Below are positions 1 through 64,000 of a stretch of 64,000 nucleotides of DNA, piece after piece. Both the position numbers and the translations under genes were made by a program. The notes beneath the pieces are model-generated. The model did not search any database. It had not been told where the DNA came from and saw only the letters and a program-made list of their open reading frames with translations. Location of the stretch: contig NZ_LPUF01000003.1 of assembly GCF_002072955.1 (NCBI RefSeq), positions 496,001-560,000 of the forward strand. The letters are read 5' to 3'. This stretch comes from Methyloprofundus sedimenti. GTDB taxonomy: Bacteria > Pseudomonadota > Gammaproteobacteria > Methylococcales > Methylomonadaceae. The first letter of the stretch is position 1. Each line of letters opens with the position of its first letter.

Positions 1-711
1 GGCTAATTGATGCGCTTCATCAATAATCACCACATCTGCATTGGGCAGCAATTCACCAAAACCTGTCTCTCTGATTGACCAGTCTGCACAGAGCAAATGA
101 TGATTGACGACTATTAAATGCGCATCCTGAGCTTTTTTACGCGCTTTCATTAAAAAGCATTCTGCATGTTCAGGGCATTCCTGACCTATGCAGTTCTCGC
201 GGGTCGATGTTGCCTGCCCCCAGACAGGATTGGATTCCATTACATCGGGCATATCTGAAATATCACCTGTGCGCGTGCTCTTGGACCATTTTTTAATATT
301 AGCCAGATCTGCTGCTTCTTCGCGACTAAAGCCCAGGTTTGAGTGTATAGCTAGCTCTAATCGGTAAGTACATAGATAGTTAGCGCGCCCTTTTAATAAC
401 GCGGCAGCAAATGGCACTGTCATCGCTGCGCGTATAAGCGGTACATCTTTGTTGAATAACTGATCTTGAAGATTCTTGGTTCCCGTCGAAACAATGACTT
501 TTTTACCGGATAAAATTGCCGGCACCAGATAGGCAAAGGTTTTTCCTGTCCCTGTCCCAGCCTCAACAATAACGTGCTCTTTATTTTCAATACTTTGGGC
601 GACAGCTTTTGCCATTTCCACTTGTGCCACACGCGGCAAATAGCCAGGAATCACTTTAGCTAATTTGCCGTCGGCGGCAAAAAACTCCTCAATTTGTTGT
701 TGCTGATCCAT
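1..711 (-). CDS. yoaA: ATP-dependent helicase, YoaA/DinG family (3' part beyond window)
   Basis: Superfamily 2 DNA helicase with an iron-sulfur cluster (XPD/DinG type), expected to act in DNA damage tolerance. Translated from the complement, the N-terminus MDQQQQIEEFF is followed by a Walker A motif (AGTGTGKT), cysteines of the FeS region (NYLC, ENCIGQEC, HAEC) and a DEAH box near the window edge (VVIIDEAHQLA). Only about 237 residues are inside the window; the rest lies left of position 1. Its ATG overlaps the stop of the upstream antiporter gene (TAATG), so the two are probably translationally coupled. YoaA rather than DinG is chosen on general similarity and is less certain than the family. 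Confidence 0.85.
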   Translation of the reverse strand, partial: MDQQQQIEEFFAADGKLAKVIPGYLPRVAQVEMAKAVAQSIENKEHVIVEAGTGTGKTFAYLVPAILSGKKVIVSTGTKNLQDQLFNKDVPLIRAAMTVPFAAALLKGRANYLCTYRLELAIHSNLGFSREEAADLANIKKWSKSTRTGDISDMPDVMESNPVWGQATSTRENCIGQECPEHAECFLMKARKKAQDAHLIVVNHHLLCADWSIRETGFGELLPNADVVIIDEAHQLA

Positions 712-3158
712 TATTTTGTTAATAATCCCATTTTTTGTAAACGCCCGCCCAAGACTTCATTTTCTATAGAAAATTGCAATATATTCTTAGCTGATAAACG
801 TAAACAGGTCACATAGGTTTTTGCTTCTACCGTTGCCGATCTGTTACTATTTTTTAATAAAGCCCGAATACCAATAAGTGCACCCTCACCTCGCTCTGCT
901 ACCAGTTGATTTTCACCTGCCTCATTTGCAATCCATACCTTGACCTGACCACTTAAAAGAATATACAGTGATTCGCCTACATCACCTTGATAAAAAACAG
1001 TATCTCCAGGTAAAAAATTAACATAGACAGCTTCCTGCCCCATTTTCATTAAAAAATCGACAGGGAGATTTTCAAAAAGGGGAACTCGATTAAGCCATGC
1101 ATGTCGATTAGCAAGGGGCGATGACATTTTAAAAAACGACACTTGCTCCAGTGAATCGGTCAATTTTTGGCTGATAAGCTGCAATACTTTAGCACTAATC
1201 ATCCCCTGATCATGACTTTTCTGCAGCAATTGCAATGAATAACGCAAAGCCACTTTTTGAAATACATAGGCTTCATAGCGCTGAAAAAACAAGGGGTAAT
1301 TTTCGCTAAAATAATGCAGGCGATTTTGTCGGCGTTTTAAACGTATTTGATACCCTTGCTGAATAGGCTTAATTAATTCGGCATCAAGTCCGTCTTTAAT
1401 CATCTGCTTGATTGCTTTCAAACCCTTATGCGCCATTAATACGCCAGCAATATCATGTAGGATTTTATTTGCAAAACGGCGTCTCTGATAGTGCGTTAAT
1501 AAACCTTGAGTCCACTCTTTTTCGCTCAGAGAATGGATAATAAAGCGTTCAAAATCGAGTAATAGACTAGGCTGCAGCCAGCCATTACCCTTGGCATTCA
1601 AATAATCGATACTGTGTTGCCCGTCGATACGTAAAATATCCTTAAAAGTGACCAAGGTATAATAATTAACCAATCCTATTTCATACAGATATTCAATCTC
1701 TTCTGTCTCAGCCTGCAATGCCTTTAAGTGCGCATGTCTCAGCAACTGCTGATCAGACAAGGTAATCTGAGCAATATCCAGAGTACGGTGCAACTTGGAC
1801 TCAACCGTTGATTCCATCGTGCTATCCAGTAAATGCAAGCTTGTAAATTGATGCAGAACCTTATCAACAGACTGAGTCGCTTGCTGCATAGTCTGTTTAA
1901 GTTCGGCTTGCTCGCTCTGGTTTAATAAATCCATTTTCAAAAAATGCATTAACCAGTGAATCGTAGGCGCATTAACCAGCAAGGAAACTAGCACCACACC
2001 CAATGTTAAACTTATTAATAAAGGCTTCTCTGGCATGGCTTCAGGAATAGACATAACTATTGCAATCGCTAAACCTCCTTTTAGCCCCCCCCACCACATG
2101 ATATGTCGCTCAGACCAACTGATTTGTGCTAACGAAAAGCTTCTTGTAGTCAAGGGAATTAAAACATAAACACTCACTGCACGCGCGATATAGACCGCGA
2201 TAACTACCCACAAAATAGCATGCCAAAAATCAGCCAATTGAACTATATCAACTGATAAACCAATCATAATAAACAGCAATGAATTACAGATTAAAACTAT
2301 AAATTTCCAGGTGTCATGAATGCTATCAATGGTTTGTTTTGACAGGCGACTTAAGGCTGCAATGTTTAAAGTAATCGCCGCCGCTAAAACGGACATAACT
2401 CCTGAAACATGCAGTTCATGCTCGGCAAAAATGAAACTAAAATAGGCCAGTACCAGTGATAAAACCACTGGAATACTTTGATTGCCATGAAATAAGCGCA
2501 CCAACAGTTCACTGACGATGATGCCGGTACATATTCCGACAACAATACCACCCAAAAAAACCTTAAAAAACTCCCCCGCTGCCTGCAAGCCATTTGCAAA
2601 CGAAAAGTTATCCTCTACCAGTAGCATCATTAATATATTGAATAACACAATTGCTGTGGCATCATTCATTAATGACTCGCCTTCCACCAAAACATTTAAG
2701 CGCTTTGAAACACCTAACTCTTTAAATAGAGAAATAACAGCCACGGGATCTGTGGCAGAAATCAAACTGGCGAACAGTAAAGCCACAACTAGCGGTAAGC
2801 TCAAAGACCACCACACTCCAAAACCTACAAGTGCCACAGACACCAACATACCGACAATGGCCATCATTAATATCGGGACTATATTTTTCATTAAGGCACG
2901 CGCATCTAATGACAATGCAGATTCGAAAACCAACGCGGGCAGAAAAATATACAATACTAATTCCGAGGTCAAATGAAACTGGCTGAAATGATGTAAATTC
3001 AAAATCTGCACATCATTCGCAAAATAGTTCACCGCCATGCCTAATATCACTAATAAAACGGTATAAGGGATGGGTAAATGGCGGCAGAGACTATCAGCCA
3101 TCATTGATATCACCAGTAATCCTGACATAATCAATATAATATCTGGTAAAGTCATCAA
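711..3158 (-). CDS. Na+/H+ antiporter (CPA1 family) with C-terminal cyclic-nucleotide-binding domain
   Basis: Inner-membrane monovalent cation/proton antiporter, 815 residues. The first ~400 residues hold about a dozen hydrophobic segments with the CPA1 features SATDPVAVISLFKELG and EGESLMNDATAIVLFN, whose acidic residues are the family's ion-binding positions. A long helical cytoplasmic region follows. Residues ~690-800 form a cyclic-nucleotide-binding-like domain (PGDTVFYQGDVGESLYILLSGQVKVW), suggesting gating by a nucleotide or another small ligand. Roles in pH and Na+ homeostasis follow from the family. The gene lies directly before and overlaps the helicase gene by one base. Divergent to xoxF. 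Confidence 0.88.
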   Translation of the reverse strand: MMTLPDIILIMSGLLVISMMADSLCRHLPIPYTVLLVILGMAVNYFANDVQILNLHHFSQFHLTSELVLYIFLPALVFESALSLDARALMKNIVPILMMAIVGMLVSVALVGFGVWWSLSLPLVVALLFASLISATDPVAVISLFKELGVSKRLNVLVEGESLMNDATAIVLFNILMMLLVEDNFSFANGLQAAGEFFKVFLGGIVVGICTGIIVSELLVRLFHGNQSIPVVLSLVLAYFSFIFAEHELHVSGVMSVLAAAITLNIAALSRLSKQTIDSIHDTWKFIVLICNSLLFIMIGLSVDIVQLADFWHAILWVVIAVYIARAVSVYVLIPLTTRSFSLAQISWSERHIMWWGGLKGGLAIAIVMSIPEAMPEKPLLISLTLGVVLVSLLVNAPTIHWLMHFLKMDLLNQSEQAELKQTMQQATQSVDKVLHQFTSLHLLDSTMESTVESKLHRTLDIAQITLSDQQLLRHAHLKALQAETEEIEYLYEIGLVNYYTLVTFKDILRIDGQHSIDYLNAKGNGWLQPSLLLDFERFIIHSLSEKEWTQGLLTHYQRRRFANKILHDIAGVLMAHKGLKAIKQMIKDGLDAELIKPIQQGYQIRLKRRQNRLHYFSENYPLFFQRYEAYVFQKVALRYSLQLLQKSHDQGMISAKVLQLISQKLTDSLEQVSFFKMSSPLANRHAWLNRVPLFENLPVDFLMKMGQEAVYVNFLPGDTVFYQGDVGESLYILLSGQVKVWIANEAGENQLVAERGEGALIGIRALLKNSNRSATVEAKTYVTCLRLSAKNILQFSIENEVLGGRLQKMGLLTK

Positions 3159-3475
3159 TTAGTATCCCATCGATCTGTCATAATAATGTCATCTAAATAA
3201 TTCTGTTCAAAAGGAAAATTATGCCGTAATAAATGATGCTTTACCAATAACTTACACTGATTTCGTAATAAGCAATCAAGTTTAACCCTCACAATCATCT
3301 AAGTTATAAGTTGACTTTTACCTCAAAATCATTAAATTTAATAGGCCGAAGTGATTGGAATAACCCGTAGCTCGGGATCAAAATAACATTACTTCGTTTA
3401 AGCTTAAAACTAATATTAGTCTTAACAACAACAAACACGGATCTATTTTTTAAATAGAATCTTTGGAGGAATTAT
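3159..3475. promoter_or_regulatory. Divergent control region of antiporter and xoxF
   Basis: AT-rich 317-bp gap between the divergent antiporter and xoxF genes, so it should hold both promoters. It contains a perfect 12-bp palindrome ACTAATATTAGT at 3409-3420 in the xoxF leader and a very strong ribosome binding site (GGAGGA, 3465-3470) six bases from the xoxF ATG, fitting a highly expressed protein. No gene is seen. I could not assign -35/-10 boxes with confidence. Confidence 0.5.
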
Positions 3476-5329
3476 ATGAAGAAGCCTTTAAAACGCTTAC
3501 TACTTGCTTCAACTGTAGCAGCTTTACTTGCAACGCCTTTTATTACATCTGCAAATAGTGGTGTTGAGAAATTAACCAGCAACCCTGCTAACTGGGCAAC
3601 TTGGGGTGGCAACTACGCAGGTACGCGTTATAGTGAATTGGATCAGATCAACGCCAATAATGTTAAAAATCTGCAGCCAGCATGGTCTTTTTCTACAGGT
3701 GTATTACGTGGACACGAAGGTGGCCCATTAGTCATTGACGATGTTATCTATATCCATACACCTTTCCCTAATACAGTTTATGCGATTGATCAAGCAACAC
3801 AAGCTGTTATCTGGGAATATACGCCAACGATGGATGCAGACGTTACTATCCCGGTTATGTGCTGTGATACGGTTAACCGTGGGCTAGCTTATGGTGATGG
3901 TAAAATCTTCCTGCAACAATCTGATACTGTTTTAACTGCTTTAGATGCTAAATCGGGTAAACGTATTTGGAGTGTACAAAATGGTGATCCTAAATTAGGG
4001 ATGACTAACACTCAAGCCCCTTTAGTTGTTAAAGACAAAGTTATCACAGGTATTTCTGGTGGTGAATTTGGAGTACGTGGTTTCTTGGCTGCTTATGATA
4101 TCAAATCAGGTCAATTGGTATGGAAAGGCTATAGTATGGGTCCTGATGGCGATACTATTATGGATCCTAAAAAATCAACAACCTGGAAAGATGGCAAAGT
4201 TACCCCTGTTGGTAAAAACTCAGGTACTAACACCTGGGAAGGCGACCAATGGAAAATCGGTGGTGGTACTACTTGGGGCTGGTTCAGTTATGACCCTGAA
4301 CTAAATCTAGTGTATTACGGATCAGGTAACCCTTCTACATGGAACCCTGTACAACGCCCTGGCGACAACAAATGGTCCATGTCTTTATGGGCACGTGATG
4401 CTGACACGGGTGAAGTTAAGTGGGTTTATCAAATGACTCCACATGATGAGTGGGATTATGACGGTATCAACGAAACTGTTTTAGTTGATCAAAAAGTTAA
4501 AGGTGCAATGCGCAAAACTATCGTGCATTTTGACCGTAATGGTTTTGGTTACACATTAGACCGTGTTACTGGTGAATTGTTAGTTGCTGAAAAATTTGAT
4601 AAATCAGTTAACTGGGCAACACATATTGATATGAAATCAGGTCGTCCAGTATTGGATCTTAAATACAGTACAGAAGCTAATGGTGAAGACGTTAATACTG
4701 TAGGCACATGCCCTGCAGCATTAGGTGCTAAAAACCAGCAGCCTGTTTCATTTTCTCCTAAAACTGGCCTATTCTATATCTCAGGTAACCACCTATGTAT
4801 GGAATACGAACCATTTGAAGTTTCATATACTGCGGGTCAGCCTTATGTAGGAGCAACTTTAAGCATGATGCCGGCAGGTGCGGACGTACTTACAGGCAAA
4901 CCGGATGGTACAACTAACCTGGGACAGTTCACTGCTTTTGATGCAACTACAGGTAAAATTGCCTGGTCTAACAAAGAAACATTCTCTGTTTGGTCTGGCT
5001 CACTTGCAACTGCTGGTGATGTAGTTTTCTACGGTACATTAGAAGGTTACTTAAAAGCTGTTGATGCAAAAACAGGTAAAGAATTATATAAATTCAAAAC
5101 ACCTTCAGGCATCATCGGTAACGTAAATACCTGGTCTTACAAAGGTAAGCAATATGTGGGTGTACTTTCAGGTATCGGCGGATGGGCTGGTATTGGTATC
5201 GCTGCGGGACTTGATTCAGGTGAATCTGATTCAAACTCTGAAGGCCTAGGTGCGGTAGGAGCATACAGAAGCTTAAGCTCTTTTACTAAATTAGGTGGTG
5301 TATTTACTGTATTCGCACTACCTAACTAA
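3476..5329 (+). CDS. xoxF: Lanthanide-dependent methanol dehydrogenase XoxF
   Basis: Periplasmic PQQ-dependent methanol dehydrogenase large subunit, 617 residues, the usual family length. Residues 1-26 are a signal peptide ending in ITSA. The adjacent-cysteine pair that faces PQQ is C129-C130 (VMCCDTV). The catalytic Asp is D327 and the extra Asp two residues later, D329, in DEWDYDGIN is the lanthanide-coordinating residue typical of XoxF; calcium-type MxaF has Ala there. W-rich propeller repeats run throughout. Transcription ends at a strong hairpin just downstream and xoxJ follows. No mxaF, and no xoxG cytochrome, is in the window, so the electron acceptor gene must lie elsewhere. Confidence 0.96.
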
Positions 5330-5360
5330 GATAATCTGTCTTTTAGATTAACTTAAACCT

Positions 5361-5397
5361 AAAAAGCCCCGGCTAATATTTTAGCCGGGGCTTTTTT
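5361..5397 (+). terminator. Rho-independent terminator after xoxF
   Basis: A 16-bp perfect stem, AAAAAGCCCCGGCTAA pairing with TTAGCCGGGGCTTTTT across a 4-base loop, followed by a T run. It starts 32 bases after the xoxF stop, and should separate most xoxF transcripts from xoxJ. The A/T tracts on both sides make it potentially bidirectional. Confidence 0.92.
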
Positions 5398-5487
5398 GTT
5401 TATGCTGTAGGGTATATTATGTATCTACTTATGTTTAACGGTATGCAATGCATATCCTACACATCCTACTTTAATTTAAGATTACTC

Positions 5488-6342
5488 ATGTTAGCCATAC
5501 AATCATCTAAATCACTGCTTTCTGCTTTAATATTAAGTGCAGTAGCGTTTTCCAGCCACGCAACCGAAAAATTTCGAGTGTGTGCCGATCCATTGAACCC
5601 TCCCTATTCAAGCAAGAAACAAGACGGTTATGAAAATAAAATTGCTGAACTGTTTGCTAAACAACTAGATCAGGAAGTCGAATATTTCTGGTTTCCTCAG
5701 CGCATTGGCTTTGTACGCAACACCTTAAAAGCGACTATTGGTGATACTGAACAATATAAATGCGATGTCATTATGGGCGTACCAGCAGGTTTTGACTTTA
5801 CCGCAACAACAGATTCTTATTATCATTCAACATATGTTTTGCTGATTGCTAAAGGTCGTGGCTGGGATAATATTACTATTCCAGAACAACTCAGATCACT
5901 CCCGCTTGCTAAGCAAGAACGTTTAAAAATAGCCATGTTTGACCGCGGACCAGGAACTGCCTGGTTACAACAAAGCGGATTATTAGACCAAGGGGTTCCC
6001 TACCAGACCATGACCGGTGACAGTGAAAACAACACGGCCATGATGATAAAAAAGGAATTACAGGCGGGTAATATTGATATGGTCATTTTATGGGGACCTA
6101 TGGCTGCTTATATCGTCTCTCAACAGCCTGATGCCTATAAAATGCTGCCGATGAAATCAACTCTAAATCTGAAATTTGATTATTCTATGGCGATGGGTGT
6201 GCGTTATGGCGATAACGAGCGTAAAGCTCAGCTAAATGCATTAATCAACAAAAACCAGCAGCAAATCAATACAATTCTGCAAAGCTACCATGTGCCTTTA
6301 TTGCCCATTCCCGAGAAAAAAGCAGACAAGGATGATGATTAA
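5488..6342 (+). CDS. xoxJ: Periplasmic solute-binding-like protein XoxJ
   Basis: Quinoprotein-dehydrogenase-associated periplasmic binding protein, homologous in type to MxaJ/XoxJ and proposed to help activate or mature the methanol dehydrogenase. The frame is open from 5419, but the ATG at 5488 gives a clean signal peptide (MLAIQSSKSLLSALILSAVAFSSHA) and is preferred; the mature form then begins TEKFRVCADPLNPPYSS, the classic start of this family. About 284 residues from that start. It lies just after xoxF on the same strand but beyond the terminator, so it may have its own promoter or depend on read-through. XoxG is not next to it. Confidence 0.88.
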   Translation: MLAIQSSKSLLSALILSAVAFSSHATEKFRVCADPLNPPYSSKKQDGYENKIAELFAKQLDQEVEYFWFPQRIGFVRNTLKATIGDTEQYKCDVIMGVPAGFDFTATTDSYYHSTYVLLIAKGRGWDNITIPEQLRSLPLAKQERLKIAMFDRGPGTAWLQQSGLLDQGVPYQTMTGDSENNTAMMIKKELQAGNIDMVILWGPMAAYIVSQQPDAYKMLPMKSTLNLKFDYSMAMGVRYGDNERKAQLNALINKNQQQINTILQSYHVPLLPIPEKKADKDDD

Positions 6343-6361
6343 ATTACAGAGCCTTTGAGGT

Positions 6362-6416
6362 GTACCGGCTTTAGCCTACACAGATAACAGTACAATATGT
6401 TGTGCAGGCTAAAGGC
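6362..6416. repeat. Inverted repeat between xoxJ and UPF0182 gene
   Basis: GGCTTTAGCCTACACA on the left faces TGTGCAGGCTAAAGGC on the right, forming a long imperfect stem between two convergent genes. It may end transcription from either side although there is no strong T tract. The core (CTTTAGCC) resembles the other REP-like hairpins noted near 24780 and 54550. Confidence 0.5.
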
Positions 6417-6447
6417 TTCCCCGGAAAAAACCTACTCTCGCAACCAT

Positions 6448-9042
6448 TTAATCAGCGGATGTTGAGATAGGCTCTATCCTCCCTTGCGCGGCCATTATTT
6501 TTTTCTGCAATTTCTCAAAAGCCTGAGTCAGGGAATCTGCTATTTCCGTATGCCGACCCAGCGCTACAAGCACCTTCACCAGCGTAGGAAAACCCTCTGC
6601 CGAACTCGATTGTAAATACAAAGGCTGAATATAAAGTAAAGTATGCTCTACGAACACAATAATCATCCTTCCTCGAATAACTTTAGAGCCATGCTGATTC
6701 CACAAACTAAACTGCCTTGAAATATCTGGATTTTGATTCATTAATGCACTGACCTGTGCAGGCCCTTCTACTTGAACATCTTGAGGAAACTTATAGATAA
6801 AAATATCATCCTGATAATGCTCATTACAATGCTCAGCTTTTAAACAACCTGCAATAGCAATCGAATATAAATTATCCAGCCCTAAAGGCGAAAAGAGATT
6901 AACAGCAATAAATTTTTGACTCTCTACAGCTTTAGTTTTTTCCTGCTCTTCAATATCAAGAGTCAAATAATAAGGCTGCCCCGGTTTATCACCTATATGA
7001 GAAAACTCTAAAGCCGCACTTTGTTGATAAAATATGACTGGGTCTGTTTGATGAAAACGTGCATATAAGCGCATTTGCAAAGCGAACCAGGCTATAGTGT
7101 ATCTAAAATGCTTGATAAAAGGCTTTGGCACCTGCGCAAACTCTTTAAACAAGCCAGGATAAAGTCGTTGATAGGTTTTAATTAATGGATCTTTACTATC
7201 AACCACATAAAAATCAACAGATCCGTTATATGCGTCAATAATAATTTTGACGGAATTCCGGGCGTAATTAAATTTTTCCGCTGTTGTACCTGGCTCTGAG
7301 TCTTCCAGAGTCACTGGTTGAACTAATGGGTAAAGCCTAGATGTGGTATAGGCATCAACTATCCAGTATATTTTATGATCGATCAAGACTGGATAGGGAT
7401 CGTTATCCAGCATTAAAAAAGGTGCAATCTCTTTAATACGCTGATAAATATTACGCCTAACGAGTATACGGCTATCGTTGTTTATGCCCGCAGAAAAAAA
7501 CAAACGCTCATCTTTAAAGAATATTGAGACCACTGCTTTAGCAAATAAAGATGATAACGGCAGACCACCCGTTCCTTGATAATCAGTGCTCATGTCACCT
7601 GATATTCTATTTTCAGGCTTTAATGATTCACTATTGGGTACCACCGCATATTTTGATTTTGCCAGCCCATAATAGATCTCAGGTCGATCTATACGTAATT
7701 TATCAAACTTTACATCCTGCCCAAAGTCACTGATTAACCATTGCATGGGTTTATTTGCTTGTTGATCGGAAGGCAACATAAGCATGCCATAACCATGCGT
7801 ATAAACAAGATGTCGGTTACGCCAGTTTTGTGCCTCAACAGCAAGACCCTGATAATCAATTTCTCGAGCAGCAATATTCACTTGTTGATTTTTACCCCCT
7901 AACTTATAACGATCTGCAGCAATTTGATAAAAACTAAAATATGGCCGAATACTTTGTAATTGCTCAAAAGCAGAAAGTAATAGATCATTATCCCATAGTG
8001 GAATATTGTCTAATTCGCTAGTGATTTCTTTACTTATAGAGGCCGTTAAAGTGGGAACTACCGGATAATTTTTTACCGTGATATCATCAAAATTAAACGC
8101 ATCAGCAGTAGCTTTAATATGGCGCTGAATATATTTAGCTTCCGCCTGAACCGGATTGGAGCTAACATAATAATCATCAATCAGATTTGGTATGACATCC
8201 GCCTGTTTAAGAGTCAATACTAGCAAGTAAGCAAGCCCAAAACCCATAGCAAGTTTATATTTTTGCCCGCTATACAGACTATAAATAGCGGCCACAGCTG
8301 TTCCTAAAAACAAGATAAAACTTAAAATAATGAGTGGTAATTGATGATTCATTTCCACAAACCCTGGCCCGAAAAAAACAGGTAAATGCCTGTCTTCATA
8401 CAGCAATTCAATCCGTTCTAAAGCGATAGACCAGATTTGCAGAAAAATCAAAATCGCAACTAATATGGCAATATGTAATTTGGCCGCAGCAGGAAATTCC
8501 TGTAGCTTCTGTTTATGTTTCTTATAAAACACCAGATACAAACAACTAAGCAGCGCTATTAATACGGCAAAAATCCAAAGTAATTCTTTTTGTATCAGTG
8601 CATAGACAGGATAGGAAAAAAAATAGTAACTGATATCTTTAGCGTAGACCGGGTCAACAAGCTCGGATTTAGCGCCAAAATAATATAATAGAAAACTTTC
8701 CCAATGAGTATAAACTGGAATTAATAGCGGTATAACCAGCAAAAAAGATATCAGCCATAATAACTTTTTATTGCTTTGCAAAAATGCTAACAGACCTTTA
8801 TTATCACTTTCCTTATGTAGTGATAATGCGCGTGGCATATAGGAAAAATTTAAGTAAACAAGATTTGTTAAAAGAATAGTCGTGCCAATTTTTACCAGCC
8901 ACTCATAACTTTCCCGCAGAATAAAATAAGTGCCCAGATTCAAAGAGCGAAACCACCAGAATTCCATTAAAAACTCAGCAGTAAGATAAGCACACAGCCC
9001 GACTATCAGCAGCGCAACTATTAATTTAAACAATAATTTCAT
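6448..9042 (-). CDS. UPF0182 family integral membrane protein
   Basis: 864-residue protein of the UPF0182 (COG1615) family, whose function is unknown. The first ~300 residues contain about seven hydrophobic segments; the remainder is a large soluble domain with family-like stretches such as MSTDYQGTGGLPLSSLFAK and GRMIIVFVEHTLLYIQPLYLQ. Length matches the family. It is followed upstream on the same strand by the cyclophilin gene, with only three bases between the cyclophilin stop and this start, so the two form a likely operon. No function is claimed. Confidence 0.85.
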   Translation of the reverse strand: MKLLFKLIVALLIVGLCAYLTAEFLMEFWWFRSLNLGTYFILRESYEWLVKIGTTILLTNLVYLNFSYMPRALSLHKESDNKGLLAFLQSNKKLLWLISFLLVIPLLIPVYTHWESFLLYYFGAKSELVDPVYAKDISYYFFSYPVYALIQKELLWIFAVLIALLSCLYLVFYKKHKQKLQEFPAAAKLHIAILVAILIFLQIWSIALERIELLYEDRHLPVFFGPGFVEMNHQLPLIILSFILFLGTAVAAIYSLYSGQKYKLAMGFGLAYLLVLTLKQADVIPNLIDDYYVSSNPVQAEAKYIQRHIKATADAFNFDDITVKNYPVVPTLTASISKEITSELDNIPLWDNDLLLSAFEQLQSIRPYFSFYQIAADRYKLGGKNQQVNIAAREIDYQGLAVEAQNWRNRHLVYTHGYGMLMLPSDQQANKPMQWLISDFGQDVKFDKLRIDRPEIYYGLAKSKYAVVPNSESLKPENRISGDMSTDYQGTGGLPLSSLFAKAVVSIFFKDERLFFSAGINNDSRILVRRNIYQRIKEIAPFLMLDNDPYPVLIDHKIYWIVDAYTTSRLYPLVQPVTLEDSEPGTTAEKFNYARNSVKIIIDAYNGSVDFYVVDSKDPLIKTYQRLYPGLFKEFAQVPKPFIKHFRYTIAWFALQMRLYARFHQTDPVIFYQQSAALEFSHIGDKPGQPYYLTLDIEEQEKTKAVESQKFIAVNLFSPLGLDNLYSIAIAGCLKAEHCNEHYQDDIFIYKFPQDVQVEGPAQVSALMNQNPDISRQFSLWNQHGSKVIRGRMIIVFVEHTLLYIQPLYLQSSSAEGFPTLVKVLVALGRHTEIADSLTQAFEKLQKKIMAAQGRIEPISTSAD

Positions 9043-9045
9043 AAT

Positions 9046-9984
9046 TTATTCCAAAATAAAATCAACACTGATTTGCGCGATATTTGAGCGTAAACTATGC
9101 ATCAAGTCTTCTATCCCCGCACCCGGTTTATTAAAAACAGCCAGCAAAGCGTATTCTCCGGTCAGGCCTTGTGGTAGCGTAAAATTTAATACCGGGTGGC
9201 TTATTTCATTCACAGGAACTAACTCTTTAAACACGGCAGGCGCAGATGAAAATCCCTTCTCGGTTATATATAATATAAGACCATCACCGCTCAATACAGC
9301 AACCCATAAATCCAGTACTTCAAGCCTGTGCATTGTTTCTTCAAGCCGCACTCGAACGACTTCACCCGCAGTATAAACAGCATTTAAAGGTACAAACTCT
9401 AACTGCCCTGTACGCGGGCGCATGGCCTCGATAATAATTGGGTGTTCCGGCACATTGCGTATTAACCCTGCTTCAGTGGGAACTGACTCTGTCGCCACTG
9501 CACTAATAGTATCAACCACCTGCATACCCTGGATAACTTTGCCAAAAACAGCATAACCTAAGTTATCAAAAGATAAATTATCCACTGTATTAATAAAAAA
9601 TTGTGATCTGGCGCTATCCGGGTTACTAAGCCGCGCCATTGCAATGCTACCACGTATATTTTGCAAACCCTCACCCAGCTCTAAAGCAATAGGCTCATGA
9701 TTTTCTTTTAATTCCAGGGAGACAGAGTACCCTCCCCCCTGTATCAGAAAGTTATCAATGACCCGATGAAACAAAGTATCGTCATAAAAACCTTCACCGA
9801 CATAAGTTAAAAAATTTTGCGTAGTGAGCGGGGCCTTATCTGCGGCTAATTCTACTGTAATCAATCCTTGAGTAGTTTGAATATCAACAATGGGATTAGC
9901 AGATGCAAAAGAGATCAAGGGGCTACACGCAATAACTAGCGCAATAACATTGAGATAATGATTAAAGGGAGATTTTTTTAACAT
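9046..9984 (-). CDS. Periplasmic cyclophilin-type peptidyl-prolyl isomerase with extra C-terminal domain
   Basis: 312 residues: an N-terminal signal sequence (to about FASA, residue 29), a cyclophilin domain at roughly 30-185 with GFYDDTLFHRVIDNFLIQGG, SIAMARLSNPDSARSQFFIN and YAVFGKVIQGMQVVD, and a ~120-residue C-terminal part that looks beta-rich and is not part of a standard cyclophilin. The fold catalyses cis-trans prolyl isomerisation, here probably in the periplasm. It is the first gene of a two-gene unit with the UPF0182 gene. The C-terminal domain is unassigned. Confidence 0.88.
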   Translation of the reverse strand: MLKKSPFNHYLNVIALVIACSPLISFASANPIVDIQTTQGLITVELAADKAPLTTQNFLTYVGEGFYDDTLFHRVIDNFLIQGGGYSVSLELKENHEPIALELGEGLQNIRGSIAMARLSNPDSARSQFFINTVDNLSFDNLGYAVFGKVIQGMQVVDTISAVATESVPTEAGLIRNVPEHPIIIEAMRPRTGQLEFVPLNAVYTAGEVVRVRLEETMHRLEVLDLWVAVLSGDGLILYITEKGFSSAPAVFKELVPVNEISHPVLNFTLPQGLTGEYALLAVFNKPGAGIEDLMHSLRSNIAQISVDFILE

Positions 9985-11203
9985 AAAGCGAATAAATATT
10001 AAGCTACAGTCTGCTCAGAGAAAAGTAAAGAAGCGTAGTAGTAAGACAGCAAACTATTTAAGAATGCGTATGGCAAAATTGTAATTTTAATTATACCTTG
10101 AAATATGATTACACCTTAAGAAACTAAAACGTCATGATACGGGTAGCAGCCCTTTAGTTTGCATTTTAAAACAGCATACTAAAGATTTGCTCGCTGAAAA
10201 AGCTACCAGTGGAAAATCAAGTTCTTGTAAAAAAAAATTAAAGCGATCTTTGACAGCTGAATTTCCTTTGGTACATCTATTGAGTTTAGGACCATCATTT
10301 TGGTAGATGAACCTATCCTTCAAAAGCTTGGCACGCTAACGACCGAAAATGTTCGGATTCGGGACCTACTCTTCCCTGACATGCAGCTTTACTTCGGCGT
10401 ACTGGACAACTGCCCCCCTACATAGGCGAGTCTGCGGAGCAATAGGACAGTCTCTCCCACACCGATCCGGAAAGTATCTCTGGAGACAGATCAAAGTGCC
10501 CTCGGTGGCATTCCGGCCTGAATCGAGGCATTGAACAAGCAGTGAGTAGCCTTTAGGGGGCAGTCAGAAGGCGTTTTCGTTGGTTTGCGCCTGTTACAAG
10601 GCTTGGTGCTCTCTGCACAGCGCCCGTAAACGCCACTCATTAACGCCAGGGCAATCATAAACCCGGTTGAGGCGTTAACTCAAGGCTCAACAGATATTTG
10701 ATTCGCAAACAGTTGTTTCAATAACAAAGTCGCCGAATCTAATACTAGACTTAAAGATTTCTTCATCGTTATCCATTTATTCGACTCATTAACTTTCTAA
10801 TCTGATTAAATGAATTTTAGTGAAACAGATGAATGGCCCTGCTTAATCATAAACAGTATCAACAAAATATTATCCAATATTGTTGAACTTACCCCGCCTA
10901 TGCATGCATCAATTCAAAATATTTTTTGCAATAAATTCGGAAAAGCAGAATTCTGAGAGACTTGAAATTTAGGCATTGAAGAGTGGTTTAAGTTTATGAA
11001 AGCGATTTGTATATATTTTGAATGGCAGCAGTGTCTCGTAATGTAAAGCTTTACATCGCGAAACGTAATTAGATGATCAGGTGGGATCAAGGTATCAAAC
11101 TTGATGTTTAATATTGAATGGGAAAGCTAACATAATGCCTATCTTGAAGTTTATAAAAAAATCAATCAGACAAACTGCTTATTTAATTGTTATCTGGTCG
11201 AAT
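9985..11203. other. 1.2-kb region without recognised gene, with GC-rich island
   Basis: No convincing coding region in about 1.2 kb. From about 10330 to 10680 the sequence is visibly richer in G and C than its surroundings. Within it ACTGCCCCCCTACATAGGC (about 10409-10427) can pair with GCCTTTAGGGGGCAGT (about 10550-10565), giving a long-range stem, so a structured RNA or a remnant of a transferred element is possible. Small open frames (10132-10323 minus; 10349-10534 plus) match no family I know. It does not show the conserved core of RNase P RNA or tmRNA. Confidence 0.35.
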
Positions 11204-11542
11204 CTAAGTCAATATAAGATAAGCAGCAAAACCGCCCCAGCTTAACAGTAATAAAACCCATGCCAGGTAACTTTGACGATAAATAATTTCTGCATCTAAC
11301 TCATGCTCAGGTTTTTCATCTAGCTGGTTTAACTTACCCGTTACTTTTTTAAGCTTCTTATTAAGCTCTCGTGACCTTTCTTTTTGCTGTTTTTTATACT
11401 GTTCTATGCCCTTCTGAACACCTTGGGCTATAAGCTTAGTCTGTTCTTTTGTTTGCCCTGGCCGTTGTGTAGCATTAGCAATTTTTAAAGCGTCATCATG
11501 AGTTTCAGGGGATGCCTGTTGTTTTTTTGAATATCTGCTCAT
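11204..11542 (-). CDS. Small membrane-anchored protein, DUF2956-like
   Basis: 112 residues. The start MSRYSKKQQASPETHDDALKI and the segment QRPGQTKEQTKLIAQGVQKG resemble the DUF2956 family of gammaproteobacteria. A charged helical middle (residues 45-75, Lys/Glu rich, coiled-coil-like) precedes one C-terminal transmembrane helix (YLAWVLLLLSWGGFAAYLIL), so it should be an inner-membrane protein with a cytoplasmic N-terminus. Function unknown. It stands alone, before the tRNA cluster. Confidence 0.7.
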   Translation of the reverse strand: MSRYSKKQQASPETHDDALKIANATQRPGQTKEQTKLIAQGVQKGIEQYKKQQKERSRELNKKLKKVTGKLNQLDEKPEHELDAEIIYRQSYLAWVLLLLSWGGFAAYLILT

Positions 11543-11855
11543 TATGATTATGGGTTACACATATAACATTTTTATAGAATGGCTTGATGACGTACCCGTT
11601 TGACAAGCCCGCAATGAAATCTATCAATTCCTTGAAAAATAAGGTAGTTAGAAAAAATAAGTTCAACCCACCCCATACAAACTCTTAAAATAAAAGTGTT
11701 AAGATAATTTGACGCGATAATTAGGACGTAATCACTATTATACCGAATGCGCCAAATACTTTACTATCAGGTATTTTACGCTAAGCCGTTTATCAATATG
11801 TAATTTTTTTGATTAACCCTGGATAGGGTTGAAGATAATATGACTGAAATAAACA

Positions 11856-11930
11856 TGGAGCGGGAAACGAGGCTCGAACTCGCGACCCCAACCTTGGCAA
11901 GGTTGTGCTCTACCACTGAGCTATTCCCGC
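11856..11930 (-). tRNA. tRNA-Gly (GCC), copy 2
   Basis: Read on the minus strand it begins GCGGGAATAGCTCAGTGGTA and ends with TTCCCGCTCCA, with anticodon GCC in the loop CTTGCCAAG and the T-arm GTTCGAGCC. The seven-base acceptor stem pairs fully and CCA is encoded. It is identical, base for base, to the copy at 12081-12155. Confidence 0.96.
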
Positions 11931-11957
11931 TTCTTGTATGTCTTGTGTGAATATTTT

Positions 11958-12031
11958 TGGAGGCTGCGGCCGGAATCGAACCGGCGTAGATGGCTTTGCA
12001 GGCCACTGCATAACCACTTTGCTACGCAGCC
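11958..12031 (-). tRNA. tRNA-Cys (GCA)
   Basis: On the minus strand it starts GGCTGCGTAGCAAAGTGGTT, has anticodon GCA in CTGCAAA, T-arm GGTTCGATTCC and an encoded CCA after CGCAGCCT. Acceptor stem GGCTGCG pairs with CGCAGCC. Sits between two identical tRNA-Gly genes, all three in the same direction. Confidence 0.95.
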
Positions 12032-12045
12032 TTAAAATCGAAATA

Positions 12046-12072
12046 AAAAAGCCGCGTTACTCGCGGCTTTTT
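12046..12072. terminator. Hairpin between tRNA-Gly and tRNA-Cys
   Basis: AAAAAGCCGCG and CGCGGCTTTTT form an 11-bp stem with a short loop and T runs on both sides, a classic bidirectional intrinsic terminator shape. It lies between the first tRNA-Gly and tRNA-Cys, so the upstream tRNA may be a separate transcript. Confidence 0.8.
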
Positions 12073-12080
12073 AATTCTTT

Positions 12081-12155
12081 TGGAGCGGGAAACGAGGCTC
12101 GAACTCGCGACCCCAACCTTGGCAAGGTTGTGCTCTACCACTGAGCTATTCCCGC
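12081..12155 (-). tRNA. tRNA-Gly (GCC), copy 1
   Basis: Same sequence as 11856-11930: acceptor stem GCGGGAA/TTCCCGC, anticodon GCC, T-arm GTTCGAGCC, encoded CCA. It is the upstream member of the Gly-Cys-Gly cluster on the minus strand. Confidence 0.96.
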
Positions 12156-12213
12156 TCTGATTGAATTGCTTATTATAGCGATATTATTGATCCTGTCAAT
12201 ATCCCCTAATAAA

Positions 12214-12780
12214 TTATTTCAAGTTTGTAGTCAATGTCCAGCCTTTAACGCCTTTACGACAATCACCCACTTCGTCCAATATCTCTATTTGAGCAAAAAG
12301 ATTTTTCTTGCCAAAAGCTTCCTGAAAGCTTGTGATAGTAGCTCGAGTCCCTGTTGGTGCATTACAAACTACATCTTCACTTTCACTATCAAATGCAGCC
12401 ATTTGCCCAGGTATTTTCAAAATCTTTAATGTTATACCAGAATCAGGCAATGCATTAGCCGCCTGCAGGGTATATGTCTGGCCAACCGCGTGAGCTATTT
12501 GTGGTGCTTGCAACTTTTTAGAATCGCCACCTGAAAAGAGAAATATGCCAGCAACTATTACGATGGCGGCAATACCTCCAAAAAATACTTTTGGGTTTTC
12601 ATCTTTAAATTTCATTAAAGGAGGTTTTGCTTTTTCTACAGCATCCTCTACTGCATCCTCTACTGCATCCTCTACAGCATCTACTGCTTCTTCAACAGCA
12701 TCCTCTATAGCGTCTACTGCTTTTTCAGCATTTTCCTTTATACTTTCTATTTCATCTTCAGTCGATTTGTATTCACTCAT
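12214..12780 (-). CDS. Single-pass membrane protein with Ala/Glu/Asp/Val repeat, unknown function
   Basis: 188 residues, not recognised. Residues 1-50 are acidic and helical with an imperfect tetrapeptide repeat (VEDAVEDAVEDAVE). One transmembrane helix spans about 65-83 (VFFGGIAAIVIVAGIFLFSG). A ~100-residue outer domain follows with two cysteines (DVVCNAP and GDCRKG) that could form a disulfide. The coding DNA has three near-perfect 12-bp tandem repeats (12641-12676), so repeat number may vary between strains. The start is supported by GAGGAG upstream of the ATG. Confidence 0.7.
   Translation of the reverse strand: MSEYKSTEDEIESIKENAEKAVDAIEDAVEEAVDAVEDAVEDAVEDAVEKAKPPLMKFKDENPKVFFGGIAAIVIVAGIFLFSGGDSKKLQAPQIAHAVGQTYTLQAANALPDSGITLKILKIPGQMAAFDSESEDVVCNAPTGTRATITSFQEAFGKKNLFAQIEILDEVGDCRKGVKGWTLTTNLK
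12641..12676. repeat. 12-bp tandem repeat inside the gene at 12214-12780
   Basis: Three head-to-tail copies of GCATCCTCTACT (the last ends in A), continued by degenerate copies. They encode the acidic VEDA repeat, keep frame if a copy is gained or lost, and are a plausible site for replication slippage. Confidence 0.9.
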
Positions 12781-12894
12781 GGGTGACTCCTCATTATCTA
12801 AATAGTTATTTTTATTATTTATCTAGTTGTTTTTCTGTCAACTAAATGAATTTATTATACGCATGCAAAACCAGCTGCTTATTATACTTTAAAA

Positions 12895-13695
12895 TTAACG
12901 CCCTTTCCCTTTCATCATTCCTTTGGAGGGATTATAACCTATCATAGCAAGTATAAAAAATAGCGCAAATGCAACTGCTGTATAAACAAAAGCTTGTTGG
13001 TTGTATTGAGCATACATTGCAAAGCGAAGAAACTCAACTGCTTGAGAAAAAGGATTATATTCTGCTAATTTATACAGCCATGCACTGGATTCCTGTAACT
13101 TCCATAAGGGATATAAAGCAGTTGACATAAAAAACATAGGGAAAATAACAAAATTCATAACCCCGGCAAAATTTTCCAGTTGCTTAATAAATGATGACAA
13201 CAATAAGCCTAATGCACCCAACATTAACCCTGAGAGCATCAGGGCAGGAAGTAACCACAAATAGCCTTCTAAAGGTGCCTGAATCTGATAAAACCAGGCA
13301 ATTGCCAAAAACACATAGACTTGCAGTATTGAAACAAAAACACCTGCCAGTAATTTTGACAGTAACAAGTACCAGCGTGGCAAAGGACTGACTAATAATA
13401 TACGCATACTCCCCATTTCCCGGTCATAAACCATAGACAAGGAGCTTTGCATACCATTGAATAGCTGGATCATACCGATTAAGCCCGGAGTAATATACAC
13501 TTCATAGAGTATATAAGTCTCATAAGGTGGAATAATGGCAATGCCTAATGCCGCTCTAAAACCTGCTGCGAAGACAAATAACCAGATTAATGGCCGAACT
13601 AATGCGGATAAAAACCGTTCTTTTTGTTTTACAAAACGCAATAACTCGCGAAATACAATACCCCAGAGGGCAAACCAGTAATGAAATATGCGCAT
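12895..13695 (-). CDS. ABC transporter permease of the PQQ-alcohol-dehydrogenase-linked set (PedC-like)
   Basis: 266-residue ABC-2 type permease with six predicted membrane helices, a match in type to the permeases found beside PQQ-dependent alcohol dehydrogenases (PedC family). A family-like feature is MVYDREMGSMRILLVSPLPRWYLL in the cytoplasmic loop. It should form the membrane channel for the ATPase encoded just upstream, whose stop overlaps this ATG by one base (TGATG). Together with the next three genes it makes a compact minus-strand operon. The substrate is not known. Confidence 0.85.
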   Translation of the reverse strand: MRIFHYWFALWGIVFRELLRFVKQKERFLSALVRPLIWLFVFAAGFRAALGIAIIPPYETYILYEVYITPGLIGMIQLFNGMQSSLSMVYDREMGSMRILLVSPLPRWYLLLSKLLAGVFVSILQVYVFLAIAWFYQIQAPLEGYLWLLPALMLSGLMLGALGLLLSSFIKQLENFAGVMNFVIFPMFFMSTALYPLWKLQESSAWLYKLAEYNPFSQAVEFLRFAMYAQYNQQAFVYTAVAFALFFILAMIGYNPSKGMMKGKGR

Positions 13696-14432
13696 CAGCC
13701 TTTTCCCAGAGTTAATTTAAAAAAAGCATCATTAATATTATCCGTTTGTGTCTGCTGAATAATATCTTTCACAGCACCCTCAGCTTTTACAGCGCCCTGA
13801 TGAATAAGCACTACTTTATCAGAAGCATAGATTTCATCCATTAGATGTGTTGCCCAGAGCACTGCCAAGTCGCCATCCTGTGCGAGTTGGTGCACATGCT
13901 TAACAATCGCATGCCTGCTCGGCGCATCTAGTCCTACCGTGGGCTCGTCCAGTAACAACACACCAGGCTTATGCATTAAAGCGCGAGCTATCTCGACACG
14001 CCGTCTGTGTCCACCATTCAGCTGTCGCACGACTTCTTTGCGGCGTTCGTACATGCCCAGCCGCTCTAATTGTTCCTGTATACCCAGATTGGCCTTTTTT
14101 CTACTCATCCCCTGCAAAGCAGCATGATAACGCAAATTTTGCTGTACGCTTAAATCAAGATCCAGAGTTGTTTGCTGAAATACGACACCTAGCTGTGCCA
14201 ATGCTTTTAGTGGTTGCTTGTGAATATTAAAACCCGCTAAATGAATATCACCCTGCTTATGTGCGTACAAACGGGTAATCAGGGAAAAAAGCGTACTTTT
14301 CCCCGCCCCATTCGGACCCAGCAAAATACAACACTGCCCTGCTGCAACGGTGAAAGTCAAATCGTGCAGAACATGTTTATTGCCATAGGAAAAATTTAAA
14401 TTCGTTATTTCTAATGCTAATTTTTCAGCCAT
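13695..14432 (-). CDS. ABC transporter ATP-binding protein of the PQQ-linked set
   Basis: ABC ATPase with Walker A (GPNGAGKST), a Q-loop, a signature region of QLNGGHRRRVEIARAL, Walker B (VLLLDEPTVGLD) and the H-loop (ATHLMDE). The signature is LNGGHRR, not the usual LSGGQ, which fits the PQQ-associated ATPase subfamily. The frame is open from 14474, but the ATG at 14432 is preferred because AGGA stands six bases before it and the next residues (MAEKLALEITNLNFSYG) begin the domain. Overlaps the permease gene by one base. Confidence 0.87.
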   Translation of the reverse strand: MAEKLALEITNLNFSYGNKHVLHDLTFTVAAGQCCILLGPNGAGKSTLFSLITRLYAHKQGDIHLAGFNIHKQPLKALAQLGVVFQQTTLDLDLSVQQNLRYHAALQGMSRKKANLGIQEQLERLGMYERRKEVVRQLNGGHRRRVEIARALMHKPGVLLLDEPTVGLDAPSRHAIVKHVHQLAQDGDLAVLWATHLMDEIYASDKVVLIHQGAVKAEGAVKDIIQQTQTDNINDAFFKLTLGKG

Positions 14433-14521
14433 TATTATCCTGATAATATATAAGTCGATTTGTCCGGATGCCATACAACATGTCGAACAGGGTGACTAAA
14501 GTCCACTCTACAGACGATTAA

Positions 14522-15484
14522 TCAAGGCTTAACTGCCAGCCCCCACGGATAACGCCCTACCGCTATGGATTTGGTTACTTTATGATTGTCTAAATCAATA
14601 ATTGAAATATCATGACTCACGCCATTGGTGGTATATAAACGTGTCTGTTCAGGTGAGAAAGCCAGATTCCAGACTCGTGCACCGACTAATAAATACTTTT
14701 CCACCTCATACGTTTGGGCATTAACAACAGCTACGCGATTAGCAGGGCCCAATGCAACATATGCCCATTGCCGCTTTTTATCAACGACGACACCCACAGG
14801 CTGGATTTTTTCTTTACCTAATCCAGGCACTGCAAAATGTATTCGCTGGCTAATTTCTTTAGTCGCAACATCGATAATCATCAAGGTTCCATCAATTTCA
14901 GAAGTCACCCATAATTGCTGCCCATCCGCAGTAAAACTTAACGCCCTGGGCCGCGGATCGACCAGCGTATTCGCTTTGATTGTATAGGTTTTGGCATCAA
15001 TCCAGTGCACCATATTAGTGGTTTCCGACGCACTCACTATCCATTGATTATCCGGACTAACGGCAATACCTTCAGGCTCAACACCTACACCGATTGCATG
15101 TATCGCCTGTCTGCTAAGCAAATCTATCACCGTGACCTGATTATCATCTTCATTAGAGACATACATGCGTGTGCCTGTCGAATTGATAGCAAAGGTTTCC
15201 GGGTCTTCACCGGAAGGCAGTCTGTTTTTAACTACTAGTGTATTGGCATCAATCTCAAGTACAGTGTCATCATCGCTAGTGGCAATATACAAAGTCTGTG
15301 CATCAGGACTTAATTGTATGCCCCGCGGCCTTTGTCCTATACTGACAGTCTTGATAAGTTTACCTGCAACTGGATCAACAACTGCGATAGCATTATCTTT
15401 TTCCAGACTGACAAACACTGTTTCTGCGCTACTTACTACTGAAAATAACAAAAGCCCTGTGCTGATTAATACTTTAGTATGCAT
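14522..15484 (-). CDS. Secreted YVTN-type beta-propeller protein of the PQQ-linked set
   Basis: About 320 residues. A signal peptide (MHTKVLISTGLLLFSVVSSAE) is followed by about seven blades of the YVTN/beta-propeller repeat (RPRGIQLSPDAQTLYIATSDDDTV, EGIAVSPDNQWIVSASE and similar). This matches the propeller protein found with the PQQ-associated ABC exporter. The start at 15484 is preferred over an ATG at 15502, which lies inside the upstream gene, because AGGAATAAAT precedes it. Likely periplasmic; its binding partner is unknown. Confidence 0.85.
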   Translation of the reverse strand: MHTKVLISTGLLLFSVVSSAETVFVSLEKDNAIAVVDPVAGKLIKTVSIGQRPRGIQLSPDAQTLYIATSDDDTVLEIDANTLVVKNRLPSGEDPETFAINSTGTRMYVSNEDDNQVTVIDLLSRQAIHAIGVGVEPEGIAVSPDNQWIVSASETTNMVHWIDAKTYTIKANTLVDPRPRALSFTADGQQLWVTSEIDGTLMIIDVATKEISQRIHFAVPGLGKEKIQPVGVVVDKKRQWAYVALGPANRVAVVNAQTYEVEKYLLVGARVWNLAFSPEQTRLYTTNGVSHDISIIDLDNHKVTKSIAVGRYPWGLAVKP

Positions 15485-15492
15485 ATTTATTC

Positions 15493-16662
15493 CTATTGGC
15501 ATTGTGTTTCTGGCTGATCATAACCTAAGGTATCTAATTCATTATGCGGATGCAAAAAACCCTCTAACGGTGCAGTAATCACTAATGAGGTTGGTGCAGC
15601 TAGTAAAACGGGCTGACGTAATTGTCCATTCCAGCTTCTAAAGCTAAGCGGCTTGCCTTTATAGCCTTGCAATTTAAAGCGATCACTTAATAAATAGGCT
15701 TTTACTGCTACAGCATCTACTGCCCGGGTACGGGTGACTGCTTCTCCGATGGCTCGAGCAGCTAAATAAGCGGCGTAATCCTGTTCCTGCATAGACCGGT
15801 TGGCCAAAGTTTTAAAACGATTTTGAATTTGTACTGCGCCCCATTGCTCGTGGGTACGATGCCATGCCGTTGCCACTAAACCCTGTGTGCCGATTACTGG
15901 CCTGGGCAACCAACTACGGTAGCTGATATATTCACCGAACAAGCCCTGTTCATCAGCAACTACCAAGACATCATAATCATCCACCTGAGTAAATACCGGA
16001 ATATCTGACTGCGCGGTACGTCTTGCATCATAGCTATGAAGCCATTTTTTCTCAGCAATGATTTTCATGCCAAAGCGTTTAGCCGAACGCTTAATTGCCT
16101 GTGCATACAAGGCATCTTCAGCAGTATTTCCAGTCACTAGAAACCATCGATTCCAGCGCTTTTTCAACATATACTGTGCTAATGCATCTGCACGCATAGC
16201 GCGGCTGGGCAATATATGCAATACATTGCTTAGGCATTGATTATGCCGAAAAGCATCGGTGCGTGTCGCTACATCAAAAAGTAATGCCTGATTATTATTG
16301 AGTTGATTTATTTGCAGCAACTTCTCTGCCGGTAAATTCACAATAATAAGTTGTACGCCTTGCTTGAGTATTTCAGCAAATGCCTGTTTAACATCACCAT
16401 CAACAGGCACTATAACTTGTTCTAATAAATAGTTCTGAGCAGTAAACTGACCGGTGGTGTTATTATCTTTTAGACCTAACAACGCACCTTGCAAACCCTT
16501 ATCCGTAATAAAAGGCTCAAGATTAGACAAAGCTGACGGTACTTGTATTTCTTGTGTGAGATAGGCAATCTTGATTTCTTGCTGCTCACTCGCAATCAGC
16601 TTGTTACTGCATACCAGTGACAATAAAAGTAGATAAAATAGTAATAATCGGACAGTGAGCAT
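15493..16662 (-). CDS. Periplasmic substrate-binding protein (branched-chain type) of the PQQ-linked ABC set
   Basis: 389 residues with an N-terminal signal peptide (MLTVRLLLFYLLLLSLVCSN) and the two-lobed periplasmic-binding fold of the type named for PQQ-associated ABC transporters (motif-like stretches VTGNTAEDALYAQAIKRSAKRFG and DDYDVLVVADEQGLFGEY). First gene of the minus-strand operon; the propeller, ATPase and permease follow. Its ligand cannot be read from sequence. No alcohol dehydrogenase gene lies beside it here, although xoxF is about 9 kb away. Confidence 0.85.
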   Translation of the reverse strand: MLTVRLLLFYLLLLSLVCSNKLIASEQQEIKIAYLTQEIQVPSALSNLEPFITDKGLQGALLGLKDNNTTGQFTAQNYLLEQVIVPVDGDVKQAFAEILKQGVQLIIVNLPAEKLLQINQLNNNQALLFDVATRTDAFRHNQCLSNVLHILPSRAMRADALAQYMLKKRWNRWFLVTGNTAEDALYAQAIKRSAKRFGMKIIAEKKWLHSYDARRTAQSDIPVFTQVDDYDVLVVADEQGLFGEYISYRSWLPRPVIGTQGLVATAWHRTHEQWGAVQIQNRFKTLANRSMQEQDYAAYLAARAIGEAVTRTRAVDAVAVKAYLLSDRFKLQGYKGKPLSFRSWNGQLRQPVLLAAPTSLVITAPLEGFLHPHNELDTLGYDQPETQCQ

Positions 16663-16782
16663 TTTTATTAATTATTCGAGTTAATCAATTCAGGAGTGTG
16701 TAGTTTATATATCAATAAGTATTTTTATTATATATTAGAAGCGATAAATTCCCTTGTGTAATTCTGCTTTCGGTGTCAAACC

Positions 16783-17610
16783 ATGCCCTTTTTAAGTCAA
16801 ATTTTTATTTACCCCATTAAATCTCTTGCAGGTATCCAGCTAGACCAGTGGGAAGTCACCCGGAGCGGACTAAAATACGATAGAAAATGGATGCTGGTCG
16901 ATGAACAGCAGCAGTTTTTATCTCAACGCCGCCTGCCTAAAATGGCTTTGATAAAAACCCGGATTATAGATCAGCAACTTGTTGTTTCTGCGCCTGATCA
17001 GACTGACTTAAAACTCGGGCTTGAACCGCCTGTAACAGATACGATACAGGAAGTAACAATCTGGCATGATCAGTGTGCAGCTCAAAAAATTAATCAACAG
17101 GCAAGTCAGTGGTTTAGTGATTTTCTAAAATTCCCTTGTTCGCTTGTCTATCAACCGAATGAAAATATTCGTACAGTTGATCAGAAATACGCGCTGGCAA
17201 ATGATCAGACCTCTTTTAGCGATGGCTTTCCTTTTCTGATTGTTGCTGCGGCATCTTTGGAATTATTAAATCAGCAAATGAATTTAACACTTTCAATGCG
17301 CCGTTTTCGTCCTAATCTGGTGATTAGCGATTGCACTGCTTATGCTGAAGATATCTGGCGCAAAATCAGTATAGGCGAGATTTCTTTCAGATTACCTAAA
17401 CCCTGCTCACGCTGCTCTGTGCCCCAGATTGACCCTGATACAGCGCTTACCGGCAAAGAGCCGCTACAAACTCTGGCACGTACCCGAAAATGGGATAATC
17501 AGGTTTTTTTTGGGCAAAATGCATTACATGATAATCCGGGCATTTTACATACGGGAGATCAGGTTATTATTAATGCAACCGGGCCGGCTCAGCCGCCGTT
17601 AGAGCATTAA
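16783..17610 (+). CDS. MOSC domain-containing protein (YcbX-like, without ferredoxin domain)
   Basis: 275 residues: an N-terminal MOSC_N beta-barrel (IFIYPIKSLAGIQLDQWEV) and a C-terminal MOSC domain (RRFRPNLVISDCTAYAEDIWRKISIG, then RCSVPQIDPDTAL). MOSC proteins bind a molybdenum cofactor through a conserved cysteine and act in sulfur or N-hydroxylated-compound reduction; the Cys of PCSRCSVPQ is the candidate ligand. Unlike E. coli YcbX there is no C-terminal 2Fe-2S domain, so an external electron donor is likely. Divergent to the PQQ-linked operon. Confidence 0.88.
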   Translation: MPFLSQIFIYPIKSLAGIQLDQWEVTRSGLKYDRKWMLVDEQQQFLSQRRLPKMALIKTRIIDQQLVVSAPDQTDLKLGLEPPVTDTIQEVTIWHDQCAAQKINQQASQWFSDFLKFPCSLVYQPNENIRTVDQKYALANDQTSFSDGFPFLIVAAASLELLNQQMNLTLSMRRFRPNLVISDCTAYAEDIWRKISIGEISFRLPKPCSRCSVPQIDPDTALTGKEPLQTLARTRKWDNQVFFGQNALHDNPGILHTGDQVIINATGPAQPPLEH

Positions 17611-17696
17611 TAATTGCGGCTTGCAGGAGGCGCCCCCAAAAGCACCGCCCTGTGAGTTGCAAAAGGTATCAGCCATACCGAGTTATCACTCAATAC

Positions 17697-18887
17697 TTAA
17701 AAATGATAACTTAATTGAAATCTGAAATGGCTATCATTGCGAAACATATACGCGCGGTCACCAGGTGATGCACCATTAAAAAGACGCGCTTCAACTTCTA
17801 ATGTGAAACTATCAAAAAAACGCCGGCTGGCTTCAATATTATAAAATTGCGCATACGTATTACTGTCTACAATCACACCTGCCAGAATCTGCGAATCTTG
17901 CGCATCATTTAAAGCAAAACGTATTCCGGTAAAAAAATCATCCTGAAAAGCTGTCGGTGCAAAATAGCCGCGACTATCATAGAGATACTCTGCCAGTAAT
18001 CCGATATCCAGCCCGGTCTCACCGATATTAAAAAAGGTATATTCTAACCCTGCCACCGTTGCAAATGTTGTATCAATCTCACTCACGCGTACAAACATTT
18101 CCAGCTTTAATAGCCAGCTTTCGATCGTTGCCTGTACATCCAGCCCGGTTTGATTGATGTTCTGATAATAAGGTATGATCGAGACCTGCCCTGCTGCATC
18201 TTGTTCCAGCAGAAAAACCGGATCACGACTGGTACCATAAAAATTAGATAAACCGATATCCCAGTCGCCGATAGAATGTGACCAGCGTATCGCATAGGCC
18301 ATTTGCCTCTCAAAGCCATTTTTATCAAATTTCGCCTGACTACCCTCTACTGCGGGTTGGCTTCTTGGCCTTCCTTCCACGCCTTTAAATTGCATTTCCC
18401 GGAAACCCGGCAATAAAAACAAATCGATGGTTCCCCAATCCTGGATCCAGGCAAAATTAATCATTGGCTGCCCAAGCTTTTCTTCACCATCAATATTTTC
18501 CACCATATCGCGCTGATTAATGATATTAACCAGATGAACTGACTCAGTAACACCCCAAAAAACTTTGCGAATTCCCAGGCGTAACTCCCAGGTTTCCGCC
18601 GCTTTCACCCAGGTCAGTTCACGTATATCAAAATAGGTGCTATTACTGTCATATTGAGTGCCCCGGAAATAAGGCACAAAAGCAAATATCTGATTGCCAT
18701 TATCCCACTCATGATAGAGTTCAGCTTCTATGACGCCCGACAGGTAGTTCATGTATTGCCGGGAATCCAGGGGCTGATCATAAAAGACCGTATCTTCGAT
18801 CCCGACATAGCCTGATAGCTCCCAGGCACTAAGTGGCTTAATCCATAGCAGACATAAAACCAGCCAATAGCATTGCTTATTTTGCAC
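17697..18887 (-). CDS. Outer-membrane beta-barrel protein
   Basis: 396 residues beginning with a signal peptide (MQNKQCYWLVLCLLWIKPLSA) and ending in SHFRFQLSYHF, the aromatic terminal strand typical of outer-membrane proteins. Alternating hydrophobic residues through the body suggest a porin-like barrel (DUF1302-type). It lies downstream of the LolA-like and RND genes on the same strand and could be the outer-membrane component of that system. Family assignment is tentative. Confidence 0.7.
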   Translation of the reverse strand: MQNKQCYWLVLCLLWIKPLSAWELSGYVGIEDTVFYDQPLDSRQYMNYLSGVIEAELYHEWDNGNQIFAFVPYFRGTQYDSNSTYFDIRELTWVKAAETWELRLGIRKVFWGVTESVHLVNIINQRDMVENIDGEEKLGQPMINFAWIQDWGTIDLFLLPGFREMQFKGVEGRPRSQPAVEGSQAKFDKNGFERQMAYAIRWSHSIGDWDIGLSNFYGTSRDPVFLLEQDAAGQVSIIPYYQNINQTGLDVQATIESWLLKLEMFVRVSEIDTTFATVAGLEYTFFNIGETGLDIGLLAEYLYDSRGYFAPTAFQDDFFTGIRFALNDAQDSQILAGVIVDSNTYAQFYNIEASRRFFDSFTLEVEARLFNGASPGDRAYMFRNDSHFRFQLSYHF

Positions 18888-18987
18888 TAAACATCTCTTG
18901 AACTGTTATTCTCTATGGACAATTAGAATGTCGTGCAAGATTCTTTGCCAGGCAAAAGAATCCTACACAACTTACGCTGTTTAAATA

Positions 18988-19773
18988 TTATCGTGAACGC
19001 TTTAAAGTGCTTTGATCAAAATTACGTTCTGTTAAACCCGTACGGAAAGTGTAGTTTTCCCAAAGTAAAATGGTACTTTTACCTGTTAAATGATTTTCCA
19101 TAAGTGATTTTCCTGCACGCCAGTATTGTCCTAAATATTGCTGATAATCGCTAAATGTCTGTGTTTTTAACAGTGCATTTTTACGGTCATAATAATCAAT
19201 TCTGATTGGAATATAGCGTTCTTTATCTACCCAGACTAAACTGCGAGCATAGCCCGAGTGTTCGTATTGCGGCAATGTTTCAATCACAAAGCAATCAATA
19301 CCATCAATTACTTCATCACGCAGATAATTATATTTATATTTTTTTAACTCAAATGAGGTTAAATCTTCAAAGGCAAATTCACTGCCCAGAAATGGCCCCG
19401 ATTTATTGCTGGATGATATCCGTTTGACCCTTTTAAGGGCCGGCAAATACAACCATTGCTCATCCGCTTCCAATGCATGTGTAAAACTTAAAAAGGCAGT
19501 GCCTTTTACATCTTTAGGGCTATCAAAAATACTTAAACTTTTATCCCCGTCATCCTGCATTTCCAGGGTAGTCATTTTTAAATTACGTACATGCTCATCG
19601 CCATTTTTATTTTTAAGTATCATCTTCATGTCGGTGGCCATGTCCCCCCAGCCTAAATCACGCTTATCCACTTCCTGCATGATTTCCAGCCCTTTTTGTT
19701 CACTTGTTACTTCCTCTGCAAAGCTGATTGCTGGCAGCAAACAAAATAATAAACTAATAACTATTTTTTTCAT
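18988..19773 (-). CDS. LolA-like outer-membrane lipoprotein-sorting protein
   Basis: 261 residues with a signal peptide (MKKIVISLLFCLLPAISFAEE) and the LolA/LolB-like fold of the outer-membrane lipoprotein-sorting family: GWGDMATDMKMILKNKNGDEHVRNLKM, WLYLPALKRVKRISSSNKSGPFLGSEFAFEDL and a C-terminal RTGLTERNF. This type is regularly encoded beside MMPL-type RND transporters and is thought to carry a lipid across the periplasm. Directly downstream of the RND gene (about 150 bp). Confidence 0.82.
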   Translation of the reverse strand: MKKIVISLLFCLLPAISFAEEVTSEQKGLEIMQEVDKRDLGWGDMATDMKMILKNKNGDEHVRNLKMTTLEMQDDGDKSLSIFDSPKDVKGTAFLSFTHALEADEQWLYLPALKRVKRISSSNKSGPFLGSEFAFEDLTSFELKKYKYNYLRDEVIDGIDCFVIETLPQYEHSGYARSLVWVDKERYIPIRIDYYDRKNALLKTQTFSDYQQYLGQYWRAGKSLMENHLTGKSTILLWENYTFRTGLTERNFDQSTLKRSR

Positions 19774-19921
19774 TTTCTCTTTCTCCTAATCAAAAACAAG
19801 GTGAGCGGACTTCGCAGTCTGCTAAAATTAATGATGATCTGCGTTCGCTTAATATCGAATACACAATCAGTTTTTTGGGTGTACTTGCCAGAATTGACCA
19901 CCAAATTCCGTCCAACTTTAT

Positions 19922-22219
19922 CTAGCCAGGCTTTTTATCCAGCGTCATCAAAATAGGCGGTAAAAATAAAAAGTCCATTATCAGCGCAACCGCAATGGTA
20001 ATCGCTGTCATTAAACCCATTCCACTATTCATCAAAAAGGACGAAGTTGAAAGCACGATAAAACCACTGACTAAAACCAGCGAGGTCACCCATAATGCCA
20101 CGCCCACAGTAGAAAACGCATAACGTACAGCTTCTTCTGAAGATAAGCCTTTTTCAACTTTGGCACGGCGATATTTACTAATAAAATGCACCGTATCATC
20201 GACCACGATGCCAATTGTCATACCGGTTACGACTGATAGCCCTAACCCGACCTGACCATCAATTAAACCCCAGATTCCAAATGCCATCCCGGCAGGTATC
20301 AAATTGGGTATCAAGCTGATTAAGCCTAATTTAAAAGAGCGAAATGCAGCTATCAAAATCATAGAAATTAAGACTAACGCAACGAATGAACCGATTAACA
20401 TGCGAATAATATTACGCTGGCCGATATGCGAGAACATTAATACCGGACTAGCGGCATTAATAGTATATTCACTTAAATTCAGCTCTATCCAGTCATGGAT
20501 GCGTTGTTCAATATCCAGCATTTGATTCGTGGATAAGTTTTTCAGACTGGCAATCACTCGTATACCTGATTTATCAATATTAATCTGATCGTTTAAATCC
20601 AGTCCGTAAGGTAAAGACATTTCATACAGCAATAAATACTGTGCCGCTAAATCTCGCTCTTCTGGCAATTTATACCACTCCTGCTGATCGCTATGCATAT
20701 TCTTATTTAAGCGTTTGAAGGTATCGGTAATGCTATTTACATGCGCGACTTCAGGCTGTTGCAGTAGCCAAAGCTTGAACTGTTCAATTTTCGCTAAAAA
20801 CCCCGGCTCACTTATGCCCCCTGTTGAACCCGTATCGATCGAAAGTTCAATATTATAAATACCGCTTAAATTATCATTTAAAAAATCAGCTGCACGTCTG
20901 AATTCAATACTTTCATCAAAATATTTTACAAATTCATCATTAATTTCATTACGCGGAATAAAACTCATTAAAACCACAGCCAATAGTGTATTTCCTACTA
21001 ATAAGGATTTCCTGTGATTAATGACAAATGAGGCAAGATGCTGCATCGCAGAATTATCTAATTCATCTTGTTGTTTAACGCGGACAGGTAATAACGTCAT
21101 TAATGCCGGCAATAAAGTAATTGACAAGACAAAAGCGATCAATACTCCCAAGGCGACTATATTACCTAAATCCTTGAACGGAGGCGCATCACTAAAATTC
21201 AGACTCAAAAATCCTATCGCCGTTGTGACACTGGTTAACATGATAGGCTGAAAATTAATACGCAAGCTTTCCTGCATGGCCAGTTTTTTTTCATGTCCCA
21301 GGCGCATATTATGCAAAAAAGTGATTAATAAATGCACACAATCAGCGACTGCCATAGTTAAAATAACCGTGGGAGCCATCGCCGAGGTCGGTGTTAATTT
21401 TACACCTGCGTAAATCGCCAAACCTAAAGCGCTAATAATTGAAAAAACGATCAGCAAAATAACGCTCAATGTTGCAGTAAAAGAACGCAAACAAAAGATT
21501 AATACCAGTAAGACAATACCGTACATAAGAGGAACCAATCTGGAATTATCTTTCAAGGCAGCTTCACCAAAAGCATTATTCATCATCACCAAGCCACTTA
21601 GATGCAAGGTCAAATCAGGATGCTTTGCACTAAACTCTGTCGTCATATCTCGTACTACAGTAGCAATTTCCATCGCTTCCATCGGATTGGTACCCGGCAA
21701 CTGCATAGTGATATTAACTCCGGATACATGCCCTGTTTTAGATACTAAACGATCTAACAGTAAAGGCTCGTGCAAGGCAACCTGCCTGACATATTGCAGT
21801 TGTTCATCGGTCATTTGCAGTGGCTGGATGATTAAATCAGCAACAATCAGATCATCTCCCTCGGCAATAGTATGCTGGAAATTACTAATCGAATCGACAC
21901 GGCTGGAATAAGGTAATTGCCACCCTGCTTTAGTTAATTCCACAATGGCCTGCAGATTTTCCCTGCTAAACATATCGCCGCTCCTGGGCTCAACCAGAAT
22001 CATCACATTATCACTTTTGCTATAGGTATTCTGTAACGCATCAAAAGCTAATAACTGCGGGTTATCTTCTCCAAAAAATACGCGATAGTTATTAGTAAAT
22101 TCCAGTCCTTTTATCCCGGCTCCACTAAGCCCAATAAAAATTAAACTCAACAGTAAAACCCACCATGGATGATTAACAGTAAACGCCCCTGCTCCGTTTG
22201 ATAAGGTATTTTTTTTCAT
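19922..22219 (-). CDS. RND superfamily exporter (MMPL type)
   Basis: About 765 residues with two repeats, each with a large periplasmic loop and a bundle of helices in the pattern of MMPL/COG1033 transporters (SAMAPTVILTMAVADCVHLLITFLHNM and GLSVVTGMTIGIVVDDTVHFISKYRR). Charged residues D within TM4 and TM10 (VADCVH, VDDTVH) are the proton-relay positions. The ATG at 22219 overlaps the TetR stop (TGATG) and is preferred to a TTG one codon upstream. Shorter than HpnN; similar to lipid-exporting members. Substrate unknown. Confidence 0.85.
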   Translation of the reverse strand: MKKNTLSNGAGAFTVNHPWWVLLLSLIFIGLSGAGIKGLEFTNNYRVFFGEDNPQLLAFDALQNTYSKSDNVMILVEPRSGDMFSRENLQAIVELTKAGWQLPYSSRVDSISNFQHTIAEGDDLIVADLIIQPLQMTDEQLQYVRQVALHEPLLLDRLVSKTGHVSGVNITMQLPGTNPMEAMEIATVVRDMTTEFSAKHPDLTLHLSGLVMMNNAFGEAALKDNSRLVPLMYGIVLLVLIFCLRSFTATLSVILLIVFSIISALGLAIYAGVKLTPTSAMAPTVILTMAVADCVHLLITFLHNMRLGHEKKLAMQESLRINFQPIMLTSVTTAIGFLSLNFSDAPPFKDLGNIVALGVLIAFVLSITLLPALMTLLPVRVKQQDELDNSAMQHLASFVINHRKSLLVGNTLLAVVLMSFIPRNEINDEFVKYFDESIEFRRAADFLNDNLSGIYNIELSIDTGSTGGISEPGFLAKIEQFKLWLLQQPEVAHVNSITDTFKRLNKNMHSDQQEWYKLPEERDLAAQYLLLYEMSLPYGLDLNDQINIDKSGIRVIASLKNLSTNQMLDIEQRIHDWIELNLSEYTINAASPVLMFSHIGQRNIIRMLIGSFVALVLISMILIAAFRSFKLGLISLIPNLIPAGMAFGIWGLIDGQVGLGLSVVTGMTIGIVVDDTVHFISKYRRAKVEKGLSSEEAVRYAFSTVGVALWVTSLVLVSGFIVLSTSSFLMNSGMGLMTAITIAVALIMDFLFLPPILMTLDKKPG

Positions 22220-22809
22220 CAAAAACTTCCTTTAGATTTAATTCCACTGATTAATAGATTCAACACATGATCGGCAATAAAATCCACCTGCTCATGCTCT
22301 GCCTGCCAGCCTGGCAAATGTCTGCTTAGTGGTTGCATTTGAATAATATCGCAAACCAGAGCAATCACACTTAATGCGCTAAAGTGAACCTGTTGTTGTG
22401 AGCCACTGATTTGTTCAATGACGGTCATTAGCTGATTAAACTGTACCTGAAAAACTTCTTTCGCCAAAAGCTGCATGCGCTCATCATCTGCATCAAGCAA
22501 CTCTCTTTGCATAAAACGTCTAAAGTCAATATCTGTTGTTAACACCTCGATTAGACATCTAACGAAGCTGCCGAGTTTTTCTTCTGCCCCTAGCTCTGCT
22601 TGCCACACTGCATCAAATGCATTTGCCTGTTTAGCAAAGGCAAAATGCATGGCTTGCAGATATAAAGCCTGCTTATTGGGAAAATGATGATAAACAGCAG
22701 CAGTGCTCATATTTGCCGACTTTGCGAGATCTCGCATAGACACGCCATCAAAACCTTGTTTAGAAAATAGCGTCACCGCTATCTGTAGTATATTTTCTTT
22801 TGTGCTCAC
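22219..22809 (-). CDS. TetR family transcriptional regulator
   Basis: 196 residues. An N-terminal TetR helix-turn-helix spans about 8-50 (GVSMRDLAKSANMSTAAVYHHFPNKQALY), followed by a helical ligand-binding domain. It is the first gene of the operon with the RND transporter and overlaps it by one base, so it probably represses it. An arrangement CGAACGAACGTTAG immediately upstream of its start resembles a TetR operator half-site. The ligand is unknown. Confidence 0.88.
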   Translation of the reverse strand: MSTKENILQIAVTLFSKQGFDGVSMRDLAKSANMSTAAVYHHFPNKQALYLQAMHFAFAKQANAFDAVWQAELGAEEKLGSFVRCLIEVLTTDIDFRRFMQRELLDADDERMQLLAKEVFQVQFNQLMTVIEQISGSQQQVHFSALSVIALVCDIIQMQPLSRHLPGWQAEHEQVDFIADHVLNLLISGIKSKGSF

Positions 22810-22818
22810 AATGCTTAC

Positions 22819-22836
22819 CTAACGTTCGTTCGGGCT
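22819..22836. promoter_or_regulatory. Possible TetR operator
   Basis: CTAACGTTCGTTCGGG, just upstream of the TetR gene, contains the TTCG/CGAA elements commonly found in TetR-family operators. It lies in the right place for autoregulation. Assignment rests on resemblance only. Confidence 0.35.
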
Positions 22837-22945
22837 GCATAATATATTATTTTTATGTGTTGAACAACTGAAATTATTATTTATGCAGGACCGCGCATTT
22901 GGGTTTGATGCTAAAATATAATGTTTTGATCATTTAATAATTACC

Positions 22946-23947
22946 GTGTCAACACTTCTCCCCCGCATAGCTGTAACATCAGGCGAACCCTCTGGCATTG
23001 GCCCCGACTTATGCATACAGTTAGCACAATATGAACTCGCCTGTGAACTGATTGTTATTGCAGACCCGGAGTTACTGCAACAACGCGCAAAACAACTCAA
23101 TTTACCGCTGAGTATTAACCTCTTTAATGCGCAACAAAAAATCCAGCAGCATGTCGCAGGCGCATTAACGGTTTTACCCTGCAGTCTAAGTGAGCCGGTA
23201 AACTGTGGAATATTAAATAAAAACAACAGCCATTACGTATTACAAACAATCGAACTGGCTACTAAAGGCTGTCTAGATGGATTGTTTGCAGCAATGGTCA
23301 CCGCACCAGTACACAAAGGAATTATTAATGATGCAGGCATAGCGTTTACCGGACATACCGAATATATTGCCACTATAACTGGCGGCCATCCCGTGATGAT
23401 GCTGGCAACGGAAGGTTTACGCGTCGCTCTGGCGACAACTCATTTACCGCTATCCGAAGTTAGCAGGGCAATTACTCGGGAAACATTATTAACTGTTATC
23501 CATTTACTAGATGCGGATTTACGCCATCGTTTTGGGCTGCAGCAGCCGCATATTTTAGTCTGTGGGCTTAATCCCCATGCAGGTGAAAGTGGTCATTTAG
23601 GGCGGGAAGAAATTGAGGTGATTGAGCCAGCTCTAGATCAATGTCGTCTAGACGGTATTAGCTTACAAGGCCCACTCCCTGCAGATACTTTGTTTACTGC
23701 TAAATATCTGGATAAGGCTGATGCTGTACTGGCGATGTATCATGACCAGGGATTACCCGTTTTAAAATACAAAGGCTTTGGTAAAGCAGTTAATATTACC
23801 TTAGGCCTGCCCATTATCCGTACCTCGGTTGATCATGGTACTGCTTTAGATCTGGCCGGTACCGGTAAAGCAGAAGTTAGCAGTCTGGTATTCGCATTGC
23901 AAACCGCGATACAGATGTCTGCCAGCTCAGAAACGGCTACTCAATAA
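22946..23947 (+). CDS. pdxA: 4-hydroxythreonine-4-phosphate dehydrogenase PdxA
   Basis: 333-residue enzyme of pyridoxal 5'-phosphate biosynthesis, oxidising 4-phosphohydroxy-L-threonine. Conserved features: the start [16 protein letters not shown]-type motif (here [14 protein letters not shown]), FTGHTEYIA, the metal-binding [12 protein letters not shown] and [19 protein letters not shown], and [14 protein letters not shown]. The GTG start at 22946 gives the normal family N-terminus. It is 32 bp upstream of rsmA on the same strand, the usual pdxA-rsmA (ksgA) arrangement in gammaproteobacteria. Confidence 0.95.
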
Positions 23948-23979
23948 GTTATATTTTTAGCACTTGATGACAATACACT

Positions 23980-24780
23980 ATGGCACATAAAGCACGTAAA
24001 CGTTTTGGACAGAATTTTTTACATGACCAGTATATTATTGACAATATTCTAGGCTCGCTTTTTTATGACCAGGACCAGCACTGGGTAGAAATTGGCCCGG
24101 GACAAGGCGCATTAACCGAACCTTTATTGAAAAGCGGCGCACAACTTGATGTCGTTGAATTAGACAGAGATTTAGTACGCTTACTGCAGTATAAATTTAA
24201 ACAGTACAGTAATTTAACCATTCACAGCTCAGATGCATTAAAGTTTGATTTTTCATCTTTAGCGAAAGCGGATGAAAAGCTGCATATTTTAGGCAACCTG
24301 CCCTACAATATTTCTACGCCGTTAATGTTTCATCTGCTGGAAAATACCCCGCGTATTGCAGATATGACTTTTATGCTGCAAAAAGAAGTTGTGGATAGAA
24401 TTTGTGCCGACCCCGGCAGTAAGAAATATGGCCGGCTTAGCATTATGATGCAGTACTACTGCGCGACGGAACATTTATTTGATGTACCGCCTGAAAGCTT
24501 TAATCCAGCGCCCAAAGTAATGTCTTCAATCGTTCGCCTGGTGCCGTACGAACAACTACCGGTTATGGTAGATTCGGTTAAAATGTTGAATACCGTGGTC
24601 ACTACCGCCTTTTCACAAAGACGTAAAACCTTACGTAATTCACTGAAAAAATTAATTACTGAAGCTGATATTACAGCATTGGATATAGACCCTACTTTAC
24701 GCGCAGAAACTATTTCATTACAGGATTTTGCGAAGCTTAGTCATTATATAAATCAAAATCCGCTGGAAGAAGTTTTGTAG
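23980..24780 (+). CDS. rsmA: 16S rRNA dimethyladenosine transferase RsmA (KsgA)
   Basis: 266 residues. Methylates two adjacent adenosines near the 3' end of 16S rRNA during 30S maturation. Motifs: the N-terminal RKRFGQNFL, S-adenosylmethionine motif VEIGPGQGALTEPLL, and motif IV NLPYNIST; the C-terminal helical domain has SQRRKTLRNSLK. Placed directly after pdxA with a 32-bp gap. Nothing unusual. Confidence 0.96.
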   Translation: MAHKARKRFGQNFLHDQYIIDNILGSLFYDQDQHWVEIGPGQGALTEPLLKSGAQLDVVELDRDLVRLLQYKFKQYSNLTIHSSDALKFDFSSLAKADEKLHILGNLPYNISTPLMFHLLENTPRIADMTFMLQKEVVDRICADPGSKKYGRLSIMMQYYCATEHLFDVPPESFNPAPKVMSSIVRLVPYEQLPVMVDSVKMLNTVVTTAFSQRRKTLRNSLKKLITEADITALDIDPTLRAETISLQDFAKLSHYINQNPLEEVL

Positions 24781-24840
24781 GGCGGATTTTAATCCACATG
24801 CCAAATAACATCTACAACAGCAGACTGAAGTCAGCTTTAT
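24778..24840. repeat. REP-like hairpin region between rsmA and hyi
   Basis: Contains GTAGGGCGGATTTTAATCC and, 35 bases on, AGCAGACTGAAGTCAGCTTT, each a short imperfect palindrome around a (G)CGGA...TNNAAGTC core. The same pattern is clearer at 54545-54605. Confidence 0.45.
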
Positions 24841-24857
24841 AGCAATAGGCAATCCTC

Positions 24858-25634
24858 ATGCTCCGTTTTTCCGCAAATTTAAGTGTATTATTTACAGAAG
24901 TTCCTTTACAAAGTCGCTTTCAGGCAGCAAAAGAACAGGGATTTAACGCCGTAGAAGTTCAATTCCCTTATGAATTAAGTGCGAACACTATTCATCAAGA
25001 ACTGGCTAAACATCAATTACAACTGGTGCTGTTTAATGTGGCTGCAGATGATTTATTACAAGGCGGCGAAGGCCTGGCATCAGTACCTGAGAAACAACAG
25101 CAGTTTAAGCAATCCGTGACTGAAGCAGTTGCCTATGCAAAAATCCTCAAGCCCAATGCCATTAACATTTTACCCGGCCGTTGTCTGAACAAGACCAGGC
25201 TTGCTATATATCAGCAGACTTTTAAAGAAAACCTGCGTTACGCTATTAATGCTTTCTCGCCCCTGGGTATCAAAACAGTGTTTGAAGCGATTAATACCGT
25301 CGATATGCCTGATTTTATTATCCATAGCAGTGAACAGATGTTTGCTATTATGCAGGAAATAAATCACCCGGACTTATTAATGCAATATGATATTTATCAT
25401 ATGTTAATGATGCAGGAAGCCCCTGCAAACTTTATTACGCAATATGCCGATAAAATAGGCCATATTCAATTTGCCGATTGCCCAGGCAGGCATCAGCCAG
25501 GCACGGGCAATATGGATTACCAGCAGATATTTTCGATTATCCAAGCATCACCATATAAGGGCTGGGTAGGTGCTGAATACAAGCCGTTAAGCAACACACT
25601 GGCGTCGCTTAACTGGTTTAAGAATCAAGAGTAA
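24858..25634 (+). CDS. hyi: Hydroxypyruvate isomerase
   Basis: 258-residue TIM-barrel enzyme that interconverts hydroxypyruvate and tartronate semialdehyde. Family features include GFNAVEVQFPYE near the N-terminus, the metal-binding Glu in KTVFEAINTVDMP, a His/Asp set (QYDIYHMLMM, IGHIQFADCPGRHQPGTG) and the second catalytic Glu in GWVGAEYKP. In a methanotroph with a serine cycle it links hydroxypyruvate to the glyoxylate side reactions, an inference from pathway knowledge. Follows rsmA after a short gap with REP-like hairpins. Confidence 0.88.
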   Translation: MLRFSANLSVLFTEVPLQSRFQAAKEQGFNAVEVQFPYELSANTIHQELAKHQLQLVLFNVAADDLLQGGEGLASVPEKQQQFKQSVTEAVAYAKILKPNAINILPGRCLNKTRLAIYQQTFKENLRYAINAFSPLGIKTVFEAINTVDMPDFIIHSSEQMFAIMQEINHPDLLMQYDIYHMLMMQEAPANFITQYADKIGHIQFADCPGRHQPGTGNMDYQQIFSIIQASPYKGWVGAEYKPLSNTLASLNWFKNQE

Positions 25635-25767
25635 TGTCAATCTCCTCCAGAGAGCATGTTGATTTTTAGTAGCGATTAGTCACAAGAATAACGCTATGCT
25701 TCACCGCAAAAATAAATCGGAGGAACCATAGCCACGTAGCTTTGTTTTTCCGAGTGAAAACAAATTG

Positions 25768-26511
25768 TTATGCTAAGTTACATTCAACCTTTTGAGGTAT
25801 TTTATGCGCAAGTTCCGAAAGTTTTGGGTCATCCGTTGCACACCTTAATATCCCTTCGGCCAATAAATCTGCCCTGTGATTACTTATACCATTGTAATTG
25901 AAGTGTGTTTGTACGATATCCTTTGCTGGAATAGTTTTTAAAAACTTAGGATATACCTTACGAATTTTCTGTAAAACATCACCTTCTTGAAAAATGACTT
26001 TCCTAGTTGCTGGAGATGAATGATTTTTTATTCCATCAAATACACGGGGAGAAGAATTAAAAACATACGCATCTATTCCTTCCCACAAGGAAACAGATAA
26101 GGCCAAACCTCCACCAAGGGAATGCCCTGTTAGCACAACCTCGCGATCAGGGTGATGTTTTATATATTCCTTTACATGCTTTTTTGCGCTTTTATATGGA
26201 ATTGATATACCTACAGCAAAATTACCATTTACCCAATCAATTTTCTCGTCTGTACCCTTGAATGAAATAACCGTTTTGTTCTCATCATTATTTACCCAAA
26301 TATCATATTGAAGGTTAGAAAATATTTTTCCTACCCATGAAGGCGTATAAGAGTTTTCTGATGTTGTGTTGCCCTCTAAATCAACCCGAACCCAACCAAG
26401 ATCCTCAATTGGAAAGTATGTTCTATCCTCTTTCATATAAGCATTGGAAGCCATCATTGCATATAGCGCATATTTTTTTGCTAGTGCTTTATCTAAATCA
26501 ATAGATCTCAT
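25768..26511 (-). CDS. Lipase class 3 family alpha/beta hydrolase
   Basis: 247 residues with the nucleophile elbow VLTGHSLGGGLALSV (GxSxG, S centre) and surrounding segments typical of class-3 (Lipase_3) hydrolases, such as VISFKGTDEKIDWVNGN and VFNSSPRVFDG. It should cleave an ester, possibly an acylglycerol. No signal peptide is visible, so the protein is probably cytoplasmic. It stands at the border of an accessory zone rich in mobile elements, on the opposite strand to hyi. Confidence 0.8.
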   Translation of the reverse strand: MRSIDLDKALAKKYALYAMMASNAYMKEDRTYFPIEDLGWVRVDLEGNTTSENSYTPSWVGKIFSNLQYDIWVNNDENKTVISFKGTDEKIDWVNGNFAVGISIPYKSAKKHVKEYIKHHPDREVVLTGHSLGGGLALSVSLWEGIDAYVFNSSPRVFDGIKNHSSPATRKVIFQEGDVLQKIRKVYPKFLKTIPAKDIVQTHFNYNGISNHRADLLAEGILRCATDDPKLSELAHKIPQKVECNLA

Positions 26512-26621
26512 AATAATACTCCTCTATGTTAATCTTTAAGTATAACGACCAAGCTGTGCAACGCAATTATTCGGGGTCAAGTAATCGGGGGCAAGCAAAT
26601 ATTCGGTGTCAGCGTAACATT
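26512..26621. repeat. Short direct repeats beside RAYT remnant
   Basis: Near 26565-26615 the sequence holds three degenerate direct copies of a (A)TTCGGGGTCAAGTAA-like word (ATTCGGGGTCAAGTAA, TCGGGGGCAAGCAAA, ATTCGGTGTCAGCGTAA). Such words are often seen next to RAYT genes. They may be leftover REP partners. Confidence 0.4.
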
Positions 26622-27253
26622 TATGTTTCATCACCATCCCGTTTTCTTGGCCTTCCCGGTTTTCTTACCGTGACTTGTTGATTGATCAATGCTTCTATAT
26701 GCTTCTATTTATGATGTAACCCGCTCGCTTCCAGTTGCTTAACCGCTCATGTTTTGATTTCCCAAAACTAGATATTCTGGATGTAGTGTTTGTAATTCAC
26801 TATCCATGTCCCCTGCATTGATAGCATTGCTCGACCAACTATAGTCACTGAAGTCATCAACCATATCAGCCCTGACTGGATTTAACTCCATTTAACGATG
26901 CAGTTCAAGCAGGTATCGCTCACTTTGCACCAAACAAGACTTAAAACGACTTTCCCACAACGTGCCGCTACGCTGGTAGGTATGGTTATTATAATAACGA
27001 ACAAACCGGCAACCGATTGATTGCACCAAACGACTGATAGCCTTCTCTTTCCAGGGATACACAGCAGATACACATAGTTTGTCAGCATCACCCAGGTATG
27101 GCCATCGACCTGATGCTTCATAAACAACTTCTTGAGTCCATTGAAATATGCCTTCATATCTTCTTCACGGGCAAAACAGACCTGCCTGTTATTCCCTCTT
27201 TGTAGGATATGTTGCGGTACTCCAACAGGGGTGACTTGCCTTAGCCTTGCCAT
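26621..27253 (-). pseudogene. Decayed REP-associated tyrosine transposase (RAYT), lineage A
   Basis: Y1 transposase remnant. The frame opens with MARLRQVTPVGVPQHILQRGNNRQVCFAREED (typical RAYT start), continues to about 27080, then shifts. Other frames carry on the family's sequence: YYNHTYQRSGTLWESRFKSCLVQSERYLLELHR, a stop, MELNPVRADMVDDFSDYSWSS, and finally the C-terminal VRKPGRPRKRDGDET. Several frameshifts and a stop show the gene is dead. RAYTs mobilise REP hairpins; whether the REP-like elements in this window were made by it is unknown. Confidence 0.85.
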
Positions 27254-27387
27254 TACATCATCTAATTTACGATACCAAAAGGTAAACACATAGCAGATTA
27301 ATATTCTTCTGATCCTAATTATGCTTTACTAACTGGTGGTTGACCTACCTTGTCAGTAAACATGTTGGGCTGCATGTGACTACGAAA

Positions 27388-27912
27388 CTAGATATCACGT
27401 AACGGTAACTTCGGGTTGAGAACCTTTTGAGCACCCTCAGCACCACACACGGGCAGACCTGTCGGATCCAGCAGACCAAGCTGCACCAATACACTCGCCT
27501 GATCCCAATAAATATGTTCATGTGCGATCTTGCCGCTCTCAAACTTTACAATTACTACAAATGCTACTTCTACCTTCTTTCCTGTGGGCAAAACACCAGG
27601 CAGCATCCACTCGATAACCGTGGTGTGCGTAAACCTGATTACCAATTCATCCACGATTTGATCTTCTCCGATAGTGCGCGAAACAGCAATCATTTCAACA
27701 TCAGGCGGGAAGAATTTCCCCACTAGATGATTTGTGTAAAAATCACGTACACTCTCCCTTCCCACTCCTCCGGTGATGAGTGGTACATTAATTAAATGCG
27801 GGTGGTCTGTCATTGTGGCCATCGTAGTTTCTATGTCGCCCTCAAGCTCCGCATTTACGTGCTGCTGAAACAGTTCAAGCATTGCTTCTTGCGACGGTGT
27901 CAATTTGTGCAT
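27388..27912 (-). CDS. SnoaL/NTF2-like protein
   Basis: About 174 residues of the NTF2-like fold (MHKLTPSQEAMLELFQQHVNAELEGDIETTMATM near the start; later FVVIVKFESGKIAHEHIYWDQASVL, typical of SnoaL-like ester cyclases). The ATG at 27912 is preferred over one at 27957 because GGAGCG lies six bases before it. Function unknown; such proteins are small-molecule isomerases, cyclases or binding proteins. It lies between two decayed transposase genes and may be a passenger of a transferred segment. Confidence 0.75.
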   Translation of the reverse strand: MHKLTPSQEAMLELFQQHVNAELEGDIETTMATMTDHPHLINVPLITGGVGRESVRDFYTNHLVGKFFPPDVEMIAVSRTIGEDQIVDELVIRFTHTTVIEWMLPGVLPTGKKVEVAFVVIVKFESGKIAHEHIYWDQASVLVQLGLLDPTGLPVCGAEGAQKVLNPKLPLRDI

Positions 27913-28423
27913 TATTCGCTCCTTTCTAAAAATATTACGGCAATTCCGGATTGACAAGGAATTCCACTAAGTTATGCCTAAGTAGAAACTTGCCCAATAA
28001 GCTAGCCGGTGTCAGTTCTAATATTACAACATTATTGGGATTCATATTTCTTCACCGCCCGACTCATTGTCATATAGTGAACTTTAAAATATCTGCCTCT
28101 TTCCGCCATTGTATATGCTTCAATTGAATAAGTTTTTGCCATCGCCTCATTACGCTGAGAATATCTTTCCTGATAACCTAAAAGCATTAAAGCAACTGCC
28201 TCTTATACGCTTTGGGTAATTTAGCGTTATTTTCTGGTTTTTCCGCTGCTTGTCGATACTTACCAACAGACACCTCACTACCAAGAAACATCTGGTGTTT
28301 AGTTTTTGCTTTGGGATCAGGTAAGCTTTTTCATTGCAAAAGGAACTGCTGATAAGCTGCAATGCATATTAAGTCCAAAAAACATGCTTCTTTTTGCACT
28401 AAAATTGCTTTGTAACACCCTTG

Positions 28424-28431
28424 AAATAAAT
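28424..28431. repeat. Target-site duplication of ISL3 copy 1 (left)
   Basis: AAATAAAT abuts the left ISL3 terminal repeat and is repeated exactly at 29834-29841, showing a single transposition event and no later deletion. Confidence 0.95.
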
Positions 28432-29833
28432 GGCTCTTCCCGACTTCGCGGGGTAGTCACTATATGTAGTATATTGCTATTTGATTATTTAGGTGCAGGC
28501 TGGGTATGATAGCCATCTTTTTAGACGGCAAACTTTAAATAAATGAACCCGATATTGTTACAAATTCCTTTGGATTTACCCGATGTGCAAATAGAGGCAT
28601 TTGATACTGAGTCTAAAAAAGGAATTATTATTAAAGTCCAAAGTACATGCAAAGGCACAACTTGTCGGCAATGCCATCAGCCTATCGATAAGTTTTATGG
28701 CTATGGCAAAGAAATTACGTTACGCCATTTACCGATCTTTGAACAGTCCGTCTGGATTAAGATCAAACCGAAGCGTTACCAATGCCCTTATTGTGATCAA
28801 GGCCCGACAACCACTCAGCGCTGTAGTTGGTATGATCAAAAAAGCCCACATACTAAAGCCTATGAACAGTGGATATTGCGCGACCTAATCAATAGCACAA
28901 TAACCGACATCAGTATCAAACGTGGCATTAATGAAGCGGCTGTTGAAGGCATTATTAATCGTTATATTCGTCAAGAAGTGGATTGGGAGACAATAAAAAG
29001 CCTGCCATTACTTGGACTTGATGAGATTGCGTTAAAAAAAGGACATAAAGATTTTGTTGTTATCATTTCAGGGATCAATGAAGGCGGAGAAAAATGCATT
29101 TTGGCCGTATTGCCAAATCGCAAAAAGGAAACAGTAAAAATATTTCTACAAAGCATTCCCGTGGAAATTAAAAGAACAATACAACGTGCCTGCGTTGATA
29201 TGTATGACGGCTACAGTAATGCAGTGTATGAGGAACTTCATGGCGTTGAGGTTGTGGTTGATCGATTCCATGTGACCAAAAGCTATCGAGCCTGTGCAGA
29301 CAACGCAAGAATAAAAGAGATGAAAACACTGAAAAAGACGCTTTCTAGTGAGGATTATGCCCAACTGAAAGGCGTGATGTGGTTATTCCGAAAATCACTC
29401 TGGGACTTGAATGAAGAGCAACAAATTAAATTAATACAACTCTTTAATTATGCGCCAGAGCTTAAGCAAATTTATATTTATCGGGAAGCATTGACGGGTA
29501 TTTTTAACCGACCTTTAAGTAAAAGTCAGGCAGAAGCTGAGCTAAATTCATGGGTCGAGCAGGTTAGAAATCTGAAGTTGGACTGTTTCAACTCATTTAT
29601 AGTGACCTTACAAAACTGGCAGCATGAAATCACTAATTATTTTCTTCGCCGTGAAACCAGTGGTTTTGTAGAAGGACTGAATAACAAAATTAAGGTGATC
29701 AAAAGACGTTGCTATGGCATTTATGATATAGGGCGTTTATTTCAGCATATTTGGCTTGATGTCGAAGGCCGACGTTTATTCGGATATGCTTAACACTATA
29801 TGTTGTGGTCACCCCGCGAAATCGGGAAGAGCC
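28432..29833 (+). mobile_element. ISL3-family insertion sequence, copy 1 (1402 bp)
   Basis: Complete element. It starts GGCTCTTCCCGACTTCGCGG and ends with the imperfect inverse CCGCGAAATCGGGAAGAGCC, giving terminal inverted repeats of about 24 bp. The flanks carry a perfect 8-bp target duplication AAATAAAT (28424-28431 and 29834-29841), the size expected for ISL3. It contains one transposase gene and lies within a RAYT pseudogene. An identical-protein copy is at 61011-62412. Confidence 0.96.
28543..29793 (+). CDS. ISL3 family transposase (copy 1)
   Basis: 416-residue DDE transposase. The N-terminal zinc-finger region is CKGTTCRQCH...CPYCDQG, followed by a helix-turn-helix and a DDE catalytic domain (LGLDEIALKKGH, CVDMYDGYSNAV and the terminal ETSGFVEGLNNKIKVIKRRCYG). 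The product is identical to that of the copy at 61051-62301. The gene is intact, so the element could be active. Confidence 0.95.
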   Translation: MNPILLQIPLDLPDVQIEAFDTESKKGIIIKVQSTCKGTTCRQCHQPIDKFYGYGKEITLRHLPIFEQSVWIKIKPKRYQCPYCDQGPTTTQRCSWYDQKSPHTKAYEQWILRDLINSTITDISIKRGINEAAVEGIINRYIRQEVDWETIKSLPLLGLDEIALKKGHKDFVVIISGINEGGEKCILAVLPNRKKETVKIFLQSIPVEIKRTIQRACVDMYDGYSNAVYEELHGVEVVVDRFHVTKSYRACADNARIKEMKTLKKTLSSEDYAQLKGVMWLFRKSLWDLNEEQQIKLIQLFNYAPELKQIYIYREALTGIFNRPLSKSQAEAELNSWVEQVRNLKLDCFNSFIVTLQNWQHEITNYFLRRETSGFVEGLNNKIKVIKRRCYGIYDIGRLFQHIWLDVEGRRLFGYA

Positions 29834-29841
29834 AAATAAAT

Positions 29842-30376
29842 GCTCACGTTCACATTATCGACGATTAAAAGCCTGAGTAAATAAGCCACTTATCTGACGC
29901 ACCCCACTTGATAAATTACCGCCAACAACATCCATTAGCAAATGATGATGGTTCGTCATTTGACAATATCCATGAATCACTCAGTTAATGCTATTTTTCA
30001 CGCCCCAATATACTCAGCTATAGTACCTGCCCTCACTGTTTAGGTATATATTCTCACGACGATCTCCACGCGAAGTGACATAAAACAGTGCACCTGAAAA
30101 TACTAATCTTAAAGATCTAGCCATGTGTTTAAAAATAGTATAAATGTTGTAACAGTAGAACTGATCTCATTTCCAATTTTGATAAGGTAACAAGGCGTTC
30201 CTGTGACCTTCAGAAACAACGCCAATAAGAAAGCAGATTTTCGACGTGGTAAAAAGTTGAGGGGCCTCAACCCCCTTTAATCATTTCGTCACAGCCAAAC
30301 CTCGTGACATTGCTAAATACAGTTTTTCAATATATATTTAGAGCTTATACAGAAAAATGTAATCAAGGAGTCAATT
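29842..30376. other. Gap between ISL3/RAYT remnant and msrP
   Basis: The first ~280 bases are the 5' part of RAYT lineage B. From 30125 to 30376 no gene is seen; a short hairpin-like stretch TTGAGGGGCCTCAACCCCC occurs near 30256 and the msrP ribosome binding site AAGGAG at 30365-30370. Confidence 0.5.
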
Positions 30377-31321
30377 GTGTTAATCAAGGAACAGTCATCT
30401 ATTTTAAACAGCGAAATCACTGATAAAGCGATTTTTCTCAATCGCCGCAAAATCATCAAAGCGGCAGCCGGAATTTCTCTTGCTTCATTACTCCCTGGCT
30501 CAGCGCACGCCCAAACTAAAAAATATGCTCAAGTACCAACAGGGCCTTATTCTGCAAACCTGCCCGTAACTAGCAGCGAAGATGCAAAAAATTATACCAA
30601 TTATTACGAATTTAGCACGCACAAAAAAGACTCTACCATTTTAGCTAGGCCCCTACAAACGAGTCCTTGGGCAATAAAGGTAGAAGGTGAAGCAGAAAAT
30701 ACAGGAAATTTTAATTTAGAAGATATACTTAAAAACAACCCTCTGGAAGAGCGCATATATCGCTTTCGCTGTGTAGAAGCCTGGTCTATGGTTGTACCTT
30801 GGATAGGCTTTCCCTTAGCTGCAATGCTGCAACAATTTAAGCCCACATCAAAAGCCAAATTTGTCGAATTTACCACGCTATATAACCCAGAAGTGATGGT
30901 CGGCCAAAAGAGTCAATCCCTAGATTGGCCATATGTAGAAGGCCTACGCATAGATGAAGCGATGCACCCCTTAGCTTTTATGGCTGCAGGCATGTATGAC
31001 GAAGAATTACCCAAGCAAAATGGCGCACCACTACGCTTAGTTGTGCCCTGGAAATACGGATTTAAAAGCATTAAAGCTATCGTTAAAATTCGTTTTAGTG
31101 AAACTATGCCAGCCACTGCGTGGAATAAAATGGCTGCCGGAGAATATGGATTTTATGCCAATGTAAACCCTAACGTCCCTCACCCGCGCTGGAGTCAAAG
31201 CAGAGAACGCATATTAGGTGCCAGTATTTTCACGCCTAAACGTAAAACAGAACTATTTAATGGCTATGGTGAACAAGTTGCTTCGCTTTATACTGGTATG
31301 GACCTGAAAAAATACTTCTAA
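30377..31321 (+). CDS. msrP: Protein-methionine-sulfoxide reductase catalytic subunit MsrP (YedY)
   Basis: 314-residue periplasmic molybdopterin enzyme that repairs oxidised methionines in secreted proteins. A twin-arginine signal (NRRKIIKAAAGISLASLLPG, arginines at 23-24) is followed by the sulfite-oxidase fold; C132 in YRFRCVEAWSMVVPWIGFPL is the molybdenum ligand. GTG start with AAGGAG six bases upstream. Overlaps msrQ by one base (TAATG). Electrons come from the MsrQ haem protein. In a methanotroph, hypochlorite or peroxide stress is the usual trigger for this system. Confidence 0.94.
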   Translation: MLIKEQSSILNSEITDKAIFLNRRKIIKAAAGISLASLLPGSAHAQTKKYAQVPTGPYSANLPVTSSEDAKNYTNYYEFSTHKKDSTILARPLQTSPWAIKVEGEAENTGNFNLEDILKNNPLEERIYRFRCVEAWSMVVPWIGFPLAAMLQQFKPTSKAKFVEFTTLYNPEVMVGQKSQSLDWPYVEGLRIDEAMHPLAFMAAGMYDEELPKQNGAPLRLVVPWKYGFKSIKAIVKIRFSETMPATAWNKMAAGEYGFYANVNPNVPHPRWSQSRERILGASIFTPKRKTELFNGYGEQVASLYTGMDLKKYF

Positions 31322-31938
31322 TGCCACTTTCAAAAAAGAGCTGGGCGTGGATAAAAATGACTGTTTTTGTTCTTAGCCTGGCGCCCTTTCTACTTTTAGT
31401 AAACGACACACTGCAAAATCAATTGGGTGCTAACCCGATTGAAACTTTGCACTTTACATTAGGCGACTGGGCATTGCGCTTTCTTTGCATAGGTCTTGCG
31501 CTCACGCCTTTAAAAAAACTACTACACCAAAGCTGGCCAATACGCTTTCGACGCATGCTGGGCTTATTTGCTTATTTTTACGCCTGTCTACATTTTCTGG
31601 TTTATATCGCTCTGGACTTATCGTTTTCATGGGAAAATTTTATCGATGAAGTCCCTCAAAGCCCTTATATCTTAGTGGGTTTGTTCACTTTTATACTGCT
31701 TACACCACTTGCACTTACCTCAACTAAAGCCATGCAAAAGCGCCTGGCAAAGCGCTGGATTCAATTACATAAACTCGTTTATTTAGCAGCGATCAGCGCG
31801 GTCATTCATTATTTATGGCTGGTCAAATCAGACTTAAGCGAACCGCTTTTTTATGCAGCTATCATCTCCATATTATTAGGCTTTCACCTGCTTATTTATT
31901 TCAAAAAAAAATTTCAAATATTCGGGATCAGAGCCTGA
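31321..31938 (+). CDS. msrQ: Haem-binding membrane subunit MsrQ (YedZ)
   Basis: 205 residues with about six membrane helices and conserved histidines (ACLHFLVYIAL; QLHKLVYLAAISAVIHYLW) that ligate b-type haem. It passes electrons from the quinone pool or a flavin reductase to MsrP. Translationally coupled to msrP (TAATG). Length and helix count match the family. Confidence 0.92.
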   Translation: MPLSKKSWAWIKMTVFVLSLAPFLLLVNDTLQNQLGANPIETLHFTLGDWALRFLCIGLALTPLKKLLHQSWPIRFRRMLGLFAYFYACLHFLVYIALDLSFSWENFIDEVPQSPYILVGLFTFILLTPLALTSTKAMQKRLAKRWIQLHKLVYLAAISAVIHYLWLVKSDLSEPLFYAAIISILLGFHLLIYFKKKFQIFGIRA

Positions 31939-32048
31939 GCCATTCCCACTAAATTACCTTTAAAAACAATATGGTATATAGTTTACTCGTTCTCAAACAG
32001 TGCATAAACAGGGTCTACTATCTGATTTTCACTAAAAAAACTCCATAT

Positions 32049-32498
32049 CTATCCCTGCCCATTATGACTGCTGCCTGGTTCAGTGGGTTGATTTGTTACG
32101 TGTTTATTTATCTTCATCTCAACAACGCCATCTTTTTCGTTAAGTAATTTAATTTTATAATTCAGTACATTTATTTCAGAGAAAACGTCCTTCTCTGCTA
32201 ATGCCGGTAAGTCATAATCAGAAATGGGGAAGGCACCTAAATCTTGATTATCTTTTGTTATGAAAAGCTCAATAATGAGTACTCCTCTCCAAAAACAAGT
32301 GACGTTATCAGGACATCGAGAATCTTCAATAATTTTTTGAAATTTTATTTCTAAATTTTCTGATTCTATCTGAACAGTTTGACCAATTGTGAATTGAAAG
32401 GGGTTATCTAAATTAGCTTGAATATAATCATCTGAAAAGGCTAATGAGGAAAATAAGAAAAAACCGATAAAAATGCTGAACATGCTTTTATTTTTCAT
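32049..32498 (-). CDS. Small secreted protein, unknown function
   Basis: 149 residues with a signal peptide (MKNKSMFSIFIGFFLFSSLAF). The mature part has two cysteines close together (DSRCPDNVTCFWRG), likely a disulfide, and the sequence NVTCFWRGVLIIELFI that resembles small secreted proteins with a CPxxVxCxWxG-like motif. Not assigned to a family. Convergent to msrQ; 5' side borders an IS1 remnant. Confidence 0.6.
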   Translation of the reverse strand: MKNKSMFSIFIGFFLFSSLAFSDDYIQANLDNPFQFTIGQTVQIESENLEIKFQKIIEDSRCPDNVTCFWRGVLIIELFITKDNQDLGAFPISDYDLPALAEKDVFSEINVLNYKIKLLNEKDGVVEMKINKHVTNQPTEPGSSHNGQG

Positions 32499-32914
32499 TT
32501 AATTAATTACACATAACGTAAAAATAACGGGGTTATCAAGTTGATTTTGTAGTTAAAAAATCAAGAAAAATCATCAAGTTTGCTTCCCTTATAATGCTCA
32601 ATTGCAAGACTTGACCGTAATTTCCCTTAAGCCAAAATGTTGGAATTCTCATCTCAACCGTGCTGAACCTATACCAGCAGCTTCAAACAGGGCATTACAC
32701 TCGAGTTCCAGAATACCGCCTATTATTTTAGTTTGTCGAAATGGTGTACGGCGAGCCACTTCTTCAGCCCGGATATCAATTTGCGGTGGTGGGTTAAATC
32801 TGTAATTCGTGCCAATATTAGGCTAATGAAGTAATTTATTGCATAATTTTCTAAATGACATGTTATCAAAAAATTATCTGAATTGTCTGCACGAATTATA
32901 ATTGTAACACCATA
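32499..32914. other. Fragment region before IS1 remnant
   Basis: No intact gene. On the minus strand, 32600-32830 can be read as FNPPPQIDIRAEEVARRTPF then QTKIIGGILELECNALFEAAGI with one stop later, which looks like the remnant of a small protein gene that I do not recognise. Confidence 0.35.
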
Positions 32915-33573
32915 ATGAAATCGGGTAAAAACACACGTAATGAACAGCGATATCGCTGTCAAAATAATAAGTGTACGACTAAAATCTTTATGCTAGATTA
33001 TCGCTATAAAGCTTGTAAGCCAGGCATCAAAAAAATGGTCACTGAAATGGCGATCAATAGTAGTGGAGTTAGAGATACAGCACGGGTTCTCGGCATTAAC
33101 AAAAATACAGTCATCAGCATCCTAAAAAATAAAGACAACCCTCTGGATGTTAGGCTGGAGTTGGTCTGTGACGAAGCTGAAATAAATGAACAGTGGTCAT
33201 TTGTAGGAAAAAAATCAAACCAACGTTGGCCATGGCATGCCTTTGATCATGCAAGCAATGCTGTGATCGCTTATGTCTTTGGCAAACGTAAAGATACTGT
33301 TTTTAAAGAGCTAAAATCTTTACTGACTCCTTTCAATATCAGTCGGTACTATACTGATGATTGGGGCGCTTATGAACGACATTTAGAAACAAAAGAGCAT
33401 GAAATTGGCAAAAGAAATACACAAAAAATTGAGCGCAAGAATCTCAACCTTAGAAGCTGAGCTATGCGTTTGACGCGTAGATCTATCTGTTTTTCAAAGT
33501 CAAAAAATTGCATGGTATTGTGATTAGATTATTAATCAATAAGGTGGAATTTGACCGAGATATTCATGCTTAA
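32884..33573 (+). pseudogene. IS1-family transposase remnant
   Basis: Best frame starts at ATG 32915 (MKSGKNTRNEQRYRCQNNKC, the IS1 zinc region; an upstream CTNYNCNT extends the motif without a normal start). It continues through the DDE-like core (CDEAEINEQWSFVGKKSNQRW, YTDDWGAYERHL, QKIERKNLNLR) until an in-frame TGA at 33458. In the same frame RLTRRSICFSKS follows, then a frameshift to KLHGIVIRLLINKVEFDRDIHA. IS1 transposases normally end SKS..HD.VI. One nonsense codon plus a frameshift make it nonfunctional. Confidence 0.88.
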
Positions 33574-33650
33574 TAACAGATTTGACTCACCACCTAATGC
33601 TTGATCCTGTTTTTCCCAAATGGCTATTTCTGGCTCAGTTTAAATGTTCG

Positions 33651-36170
33651 TTAACTGATAAGGTTAACAAATTCGGCGTTAACCAGAGGACTACTAAAAT
33701 AATAGCCCTGATAAAATTCACACCCTTTAAGTTTTAGTTTACTGAACTGTTCTACTGTTTCGACCCCCTCAGCGATAACCTGCATATCTAACTTATTCGC
33801 CATCGCGATTATTGTTTCAACAATAGCCTCATCATTAGTATCAAGCAAAATATCGCGGATAAATTGCCGATCAATTTTAAGCTGTTGAAAAGGAATGTCT
33901 TTCAGGTAGGCCAACGAGGAATAGCCAGTTCCGAAATCATCCAGGGAAAAATGGATTCCCAAGTCATTCAGGTATTTAAATTTATCAATGATAATTTCTA
34001 TTTTATCGATAAAAATATTCTCAGTTACTTCCAGCATTAAAGATTGGGGAGATACACCGACTCCCTGCAGTATTTTTTTTACTTCGTCCACGAAGCTTTG
34101 CTGTTTGATTTTTTTGGAGCTGATGTTGATTGCGATATGACCGAAGCATAAGCCTGCTTCCTGCCATTCTTTCAAATGCTGACATATTTTTTCAAGCACC
34201 CATGTATCTATCAGCGTAATCAGGTTACTCTGTTCGGCAATGGGAATAAATGCTTCGGGTAAAATCATACCTTGTTGTGGATGATTCCAGCGCAGTAACG
34301 CTTCGGCGCTGATATAAGTGCCATTATTTGCAAATTGTGGCTGGAAAACTAGTTCCAGCTGGTTTTCAGCCATTGCTATTCGTAACTGGCTTTCTATCTG
34401 GATTCTGTGATCAGCTTTTTGTTGCATTGCCACATCGAAAAAACTGATTAAATTCTTGCCTTCATGTTTGGAACGATACATTGCAGTATCTGCTTGCCGC
34501 ATAACATCCAGTGCGGATAATTCACCATCCGGGTAAATACTGATACCCATGCTGGATGAAAAATTCATTGAAGTATTATTTAGAATATAAGGCACATTGA
34601 GTTCCCGTAATATTTTGTGAGCCACAATCATTGCTTCATCTGATGCTTGCCCTGCCTGCTTATGAGAGGCGTGCAGTAAGATAACAAATTCATCACCACC
34701 TAATCTTGCTGGCATATCTTCAGCACGTAAATGTAATTTTATGCGATCAGCAACCAGGCAAAGCAATTCATCTCCTATATGGTGCCCGATAGAGTCATTA
34801 AGAACTTTAAAATCATCAAGGTCTAAAAATATCACTGCTCCAAACAGGCTATTTCTATGGGCTACTTTTAACTCTTGTTCTATTCTGTCGGTTAATAAAC
34901 GGCGGTTAGGTAACTGGGTTAGTGCATCATAGTAAGCGAGTTCCTTGATTTCCATCTCTTTAGCTTTTTGTTCCGAAATATTGCTTGACACTGAAACATG
35001 GTGCGTAGTTTCCCCTATGTTATTTTTAACAGCAGTAATACTTTGCATCACAGGATAAATTTCTCCCGATTGCTTACGATTCCAAAACTCACCTTCATAA
35101 AATCCTTCTTTTGATATTTGCTCCCATAAATCTTTATAAAAAGATTCATCATGATGTGTTGATTGTAAAATATGAGGATTTTTACCTAACACATCTGCCA
35201 ATGAATACCCTGACATTTTAGTAAAAGCTTGATTAGCACGAAGTATTTTTCCCTGAGCATCTGTAATCAGAACGGCCTGCATGCTTTCAAAAGTGGTTGC
35301 TGCGATTCTTAGATCTGCTTCAGTCTGTTTATAACCGCTAATATCTGTCCATGAACCAAAGGCTTCTTTAACTTGATGATTTTTATCATAGACAATGATC
35401 AATTCGTCTCTGATCCAGCAATACGCGCCATTTTTTATCCGAAATTGATATTCATGAACCAAGTGCCCTTGCGCTATTAGGGTCGACATATTTTTAAGTA
35501 CCTTATCAACATCATCTGGATGTATTTGATCAATCCATAAAGTGTTATTTTGATACCAGTCATCTGGTGTAAAACCAGTCAATTCGGTAATTTTGTCTGA
35601 AATAAAGATAACTTTGAAAGGGGACGAGGTATTACCAGCAGGTTTCAAGATATAAATCACTGAAGGGGTAACGGAAACCATATGTTGTAAATACATCTGA
35701 TTTTTCTCTAGTTCCTGTGTACGCTTCTGAATCTGTTTGTCTAGGTTGGTATTTAAATCCTGTAATTCCTGATTTGCTCTTTGTAGCTGGTGCGGACTGG
35801 GAATTTTTAAGACGACAGGAATTAAAGGCCATAAAAATATAGCCGTTACTATTGATACAAGAGCGGTTACCAGTTTGATAATAGAGCTGAGTGCGTATAA
35901 AGGAATCCATACATTCACAACTGCGAAAAAATGTGTTGCGCCACAGGAAAAAATAAAGGCCGAAAAAAGAATAAACAACCACTTGTTTTCTAGATCCTTG
36001 CGCTGATAGACAAAATAACCGAGGGCAATTGGGATGGATAAATACGCAAGAAAGATAAGCAGATCGGAAACAACAGTTACCCAAAGGATAACAGGTTGCC
36101 ACTGAAAGCAGAAACCATGTGGCATAAATCCCTGAGTGTTGAAAAGAAAATTTAAAAAACTCTGCAGCAT
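33651..36170 (-). CDS. Ethylene-receptor-like membrane domain fused to PAS-PAS-GGDEF-EAL
   Basis: 839 residues. Residues 20-110 form three membrane helices that match the ethylene-binding domain of ETR1: D36, Y43, P47, C76 and H80 (SDLLIFLAYLSIP and FSCGATHFF) sit at the same spacing as ETR1 D25, Y32, P36, C65, H69; C65/H69 bind the copper cofactor. A coiled coil (~115-160), PAS domains (~165-285 and ~290-405), a GGDEF domain with intact RLGGDEFVILL and an EAL domain with EALLRW, ENIF, DDFGTGYSSL, KIDRQF and AEGVET follow. It should make or break cyclic di-GMP in response to a small molecule. Stand-alone gene. Confidence 0.92.
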   Translation of the reverse strand: MLQSFLNFLFNTQGFMPHGFCFQWQPVILWVTVVSDLLIFLAYLSIPIALGYFVYQRKDLENKWLFILFSAFIFSCGATHFFAVVNVWIPLYALSSIIKLVTALVSIVTAIFLWPLIPVVLKIPSPHQLQRANQELQDLNTNLDKQIQKRTQELEKNQMYLQHMVSVTPSVIYILKPAGNTSSPFKVIFISDKITELTGFTPDDWYQNNTLWIDQIHPDDVDKVLKNMSTLIAQGHLVHEYQFRIKNGAYCWIRDELIIVYDKNHQVKEAFGSWTDISGYKQTEADLRIAATTFESMQAVLITDAQGKILRANQAFTKMSGYSLADVLGKNPHILQSTHHDESFYKDLWEQISKEGFYEGEFWNRKQSGEIYPVMQSITAVKNNIGETTHHVSVSSNISEQKAKEMEIKELAYYDALTQLPNRRLLTDRIEQELKVAHRNSLFGAVIFLDLDDFKVLNDSIGHHIGDELLCLVADRIKLHLRAEDMPARLGGDEFVILLHASHKQAGQASDEAMIVAHKILRELNVPYILNNTSMNFSSSMGISIYPDGELSALDVMRQADTAMYRSKHEGKNLISFFDVAMQQKADHRIQIESQLRIAMAENQLELVFQPQFANNGTYISAEALLRWNHPQQGMILPEAFIPIAEQSNLITLIDTWVLEKICQHLKEWQEAGLCFGHIAINISSKKIKQQSFVDEVKKILQGVGVSPQSLMLEVTENIFIDKIEIIIDKFKYLNDLGIHFSLDDFGTGYSSLAYLKDIPFQQLKIDRQFIRDILLDTNDEAIVETIIAMANKLDMQVIAEGVETVEQFSKLKLKGCEFYQGYYFSSPLVNAEFVNLIS

Positions 36171-36979
36171 ATAATAGACCTTTAATAGTTTTTATGGCGA
36201 ACTGTCGCATACTGAACTGTCAGTGGAGGATATCCACAGCCCATGACTCTGTTTTCTTAGGCATGAGAATGGGAGAGCTATAGCTTATTATTTCCTTTCC
36301 GGTATGGGCGATATTTTATACCATCTCATGTAACTCAAGCTTGTTTTCCTATGAAGAACATGCAGTATTTAAGCAATAGTTTGTTGAATCCACTAAAAGT
36401 AACTAGTGTATCAAGGGGGGCGGCTGAGCAAAGTCGATAATTCCAGCGGGTGAAAGTCCCGCTCTGGCAAGGCAGCTCACAACAGATAGTTAACATCGTG
36501 CAGGCGGAGGTAACTCCAAATATTAAGCGCGATGAGCGGTAGCCAGCAGGCCGTAAGCACAAGTTGAAGCAGCGCAGAGGGTCAAGGTATTGCAATCAAA
36601 CTTTTGTCGGTTTCTAGAAAACCTTTAGCGCTTAGAATCAACAACTTATATTTACCTATCAATCAAGTGACCAGTCAACTTAATTCGATATATGCATGAT
36701 TACAAGACCTTACACCAAACTTTGTTTCTTTCCAAGTAATAAGATCATGAACCTTTTAACCTTGAGACAAAATATGCTCATTTTCTGACGTGAAAAAAGT
36801 TAAACCAAAAGAGCTAAACTCGATTTAAATTACTTTTTTTCAATGCCTGTTTCTGTTTTCAAGTTGATGACCATCTTAAATTAAAAAGTCATAGGCTTGC
36901 GCAAGAGCTGTGCATAATATCTGATTTTAGAACTTATGCGCCTCCGATGGATAGATGATTTTTTTAATGACAGTGACAA
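36171..36979. other. Gap with possible group II intron 5' fragment
   Basis: No gene. From about 36416 to 36600 the sequence (GGGGGCGGCTGAGCAAAGTC, AGCGGGTGAAAGTCCCGCTC, CGCGATGAGCGGTAGCCAGC) is GC-richer, contains several small hairpins, and reads like the 5' domain I of a bacterial group II intron with no maturase behind it. I cannot fold it rigorously. The rest is AT-rich with nothing seen. Confidence 0.35.
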
Positions 36980-38706
36980 CAATGGCTAAAGAGACTGTGA
37001 AAGTATTCACTTACTTTAATGCGATATAATATTAGAATCATTAAATAGATCTAAAACTGAAATAATGACTACTCGTCGCTACCAACCCAGCCTCAATCGT
37101 CAGCAAGAAATGTTACTGCCTTCGCGTGTTGAGGATTATGTCAGTCAAAATAATACTGTGCGTGCGATTGACGCTTATGTCAATACATTAGATGTTAAGG
37201 AACTAGGATTTCAGCACACCGAAACTATTATCACTTCAGGACAACCGCCTTTTAATCCTGCTGCTTTATTAAAACTCTATTTATATGGTTATTTGCAGGG
37301 GATTCGCAGCAGTCGCAAATTGGAAAGTGAGACTCGACGTAATTTGGAGGTGATGTGGCTAGTTGAAGGATTGTTACCCACATACAAAACGATTGCCGAT
37401 TTTCGCAAATGCAATAGTACGGCATTGAAAGCGGCTAATCGTGACTTTTTGTTGCTATGTAAAGAACTGTCCTTATTTGGTGGAGAGACAGTCGCGGTGG
37501 ATGGGAGTTTTTTTAAAGGCGACGTCAGTAAGCAAGGTATTTACACCGAGGATAAGCTTAAAAAACAGCTTGAGGCATTGGAAAAGAAAATCACCCAATA
37601 TCAAGATGAACTAGATAAACAGGATACTGCCGATAATAAATTAGATCAAGACTCGTTAAATGAAGATAACAACTTGGTTGAAAAGCTGGCGATAATCAAA
37701 TAGAAAAAGGCAGAAAAAGAAGCGTTGCAGCAACAGTTAAAAGACCGTGGTGAAAAGCAAATTTCTACAGTTGATGAAGATGCGCGGCTTTTGACCAAAC
37801 GCGGAGAAACGGTGGCGGGCTATAACGTTCAAATCGCTGTTGATAACAAACACCGTTTGATTGTTGCCGAGGACGTGGTGCAAGACGGTAATGACATGCA
37901 GCAGCTTGCGCCGATGCTGGAAAAGGCTCAGAGCATTTTGCAATCAGAAAATCTTGATGGCCTGGGGGACTCAGGTTATTTCAATGGAAGCCAAATAAAA
38001 GCCTGTGAAGATCAAAATATCACGGTTTATGTCCCTGTCCCTGATAAGTCTAGGCGCATGGCTGAAAAAGGACGATTAACCCGTGAACAATTTGAATATG
38101 ATACTGAGCAAGATTGCTATGTTTGCCCTCAAGATGAAAAACTGACTCGACGAGGCAAGCCTTTGCAAAAAGGTGGCAAAAACTATATTCGTTACAAAAG
38201 CGATGCCGCTGTTTGTGCGGAATGTCCTTTGCAAAAAAAATGTCTGAGTGAAAAAGCAAAATCAAAACAAATAGAGCGTTGGGAGCATGAAGAAGTCGTT
38301 GACCACCACAAGCAACGTATGGCAAAAGATCCCAATAAAATGCGTCAGCGAGCGGCATTAGCTGAACACCCTTTTGGTACATTAAAACACCGAGCAGGCA
38401 TAAATCACTTTTTGATGCGTGGATTAGAAAAATGCGGTGGTGAATTTGGTTTAATGGTCTTAGGTTATAACTTTGTCCGCGTAATAAACCTGCTCGGCGT
38501 CGATTTTCTAAGGGATTATTGCGTCCAACGACAAAAAAATAAATTAAAAAACAGCCAATATGCTTAAAAATAGTGGGAAAAAGGACTTTTTTCTAAGAAA
38601 AAACGTCATTTTTAGAAATATATACTTTAAAAGCTTGCAAAACAGGCCCTGTTTTAAAAAAATGGGGATTTAGTGATGAATACTTTCATAGCCTCTAAAG
38701 CTATTG
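36980..38706 (+). mobile_element. IS1182-family element
   Basis: The transposase pseudogene is flanked by inverted repeats. The left end has CTGTGAAAGTATTCA at 36995, and the right end complement reads CTATGAAAGTATTCA. Outside these, CAATGGCTAAAGAGA and CAATAGCTTTAGAGG also match, so the ends are about 30 bp imperfect repeats and the element runs roughly 36980-38706. No target duplication is visible. Confidence 0.7.
37065..38567 (+). pseudogene. IS1182 family transposase with internal amber codon
   Basis: The first part (212 residues) starts MTTRRYQPSLNRQQEMLLPSRVEDYV, the usual IS1182 N-terminus, and ends at TAG 37701-37703. The same frame continues with KKAEKEALQQQLKDRGEKQISTVDEDARLLTKRGETVAGYNVQIAVDNKHRLI and the C-terminal domain (CPQDEKLTRRGKPL, then AEHPFGTLKHRAGINHF). 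Nothing else is damaged, so one point mutation (for example CAG or AAG to TAG) made the gene nonfunctional unless suppressed. DDE catalytic residues are otherwise present. Confidence 0.85.
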
Positions 38707-38788
38707 CATGCCTGCTTATAGGGGAAGAGTGAAATGTATCGGGAATTGTTTCAATGGCGGAAAAAGCTAGCGCTATTCCGCCCTGCCT

Positions 38789-39169
38789 TCAGGCCGCCTG
38801 AACTGGAATAGAATGACTGGTTCTGACCATTTCGTTTTTGCCATCGAAATAGACCAGGGTGGGCTGGTAATTTTTTAATTCAGCTTCGTTAAGCTCTGCG
38901 TATGAGCAGACAATTATAAAATCGCCTGGACAAGCCAGACGTGCCGCTGCTCCATTTATGGAGAAAATACCCGAGCCATCTTCTGCTCTTATGGCATAGG
39001 TCGTAAACCGCTCACCATTATTGACATTATATATCTGGATTTGTTCATATTCTCTTATCCCTGAGTAATCCAGTATATGCCCATCAATAGCACAGGACCC
39101 TTCATATCCTAATTCAGCATGAGTTACTGTTGCTCGATGTAATTTTGCTTTAAGCATTGTAATTTGCAT
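38789..39169 (-). CDS. panD: Aspartate 1-decarboxylase PanD
   Basis: 126-residue pyruvoyl enzyme that makes beta-alanine for pantothenate. The self-cleavage site Gly-Ser is in [10 protein letters not shown]; the N-terminus [16 protein letters not shown] and [19 protein letters not shown] match the family. The start at 39169 (MQITMLKAK) or the inner ATG at 39157 are both possible. It lies 240 bp downstream of panC on the same strand and beside the IS1182 element, which ends just 3' of it. Confidence 0.95.
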
Positions 39170-39380
39170 ATCAGTTTATGGTCTAGAGAAATTTCAGAAC
39201 TGGCAATTATCCCAAATTATCGCAATATTTACAAGCATATGCTATTACTGTCTTTCTAAATACATTTTCTAAGCATTTGATTTTTAATGTAATAGCTAGA
39301 AGACATGCTTTATTAATCTTCGGCTAATTGCCGAGATAAAGCGTAATAGTTTATAAATCCTGCAATAATTTAATACCATG

Positions 39381-39407
39381 CCTTCAGTAAGTCTACATGA
39401 CTGAAGG
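39381..39407 (-). terminator. Possible hairpin between panC and panD
   Basis: CCTTCAGT and ACTGAAGG form an 8-bp stem with an 11-base loop directly after the panC stop. No T run follows on the minus strand, so it may be only a weak terminator. Confidence 0.4.
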
Positions 39408-39409
39408 AA

Positions 39410-40258
39410 TTAGAGATTCAGGTCTAGTTGTATATTATCAATCAAACGAGTTTTTCCTAGCCGCGCAGCTGCGAGAATAATTAATTGCTCATCCAATTCT
39501 GTCGCTGCCTGTAAATCACTCCTCCTGCAAATGGAGAAATAATCAGGCTTAAAACCCTGCTCAGTTAATCTTCGAAGATAGGCTTGTTCTATTTCTGCAA
39601 AGCTTGCCTGCTGCTCTAAAACCGCCTGTTTTGCTAGACAGAGTGCTTGATATAATTGCCTTGCCTGTTGTCGTTGCATCCCGTTCAAATGGGTATTACG
39701 TGAGCTCATGGCTAGACCATCTGTTTCGCGCAATGTTGGTACCGCAATGATGTCTATCGGGAAATTCAAGTCAGCCACCATGGTGCGGATCACCATCAAC
39801 TGCTGAAAATCTTTCTCGCCAAAAAAAGCGCTATCGGGTTGAACTATATTGAATAACTTACACACGACAGTTGCAACACCATCAAAATGTCCGGGCCGCG
39901 CAGCACCGCAGTGTTTTTCTGTAACCTGACTAACGCTTACTTTTGTGAGCATTTGTGTGGGATACATTTCTTCCCGCTTCGGCATATAGACAATATCAAC
40001 ACCTTCGGACTGTAATTTTTCCAGATCGGTATCTTCTGTACGCGGGTAATTAGCAAAGTCATCCTGCTCATCGAACTGCGTAGGATTGACAAATATACTA
40101 ACCACCACTCTCTCTGCCTCTGCTTTTGCAGCCTTAACCAGTTGTAAATGCCCGGCATGCAAATTACCCATGGTAGGCACAAATGCAATGCTCTCGCCCG
40201 CCAAACGCCAGTGCATAATCTGTGTACGTATACACTTAATACTTTCAATATCCAGCAT
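39410..40258 (-). CDS. panC: Pantoate-beta-alanine ligase PanC
   Basis: 282 residues, joins pantoate and beta-alanine with ATP to give pantothenate. Motifs: FVPTMGNLHAGHLQLV (HIGH-type signature of the nucleotidyl-transferase fold), FVNPTQF, GHFDGVATVVCKLFN, FFGEKDFQQLMVI and SSRNTHLNG. The start follows the panB stop by one base. Fourth gene of the pcnB-folK-panB-panC operon. Confidence 0.96.
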   Translation of the reverse strand: MLDIESIKCIRTQIMHWRLAGESIAFVPTMGNLHAGHLQLVKAAKAEAERVVVSIFVNPTQFDEQDDFANYPRTEDTDLEKLQSEGVDIVYMPKREEMYPTQMLTKVSVSQVTEKHCGAARPGHFDGVATVVCKLFNIVQPDSAFFGEKDFQQLMVIRTMVADLNFPIDIIAVPTLRETDGLAMSSRNTHLNGMQRQQARQLYQALCLAKQAVLEQQASFAEIEQAYLRRLTEQGFKPDYFSICRRSDLQAATELDEQLIILAAARLGKTRLIDNIQLDLNL

Positions 40259-40259
40259 A

Positions 40260-41075
40260 TTAGAAACTGTGTTCTTGGGCAGGAAATTTTTGCTCCCTTA
40301 CTTCGGCCACATAAGACTGAATTGCTTCAAGTATAGAGCCTGATTGTTGCATATAATTTTTACTAAAACGTGGTTTTCTGCCTAAACTGATATCCAACAT
40401 ATCGTATAATACCAGCACCTGACCATCACAATGCACTCCAGCACCTATCCCTATAACCGGGATCAAGAGTTGTTCGCTAATTTGCTCTGCCAATGAAGCC
40501 GGGATGCACTCCACTATTAACATTTGCGCGCCAGCCTGTTCAACCTTTACAGCATCTGCCAATATCTTTGCTGCATCTTTTTCCAGTTTACCCTGCACGG
40601 TATATTTACCTAACTGATAAATTGACTGTGGCAATAAACCTAAATGCGCACAAACAGGAATACCTTGTTGCACCATAAATTCTATAGCTTCAATTTTCGC
40701 CCCTTCCAGCTTGACCATTTGCGCGCCACCTTGCTGAATTAATAGCGCTGCATTTTCAGCTGCCTGCAATGGTGTTGCGCTACTCATAAAAGGCAAATCG
40801 GCAATAATAAATGCCTGCTGGCGGCCACGGCTTACTATTTGGGTATGATAGAGCATATCCTGCATATTCACCGGCAAAGTACTGGCATGACCCTGTACAA
40901 CCATGCCTAAAGAATCGCCCACAAGCAGAATGTCAACACCAGCCTGATCTAGCAGCGCGGTAAAACTGGCGTCATAAGCCGTTAAACTGGTTATTTTTTG
41001 CCCTGCTTGCTTCATCTGCTGCAAGTCAGCTATGGTTTTTATCTTAGCCCTGGAAACTGTTGAATATTGACTCAT
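40260..41075 (-). CDS. panB: 3-methyl-2-oxobutanoate hydroxymethyltransferase PanB
   Basis: 271-residue TIM-barrel enzyme that adds a hydroxymethyl group from methylene-THF to ketoisovalerate. Family motifs: LTAYDASFTALLDQAGVDILLVGDSLGMVVQGH, DLPFMS, VKLEGA, HLGLLPQS and IGIGAGVHCDGQVLV. The start overlaps the folK stop by a single base. In a methylotroph this enzyme draws on the C1-folate pool directly. Confidence 0.96.
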   Translation of the reverse strand: MSQYSTVSRAKIKTIADLQQMKQAGQKITSLTAYDASFTALLDQAGVDILLVGDSLGMVVQGHASTLPVNMQDMLYHTQIVSRGRQQAFIIADLPFMSSATPLQAAENAALLIQQGGAQMVKLEGAKIEAIEFMVQQGIPVCAHLGLLPQSIYQLGKYTVQGKLEKDAAKILADAVKVEQAGAQMLIVECIPASLAEQISEQLLIPVIGIGAGVHCDGQVLVLYDMLDISLGRKPRFSKNYMQQSGSILEAIQSYVAEVREQKFPAQEHSF

Positions 41076-41563
41076 CAGAACAGTCTCACTAAGCCACCTA
41101 AAGGGCAGGAGGCGACTAAATCAGATATTTTCCCTCGCCCCGGTATCTCAAGTACAGGAGCAATTTCCTGTAAAGGATACAAAACAAAGGCGCGCTCTGC
41201 CAGACCATAATGCGGCACTATTAAATCAGGCTGATTAATAATACTCTGGCCATACAGCAATATATCCAGATCCAGCGTTCTTGCTCCCCAGCGTTCATCT
41301 TTACGTACACGCCCGTGGTCCAGCTCTATTTGCTGCAAGTTGCGCAATAACGCTATAGCAGACAAATCTGTCTCTATGGCCATCACGGCATTGACATAAT
41401 CCGGCTGGTCCTTTGGTCCCATGGGGGGGCTGCGATATAAACTGGAAAAAGCATGCTCTGATACTCCCTCCAGACTTGAAATAGCTTGTCGTGCAGTATG
41501 TATCTGGGCTTCGGGCGCCGCTAGATTACTGCCTAAGCCTATATAGGCGATTTCCTTAGTCAT
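41075..41563 (-). CDS. folK: 2-amino-4-hydroxy-6-hydroxymethyldihydropteridine pyrophosphokinase FolK
   Basis: 162-residue HPPK of folate biosynthesis. Family signatures: AYIGLGSNLAAPEAQI at the start, SSLYRSPPMGPKDQPDYVNAVMAI and KDERWGARTLDLDILLYG, with the D-x-D metal-binding pair in the last. Overlaps pcnB by eight bases and panB by one, so tightly coupled. The pcnB-folK-panB-panC order is common in gammaproteobacteria. Confidence 0.95.
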   Translation of the reverse strand: MTKEIAYIGLGSNLAAPEAQIHTARQAISSLEGVSEHAFSSLYRSPPMGPKDQPDYVNAVMAIETDLSAIALLRNLQQIELDHGRVRKDERWGARTLDLDILLYGQSIINQPDLIVPHYGLAERAFVLYPLQEIAPVLEIPGRGKISDLVASCPLGGLVRLF

Positions 41564-42902
41564 GCTGTTGGTTTTTTACAGTTGGCTTGCGTCTACGTCT
41601 GCGTTTTTTGGGTGAAGTTTTACTAATGCTGGCGATCATCTTTTTTTGTTGAACTTCTGATGCAATCTGAAAATCGGCCCACCAGCTGGCGAGCTCCGGT
41701 TCCGCTCCACCGGTTTCGGCACGTAATAGCAAAAAATCATAAGCCGCCCTAAATTTTGGATGGCCTAGCAGGCGATAGGCTCGCGTGCCACTACGATTAC
41801 TAAAACGAGCTTGCAGACCCCAGATATCACGCATCGCCATTCCAATATATTTAGGAAAAGCGGTACTTTTCAATTGCTGGGAAATAACCTGACTGGATGC
41901 CTGTTGAAATGCAATTGATTCTGACATACCTTCAGCCAGATTTATATTAGCCTGATTTTTAACGGCATCCCATAAAAAAGTAGAAATAAGAAAAAAGGGT
42001 GCAATACTTTTGCCTTCGGCAATACGTTTATCTGTATTGACCAGAGCCTTAGCAATAAAAAGCTTGGGAAAACCCTGTTCTTCGCTACACAAACTCGTTT
42101 CAGCAGCAGGATACAAATGGGCAAATAAACCATAATGACGCAGCATTTCAAACGTTTCTACTGCATAGCCGGATAAAAATAATTTTAAGGCCTCATCTTG
42201 CAATCTTGCAGCAGGAATATTAGCCAATAAATCAGCTAACTGAAAAATAGGCTTTTCGCATTCTGCATTGATTGAAAAACCCAGTTTTACAGCAAAACGT
42301 ACCAGCCGAATCATTCTTACAGGATCTTCTCGATAACGTGTCTCCGGATCTCCAATCAAGCGCATCATTCCGGCACGATGATCATCCATTCCGCCTACAT
42401 AATCAACAATGGAAAAATCCTTGATATTGTAATAAAGCGCATTAACGGTAAAGTCACGACGAACCACATCTTCTTCTATAGTGCCGTAATTGTTATCACG
42501 TAATAAACGACCATCCTGATCAACTTTTTGCAAACCCTGTTCTTCATCACTCGAAGCTCGAAATGTAGCAACTTCAATAATCTCTTGACCATAAAACACA
42601 TGAGCCAACCGGAAGCGCCTGCCTATTAACCGACAATTACGAAAAGCCCGTTTTACCTGTTCCGGGCTCGCATTGGTCGCGACATCAAAATCTTTTGGTT
42701 CACGCCCTAGCAACAAGTCTCTGACACAACCACCCACTAAATAAGCATCATAGCCTTCATTTTTCAGACGATACAATACTTTCAAGGCATTGCTACTGAT
42801 TTGGCTGCGCGAGATATTATGTTCGGAGCGTGTATAAATTACCGGTTCTAAACCCTGCGTAATTTGCACCTCCGATGAAGGTCCAACGTCATGCAGATTC
42901 AC
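41556..42902 (-). CDS. pcnB: Poly(A) polymerase I PcnB
   Basis: 448-residue nucleotidyltransferase that adds poly(A) tails to RNA and promotes its decay. It has the GG and DxD motifs (YLVGGCVRDLLLGREPKDFDVATNA, G57-G58, D71, D73), RRDFTVNALYYN and REDPVRMIRLVRFA, with a Lys/Arg-rich tail (KKRRRRRKPTVKNQQ) typical of poly(A) polymerase versus CCA enzyme. First gene of the operon with folK, panB and panC. Confidence 0.93.
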   Translation of the reverse strand: MNLHDVGPSSEVQITQGLEPVIYTRSEHNISRSQISSNALKVLYRLKNEGYDAYLVGGCVRDLLLGREPKDFDVATNASPEQVKRAFRNCRLIGRRFRLAHVFYGQEIIEVATFRASSDEEQGLQKVDQDGRLLRDNNYGTIEEDVVRRDFTVNALYYNIKDFSIVDYVGGMDDHRAGMMRLIGDPETRYREDPVRMIRLVRFAVKLGFSINAECEKPIFQLADLLANIPAARLQDEALKLFLSGYAVETFEMLRHYGLFAHLYPAAETSLCSEEQGFPKLFIAKALVNTDKRIAEGKSIAPFFLISTFLWDAVKNQANINLAEGMSESIAFQQASSQVISQQLKSTAFPKYIGMAMRDIWGLQARFSNRSGTRAYRLLGHPKFRAAYDFLLLRAETGGAEPELASWWADFQIASEVQQKKMIASISKTSPKKRRRRRKPTVKNQQHD

Positions 42903-43259
42903 GTTTTGCGCTTTATTTATTAATCTTTTAAAAAAACTTAAAATTTTTCTCTTCCTTTATTATCTTAATCAAGAAGCATTATTTGACTGCTAAAATCTTC
43001 TATCAAGACTTATTATTATTATAGTATATGCGCTGTTTAGCACTATTATGTAAAACAAAAAAACTTTGCTGTAGATAAGGTATTTTTTTGTCTCAATAAA
43101 TTAAAAAAACACGTGTACTCTAAGTATTATTTTTTACAATAAAAACAAATTATATAGTAGAATCAGCAGTTGATATGAAATTAATCTTAAAAATCAACTT
43201 TTATCACTCACTTCAAGCTCCCAAGCCTTATGTAAGTGGGTTCAAAACCAGGGGGAACA
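42903..43259. promoter_or_regulatory. AT-rich divergent leader of pcnB operon and small membrane gene
   Basis: 357 bases, strongly AT-rich, no gene seen. It must contain the promoters of the pcnB operon (minus) and of the downstream plus-strand genes. I could not pick a promoter with confidence. Confidence 0.4.
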
Positions 43260-43439
43260 ATGCTTAAAAAATTTTTTGACGCTCTACTAGATAAACCTTT
43301 TCTATCGGCCCTAGTGTTATCTGACCTTTTTATTCTGCTTTTCCATAAGCCGCCTTTTATATTTGCCTTAGGCATGTTCGCTCTTTTAATTGCCTATTGC
43401 CTTTTCCTGGGTCAGAAACTAGCGATCTTCAAAAATTAA
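43260..43439 (+). CDS. Small membrane protein, unknown function
   Basis: 59 residues from ATG 43260, which is preceded by GGGGG five bases away; an upstream ATG in the same frame is less likely. Two hydrophobic stretches (FLSALVLSDLFILLF and FIFALGMFALLIAYCLFLG) mark it as an integral membrane protein. Function unknown. It touches the following RDD gene directly, so they are probably co-translated. Confidence 0.6.
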   Translation: MLKKFFDALLDKPFLSALVLSDLFILLFHKPPFIFALGMFALLIAYCLFLGQKLAIFKN

Positions 43440-43886
43440 TTGGCTAAACAGTCTAAAAAACCTGGCTTATTTGCATCCCCTGCAAAGCCAGGTTTTTTTC
43501 GTTATATTGCAGCCATTTTTTATGATCTTATTCTGATCATTGCATTGTTCTTTTTTGCCACTGCAATAATACTCCCTTTTAATCAGGGCGAAGCAATTCA
43601 GTCGCGCTTTGTTTTCCCTTTATATCTGTTATTTGTCAGCTTTATATTTTATGGCTGGTTCTGGACCCATGGAGGACAAACACTTGGGTTACGTGCATGG
43701 AGGTTACGCCTAGTCAACCATGAGCATGCAGATATAAACTGGAAACAAGCCTTTATACGCTATATTACTGCCTGCGCTTCCTGGCTGGTCTTTGGCTTAG
43801 GTATTTTCTGGTGCCTATGGCAAAAAGACCGGATGACCTGGCAGGACCTCAGTTCTAAGTCTCATATCATTTCGATAGACAAATAG
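43440..43886 (+). CDS. RDD family membrane protein
   Basis: 148 residues, TTG start right after the stop of the preceding gene. It belongs to the RDD family (an R near the N-terminus, two Asp-like positions; here RYIAAIFYDLILIIALFFFATAI, then GQTLGLRAWRLRLVN and RYITACASWLVFGLGIFWCLW). Members are small inner-membrane proteins with three to four helices and an unsettled role, in some cases sodium/proton exchange. Convergent with lptG. Confidence 0.82.
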   Translation: MAKQSKKPGLFASPAKPGFFRYIAAIFYDLILIIALFFFATAIILPFNQGEAIQSRFVFPLYLLFVSFIFYGWFWTHGGQTLGLRAWRLRLVNHEHADINWKQAFIRYITACASWLVFGLGIFWCLWQKDRMTWQDLSSKSHIISIDK

Positions 43887-43938
43887 CCATACAGGCTGGT
43901 TCTAACACGACCCAGGACTGATAAAATACATTGTAACT

Positions 43939-45006
43939 TTAACGCAGCCTGCTAATCGCATAAAACGCACCTAGCAAAATAATACAACTCGGCAATACTG
44001 CAACAAATAACGGGTTTAAGCCATAAACAATGCCCATTTGTCCAGCCGCATTATCAATAATATTAAAACTCATCCCAATTAAAATACCTAGCATCATTCT
44101 AGGACCTAAAGAAATTCCACGGCCAACCCCAACAACAAAAGGCGCAGAAACCAGCAACATAACCAGGATAATAAAGGGATTAATTAATCTGGCCCAAAAG
44201 GCTAATTCATATTTGGCTGAATCTTGTTTGTTCTCTTTTAAAAAATCGATATAATTTGAAAGGTCACTCAATGACATATTCTCTGGCTCGACAACCACCA
44301 CATCAACCACCTCTGGATCAATAACCGAAGACCAAACACTTTCATTAACTGGTTCTGACTTAATGCCCTGCGCAGAGATTGCTGAAGTTTTGACTTCCTT
44401 TAGTAACCATTGCTGTTTCTCAAGATAACGTCCTCGCTTGGCATAAGTTAATTTCTGCAGATGTCGCTCATCATCTAATTCATAAATATTAATATTGGCA
44501 ATATCCCCTTCAGTATAAATATCGCGTACATAAATAAATTGATTGCCATCCCTTAACCATAAGCCTTGTACAGTCCTGGCAACCGGCAAATGTGTTTTTG
44601 CGAAACTACGTAAGATTTTCGCCTTTTTTTCTGCATCAGGCGCTATAAGCTCACCAATCAAAAAGGAAAAAACCACTAAAATCATACCGGCTATCATAAC
44701 TGAACGAATGATACCAAACACCGACACACCCGAAACCCTCATAGCTAATAGCTCGCGGTGATTAGCCATGCCTCCCAGAATAAAGAGACTGCCTAACAAG
44801 GCTGCAGAAGGCATTAATTCATACAAATAATGCGGGATCATTAATCCCAGATACATTAAGATATGCTTTAAATCGTAATCGCCAACCCCGCGATAATTTA
44901 ATTCATCCTTTAATGAAAACAGGTTAAACAAGGCATAGAGCATTAACAAAGATATTAACGTACCTTTTAATACCTCCTTTATAATATAACGATCTAATGC
45001 ATTCAT
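43939..45006 (-). CDS. lptG: LPS export permease LptG
   Basis: 355-residue inner-membrane component of the LptB2FG transporter that extracts lipopolysaccharide from the inner membrane. Six helices in two groups with a periplasmic beta-jellyroll between; starts MNALDRYIIKEVLKGTLISLLMLY and has GLMIPHYLYELMPSAALLGSLF as in YjgQ. Overlaps lptF by four bases (ATGA-type). lptF before lptG is the usual order. Confidence 0.92.
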   Translation of the reverse strand: MNALDRYIIKEVLKGTLISLLMLYALFNLFSLKDELNYRGVGDYDLKHILMYLGLMIPHYLYELMPSAALLGSLFILGGMANHRELLAMRVSGVSVFGIIRSVMIAGMILVVFSFLIGELIAPDAEKKAKILRSFAKTHLPVARTVQGLWLRDGNQFIYVRDIYTEGDIANINIYELDDERHLQKLTYAKRGRYLEKQQWLLKEVKTSAISAQGIKSEPVNESVWSSVIDPEVVDVVVVEPENMSLSDLSNYIDFLKENKQDSAKYELAFWARLINPFIILVMLLVSAPFVVGVGRGISLGPRMMLGILIGMSFNIIDNAAGQMGIVYGLNPLFVAVLPSCIILLGAFYAISRLR

Positions 45007-46106
45007 ACTAACTTACCTTTTAACTGCAATATTACCCAGGCCAGGCCATATAACCTGACTAATAAAATTACAATAAACAAAACAGCAAGGAAATATACGC
45101 CCCAAAAACCTAACCATACTGGTATTTCACCATTTACCATCCAACTGCCACTCACTTTCTCGAAATTAGCAAAGCTGAAATAAATCAGAAAAGCAGCCGC
45201 CAGATTGCCATACACGCCACTGCGCGGACTGACTTGAGCCAACGGCACGGCCATAATAGCAAGTACGATAATACTAAAGGGAACAGATAAACGGTGATGC
45301 AGCTCGCTCAACTCTTTTAAGTCCTGTGTTTGCAACAATTTGGTGGTATCAATCCCGGTAATGGGATTTTCCTGTATTTCCGTGCTACTATCCAGCCGCA
45401 TGGCATACTCGGCAAAGGTTTCTAAAACAAAATCCACTTCGCCTGCATTACCTTGTACGCGCTCTCCATTTATAAATACGATATATAGATCGTTATTTAT
45501 GGTGCGTACTTCGGCTTTTTCAGCAGTTACAATGCCTACTTTATTCTCACGTTTATCTTGCACAAAAACATCGTGCATTACATTATCAGTAGTTATTTTC
45601 TCTACATAAAAAATCAAATTTCCTTTATTGTATTCACTGAACTTCCCTTCAGCTATTGCACGTACACCAATATTTTGTTTTTCTTCAAAAATAATGCGCT
45701 CTACCTTACTTGCAGCCCAAGGAGATACATACAAGGCCATCCAGGCAGCAGCAAAGACTACCGGTATAATGGTTTTAAACACCGCAATATACAGCCGCCC
45801 CACGCCTGCACCTGCGGAAGATAACGCTGACATTTCCTGATCTCTATACATACGTCCCAAGACCATCAACACACTGACAAATACGGCAGGAACTATAAAA
45901 GCGGCACTTGCCAGCACAATTTTCAAACCTAAAATACTCAAGATCGCCTCAGTAGAAATCAGCCCATCAACAGCCATTTTAAGTATCTTGATAAAATTTC
46001 GGCTAACAATGATAACGACTAAAACAAGCAACACTGAAAAAATCGTTTTCAGTAAGTCACTCATCATCATTCGATCCATGACTGAAAGAAACCTGATATT
46101 GTGCAT
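45003..46106 (-). CDS. lptF: LPS export permease LptF
   Basis: 367 residues, partner of LptG in the LPS exporter. The N-terminal helices (MMMSDLLKTIFSVLLVLVVIIVSRNFIKIL), the periplasmic domain and the C-terminal pair of helices fit YjgP. It has LVLMVLGRMYRDQEMSALSSAGAGVGRLYIAVF-like sequence typical of the family. First gene of the two-gene operon. Divergent elements are not seen upstream; mtkB ends on the other side with a terminator. Confidence 0.92.
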   Translation of the reverse strand: MHNIRFLSVMDRMMMSDLLKTIFSVLLVLVVIIVSRNFIKILKMAVDGLISTEAILSILGLKIVLASAAFIVPAVFVSVLMVLGRMYRDQEMSALSSAGAGVGRLYIAVFKTIIPVVFAAAWMALYVSPWAASKVERIIFEEKQNIGVRAIAEGKFSEYNKGNLIFYVEKITTDNVMHDVFVQDKRENKVGIVTAEKAEVRTINNDLYIVFINGERVQGNAGEVDFVLETFAEYAMRLDSSTEIQENPITGIDTTKLLQTQDLKELSELHHRLSVPFSIIVLAIMAVPLAQVSPRSGVYGNLAAAFLIYFSFANFEKVSGSWMVNGEIPVWLGFWGVYFLAVLFIVILLVRLYGLAWVILQLKGKLV

Positions 46107-46164
46107 TAACCCTCACTTAGACTACACACGCTGAAATGTGCGCATTCTAAACATTACCTTAAAT

Positions 46165-46203
46165 AAAAAAGCCGTATCTTACTCTGACGCAAGATACGGC
46201 TTA
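46165..46203 (-). terminator. Terminator of the mtkA-mtkB operon
   Basis: AAGCCGTATCTT and AAGATACGGCTT form a 12-bp stem with a loop of about 10 bases; on the minus strand it is followed by a T run (reverse complement of AAATAAAAAA). It sits 20 bases beyond the mtkB stop. Confidence 0.88.
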
Positions 46204-46223
46204 TTAGCGCAAAACATATCTTT

Positions 46224-47111
46224 TTACAATTTGGCCAACACTTTAGCAACTGTTTCCCCCATTGAAGATGGGTTTGGTGCAATCGTTACCCCTAGATCCA
46301 GTAACATCTCCACCTTCTCAGCTGCGCCCTCGCCAGCCTCAGAGATGATCGCGCCTGCATGCCCCATACGACGACCTTTCGGAGCTGTCAAGCCAGCAAT
46401 ATAAGCAATAACAGGCTTACTCATATATGCTTTAGCAAAAACACCCGCTTCAACTTCCTGGGGTCCTCCAATTTCGCCAATCATGATCACTACCCGCGTT
46501 TCATCATCTTGCTCAAACAATTCAAGTATATCACGATGCGAGCTACCATTAATCGGATCCCCCCCTATACCTACAGACGTAGAAATCCCGATACCCAGTT
46601 CTTTCAATTGATCGGCAGCTTCGTAACCCAGTGTACCCGAACGCCCAACTATGCCGACTACACCCGGTATATAAATATGCCCCGGCATAATACCGAGCAT
46701 TGATTTTCCAGGACTTATTGTTCCCGCACAATTAGGTCCCGTCAGAATCATCCGCTCATCTTTTGGAAATTTGCGTAAATACTGTTTAACCTTCATCATG
46801 TCTTGCGTAGGAATACCATCTGTAACCGCCACACAATACTTAATACCAGCATCAGCCGCTTCCATAATGGAATCAGCCGCAAATGCCGGAGGAACAAAGA
46901 TAATACTGGCTTCAGCCCCCACTTGTTGGACAGACTCTTTAACGGTGTTAAACACAGGGCGACCCAGATGAGTTTGACCTCCCTTACCTGGCGTGATGCC
47001 ACCGACAACATTAGAGCCATAATTAATCATATCCTGCGCATGGAAAGTGCCTATTTTTCCGGTAAAACCCTGCACAATCATACGTGTTTCTTTATCAATT
47101 AAAATTGCCAT
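46224..47111 (-). CDS. mtkB: Malate-CoA ligase (malate thiokinase) alpha subunit MtkB
   Basis: 295-residue alpha subunit, paralogous to SucD. It makes malyl-CoA from malate, CoA and ATP in the serine cycle. Start [38 protein letters not shown]; CoA-ligase features include GPNCAGTISPGKSMLGIMP and the catalytic His region (MGHAGAIISEAGEGAAEK). Its ATG overlaps the mtkA stop by one base (TAATG). Assignment to malate rather than succinate rests on the neighbouring mcl and on close resemblance of the beta subunit to MtkA. Confidence 0.92.
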   Translation of the reverse strand: MAILIDKETRMIVQGFTGKIGTFHAQDMINYGSNVVGGITPGKGGQTHLGRPVFNTVKESVQQVGAEASIIFVPPAFAADSIMEAADAGIKYCVAVTDGIPTQDMMKVKQYLRKFPKDERMILTGPNCAGTISPGKSMLGIMPGHIYIPGVVGIVGRSGTLGYEAADQLKELGIGISTSVGIGGDPINGSSHRDILELFEQDDETRVVIMIGEIGGPQEVEAGVFAKAYMSKPVIAYIAGLTAPKGRRMGHAGAIISEAGEGAAEKVEMLLDLGVTIAPNPSSMGETVAKVLAKL

Positions 47112-48298
47112 TATGCTGCCCCTTCTTTAGCTACCTGCTCATTGCGTGCCTGCACAGCTTTTTCAGCTGCTTCAGCTAAAGTAGTTGCGGTAATAATCGG
47201 CAAGCCACTATCAGCAATAATCTTACGCCCTTCTTCTACATTGGTACCCGATAAACGTACAATCAAAGGAATCTGCAAATCTATTTTTTTAACTGCTTGC
47301 ACCACACCTTCAGCGATCCAGTCACAGCGATTGATGCCTGCAAAAATATTTACCAGCATAGCTTTTACACCTTCATCGGCCAAAACCAGACGAAATGCTT
47401 TTTCAGTCCTTTCAGGCGATGCTCCGCCACCCACGTCTAAAAAGTTTGCCGGTTCTCCTCCAGCCAGTTTAATCATATCCATAGTCGCCATGGCCAGGCC
47501 TGCACCATTGATCATACAACCGATATCACCATCTAAACCAACATAGCTTAAACCTCGATCAGCGGCCGCCATTTCACGCGGGTCTTCCTGAGTCTTGTCG
47601 CGTAGCTCCGCTACTTTTTGACGACGAAAAAGCGCATTATCATCAAAACCCATTTTTGCATCCAAGGCCACTAACTTCCCACTTTTGGTCACAACCAATG
47701 GGTTAATTTCCAGCATATTTGCATCCAGCTCGCGCATGGCACGGTAGCAACCCGTTATAAATTTAACAGCATGGCTAATTTGCGTAGCCTCCAAGCCTAG
47801 AGAAAAAGCCATTTTGCGCGCCTGAAAATCTAATAAACCCACTGCAGGATCAATATGAATCTTCTTAATCGCATCAGGATTATTCTCAGCCAGATCTTCA
47901 ATTTCCATTCCGCCTTGAGCAGAACCAACCATGACGATACGTTCGTGAGCACGATCAACCAAAAAACTGAAATACAGTTCTTTAGCTATATCTGTGCCAG
48001 CTTCAATATATAAACGTGAACATACTTTACCCGCTGGACCGGTCTGTTGGGTTACCATCCGTTTACCCAGCATACGCTCAGCCGCGGCCTCAACCTCATC
48101 ATGAGTAAAACAAATTTTTACACCACCCGCTTTACCCCGGGCACCTGAATGGATTTGCGCCTTTACCGCCCAGACATTGCCTCCTATTTCGCGGGCACGT
48201 TGCACTGCATCTTCCGGGCTATACGCAAGCCCGCCTTCGGCAATTTTTACACCGTAGCCAGCTAAAATTTCTTTAGCTTGATACTCATGAATATCCAT
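47111..48298 (-). CDS. mtkA: Malate-CoA ligase (malate thiokinase) beta subunit MtkA
   Basis: 395 residues, ATP-grasp beta subunit of malate thiokinase. The sequence closely follows the Methylobacterium MtkA type: [67 protein letters not shown] and [31 protein letters not shown]. Functions with MtkB to give malyl-CoA, which Mcl cleaves to acetyl-CoA and glyoxylate. Separated from mcl by a hairpin terminator. Confidence 0.93.
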
Positions 48299-48334
48299 CG
48301 CATCCTCTATAAAAACTATTTAATGATTCAATAA

Positions 48335-48360
48335 AAAAAGGCCGCAAAAGCGACCTTTTT
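48335..48360 (-). terminator. Terminator between mcl and mtkA
   Basis: AAAAAGGCCGC and GCGACCTTTTT form an 11-bp stem (one mismatch-like G-T pair) around AAAA, with an A/T tract on both sides. It lies after the mcl stop and before the mtkA start on the minus strand, so mcl probably has its own transcript end and mtkAB may be read by partial read-through or by a promoter in the 77-base gap. Confidence 0.8.
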
Positions 48361-48375
48361 CCAATTCTATTTGCT

Positions 48376-49326
48376 TTATGCTTTAGCAGCAATAGCAGCA
48401 GCCGTACTTACGACATTGTTTGCCATTTTTTCAGAAGCCGCATCAATTAATCGACCGTCTAAAGCAGCAGCTCCTTTACCTTGCTCTGCTGCTTCTTTTA
48501 ATGCCGCCAAAATACGCTTGGCTTTCTGTACTTCTGATTCTGGTGGCGTAAATACATCATTTGCCAGAGCAATTTGCGATGGATGGATAGCCCATTTGCC
48601 TTCACAACCTATAGCCGCTGCTCTTCTCGCAGCATCTTTAAATCCTTCGGGATCTTTAAAATCACCAAAAGGCCCATCAATGGCTCGTAGGCCATAAGCA
48701 CGACATGCAACCGTCATACGACTAATAGCATAGTGCCATTGATCGCCTGGGTAATCAGGATTTAAACCACCAATATTTGTTGTCCTAGCGCGATTAGAGG
48801 CGGCATAGTCAGCAACTCCAAAATGCAGGGCTTCTAAACGACCGCCTATAGCTCCCTGCTTGGCAATATCTTCAACATTTGCCATGCCCAGTGCAGTTTC
48901 AATCAGACACTCAATACCTATTTTTTTAGTTAATCCCTGTTGCATTTCTAATTGATTCAGCATCGATTCAACCATATACACATCACTATATACACCTACT
49001 TTAGGAATAAGGATTGTATCTATTTTTTCACCGCACTGCTCCACAAGGTCAACTATATCACGCACCATATATTGCGTGTCTAAGCCATTGATACGTATGG
49101 AAACAGTAATCCCATGCCCCGCCCAATCCAGCTCATTAATTGCTTTAATAACATTTTTACGTGCTTGCAACTTGTCATCAGGTGCAACTGCATCTTCCAA
49201 GTCAAGAAAAATAACATCCACGCCACTTTTCAATGCTTTCTCAAACATTTCTGGATTTGATCCCGGAACGGCTAATTCGCAACGATGCACACGGTGCGCA
49301 TTTGCTTCATATAAGGTATGACTCAT
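48376..49326 (-). CDS. mcl: Malyl-CoA lyase
   Basis: 316-residue CoA-ester lyase of the serine cycle, cleaving malyl-CoA to acetyl-CoA and glyoxylate. The family motifs are HRCELAVPGSNPEMFEKAL, DVIFLDLEDAVAPDDKLQARKNV, ILIPKVGVYSDVY, ECLIETALGMANVE, LHFGVADYAASNRART and GCEGKWAIHPSQIALANDVFTP, with the acidic metal-binding residues in EDAV and the ETALG segment. Located directly upstream of mtkA on the same strand. Its promoter should be in 49327-49952. Confidence 0.94.
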   Translation of the reverse strand: MSHTLYEANAHRVHRCELAVPGSNPEMFEKALKSGVDVIFLDLEDAVAPDDKLQARKNVIKAINELDWAGHGITVSIRINGLDTQYMVRDIVDLVEQCGEKIDTILIPKVGVYSDVYMVESMLNQLEMQQGLTKKIGIECLIETALGMANVEDIAKQGAIGGRLEALHFGVADYAASNRARTTNIGGLNPDYPGDQWHYAISRMTVACRAYGLRAIDGPFGDFKDPEGFKDAARRAAAIGCEGKWAIHPSQIALANDVFTPPESEVQKAKRILAALKEAAEQGKGAAALDGRLIDAASEKMANNVVSTAAAIAAKA

Positions 49327-49952
49327 TTAATAGCTTCCTACTTTTGTAAAATAATATTATTAAGGTACTTTCTAAAGTACTAGACTAGCCTTCCTGGCCT
49401 AAATCGAAATTAACCAATAATTCTACCGCGTAGTAGTGTAATGTCAATTAATACCCTTTACAAATAACAGCAAAAAGTGTCAGGCAAAAAAAATGCACTT
49501 AGCTAGTTTGGTAGCCAAATGCATTAAAAACTCAACAAAAATAATACTGGAGGTAAGATTTGTATAATTAAGAGTTGCAGCTATCTTATCCAGATAATGG
49601 CAAACTGAAAATGTGGCATATTGCCGCGCGACATATTGTCGCACTGCTCTGAAATTCTTAACTTGTTGTATACACCATACACTTGTCTATAATTTTTCAA
49701 ATTAACCACAGCTTAACAACATAACTTTCAGGCAAAAAAAAACGCCTGGTAGAGAAAATACCAAGCGTATTAAATGGTCAAATGACTCTTGTTTGGAAGG
49801 AAAATAAATTCCCAAGAGTTATCTATATAATAACAGAACGATTCAATAATATACCGTGACAGATTGTCGCAGGCTACTGATTACAGAATATCTATATGTT
49901 TAGCATGCAAGATTTGTAGAGTTCACTGTCTTTATCATCAATTACAACAGCC
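49327..49952. promoter_or_regulatory. Upstream region of mcl with two repeated hairpin/palindrome modules
   Basis: No gene. Two modules about 250 bp apart resemble each other. Module 1 (~49480-49640): CAGGCAAAAAAAATGCA, a hairpin ATGCA...TGCAT, then palindrome GCGACATATTGTCGC (49628-49642). Module 2 (~49730-49870): CAGGCAAAAAAAAACGC, hairpin ACGC..GGTA...TACC..GCGT, then GTGACAGATTGTCGC (to 49870). They may be small RNAs, operators for regulation of mcl, or both. The palindromes have the size of a dimeric-regulator site. Confidence 0.5.
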
Positions 49953-50780
49953 TTATTTTAAAGGCACCCAGCTACTATAAAATATATGGTTCATTTTTTG
50001 CATTATAGTTGCCACAAGTTTGACAAATAAATCCATTACAAAATGACATTTACTCGGCCTTACAATATCGACAAACAAACAATAACGAGGCTCATCAGTT
50101 TCATTAAAGGATTGGTGTTGTAAAGTATCATCAAAAATGAACATTTTACTTTCACACCAGTGATTCTCTATATTACCTACCTTAATATAGGCATCCTGAC
50201 TGCTAATATCATTGATATTATAAAGCACTCTTAAAGTTGTTCTTAATGGCCCAAAATGCTCATCTGTTGATTCTTTTTTATTAAAAACAGAAACACCTAT
50301 TGTTCTGACATATTTATAGTCTTTATGAAATGCAGGAACAGTATAAAAATTATCAACATTCTTACCATACCACTTGAAGAAAATCATACTTCTCCTGATT
50401 TTCTCTGCCCGACTAGACAGTTCATCCACTACGTTTTCAGATTTGACCACATCCAATAATTCATTGATTTCCAGCCGACACTCATCAGGCAGGTCTTGTA
50501 ACAGATACACTTTCTTATTGATATAAGGCAAGGTAACAATATCCATCAAAATATTAAAAGGGGACAAGGCCCATGTCGGCACGCCATTACCAAAAAAGTA
50601 TCGATATAACACTCTGCCATTGATATTACCGTTACGGCTTACATCATAAGCGCCACAAATAACGTAAAAAAGCATCACCTCAGGTAAAAAATACGTTAAC
50701 GAGATTAAAAACACATACCAGATAACTGATTGCACTAAAAACTTTCTTCTTCTCTTTGTTTCAAATGATGCCTTATCCAT
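49953..50780 (-). CDS. Membrane-anchored aspartyl/asparaginyl beta-hydroxylase-like protein
   Basis: 275 residues. N-terminal hydrophobic segment (LVQSVIWYVFLISLTYFLPEVMLFYVICG, ~15-43), then a cytoplasmic Asp/Asn-hydroxylase-type domain of the cupin, Fe(II)/2-oxoglutarate dioxygenase class. The His pair is H175 (EHFGPLRTTLRVLYNI) and H222 (FIFDDTLQHQSFN), and the 2-oxoglutarate Arg candidate is R232 (DEPRYCLFVDIVRP). Substrate unknown: known relatives hydroxylate lipid A acyl chains (LpxO) or proteins. It lies divergent from the sterol operon with 110 bases between the start of this gene and the open frame of cyp51. Confidence 0.82.
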   Translation of the reverse strand: MDKASFETKRRRKFLVQSVIWYVFLISLTYFLPEVMLFYVICGAYDVSRNGNINGRVLYRYFFGNGVPTWALSPFNILMDIVTLPYINKKVYLLQDLPDECRLEINELLDVVKSENVVDELSSRAEKIRRSMIFFKWYGKNVDNFYTVPAFHKDYKYVRTIGVSVFNKKESTDEHFGPLRTTLRVLYNINDISSQDAYIKVGNIENHWCESKMFIFDDTLQHQSFNETDEPRYCLFVDIVRPSKCHFVMDLFVKLVATIMQKMNHIFYSSWVPLK

Positions 50781-50950
50781 CGCTTACCTCTTTTAATTGA
50801 ACCTGCAAAATACTTTTAACAATACCTTATTTATTATAAGCATATTATCCATAGTACGCATTACTCTAATCAGGTATCTAAACAAGATAGTTTGTACATT
50901 ATGCAAGCACAGCGTAAAATCGACAAGATTTATAATTCAAAACTCAACGG

Positions 50951-50994
50951 CGCACTTAAAGTCTATTGCTTATTAACAATAGACTTTAAGTGCG
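50951..50994. promoter_or_regulatory. 18-bp perfect inverted repeat in cyp51 leader
   Basis: CGCACTTAAAGTCTATTG (50951-50968) and its exact inverse CAATAGACTTTAAGTGCG (50977-50994) enclose an 8-base loop, ending 26 bases before the ATG at 51021. No T run follows, so it is not a simple terminator. It may be an RNA element near the ribosome site or an operator. Confidence 0.85.
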
Positions 50995-51020
50995 GCAAAT
51001 CCCCAGTAAGCGAAATTTTT

Positions 51021-52637
51021 ATGACTGAACAACCAAGCCCAACCAATAAAGAACCTGAAAAAATGCCAGGCGGTCTCCCGCTTATTGGCCATATGCTTAA
51101 ATTTGGGAAAAATCCATTTGACTATATGACCTTATTAAGAAGCAAACTAGGTGAAATTGGGGAGTTTCGTTTGTTTCATCAGCAAATGGTATTACTAACC
51201 GGTCCTGAAGGCAATGAAGCATTTTTTCGTGCACCGGATGATCAGCTTGATCAAAATGAAGCCTACAAAGTCATGACACCTATTTTTGGTAAAGGTGTGG
51301 TTTTTGATGCGCCACCGCATATCAAAGACCAGCAATTAAAAATGCTGATGCCGGTATTACGCGACAAGCCCATGCGCACCTACTCTAAAGTTATCGTACA
51401 GGAGGTAGAAGAAGCCATTAAAGATTGGGGTGACTCTGGCGAAGTTGATATACTTGAGTTTATGAAACAATTGACAATTTATACATCAAGTCACTGTTTA
51501 TTAGGTAATGAGTTCCGCTACGAACTAAATGAGGAGTTTGCACACCTTTATCATGATCTGGAAAATGGCATGCACCCGCTAGCCTTTATTTTTCCTTATT
51601 TACCTATTCCTATATTGCGCCGTCGAGATAAAGCACGTGTGCGTTTACAAGAATTAGTAACCGCTATTATCGAAAAAAGAGCGCAAAAAACTGAAAAAAG
51701 CGATGATGCCTTTCAAATGCTGATTGATGTACGCTATGACGATGGAAGCCCTCTCTCACCGCATGAAATTACCGGTTTACTGATTGGCACCTTATTTGCC
51801 GGACATCATACTACAGCTGGCACAGCTGCCTGGATTACACTTGAACTTGCACGAAATCCTAAATATATGGATAAAGTGCTGCAAGAATTTGATACTTTAT
51901 ATGGGCATGAGGGCGAAGTCACCTTTCAGTCTTTACGTGAAATCCCAGTATTTGAACGCGTGATTAAAGAAGTCTTGCGTTTGCATCCTCCGTTGATTTT
52001 TCTGATTCGAAAAGTCGCTAAAGATCTGAAATTTAAAGATTATATTATCAAAGCAGGTAAATATGTCTGCGTATCCCCTCGTGTATCTCACCGTATACCG
52101 GAGATATTTCCTGATCCGGAAAAATTTGATCCGGAACGTTTTACCAAAGAACGCCAGGAAGACGCAATTCCCTTTAGCTGGGTCGCTTTCGGAGGAGGAC
52201 GTCATAAATGCAGTGGCAATGCCTTTGCCATGTTACAGCTAAAAGCTATTTATGCGATATTATTACGCCGTTATAAATTTGAACTGGTTGGCACTCCCGA
52301 AAGTTATCAAGACGATTATAAACAAATGGTCGTCCAGCCTGGCTCCCCTTGCATGGTGCGCTACACCAAACGAGGCAATATCAAGCAAACAGCCACTGCA
52401 AGCAAGGACACTGTTGCTAACACCGTTACCAAACTTAACTGCTTTAAAATAGATATCGATATGGACTTATGCCAGGGACATGCAAACTGCATGGCGGAAG
52501 CACCTGAAATTTTTCAGGTTGATGACAAAGGCAAATTAAGCATATTACAAGATACACCAAACAATACTTTACTCAAAAAAGCACAAGCGGCAGCAGAATA
52601 CTGCCCTACAAGTGCAATAAAAATAATACAGGATTAG
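51021..52637 (+). CDS. cyp51: Sterol 14-alpha-demethylase CYP51 fused to 3Fe-4S ferredoxin
   Basis: 538 residues from ATG 51021 (MTEQPSPTNKEPEKMPGGLPLIGHMLKFG); the frame is open from 50892 but the earlier start would run through the inverted repeat. Residues 1-450 are a P450: I-helix AGHHTTAGT (260-268), ExxR in KEVLRLHPP, heme-binding FGGGRHKCSG with C397. A linker leads to a ferredoxin (about 470-538) with three cysteines (CQGHANC...YCPTSA) of the 3Fe-4S type. Same fusion as Methylococcus capsulatus. Removes the 14-alpha methyl of lanosterol-type sterols. Confidence 0.95.
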   Translation: MTEQPSPTNKEPEKMPGGLPLIGHMLKFGKNPFDYMTLLRSKLGEIGEFRLFHQQMVLLTGPEGNEAFFRAPDDQLDQNEAYKVMTPIFGKGVVFDAPPHIKDQQLKMLMPVLRDKPMRTYSKVIVQEVEEAIKDWGDSGEVDILEFMKQLTIYTSSHCLLGNEFRYELNEEFAHLYHDLENGMHPLAFIFPYLPIPILRRRDKARVRLQELVTAIIEKRAQKTEKSDDAFQMLIDVRYDDGSPLSPHEITGLLIGTLFAGHHTTAGTAAWITLELARNPKYMDKVLQEFDTLYGHEGEVTFQSLREIPVFERVIKEVLRLHPPLIFLIRKVAKDLKFKDYIIKAGKYVCVSPRVSHRIPEIFPDPEKFDPERFTKERQEDAIPFSWVAFGGGRHKCSGNAFAMLQLKAIYAILLRRYKFELVGTPESYQDDYKQMVVQPGSPCMVRYTKRGNIKQTATASKDTVANTVTKLNCFKIDIDMDLCQGHANCMAEAPEIFQVDDKGKLSILQDTPNNTLLKKAQAAAEYCPTSAIKIIQD

Positions 52638-52646
52638 GGAATTAAC

Positions 52647-53249
52647 ATGGCCGCATACCCAAGAGTCGAACTTGAAGAAATGGTAGAACGTTGGTTAGAA
52701 GCGAATCGCCAAGCCGAAAATGATGGTAACTGGCCTAAGCATTTAGGTGCCATGTATACCGACAATGCTGAATACCGCTGGAATATCGGACCAAATGAAG
52801 AATTTGTCGCACGCAATCGCAAACAAATTGAAGAGTGGGCGCTTGGTGCTCAAATGAAAGGCTTTGAAGAATGGAAATATCCGTACCACCGAATTCTGAT
52901 TGATGAAAAACAAGGTGAAGTAATCGGTTTATGGACACAAGTGTCCCCGGCTAAAAGAGACGATGGCACCCATTATATGGTAGAAGGCACAGGCGGCTCC
53001 TGGTTTCGTTATGGTGGCGATTACAAATGGGAATGGCAACGAGATTTCTTTGATCTAGGTAATACCAAAGCCTTGTTTTTCGAACTGGCTGCTGCAGGTA
53101 AACTAGACCCTGCCGTCAAAGAAAAAATAGGCAAATTGGCTAAAGGCCATCCACTCCCAGGTCATGAAAAAATACGCCCAGAGGCAAGTCTATTGCAAAA
53201 AATAAAAGGTTTTTTAGTCATGATTCGTATCGCCATTTTTAATAAATAG
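52647..53249 (+). CDS. NTF2-like (SnoaL-type) protein within the sterol operon
   Basis: 200 residues, 10 bases after cyp51 on the same strand, with AGGATTAGGG as ribosome site. The NTF2-like fold is suggested by the N-terminal helix (EEMVERWLEANRQAENDGNWPKHLGAMYTDNAEYRWNIGP) followed by a curved sheet region (QGEVIGLWTQVSPAKRDDGTHYMVEGTGGSWFRYGGDYKWEWQRDFFD). The C-terminal 30 residues are basic and include a hydrophobic stretch that could contact membrane (FLVMIRIAIF). Ketosteroid isomerase has this fold. An isomerase or binding role on sterol intermediates is a guess from context. Confidence 0.8.
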   Translation: MAAYPRVELEEMVERWLEANRQAENDGNWPKHLGAMYTDNAEYRWNIGPNEEFVARNRKQIEEWALGAQMKGFEEWKYPYHRILIDEKQGEVIGLWTQVSPAKRDDGTHYMVEGTGGSWFRYGGDYKWEWQRDFFDLGNTKALFFELAAAGKLDPAVKEKIGKLAKGHPLPGHEKIRPEASLLQKIKGFLVMIRIAIFNK

Positions 53250-53310
53250 CACCCCCACTTCCTGCTATAATAACCATATTAATATTAAGACATTATTTTT
53301 TTGGATCATT

Positions 53311-54519
53311 ATGAATACTGAAGAAGAACAACCTAAAAGTCGCCGCGAACAAGTAAGATCTGTTGGCCAAAGCGGTAATTACTGGTATGCCATGGAAATG
53401 AGCTCCAAACTTAAAAAAGGCCAATCTGTAGAAGTAATTTTCTGGAAAAGCCCTATCGCCTTATATCGTGGCGAAGATGGCAAGGTCAATGCGATAGAAA
53501 ACCGCTGCCCACATCGCCAACTACGATTGACTTCAGGCATCGTTCAAGGCAATGAAATTACCTGTCAATACCATGGCTGGAGCTTTGATGGATGCGGCAA
53601 ATGCACTGGTATATCTCACGAATTAGGTAAAGGTAAGGCAAAAGACAGCTTACCTAATATCAAAATAAATTCTTACCCGGTACAGGAAAAATATGACTTA
53701 ATCTGGGTATTTCCTGGTGATCCTGCACTGGCAGATAAAGTATCCATCCCCGAAGTACCTCAGCTTACACAAGATAAGCCCTGGGAGTTTGTACCGCTGG
53801 ATTTCACGCTTAAGGCTCATTTCAGCATGATTCTGGAAAATGTATGTGACTTTAACCATGCTTTTTTGCACCGTAAATTTAAACCCTTTACTGATCCACA
53901 CTTATTAGGCACCCGACATGAAGGCGATATAATCTATGTAGATTATGAAACCGACATGAGCCAAAGCAGTGCCGTTAAGACCGCAGGCGAAAAAAAAGGC
54001 GCAGGCCTGGAAGATATGACCTTATGGTATCACTACCCCTATCAAGGCTCGAATACGGCTGACAAATATTTACATTGGCTTTTTATGACACCCATGGATG
54101 AACGTACTACGCGTTGTTTTTTCGTGTTCTTACTAGGCCCACTGGAAATTCCTTTTATCAATAAACCCGTTCCCAAGTTTTTACGTAAAACGGTCATTCG
54201 TTTAGCCAACTTCTTTTATATTGTTCCTCTGCTTAAAGAAGATGTGTATATTCTGCAAGAAGAAATGCTGGGTCAGGAACGACACCCACATATTCAGCAT
54301 CTTGAATTCAATCCTATCGTCGGTGAGTTTCAGAAGCTGAGTATTAAAAAATGGAATGAATATATACACACCGAAGCATTGCGTAAAAAGGAACAGCTAG
54401 AATCTAAAGAACGCTATATTTTTCCAGGTGCTGGCTTGAGTAAAAAAGAACTCAGCGAATACAACCGCATGCAAGAAGAAAGCAAAATACTGGAAGAAAG
54501 TAAAGAGCTTGGTATATAA
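53311..54519 (+). CDS. sdmA: Rieske oxygenase SdmA (sterol C-4 demethylation)
   Basis: 402 residues. The Rieske motif is C66-x-H68 and C85-x2-H88 (NRCPHRQ, ITCQYHGW), and the mononuclear iron site is D180/H183/H187 (ENVCDFNHAFLH). It removes C-4 methyl groups of sterols in a bacterial pathway, together with SdmB. It lies 61 bp after the NTF2-like gene and 111 bp before sdmB. The match to SdmA is from domain type plus position between cyp51 and a 3-beta-HSD-type dehydrogenase; it is not an independent alignment. Confidence 0.88.
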   Translation: MNTEEEQPKSRREQVRSVGQSGNYWYAMEMSSKLKKGQSVEVIFWKSPIALYRGEDGKVNAIENRCPHRQLRLTSGIVQGNEITCQYHGWSFDGCGKCTGISHELGKGKAKDSLPNIKINSYPVQEKYDLIWVFPGDPALADKVSIPEVPQLTQDKPWEFVPLDFTLKAHFSMILENVCDFNHAFLHRKFKPFTDPHLLGTRHEGDIIYVDYETDMSQSSAVKTAGEKKGAGLEDMTLWYHYPYQGSNTADKYLHWLFMTPMDERTTRCFFVFLLGPLEIPFINKPVPKFLRKTVIRLANFFYIVPLLKEDVYILQEEMLGQERHPHIQHLEFNPIVGEFQKLSIKKWNEYIHTEALRKKEQLESKERYIFPGAGLSKKELSEYNRMQEESKILEESKELGI

Positions 54520-54544
54520 CAACCTGTTATAAACTGAGCTGATC

Positions 54545-54606
54545 TAAGGTATGGCGGAGACTAAAGCCCGCCTTATAACTCTCAAATTGCGGACTAAAGT
54601 CCGCCC
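54545..54606. repeat. REP-like double hairpin between sdmA and sdmB
   Basis: GGCGGAGACTAAAGCCCGCC and GCGGACTAAAGTCCGCC are two tandem imperfect palindromes 20 bases apart in the gap between sdmA and sdmB. Similar but more decayed versions occur at about 6365 and 24780. They might attenuate read-through into sdmB. Confidence 0.75.
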
Positions 54607-54630
54607 TACCGAAATATCCCTTGATTTTTT

Positions 54631-55619
54631 ATGACGACACTTGTAACCGGTGCAACAGGGCATTTGGGGGCTAATTTAGTCCGCGCATTATTAGCAAGAG
54701 GTGAAGAAGTTCGTGTCCTTTTGCGTAAAGACAGCAGTAATATTGAAGTAGAAGGGCTGGATGTAGAACATGCCTACGGCAACCTAAAAGATAAACAATC
54801 GCTTATCGCAGCCGTAAAAGGCTGTGATTATGTGTATCATCTCGCGGCCTTCGTCAGTATTCGTAACGGCGACCGCAAAGAACTGTATGACGTTAATGTG
54901 CTTGGTACTCGCTATTTAATGCAAGCCTGTCGTCTTCAGGGCGTTAAGAAAGTCGTACATTGCAGCTCCTTCGGCGCAGTAGGTAATAACCCCGATGGCG
55001 CATCCAATGAAAAATGGGCAGTCAGTCCCTATGAAATGACGACTGACTATGAAATTTCTAAAACCTTTGCAGAACTCGAAGTTTATAAAGAAATTGTGCG
55101 CGGTCTGCCTGCAGTGATAGTCAATCCATCAGGTATTGTAGGTCCATGGGACTTTAAGCCTTCTCTGCTCGGTAGAACAATTATTGAATTTGCACAAGGA
55201 AAAATGCGTGCCTCAGTTCCGGGAGGATTTGATTTCACACCTGTTCAGGATGTAGTGCAGGGGCACCTGCTAGCCATGGAAAAGGGCGTTATTGGCGAGC
55301 GCTATTTACTTACCGGTGAACAACACAGTATTAATGAAACACTGGGCTGGCTGGAAGAATTTACCGGCGTAAGCAAACCTAGATGGGTCATCCCTACTTT
55401 TTCATGCAAAACATTGCCATCGTAAAAGACTGGATTGAACGGAAATTTTTCCCCCATGTTTATCCGCGCTTTAACTATCATTCCATTCGTCTGTTAAATT
55501 GCGGAAAATACGGAACCCATACCCGGGCAATAAATGAACTGGGCTTGAAACCAACACCCGTTAAAGAAGCCTACCGTGATTCGTTTCTCTGGTTTAAAGA
55601 ACACCGATATATTGAGTAA
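54631..55619 (+). pseudogene. sdmB: SdmB-like NAD(P)-dependent 3-beta-hydroxysteroid dehydrogenase, one-base frameshift
   Basis: The first 254 residues to about 55392 carry the cofactor motif TGATGHLG (6-13) and Y140-x3-K144 (YEISK), typical of 3-beta-HSD/extended SDR, and then run into KPRWVIPTFSCKTLPS and stop at 55425. A frame one base away resumes PYFFMQNIAIVKDWIERKFFPHVYPRF from about 55395 and ends at 55619. Joining after KPRWVIP gives a normal ~330-residue protein. The likely cause is loss of one C in CCCC, now CCC at 55392-55394. A sequencing error or a slip site that is tolerated is possible. SdmB oxidises and decarboxylates C-4. Confidence 0.85.
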
Positions 55620-56444
55620 GCCTTGAAGTAAATTGAAGTGAGACATCATTAATCAAGCAACTTATCAATGATATCATTATCTCTCAGTGTCAGTGCCTGA
55701 CGAATTGGAGATTGCAATTAGCCACCGAAAAAGAATAAATTTCAACTATTTCACGAATTTTTTGCTGCATTTGGGCGGTCTAAGGTTTTTACCTCTTTAC
55801 TTCGGCGTGGCTTTAGGATTAGAGTGCTGTGCTTTTTAGCGTATTTGTTACTCCGTGCGTACTGGCCAACCTTTGCGGAATTTAAGAGAGCAGGCAAGAA
55901 TATATCACTAAGGCATAAACTCTATACACAACCTGGACTTTACAGTGAAGAAAAAAAACGCCCTAAACTATGCACATGATACCCATACTTGGTTACAACA
56001 ACGTCCATCGCTTCCCAGAATATAAACTTTTTAACACTCTGCTTTTACTTATTTTTGATCAGTGGTCAACTTAATTTGAGACATATTTATATGCACCTTC
56101 AAAAAAATACTGCACGGTGCGATAACTGCTACCTTTTTCCGTCCGTCAAGACAACCCTATCTTGTCAATGTCATGAACGCGACAACATTGACTATAATTT
56201 GTTGATGAATCGACTCAGATAAATGTGGACGTAATGGATTAAGCATTGTTATTATTTCATGGGAAGTCAGGTTTTGTATTTTAGAAGCCTCCTGCGTTCA
56301 ATATTCCGCTTCATGTGGTTTGCTTGTTTCTAGCTAACACAGTTTTTTGGCGACGATATTGTTCATGATACCTCCACTATTATTCTCAGTATTTCAACTT
56401 TCTTGAAATAAACAGAAAATTACTTATTTATTATAAAAATTAAT
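55620..56444. other. 825-bp region without recognisable gene
   Basis: Between sdmB and the glycosyltransferase no convincing coding region was found. A few short frames occur on both strands and carry stops or lack a family match. A stretch at 55850-55990 can be read as a frame of about 50 residues (FLAYLLLRAYWPTFAEF) that may be a gene fragment. Confidence 0.4.
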
Positions 56445-57173
56445 ATGCAAATCTCAGTTGTAGTTCCAGTGCATAATGAACAAGAGAATATTGAATCGTT
56501 AATAGCAGAAATTGCTGCAGCACTTCAACCTTTATATACCTTTGAAATGATTTTTGTTGATGATGGCAGTAGCGATGCAACACTAGCAAAATTAAAAACG
56601 GCTGCACTGAAATATCCTCAATTACGTATACTTCACCATCAGGTTTGTTGTGGTCAAAGCCGTGCAATACATACTGGCGTCAGTGCTGCGCAATACTCAT
56701 GGATTGCTACACTTGATGGCGATGGGCAGAATGACCCTGCCGATATCTGCAAACTTGCCGAAGAACAACAGCAGCATGAAAATTCTGAGTCACTCTGGAT
56801 GCTGGCAGGATTCCGTCATAAACGTAATGATAACGGTTGGCGTAAATTTTCATCGCGATTTGCTAATAGTATTCGTCAGAAAATTCTACAAGATAATACA
56901 CCTGACACCGGTTGTGGTTTAAAGCTATTTTTGCGCGATAAATTTTTACAACTCCCTTATTTTGATCATATACATCGTTTTCTACCTGCCATGATATTAG
57001 CAACGGGCGGGCAAGTCATTTCTGTCAAAGTGAATCATCGTCCACGTAATCATGGCCAATCAAAATATGGCACACTAGACCGGTTAATGGCAGGTATTAT
57101 TGATTTACTCGGTGTAGTCTGGTTAAAAAAACGTAGCAGTTTACCAAAAATAACTGAGGTTACTCGTGGATAA
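56445..57173 (+). CDS. Glycosyltransferase family 2 (DPM/ArnC-like)
   Basis: 242 residues. MQISVVVPVHNEQENIESLI and FVDDGSSDATLAKL and TLDGDGQNDPADI (DxD-type) are the GT-A, GT2 core. C-terminal part KVNHRPRNHGQSKYG is typical of polyprenyl-phosphate sugar transferases. It overlaps the next gene by eight bases. It probably loads a lipid carrier with a sugar for the ArnT-like enzyme encoded downstream on the other strand; that link is inference. Confidence 0.87.
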   Translation: MQISVVVPVHNEQENIESLIAEIAAALQPLYTFEMIFVDDGSSDATLAKLKTAALKYPQLRILHHQVCCGQSRAIHTGVSAAQYSWIATLDGDGQNDPADICKLAEEQQQHENSESLWMLAGFRHKRNDNGWRKFSSRFANSIRQKILQDNTPDTGCGLKLFLRDKFLQLPYFDHIHRFLPAMILATGGQVISVKVNHRPRNHGQSKYGTLDRLMAGIIDLLGVVWLKKRSSLPKITEVTRG

Positions 57174-57435
57174 AGAAACAAGCTGGTTAATTATCGGTTT
57201 TTTAGGTCAGGCTCTATTTTCTGCCCGATTCCTGATTCAATGGTTAGCAAGCGAACGAGCTAAACAAAGTGTCATACCAGTATTATTCTGGTATTTTAGT
57301 ATTTTTGGGGGGACAACTTTGCTGATTTATGCAATACATAAACAGGACCCTGTATTTATCGTTGGACAGGGATCTGGATTATTCATTTATGCGCGTAATT
57401 TATATTTTATTTTACGGGCAAAAAAACAGTATTGA
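57166..57435 (+). CDS. Lipid A biosynthesis N-terminal domain (LAB_N) membrane protein
   Basis: 89 residues, GTG start inside the preceding gene. Conserved LAB_N signature: FSARFLIQWLASERAKQSVIPVLFWYFSIFGGTTLLIYAI and GQGSGLFIYARNLYFI, three helices. This domain is found alone or in lipid-A modifying enzymes. Together with the GT2 gene it probably belongs to a lipid A glycosylation unit. Confidence 0.85.
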   Translation: MDKETSWLIIGFLGQALFSARFLIQWLASERAKQSVIPVLFWYFSIFGGTTLLIYAIHKQDPVFIVGQGSGLFIYARNLYFILRAKKQY

Positions 57436-57463
57436 ATAATTAAAAATAAGTTGAACACCTGTG

Positions 57464-59047
57464 TTATTTGGTTTGCATCTGTAGTGTTTGTTGCCCCGTT
57501 CTAAAAATTAGCCAGCGTTCACGTTGGCCCTGGATATAGCTAACATTAGTAGCTTTTTTTTCTTCTAAAGAAATCAAATAGCCATCAGGGTGAGCACTTG
57601 CCCAGCTAAGGGCTTGACCATTTTCTACGATTTCAATTGCATGAGTTAAGCGGCCAAGAAAGTGAAACTGCCCCTGATACTTTCCCACGTAAGCGACTGG
57701 CATATCGTGTTCCTGAATGTCTTTTAATTTCTCAGCCGCAGGTTTTAAGTTATATGCAAGTCCGGTATAGTTAAAAAAGCAGAAAAAACCAATTACAATT
57801 GCAAGCACAACGGAGGTACTGACTGCCAAAATTGATAACTGGCGGAAATAGAGTGTTATACCCAATAAAGCCAAGCCAATGCTTAAAACACTTCCACCCC
57901 AAACAAAATCCATGGTTTGTACCCAGGACAGTTTGGCAAATGTTGTCATTGAAGGCATCAATATTAAGAACAGTCCTACAGCACAAAAGCAAAGCGGTAA
58001 AGCCAATTCAGATAGCAGTGTAGCGGATTTTTCCGCATTCATTAGAAGGCGAGCGATGAGTAAGCTAAAAGCGGGTAACAGGGGCAGAAGATAATGTACT
58101 TGTTTACTCTGAATAAGAGAAAAAATCAGCAAGCAACTGATAAACCAGACACTACAAAAGCGAACGCCTGTGTCCTGTTTCCATGGCAAACCGATTAAAC
58201 ACTTCCACATACGAGGCCATGCAACCCAGGGAAATATAAATAAGGGTAAAAAGGGAAAATACCACCAAAATGGACGTGCATGAATATGCGTTGTGACCGC
58301 TCTATTAGCCGTTTGACTCCATAAAATCGCATTTGCGTAAGCCTCGCCGCCTTGTATTGCGGCAGGGATTGCCCAGATTAAAGCGATCAAAGCACCGCTC
58401 AATATAGCGATAAATTGATAGCTATACCAACGAGAATAGTTTTTTGACTGATTTTTTTCAATCCATACGGGCATCAATAAAGCAACGGGCAACAAATGCA
58501 CAAAAATAACGGGTCCTTTAGCCAATAACCCAAGCCCAATAGCTAAAGCAAAAAATGACCAACCTTTTACTTCTTTACCTTGCGTAGCATTTACTAAACC
58601 CAGCATACCAAGTAATACACAATTACTGAGCAATATATCAAACATAGTCGCAGTTGCAAAAAGCGTCCACAATAGTGTAGCAATTAAAATCCACGGAGCA
58701 AGCAAGGCTACCTTTTCTTTATCAGGCCATAATTGCTTTGCTAATGAACGCGTCAGGTACAAGTTGAGTAATGCACAAACTGGACCTACCAGGCGTGCAG
58801 CCCATTCATTCACACCAAACAGGCTCCAGCTTAACTGAATAAGCCAAAATAATAATGGCGGTTTGTGACTATAGGTTTCACCATTAAGGTAGGGAACCAG
58901 AAAATCCTGACGTAACCACATTTCCCATGCAACACTAAGATAACGTGTCTCATCAATAGGTGTTGGAGTACGCAAGAAGATACTGAATGTCAGTAAAAGC
59001 CATAAAGGGAGAATTCCCCAGCGTGCTAACTGAGAATTGTTAATCAT
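57464..59047 (-). CDS. GT39-type glycosyltransferase (ArnT-like)
   Basis: 527 residues with about 12 membrane helices. The GT39 motif at the first loop, IDETRYLSVAWEMW, contains the conserved Asp/Glu of ArnT and PMT family enzymes, and GETYSHKPPLLFWLIQLSW is the ArnT-type second signature. It would transfer a sugar from a polyprenyl carrier to lipid A or another acceptor. Convergent to LAB_N. The donor sugar and acceptor are not known. Confidence 0.87.
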   Translation of the reverse strand: MINNSQLARWGILPLWLLLTFSIFLRTPTPIDETRYLSVAWEMWLRQDFLVPYLNGETYSHKPPLLFWLIQLSWSLFGVNEWAARLVGPVCALLNLYLTRSLAKQLWPDKEKVALLAPWILIATLLWTLFATATMFDILLSNCVLLGMLGLVNATQGKEVKGWSFFALAIGLGLLAKGPVIFVHLLPVALLMPVWIEKNQSKNYSRWYSYQFIAILSGALIALIWAIPAAIQGGEAYANAILWSQTANRAVTTHIHARPFWWYFPFLPLFIFPWVAWPRMWKCLIGLPWKQDTGVRFCSVWFISCLLIFSLIQSKQVHYLLPLLPAFSLLIARLLMNAEKSATLLSELALPLCFCAVGLFLILMPSMTTFAKLSWVQTMDFVWGGSVLSIGLALLGITLYFRQLSILAVSTSVVLAIVIGFFCFFNYTGLAYNLKPAAEKLKDIQEHDMPVAYVGKYQGQFHFLGRLTHAIEIVENGQALSWASAHPDGYLISLEEKKATNVSYIQGQRERWLIFRTGQQTLQMQTK

Positions 59048-59370
59048 AATAAAAGTTCCTGATTACACACAATTCGCTGTCATGATTTAGCAAACTCAGC
59101 ACATATAAAGCCAACAATTTAAATGTGAATGTATGAGTTATTTTTCTCATGAAATTGAAAAGTTAATTCATTTTGGTTGATTTTTGTTATATTTAGAACG
59201 GCTATCATATCAGTTACACGTATTTATTGAGATAACAGCATGAGGTTGAGCTTCACAATGACATAGGAGAGTGAGTAATCAAGTCTTTTTTCTGAAAAAA
59301 CCACCCTTGTTTATAATAAGCTTAACTCACTATCCAGTATTCTGGAAACCACAGTTGACTGGTATAAAAC
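59048..59370. other. Gap upstream of IS66 element
   Basis: AT-rich, no gene seen. It holds the promoter region of the ArnT-like gene. The left copy of the IS66 target duplication, TATAAAAC, is at 59363-59370. Confidence 0.5.
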
Positions 59371-59381
59371 GTAACTTCTCA

Positions 59382-60962
59382 TTATCCACTGGCAGCGGCC
59401 GCACGAATGACTTCCGATAACGGAGGAATCCCTTCTAACTTCAGTAAGCGACTTTTTAAATAACCCCAAAATGACATGCCGTGCTTTCGGCAGGTCTTCT
59501 TGAGACTGGCAAAAGTATCACGGGCTTTCCGCCCTGCATCACTTCGTGTACTCCCGCTGATTTTTCGTTTCTTGACGTAATCCCTTATATCCCGTTCGCT
59601 TAAATTGTTATGAAGTGGGAGGTAGGGTTTGTCGAGTACACGGAGGAGTTCATGTTGATTTTTCCCCATTCGCCCGAGGGCCTGGTTAAGCGTTTCGTAA
59701 CAGGTTTTGGTACTGCATAGGATTTGAAAGCGCTGCCTGATACTGCTCGCCTGTTCGGTAACAGGATTAAGTTTATAAGCTTTCAGGTCATGGTAAATCG
59801 ACCAAAGCTGGTCGCGTGCGTCATCTACTGCCTTGGTATGGCTGTCATTTAAAGGAATCAGGCGATTAATCACTCGTTCGGCATGGATCCAGCACAAGGC
59901 ATGATCAAAGACGTTAAACTGCCCTGCATCATCACTGATAATTGAAAAGTCAGAGGAAATGCCTTGGTCTAGCAGCCCTCCCATCAAAGCACCTTCCGTG
60001 ACTATTTTTCTGTGCCGAGGTTTAACGATGCCTTGCTGATCCAGCCATTCGCACCAGTCAGGTGCCGTGTTAATGCAGACACTGATATTTTCCAGTGTCG
60101 CCAAGATTACAACAGACAGCTTATTTTGTGCCATGTATTCAATGGCACCTGTGTTCAATGTATAAAGCGTTGTTTTGCCTTGTGATAGACAGTTTAAAAA
60201 ATTGATTCTGCTTTTACTTTCTGTACTACTGAACCAGGCAAAAAAATCATTGCCAATATGTGTGCAATAGCCATTTTGCCCTTTATGCCGTGCGCCAGTA
60301 TCATCTGTATGAATATATTTAGAAACGGATAATCCCGTCTTCAGTAATTCATCTTTTTCGGCATGAAAGTCGTCCAGATCTTCTGTTAGTATATAACTGA
60401 GCTTACCGCTCGAAATATCGACGCCTAAATCACGAATTTGTTCCAGTAGTAATGGCTGTGTGACATGTTGGTGATGGTATTGATAGAGAATAAAGGCAAT
60501 AAGGCTTTTACCAAAGCTACCTCCCTGAATGTCTTCGGGAAGCTGACCTAAAATCGTAAGACCCTCTGGCGTTATATATTCTGCTAAACGATAACGAATG
60601 TTATGAGTTTGAAAGGTAATATCCTGAATAACACGATCCTGATACCCTTTAAAGCGTGAACCCTCTGGGATTTCATCCGGCTGAATAATTTGGGTTTCAT
60701 CTATTTTGAGGTTGCCTTTTTTACTGCGCCTTGGGCCTTTTTTCCTTTTTGATGAGGAGTCATCACTTCCTGGGGCACCCTCCTTATCCATTGTACTCGG
60801 TTTGATTTTAGGCTTTGTGGTTTCGCCTTTAAGCTTGAGTATCTCTTGTGCTAACTCATCAATCTGCTTTTGTTGCCAGGCAAGCATTTCCAATAACACA
60901 TCGACTAGCGGTGTGCGATCTTCTTTGTTTATCTCTGGTAATTCAGGTTTAGGCGAGTTCAT
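59382..60962 (-). CDS. IS66 family transposase (TnpC type)
   Basis: 526 residues from ATG 60962 (MNSPKPELPEINKEDRTPLVDVLLEMLAWQQKQIDELAQEILKLK, coiled-coil start). The frame is open to 61088 but that extra part lies in ISL3. Zinc-finger-like region, a helical linker and a DDE-type core are seen (HTDDTGARHKGQNGYCTHIGN, ISDDAGQFNVFDHALCWIHAERV, LHNNLSERDIRDYVKKRKISGSTRSDAGRKARD, ends FASLKKTCRKHGMSFWGYL). No tnpA/tnpB is present; the element has TnpC only. Confidence 0.92.
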   Translation of the reverse strand: MNSPKPELPEINKEDRTPLVDVLLEMLAWQQKQIDELAQEILKLKGETTKPKIKPSTMDKEGAPGSDDSSSKRKKGPRRSKKGNLKIDETQIIQPDEIPEGSRFKGYQDRVIQDITFQTHNIRYRLAEYITPEGLTILGQLPEDIQGGSFGKSLIAFILYQYHHQHVTQPLLLEQIRDLGVDISSGKLSYILTEDLDDFHAEKDELLKTGLSVSKYIHTDDTGARHKGQNGYCTHIGNDFFAWFSSTESKSRINFLNCLSQGKTTLYTLNTGAIEYMAQNKLSVVILATLENISVCINTAPDWCEWLDQQGIVKPRHRKIVTEGALMGGLLDQGISSDFSIISDDAGQFNVFDHALCWIHAERVINRLIPLNDSHTKAVDDARDQLWSIYHDLKAYKLNPVTEQASSIRQRFQILCSTKTCYETLNQALGRMGKNQHELLRVLDKPYLPLHNNLSERDIRDYVKKRKISGSTRSDAGRKARDTFASLKKTCRKHGMSFWGYLKSRLLKLEGIPPLSEVIRAAAASG

Positions 60963-61010
60963 AGAATATATTGTAAAGCAACTTTTTAATATTTTCCCGT
61001 GGATAATGAG

Positions 61011-62412
61011 GGCTCTTCCCGATTTCGCGGGGTGACCACAACATATAGTGTTAAGCATATCCGAATAAACGTCGGCCTTCGACATCAAGCCAAATATGCT
61101 GAAATAAACGCCCTATATCATAAATGCCATAGCAACGTCTTTTGATCACCTTAATTTTGTTATTCAGTCCTTCTACAAAACCACTGGTTTCACGGCGAAG
61201 AAAATAATTAGTGATTTCATGCTGCCAGTTTTGTAAGGTCACTATAAATGAGTTGAAACAGTCCAACTTCAGATTTCTAACCTGCTCGACCCATGAATTT
61301 AGCTCAGCTTCTGCCTGACTTTTACTTAAAGGTCGGTTAAAAATACCCGTCAATGCTTCCCGATAAATATAAATTTGCTTAAGCTCTGGCGCATAATTAA
61401 AGAGTTGTATTAATTTAATTTGTTGCTCTTCATTCAAGTCCCAGAGTGATTTTCGGAATAACCACATCACGCCTTTCAGTTGGGCATAATCCTCACTAGA
61501 AAGCGTCTTTTTCAGTGTTTTCATCTCTTTTATTCTTGCGTTGTCTGCACAGGCTCGATAGCTTTTGGTCACATGGAATCGATCAACCACAACCTCAACG
61601 CCATGAAGTTCCTCATACACTGCATTACTGTAGCCGTCATACATATCAACGCAGGCACGTTGTATTGTTCTTTTAATTTCCACGGGAATGCTTTGTAGAA
61701 ATATTTTTACTGTTTCCTTTTTGCGATTTGGCAATACGGCCAAAATGCATTTTTCTCCGCCTTCATTGATCCCTGAAATGATAACAACAAAATCTTTATG
61801 TCCTTTTTTTAACGCAATCTCATCAAGTCCAAGTAATGGCAGGCTTTTTATTGTCTCCCAATCCACTTCTTGACGAATATAACGATTAATAATGCCTTCA
61901 ACAGCCGCTTCATTAATGCCACGTTTGATACTGATGTCGGTTATTGTGCTATTGATTAGGTCGCGCAATATCCACTGTTCATAGGCTTTAGTATGTGGGC
62001 TTTTTTGATCATACCAACTACAGCGCTGAGTGGTTGTCGGGCCTTGATCACAATAAGGGCATTGGTAACGCTTCGGTTTGATCTTAATCCAGACGGACTG
62101 TTCAAAGATCGGTAAATGGCGTAACGTAATTTCTTTGCCATAGCCATAAAACTTATCGATAGGCTGATGGCATTGCCGACAAGTTGTGCCTTTGCATGTA
62201 CTTTGGACTTTAATAATAATTCCTTTTTTAGACTCAGTATCAAATGCCTCTATTTGCACATCGGGTAAATCCAAAGGAATTTGTAACAATATCGGGTTCA
62301 TTTATTTAAAGTTTGCCGTCTAAAAAGATGGCTATCATACCCAGCCTGCACCTAAATAATCAAATAGCAATATACTACATATAGTGACTACCCCGCGAAG
62401 TCGGGAAGAGCC
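61011..62412 (-). mobile_element. ISL3-family insertion sequence, copy 2 (1402 bp)
   Basis: Starts GGCTCTTCCCGATTTCGCGG and ends CCGCGAAGTCGGGAAGAGCC, the same ends as copy 1 in opposite orientation. Exact 8-bp duplication ATAATGAG at 61003-61010 and 62413-62420. It is nested in the IS66 right inverted repeat, so it arrived after IS66. Confidence 0.96.
61051..62301 (-). CDS. ISL3 family transposase (copy 2)
   Basis: 416 residues, identical in sequence to the product at 28543-29793 (zinc finger CKGTTCRQCH, LGLDEIALKKGH, terminal RETSGFVEGLNNK). Intact and carried in the opposite orientation. Confidence 0.95.
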   Translation of the reverse strand: MNPILLQIPLDLPDVQIEAFDTESKKGIIIKVQSTCKGTTCRQCHQPIDKFYGYGKEITLRHLPIFEQSVWIKIKPKRYQCPYCDQGPTTTQRCSWYDQKSPHTKAYEQWILRDLINSTITDISIKRGINEAAVEGIINRYIRQEVDWETIKSLPLLGLDEIALKKGHKDFVVIISGINEGGEKCILAVLPNRKKETVKIFLQSIPVEIKRTIQRACVDMYDGYSNAVYEELHGVEVVVDRFHVTKSYRACADNARIKEMKTLKKTLSSEDYAQLKGVMWLFRKSLWDLNEEQQIKLIQLFNYAPELKQIYIYREALTGIFNRPLSKSQAEAELNSWVEQVRNLKLDCFNSFIVTLQNWQHEITNYFLRRETSGFVEGLNNKIKVIKRRCYGIYDIGRLFQHIWLDVEGRRLFGYA

Positions 62413-62435
62413 ATAATGAGAAGTTTCTATAAAAC

Positions 62436-63252
62436 ATTATAAGTGACTGAATATAAAATATAATGATCGTAAATGCTTGTCACCTGCTGGGTGACTCTAC
62501 TCCGCCTCACGGTTTTGTGGATTATTTAACTGCCGGATTAGCAAGTTCAATTTCGCCTAAACCCTGCAAAGCTATGCAGATCATAAATAAAAAAACAATT
62601 TTGATGACTAGCAATTTAATCATCTAAAAATTATATTATTTGCGCCCTTTGGTTTGCAGAATTTAGATTTTAAGATGGTTTCATAGCTCCATCTAAAAAC
62701 ACAATTAGTCAGACTATTTTAACAAATGGATTACCGGTGATTTTAGTCTGTCCATTTGATAAAACTCACTCCCTATTCTCAATTTTCCATCCCTGCAGTT
62801 AAATAGATTTTATAGCTCTTTAATAAACAGATTCACCTAAATCCCTCCACAATCTGACTATATCGCTAAATTAAACACAAATTAAGTCTTTTAGTTATAA
62901 ATAAAACCTGACAAGCATATATTTTATATGCATAAGTAATTGAATTAATTTAATTTTAATGAGTTGTATAAAATTCATACAAATTAACAGAACTGTAACA
63001 ATGCTGGGTGTTAGACTTACTTTTCTACTATTAATCCACAGACTTATCCACAGATAATGTGCACAACTTTTTTCTTTAATCTTGTTAAGTATTTAGCTTC
63101 ATAAGCAAAACATAAGATGCAAAAATACTTAAAAATAAATAATACATTAGTTCCCTGTTTAGATTATTAGATAACGCCAATAAGCAAATCTTGGGAACAT
63201 GAAAACATCAATGTTATAATTTAAGATAACTTTTTTTAACCCTAACTACATT
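62436..63252. promoter_or_regulatory. AT-rich region upstream of argH
   Basis: About 817 bases, no gene seen. A perfect DnaA-box-like TTATCCACA occurs at 63044-63052, next to TTAATCCACA at 63031-63040. The rest is AT-rich and probably contains the argH promoter. Nothing else could be assigned. Confidence 0.4.
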
Positions 63253-64000
63253 ATGACTACCGCTAATAAGGACAAACTTTCCAGTGCTCGCTTTTCCGAG
63301 GCGACAGACGCCTTTGTTGAAGTATTTACAGCATCGGTTGATTTTGACCAACGCATGGCTCAACAAGATATTCAAGGCTCAATTGCTCATGCAACGATGC
63401 TTTGCAAAATTGGCATCTTGACCGAAAAGGAGCGCGACAGTATTTTCCAAGGTCTACAACAAATTAGTGAAGAAATTCAACGTGGCGAGTTTCAGTGGTC
63501 GGTGAAGCAAGAAGATGTGCATATGAATATCGAAGCACGTCTAACCGATTTAATAGGCATAGCTGGTAAAAAACTACATACAGGCCGTTCCCGCAATGAC
63601 CAGGTGGCAACTGATATTCGTTTATATATGCGCACAGAAATTAATGCGATTATTGCCGTTATCGAACGTTTACAAATTGCTTTACTAGATCTGGCTGAAC
63701 AAGAAGCAAATACGATTATGCCAGGATTTACACATCTACAAGTTGCCCAGCCAGTAACTTTTGGGCATCATTTAATGGCCTGGTTTGAAATGCTGGTACG
63801 CGATAAAGAGCGCCTGGAAGATTGCCTTAAACGCGTTAATATTATGCCACTAGGAGCAGCCGCTTTAGCAGGAACCAGTTATCCAATTGATCGTGAATTG
63901 ACGGCTGAATTATTAGGTTTTTCTCGCCCTTCTGCCAACTCGCTGGATTCAGTGAGTGACCGTGATTTTGCCATAGAATTTACTGCGGCGGGCAGCATTA
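63253..64000 (+). CDS. argH: Argininosuccinate lyase ArgH (N-terminal part, cut by window end)
   Basis: 249 residues in the window, open at the right edge. Splits argininosuccinate into arginine and fumarate. [76 protein letters not shown] and [29 protein letters not shown] and [17 protein letters not shown] are standard. The usual GSS signature loop lies beyond the window. Confidence 0.96.

Follow-up and report, generated by a model that had tools for sequence, protein, structure and literature searches.

An orthologue of the bacterial 8,14-sterol reductase is encoded between cyp51 and sdmA in Methyloprofundus sedimenti

Sterol C-14 reductases of the ERG24/DHCR14 type (PF01222) are membrane NADPH enzymes that remove the Δ14 bond after C-14 demethylation and give Δ8 sterols. 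A separate family sharing this function was described in May 2026 by Lee, Giner and Welander (J Bacteriol), who searched for genes common to sterol-making methanotrophs and arrived at an NTF2-superfamily protein encoded beside sterol genes, named 8,14-Bsr (bacterial 8,14-sterol reductase), whose M. capsulatus member is H156_RS0106965 (PMC13277303). According to that report, M. capsulatus Cyp51 by itself yields the 8,14-diene, and when Cyp51 and 8,14-Bsr were expressed together in E. coli, 4,4-dimethylcholesta-8,14,24-trienol was replaced by 4,4-dimethylcholesta-8(14),24-dienol, a Δ8(14) sterol typical of methanotrophs, with all of the detectable trienol converted (PMC13277303). Activity was lower in the D133A, Y43F, Y43A, Y37A, and Y78A mutants, Y43 and D133 being important, and was not lowered in D136A, Y37F, Y78F, Y80F, or Y80A (PMC13277303). 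Homologs from Mycobacterium tuberculosis and an uncultured myxobacterium, representing two other phyla, were also active, if less efficiently, and an attempt to delete the gene was unsuccessful (PMC13277303). The authors report no transmembrane helices in the family, see no cofactor-site homology, propose that a hydride, perhaps from NADPH, is placed at C15 and a proton at C9, and describe 8,14-Bsr as present in all sterol-producing aerobic methanotrophs (PMC13277303). The activity test was coexpression in cells, the method headings of the paper list no enzyme assay, and its available text uses "purified" solely for DNA and "in vitro" for work on oocytes (PMC13277303); direct action of the enzyme on the diene and the identity of its hydride donor are therefore proposals. 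Among the matches listed in a literature search, the term 14-bsr was found only in PMC13277303.

Three other groups of NTF2-superfamily enzymes bear comparison. LdpA and PcfL, formaldehyde lyases of Novosphingobium and Sphingobium, combine removal of one carbon with formation of a C=C bond, and the word "cofactorless" for this type comes from a cited title (PMC12997858, PMC11323797); their substrates are lignin dimers, and they are likened to 8,14-Bsr by description, not by sequence. The 7-alpha-hydroxysteroid dehydratases Hsh2 and BaiE perform elimination chemistry on steroid rings (PMC12175502) but eliminate water from 3-keto steroids, and here too the likeness is one of description and not of sequence. 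Ketosteroid isomerase (KSI; 1OH0) shares the fold and the position of the pocket, but the catalytic residues of the two enzymes reportedly do not align (PMC13277303).

The stretch analyzed here (the window; 64,000 nucleotides) lies on contig 3 of the 4.29-Mb M. sedimenti genome. A complete ORF with an ATG start is found between the cyp51-ferredoxin fusion gene and sdmA (Table 1), and we refer to it as bsr. A preliminary description made from the DNA letters had placed an NTF2-fold gene in an operon of cyp51-ferredoxin, the NTF2-like gene, sdmA, and sdmB, and this arrangement was confirmed by the ORFs, by profile searches, and by AlphaFold2 and Foldseek, with the corrections that sdmB is frameshifted and that the distance to cyp51, given there as 10 bases, is 9. 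Together with the preceding AG, this spacer forms an AGGG stretch ahead of the bsr ATG that may act as a Shine-Dalgarno-like ribosome site. From the bsr stop to the sdmA start there are 61 bases, a gap in which no promoter-like site was found by a scan that returned 5 sites across 4 kb against 11.2 expected. The sdmB gene is judged to be frameshifted because the remainder of its profile sits in another frame; the shift occurs near position 55405, within a run of T. The sdmB frame is unbroken in seven of eight same-genus loci inspected and stops at the contig edge in the eighth (L064), and the frameshift in the window may be a real loss or an assembly error. Divergent from cyp51, the minus strand encodes an aspartyl/asparaginyl beta-hydroxylase-type protein (49953-50780; PF05118, 57.5 bits) with a likeness, far under the cut-off, to the lipid hydroxylases OlsC and LpxO. 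Near the window end, a long ORF on the minus strand (59382-61088) encodes a putative IS66-type transposase.

Table 1. Sterol genes of the window and distant Bsr-like proteins of sphingomonad plasmids
Feature	Coordinates	Strand	Size and evidence
cyp51-ferredoxin fusion (sterol 14-alpha demethylase with C-terminal ferredoxin domain)	51021..52637	+	538 aa; Pfam p450 270 bits, Fer4_15 47 bits
Ferredoxin domain of the cyp51 fusion	about 52449-52625	+	Fer4_15
9-base spacer, cyp51 stop to bsr ATG	52638..52646	+	sequence
bsr, 8,14-Bsr orthologue, predicted NTF2 fold	52647..53249	+	200 aa; residues Y37, Y43, Y78, Y80, D133, D136; AlphaFold2 and Foldseek
sdmA, Rieske C-4 sterol demethylase component	53311..54519	+	402 aa; NF052579 690 bits, cut-off 600
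sdmB, in-frame 5' part	54631..55425	+	NF052578 495 bits, under cut-off 600; profile positions 1-258 of 328
sdmB C-terminal remainder, other frame	55405..55619 (start approximate)	+	frame comparison
Sphingomonad Bsr-like NTF2 proteins	L103:8001-8549; L104:6001-6528		plasmids, among annotated dehydrogenase genes

Against Pfam, the window protein gave sub-threshold SnoaL matches only (SnoaL_2, 19.7 of 27 bits; SnoaL_4, 14 of 24 bits), and against NCBIfam it gave zero matches. Searches of the PDB with the single sequence and with a profile returned no convincing homolog, the best row of the profile search (E 5e-8) being presumably a designed repeat protein, judging by its name and repeats. The AlphaFold2 model, built on a 25-sequence alignment (pLDDT 92.8, pTM 0.85), matched 310 PDB chains at E ≤ 0.001 when searched with Foldseek, with the NsrQ isomerase in the top row (E 3.6e-7; TM 0.48 by query, 0.64 by target); judging by their names, we take the best 50 of these 310 rows to be NTF2/SnoaL-fold proteins, and 1OH0 is absent from the best 50. 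The predicted model has the NTF2 fold that the preliminary description had put to a structure check.

The residues Y37, Y43, Y78, Y80, D133, and D136 of the window protein have numbering identical to that of M. capsulatus 8,14-Bsr, and all six pocket residues are invariant in 82/82 distinct Bsr homologs, together with 43 further positions (49 invariant in total). This set was drawn from 101 loci, many of them the same genomes present twice, of which 97 gave a match of >150 residues and 82 remained distinct after removal of identical copies; L031 and L032, which contain no Bsr, and L033 and L100, in which contig ends cut the gene, were left out. The only invariant lysine, arginine, or histidine among the 82 homologs is R6, with R15, R58, and R104 conserved at 99% and K141 at 95%. 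No nucleotide-binding domain was recognized in Bsr by Pfam, NCBIfam, or the PDB profile search, and a GxGGS motif at residues 114-118 sits within beta strand 109-122 of the AlphaFold2 model; it is possible that Bsr binds NAD(P)H in an unrecognized way. Compared with 12 of the 15 same-genus bsr loci (L009, L013, and L014 left out), the window gene differs by 67-86 synonymous and 16-25 non-synonymous codon changes, and bsr is under purifying selection.

The gene is not confined to the genome of the window, as a co-occurrence check suggested in the preliminary description revealed: among 151 genomes, that of the window included, bsr is present in 59, Cyp51-ferredoxin in 61, and SdmA in 43 (E ≤ 1e-60 for the latter two). 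Every one of the 59 bsr genomes encodes Cyp51 (Fisher p = 4e-40 over the 151 genomes, a value that ignores kinship), whereas 42 of them encode SdmA and 17 have no sdmA match at that threshold; bsr goes with Cyp51 and not with the C-4 demethylase. In 37/59 genomes bsr immediately follows cyp51 on the same strand with a gap of <200 bases, in 10 it is divergent within 300 bases, in four it has another arrangement within 5 kb, in four it is distant on the contig of cyp51, and in four it is on a different contig. In one of these last four genomes (G002) the pair has been split by a contig break, as judged from the ferredoxin end of the fusion just preceding bsr. These positions indicate that cyp51 and bsr are a constant pair to which sdmA has been added in the genus of the window. 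When 40 loci were inspected, cyp51 was found in the same stretch as bsr in 37, the exceptions being L074 and L080, which are at contig edges, and L101. Neighbor gene calling was poor in the high-GC loci L097, L102, and L106. Some relatives contain bsr within long open frames (562-564 aa in G093 and G108), which may be gene fusions of the kind that could point to a cofactor partner, and in another genome (G127; L061:2982-3591) bsr follows cyp51 as two overlapping pieces in different frames, through either a frameshift or an assembly error.

Full-length matches to the ERG24-type C-14 reductase were detected in 5/151 genomes, all five of which encode Bsr, leaving 54/59 Bsr carriers without a full-length match; 20 further genomes with short ERG24-type matches only (two over the cut-off) were not counted. 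No ERG24-type match was detected in the genome of the window at E ≤ 0.001. The same genome encodes one DCTA-type and one DDTA-type cyclase, which from these signatures we take to be lanosterol-synthase-like and hopene-type, respectively.

The window gene is therefore an ordinary orthologue of the already known 8,14-Bsr in a clear operon setting, and we put at roughly 0.92 the probability that its product reduces and shifts the diene produced by Cyp51 to Δ8(14). The evidence consists of orthology, identical pocket residues, the fold, co-occurrence with Cyp51, and the absence from most carriers of any full-length match to a canonical C-14 reductase. On comparison with the published residue numbers, the window protein shares with M. 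capsulatus 8,14-Bsr the NTF2 superfamily, the numbers of the six pocket residues, the sterol context, and the presence of Cyp51-ferredoxin, and on these grounds probably has the same activity; the two loci differ in that the window gene sits between cyp51 and sdmA, immediately after the former, whereas the M. capsulatus gene is found among genes not known for sterols (PMC13277303). The Cyp51-ferredoxin encoded just upstream would strip the 14-alpha-methyl group from lanosterol to leave the Δ8,14 diene, which 8,14-Bsr would bind in a cone-shaped pocket, adding two hydrogens over the diene so that a single C8-C14 double bond remains. Since the net change from diene to Δ8(14) requires two hydrogens, this may be a 1,4-addition with hydride going to C15 and a proton to C9, perhaps with NADPH. 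The suggestion in the preliminary description that the protein might isomerize a double bond of the sterol once C-14 had been demethylated came close to the published activity, which is a reduction plus a double-bond shift; its view of the gene as an undescribed component of sterol synthesis has been superseded by the May 2026 description of the family (PMC13277303).

Beyond the order of the window, all ten loci L090-L099 (Ketobacter, HdN1, Zavarzinia, and other proteobacteria) contain cyp51 in the same stretch, and cyp51 and a ferredoxin are found beside bsr in a Nonomuraea locus (L102) and a draft genome (G539). The Bsr family is rare in wider groups: it was found in 4/369 genomes of a class sample (own, one of the family, one of the order, and G310, whose homolog is distant at E 6e-22, with no cyp51 within 10.7 kb) and in 2/398 genomes of a phylum sample (own and G539, with cyp51 nearby). 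In the non-methanotroph gammaproteobacterial loci L091, L093, L094 (6617-7474), L095, and L099, a conserved membrane-like protein of ~285 aa is encoded directly after bsr; it gave no Pfam match and, in the three scanned, no NCBIfam match, and it may resemble cycloeucalenol cycloisomerase. Distant relatives with 28-34% identity are encoded on sphingomonad plasmids as well as in G310. SARO_RS19525, on plasmid pNL2 of N. aromaticivorans, is 33.5% identical to Bsr over 161 residues (E 2e-23), and NTF2-like proteins of Sphingobium Tom strains are about 30% identical; in the two sphingomonad proteins that were compared, Y37, Y43, D133, and D136 are conserved, whereas positions 78 and 80 are occupied by phenylalanine and isoleucine, respectively. 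The sphingomonad loci have no cyp51 match in 12-16 kb, and their neighbors are annotated as steroid/short-chain dehydrogenases, one of those in Sphingobium being a 3-oxosteroid 1-dehydrogenase. Degradation of alpha-tomatine is described for some of the Tom strains (PMC10653915).

Two sets of genomes count against the reductase explanation. A deltaproteobacterial draft (L101) encodes a Bsr homolog that is 55% identical, with no cyp51 within 12.5 kb. Conversely, genus g20 has Cyp51 without Bsr: its two drafts, G036 (L032; 98% complete) and G061 (L031; 75% complete), each encode Cyp51-ferredoxin, cut by a contig end in G036, and one DCTA-type and one DDTA-type cyclase, and G061 also has sdmA and sdmB. 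No Bsr was detected in either draft even at E ≤ 10 using a profile that does recover the gene in the genome of the window, and no ERG24-type match is listed for either. The cyp51-sdmA interval of G061, which is the site of bsr in the genus of the window, spans about 790 bases of unbroken contig in which no remnant of bsr was seen; the quarter of the genome that this draft lacks might contain a copy. Genus g20 is thus a predicted exception, judged from draft sequence, to the published statement that all sterol-producing aerobic methanotrophs have the gene.

The alternative that survives best, although we consider it unlikely, is our own suggestion that Bsr may be a cofactor-free C-14 deformylase or lyase. 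Such an enzyme would take the C-32 alcohol or hydrated aldehyde from the Cyp51 cycle, expel formaldehyde or formic acid, and form C8=C14 directly by a retro-carbonyl-ene reaction or an acid-promoted fragmentation, with a hydrogen passing to the alpha face of C9, no NAD(P)H, and a reduction that is formal only. Because the C-32 alcohol and hydrated aldehyde are homoallylic to C8=C9, a retro-ene reaction would need no hydride to reach the Δ8(14) sterol, which is also the end product of the reductase route. We have kept this second reading because Bsr has no recognized cofactor site and R6 is its only invariant residue among lysine, arginine, and histidine. None of the best 50 of the 310 PDB rows is titled as a reductase; their titles name isomerases, epoxide hydrolases, SnoaL-like cyclases, PhzA/B and further biosynthesis proteins, along with a designed binder and proteins of unknown function. 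There is precedent for such chemistry in the NTF2 fold, since LdpA and PcfL deformylate with loss of formaldehyde (PMC12997858, PMC11323797) and Hsh2 and BaiE are steroid dehydratases (PMC12175502), but the sterol substrate would have no activating phenol or carbonyl, unlike that of LdpA. The published activity tests were run with Cyp51 present or on lanosterol by itself, and none on purified diene (PMC13277303). However, M. capsulatus Cyp51 alone makes the 8,14-diene, so that all Cyp51 steps work, and the complete conversion of the trienol on coexpression fits a downstream reductase more simply (PMC13277303); human CYP51, moreover, is highly processive (PMC11354347). Genes for S-(hydroxymethyl)glutathione dehydrogenase and S-formylglutathione hydrolase lie just 5' of cyp51-bsr in two of seven non-methanotroph genomes (L095:341-2315 and L099:1879-3856), where they are the sole matches, but this link to formaldehyde is weak because the two genomes are closely related and the matches single; in the other five the formaldehyde genes are elsewhere, and the dehydrogenase has no match in the genome of L097. 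Among the matches listed in the literature search, none was seen to propose that 8,14-Bsr works as a deformylase, and neither "deformyl" nor "formaldehyde" occurs in the main text of PMC13277303 as available.

It is improbable that Bsr is a plain KSI-like double-bond isomerase with the reduction carried out by another protein. Its NTF2 fold does contain a hydrophobic pocket at the position of the KSI pocket (PMC13277303), but one gene supplied to E. coli that already expressed Cyp51, a host with no sterol synthesis of its own, sufficed for the net reduction (PMC13277303), and 54 of the 59 carriers gave no full-length canonical C-14 reductase match. Least credible of all is a sterol carrier or redox partner for SdmA/SdmB, the preliminary description having raised carriage to SdmA as well as a redox or lipid partner: bsr does precede sdmA in the genus of the window, but carriage to SdmA is unneeded and was rejected since bsr tracks Cyp51 (59/59) and not SdmA (42/59), it lies directly behind cyp51 in 37 genomes regardless of the proximity of sdmA, and such a role is contradicted by the catalysis and the point mutants published for the family (PMC13277303).

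With the window protein taken as an 8,14-Bsr orthologue, the chemical question that remains is how a small fold with no recognized cofactor site achieves a net reduction, that is, the source of the hydride. If Bsr were instead a lyase, bacterial C-14 demethylation would bypass the diene, the third P450 turnover, and the NADPH reduction. Genus g20 is a possible natural exception whose sterols would reveal the outcome of the pathway without the Bsr step. The unusual 8(14)-sterols of methanotrophs serve as biomarkers, and the step that leads to them from Cyp51 is now assigned to the Bsr family.
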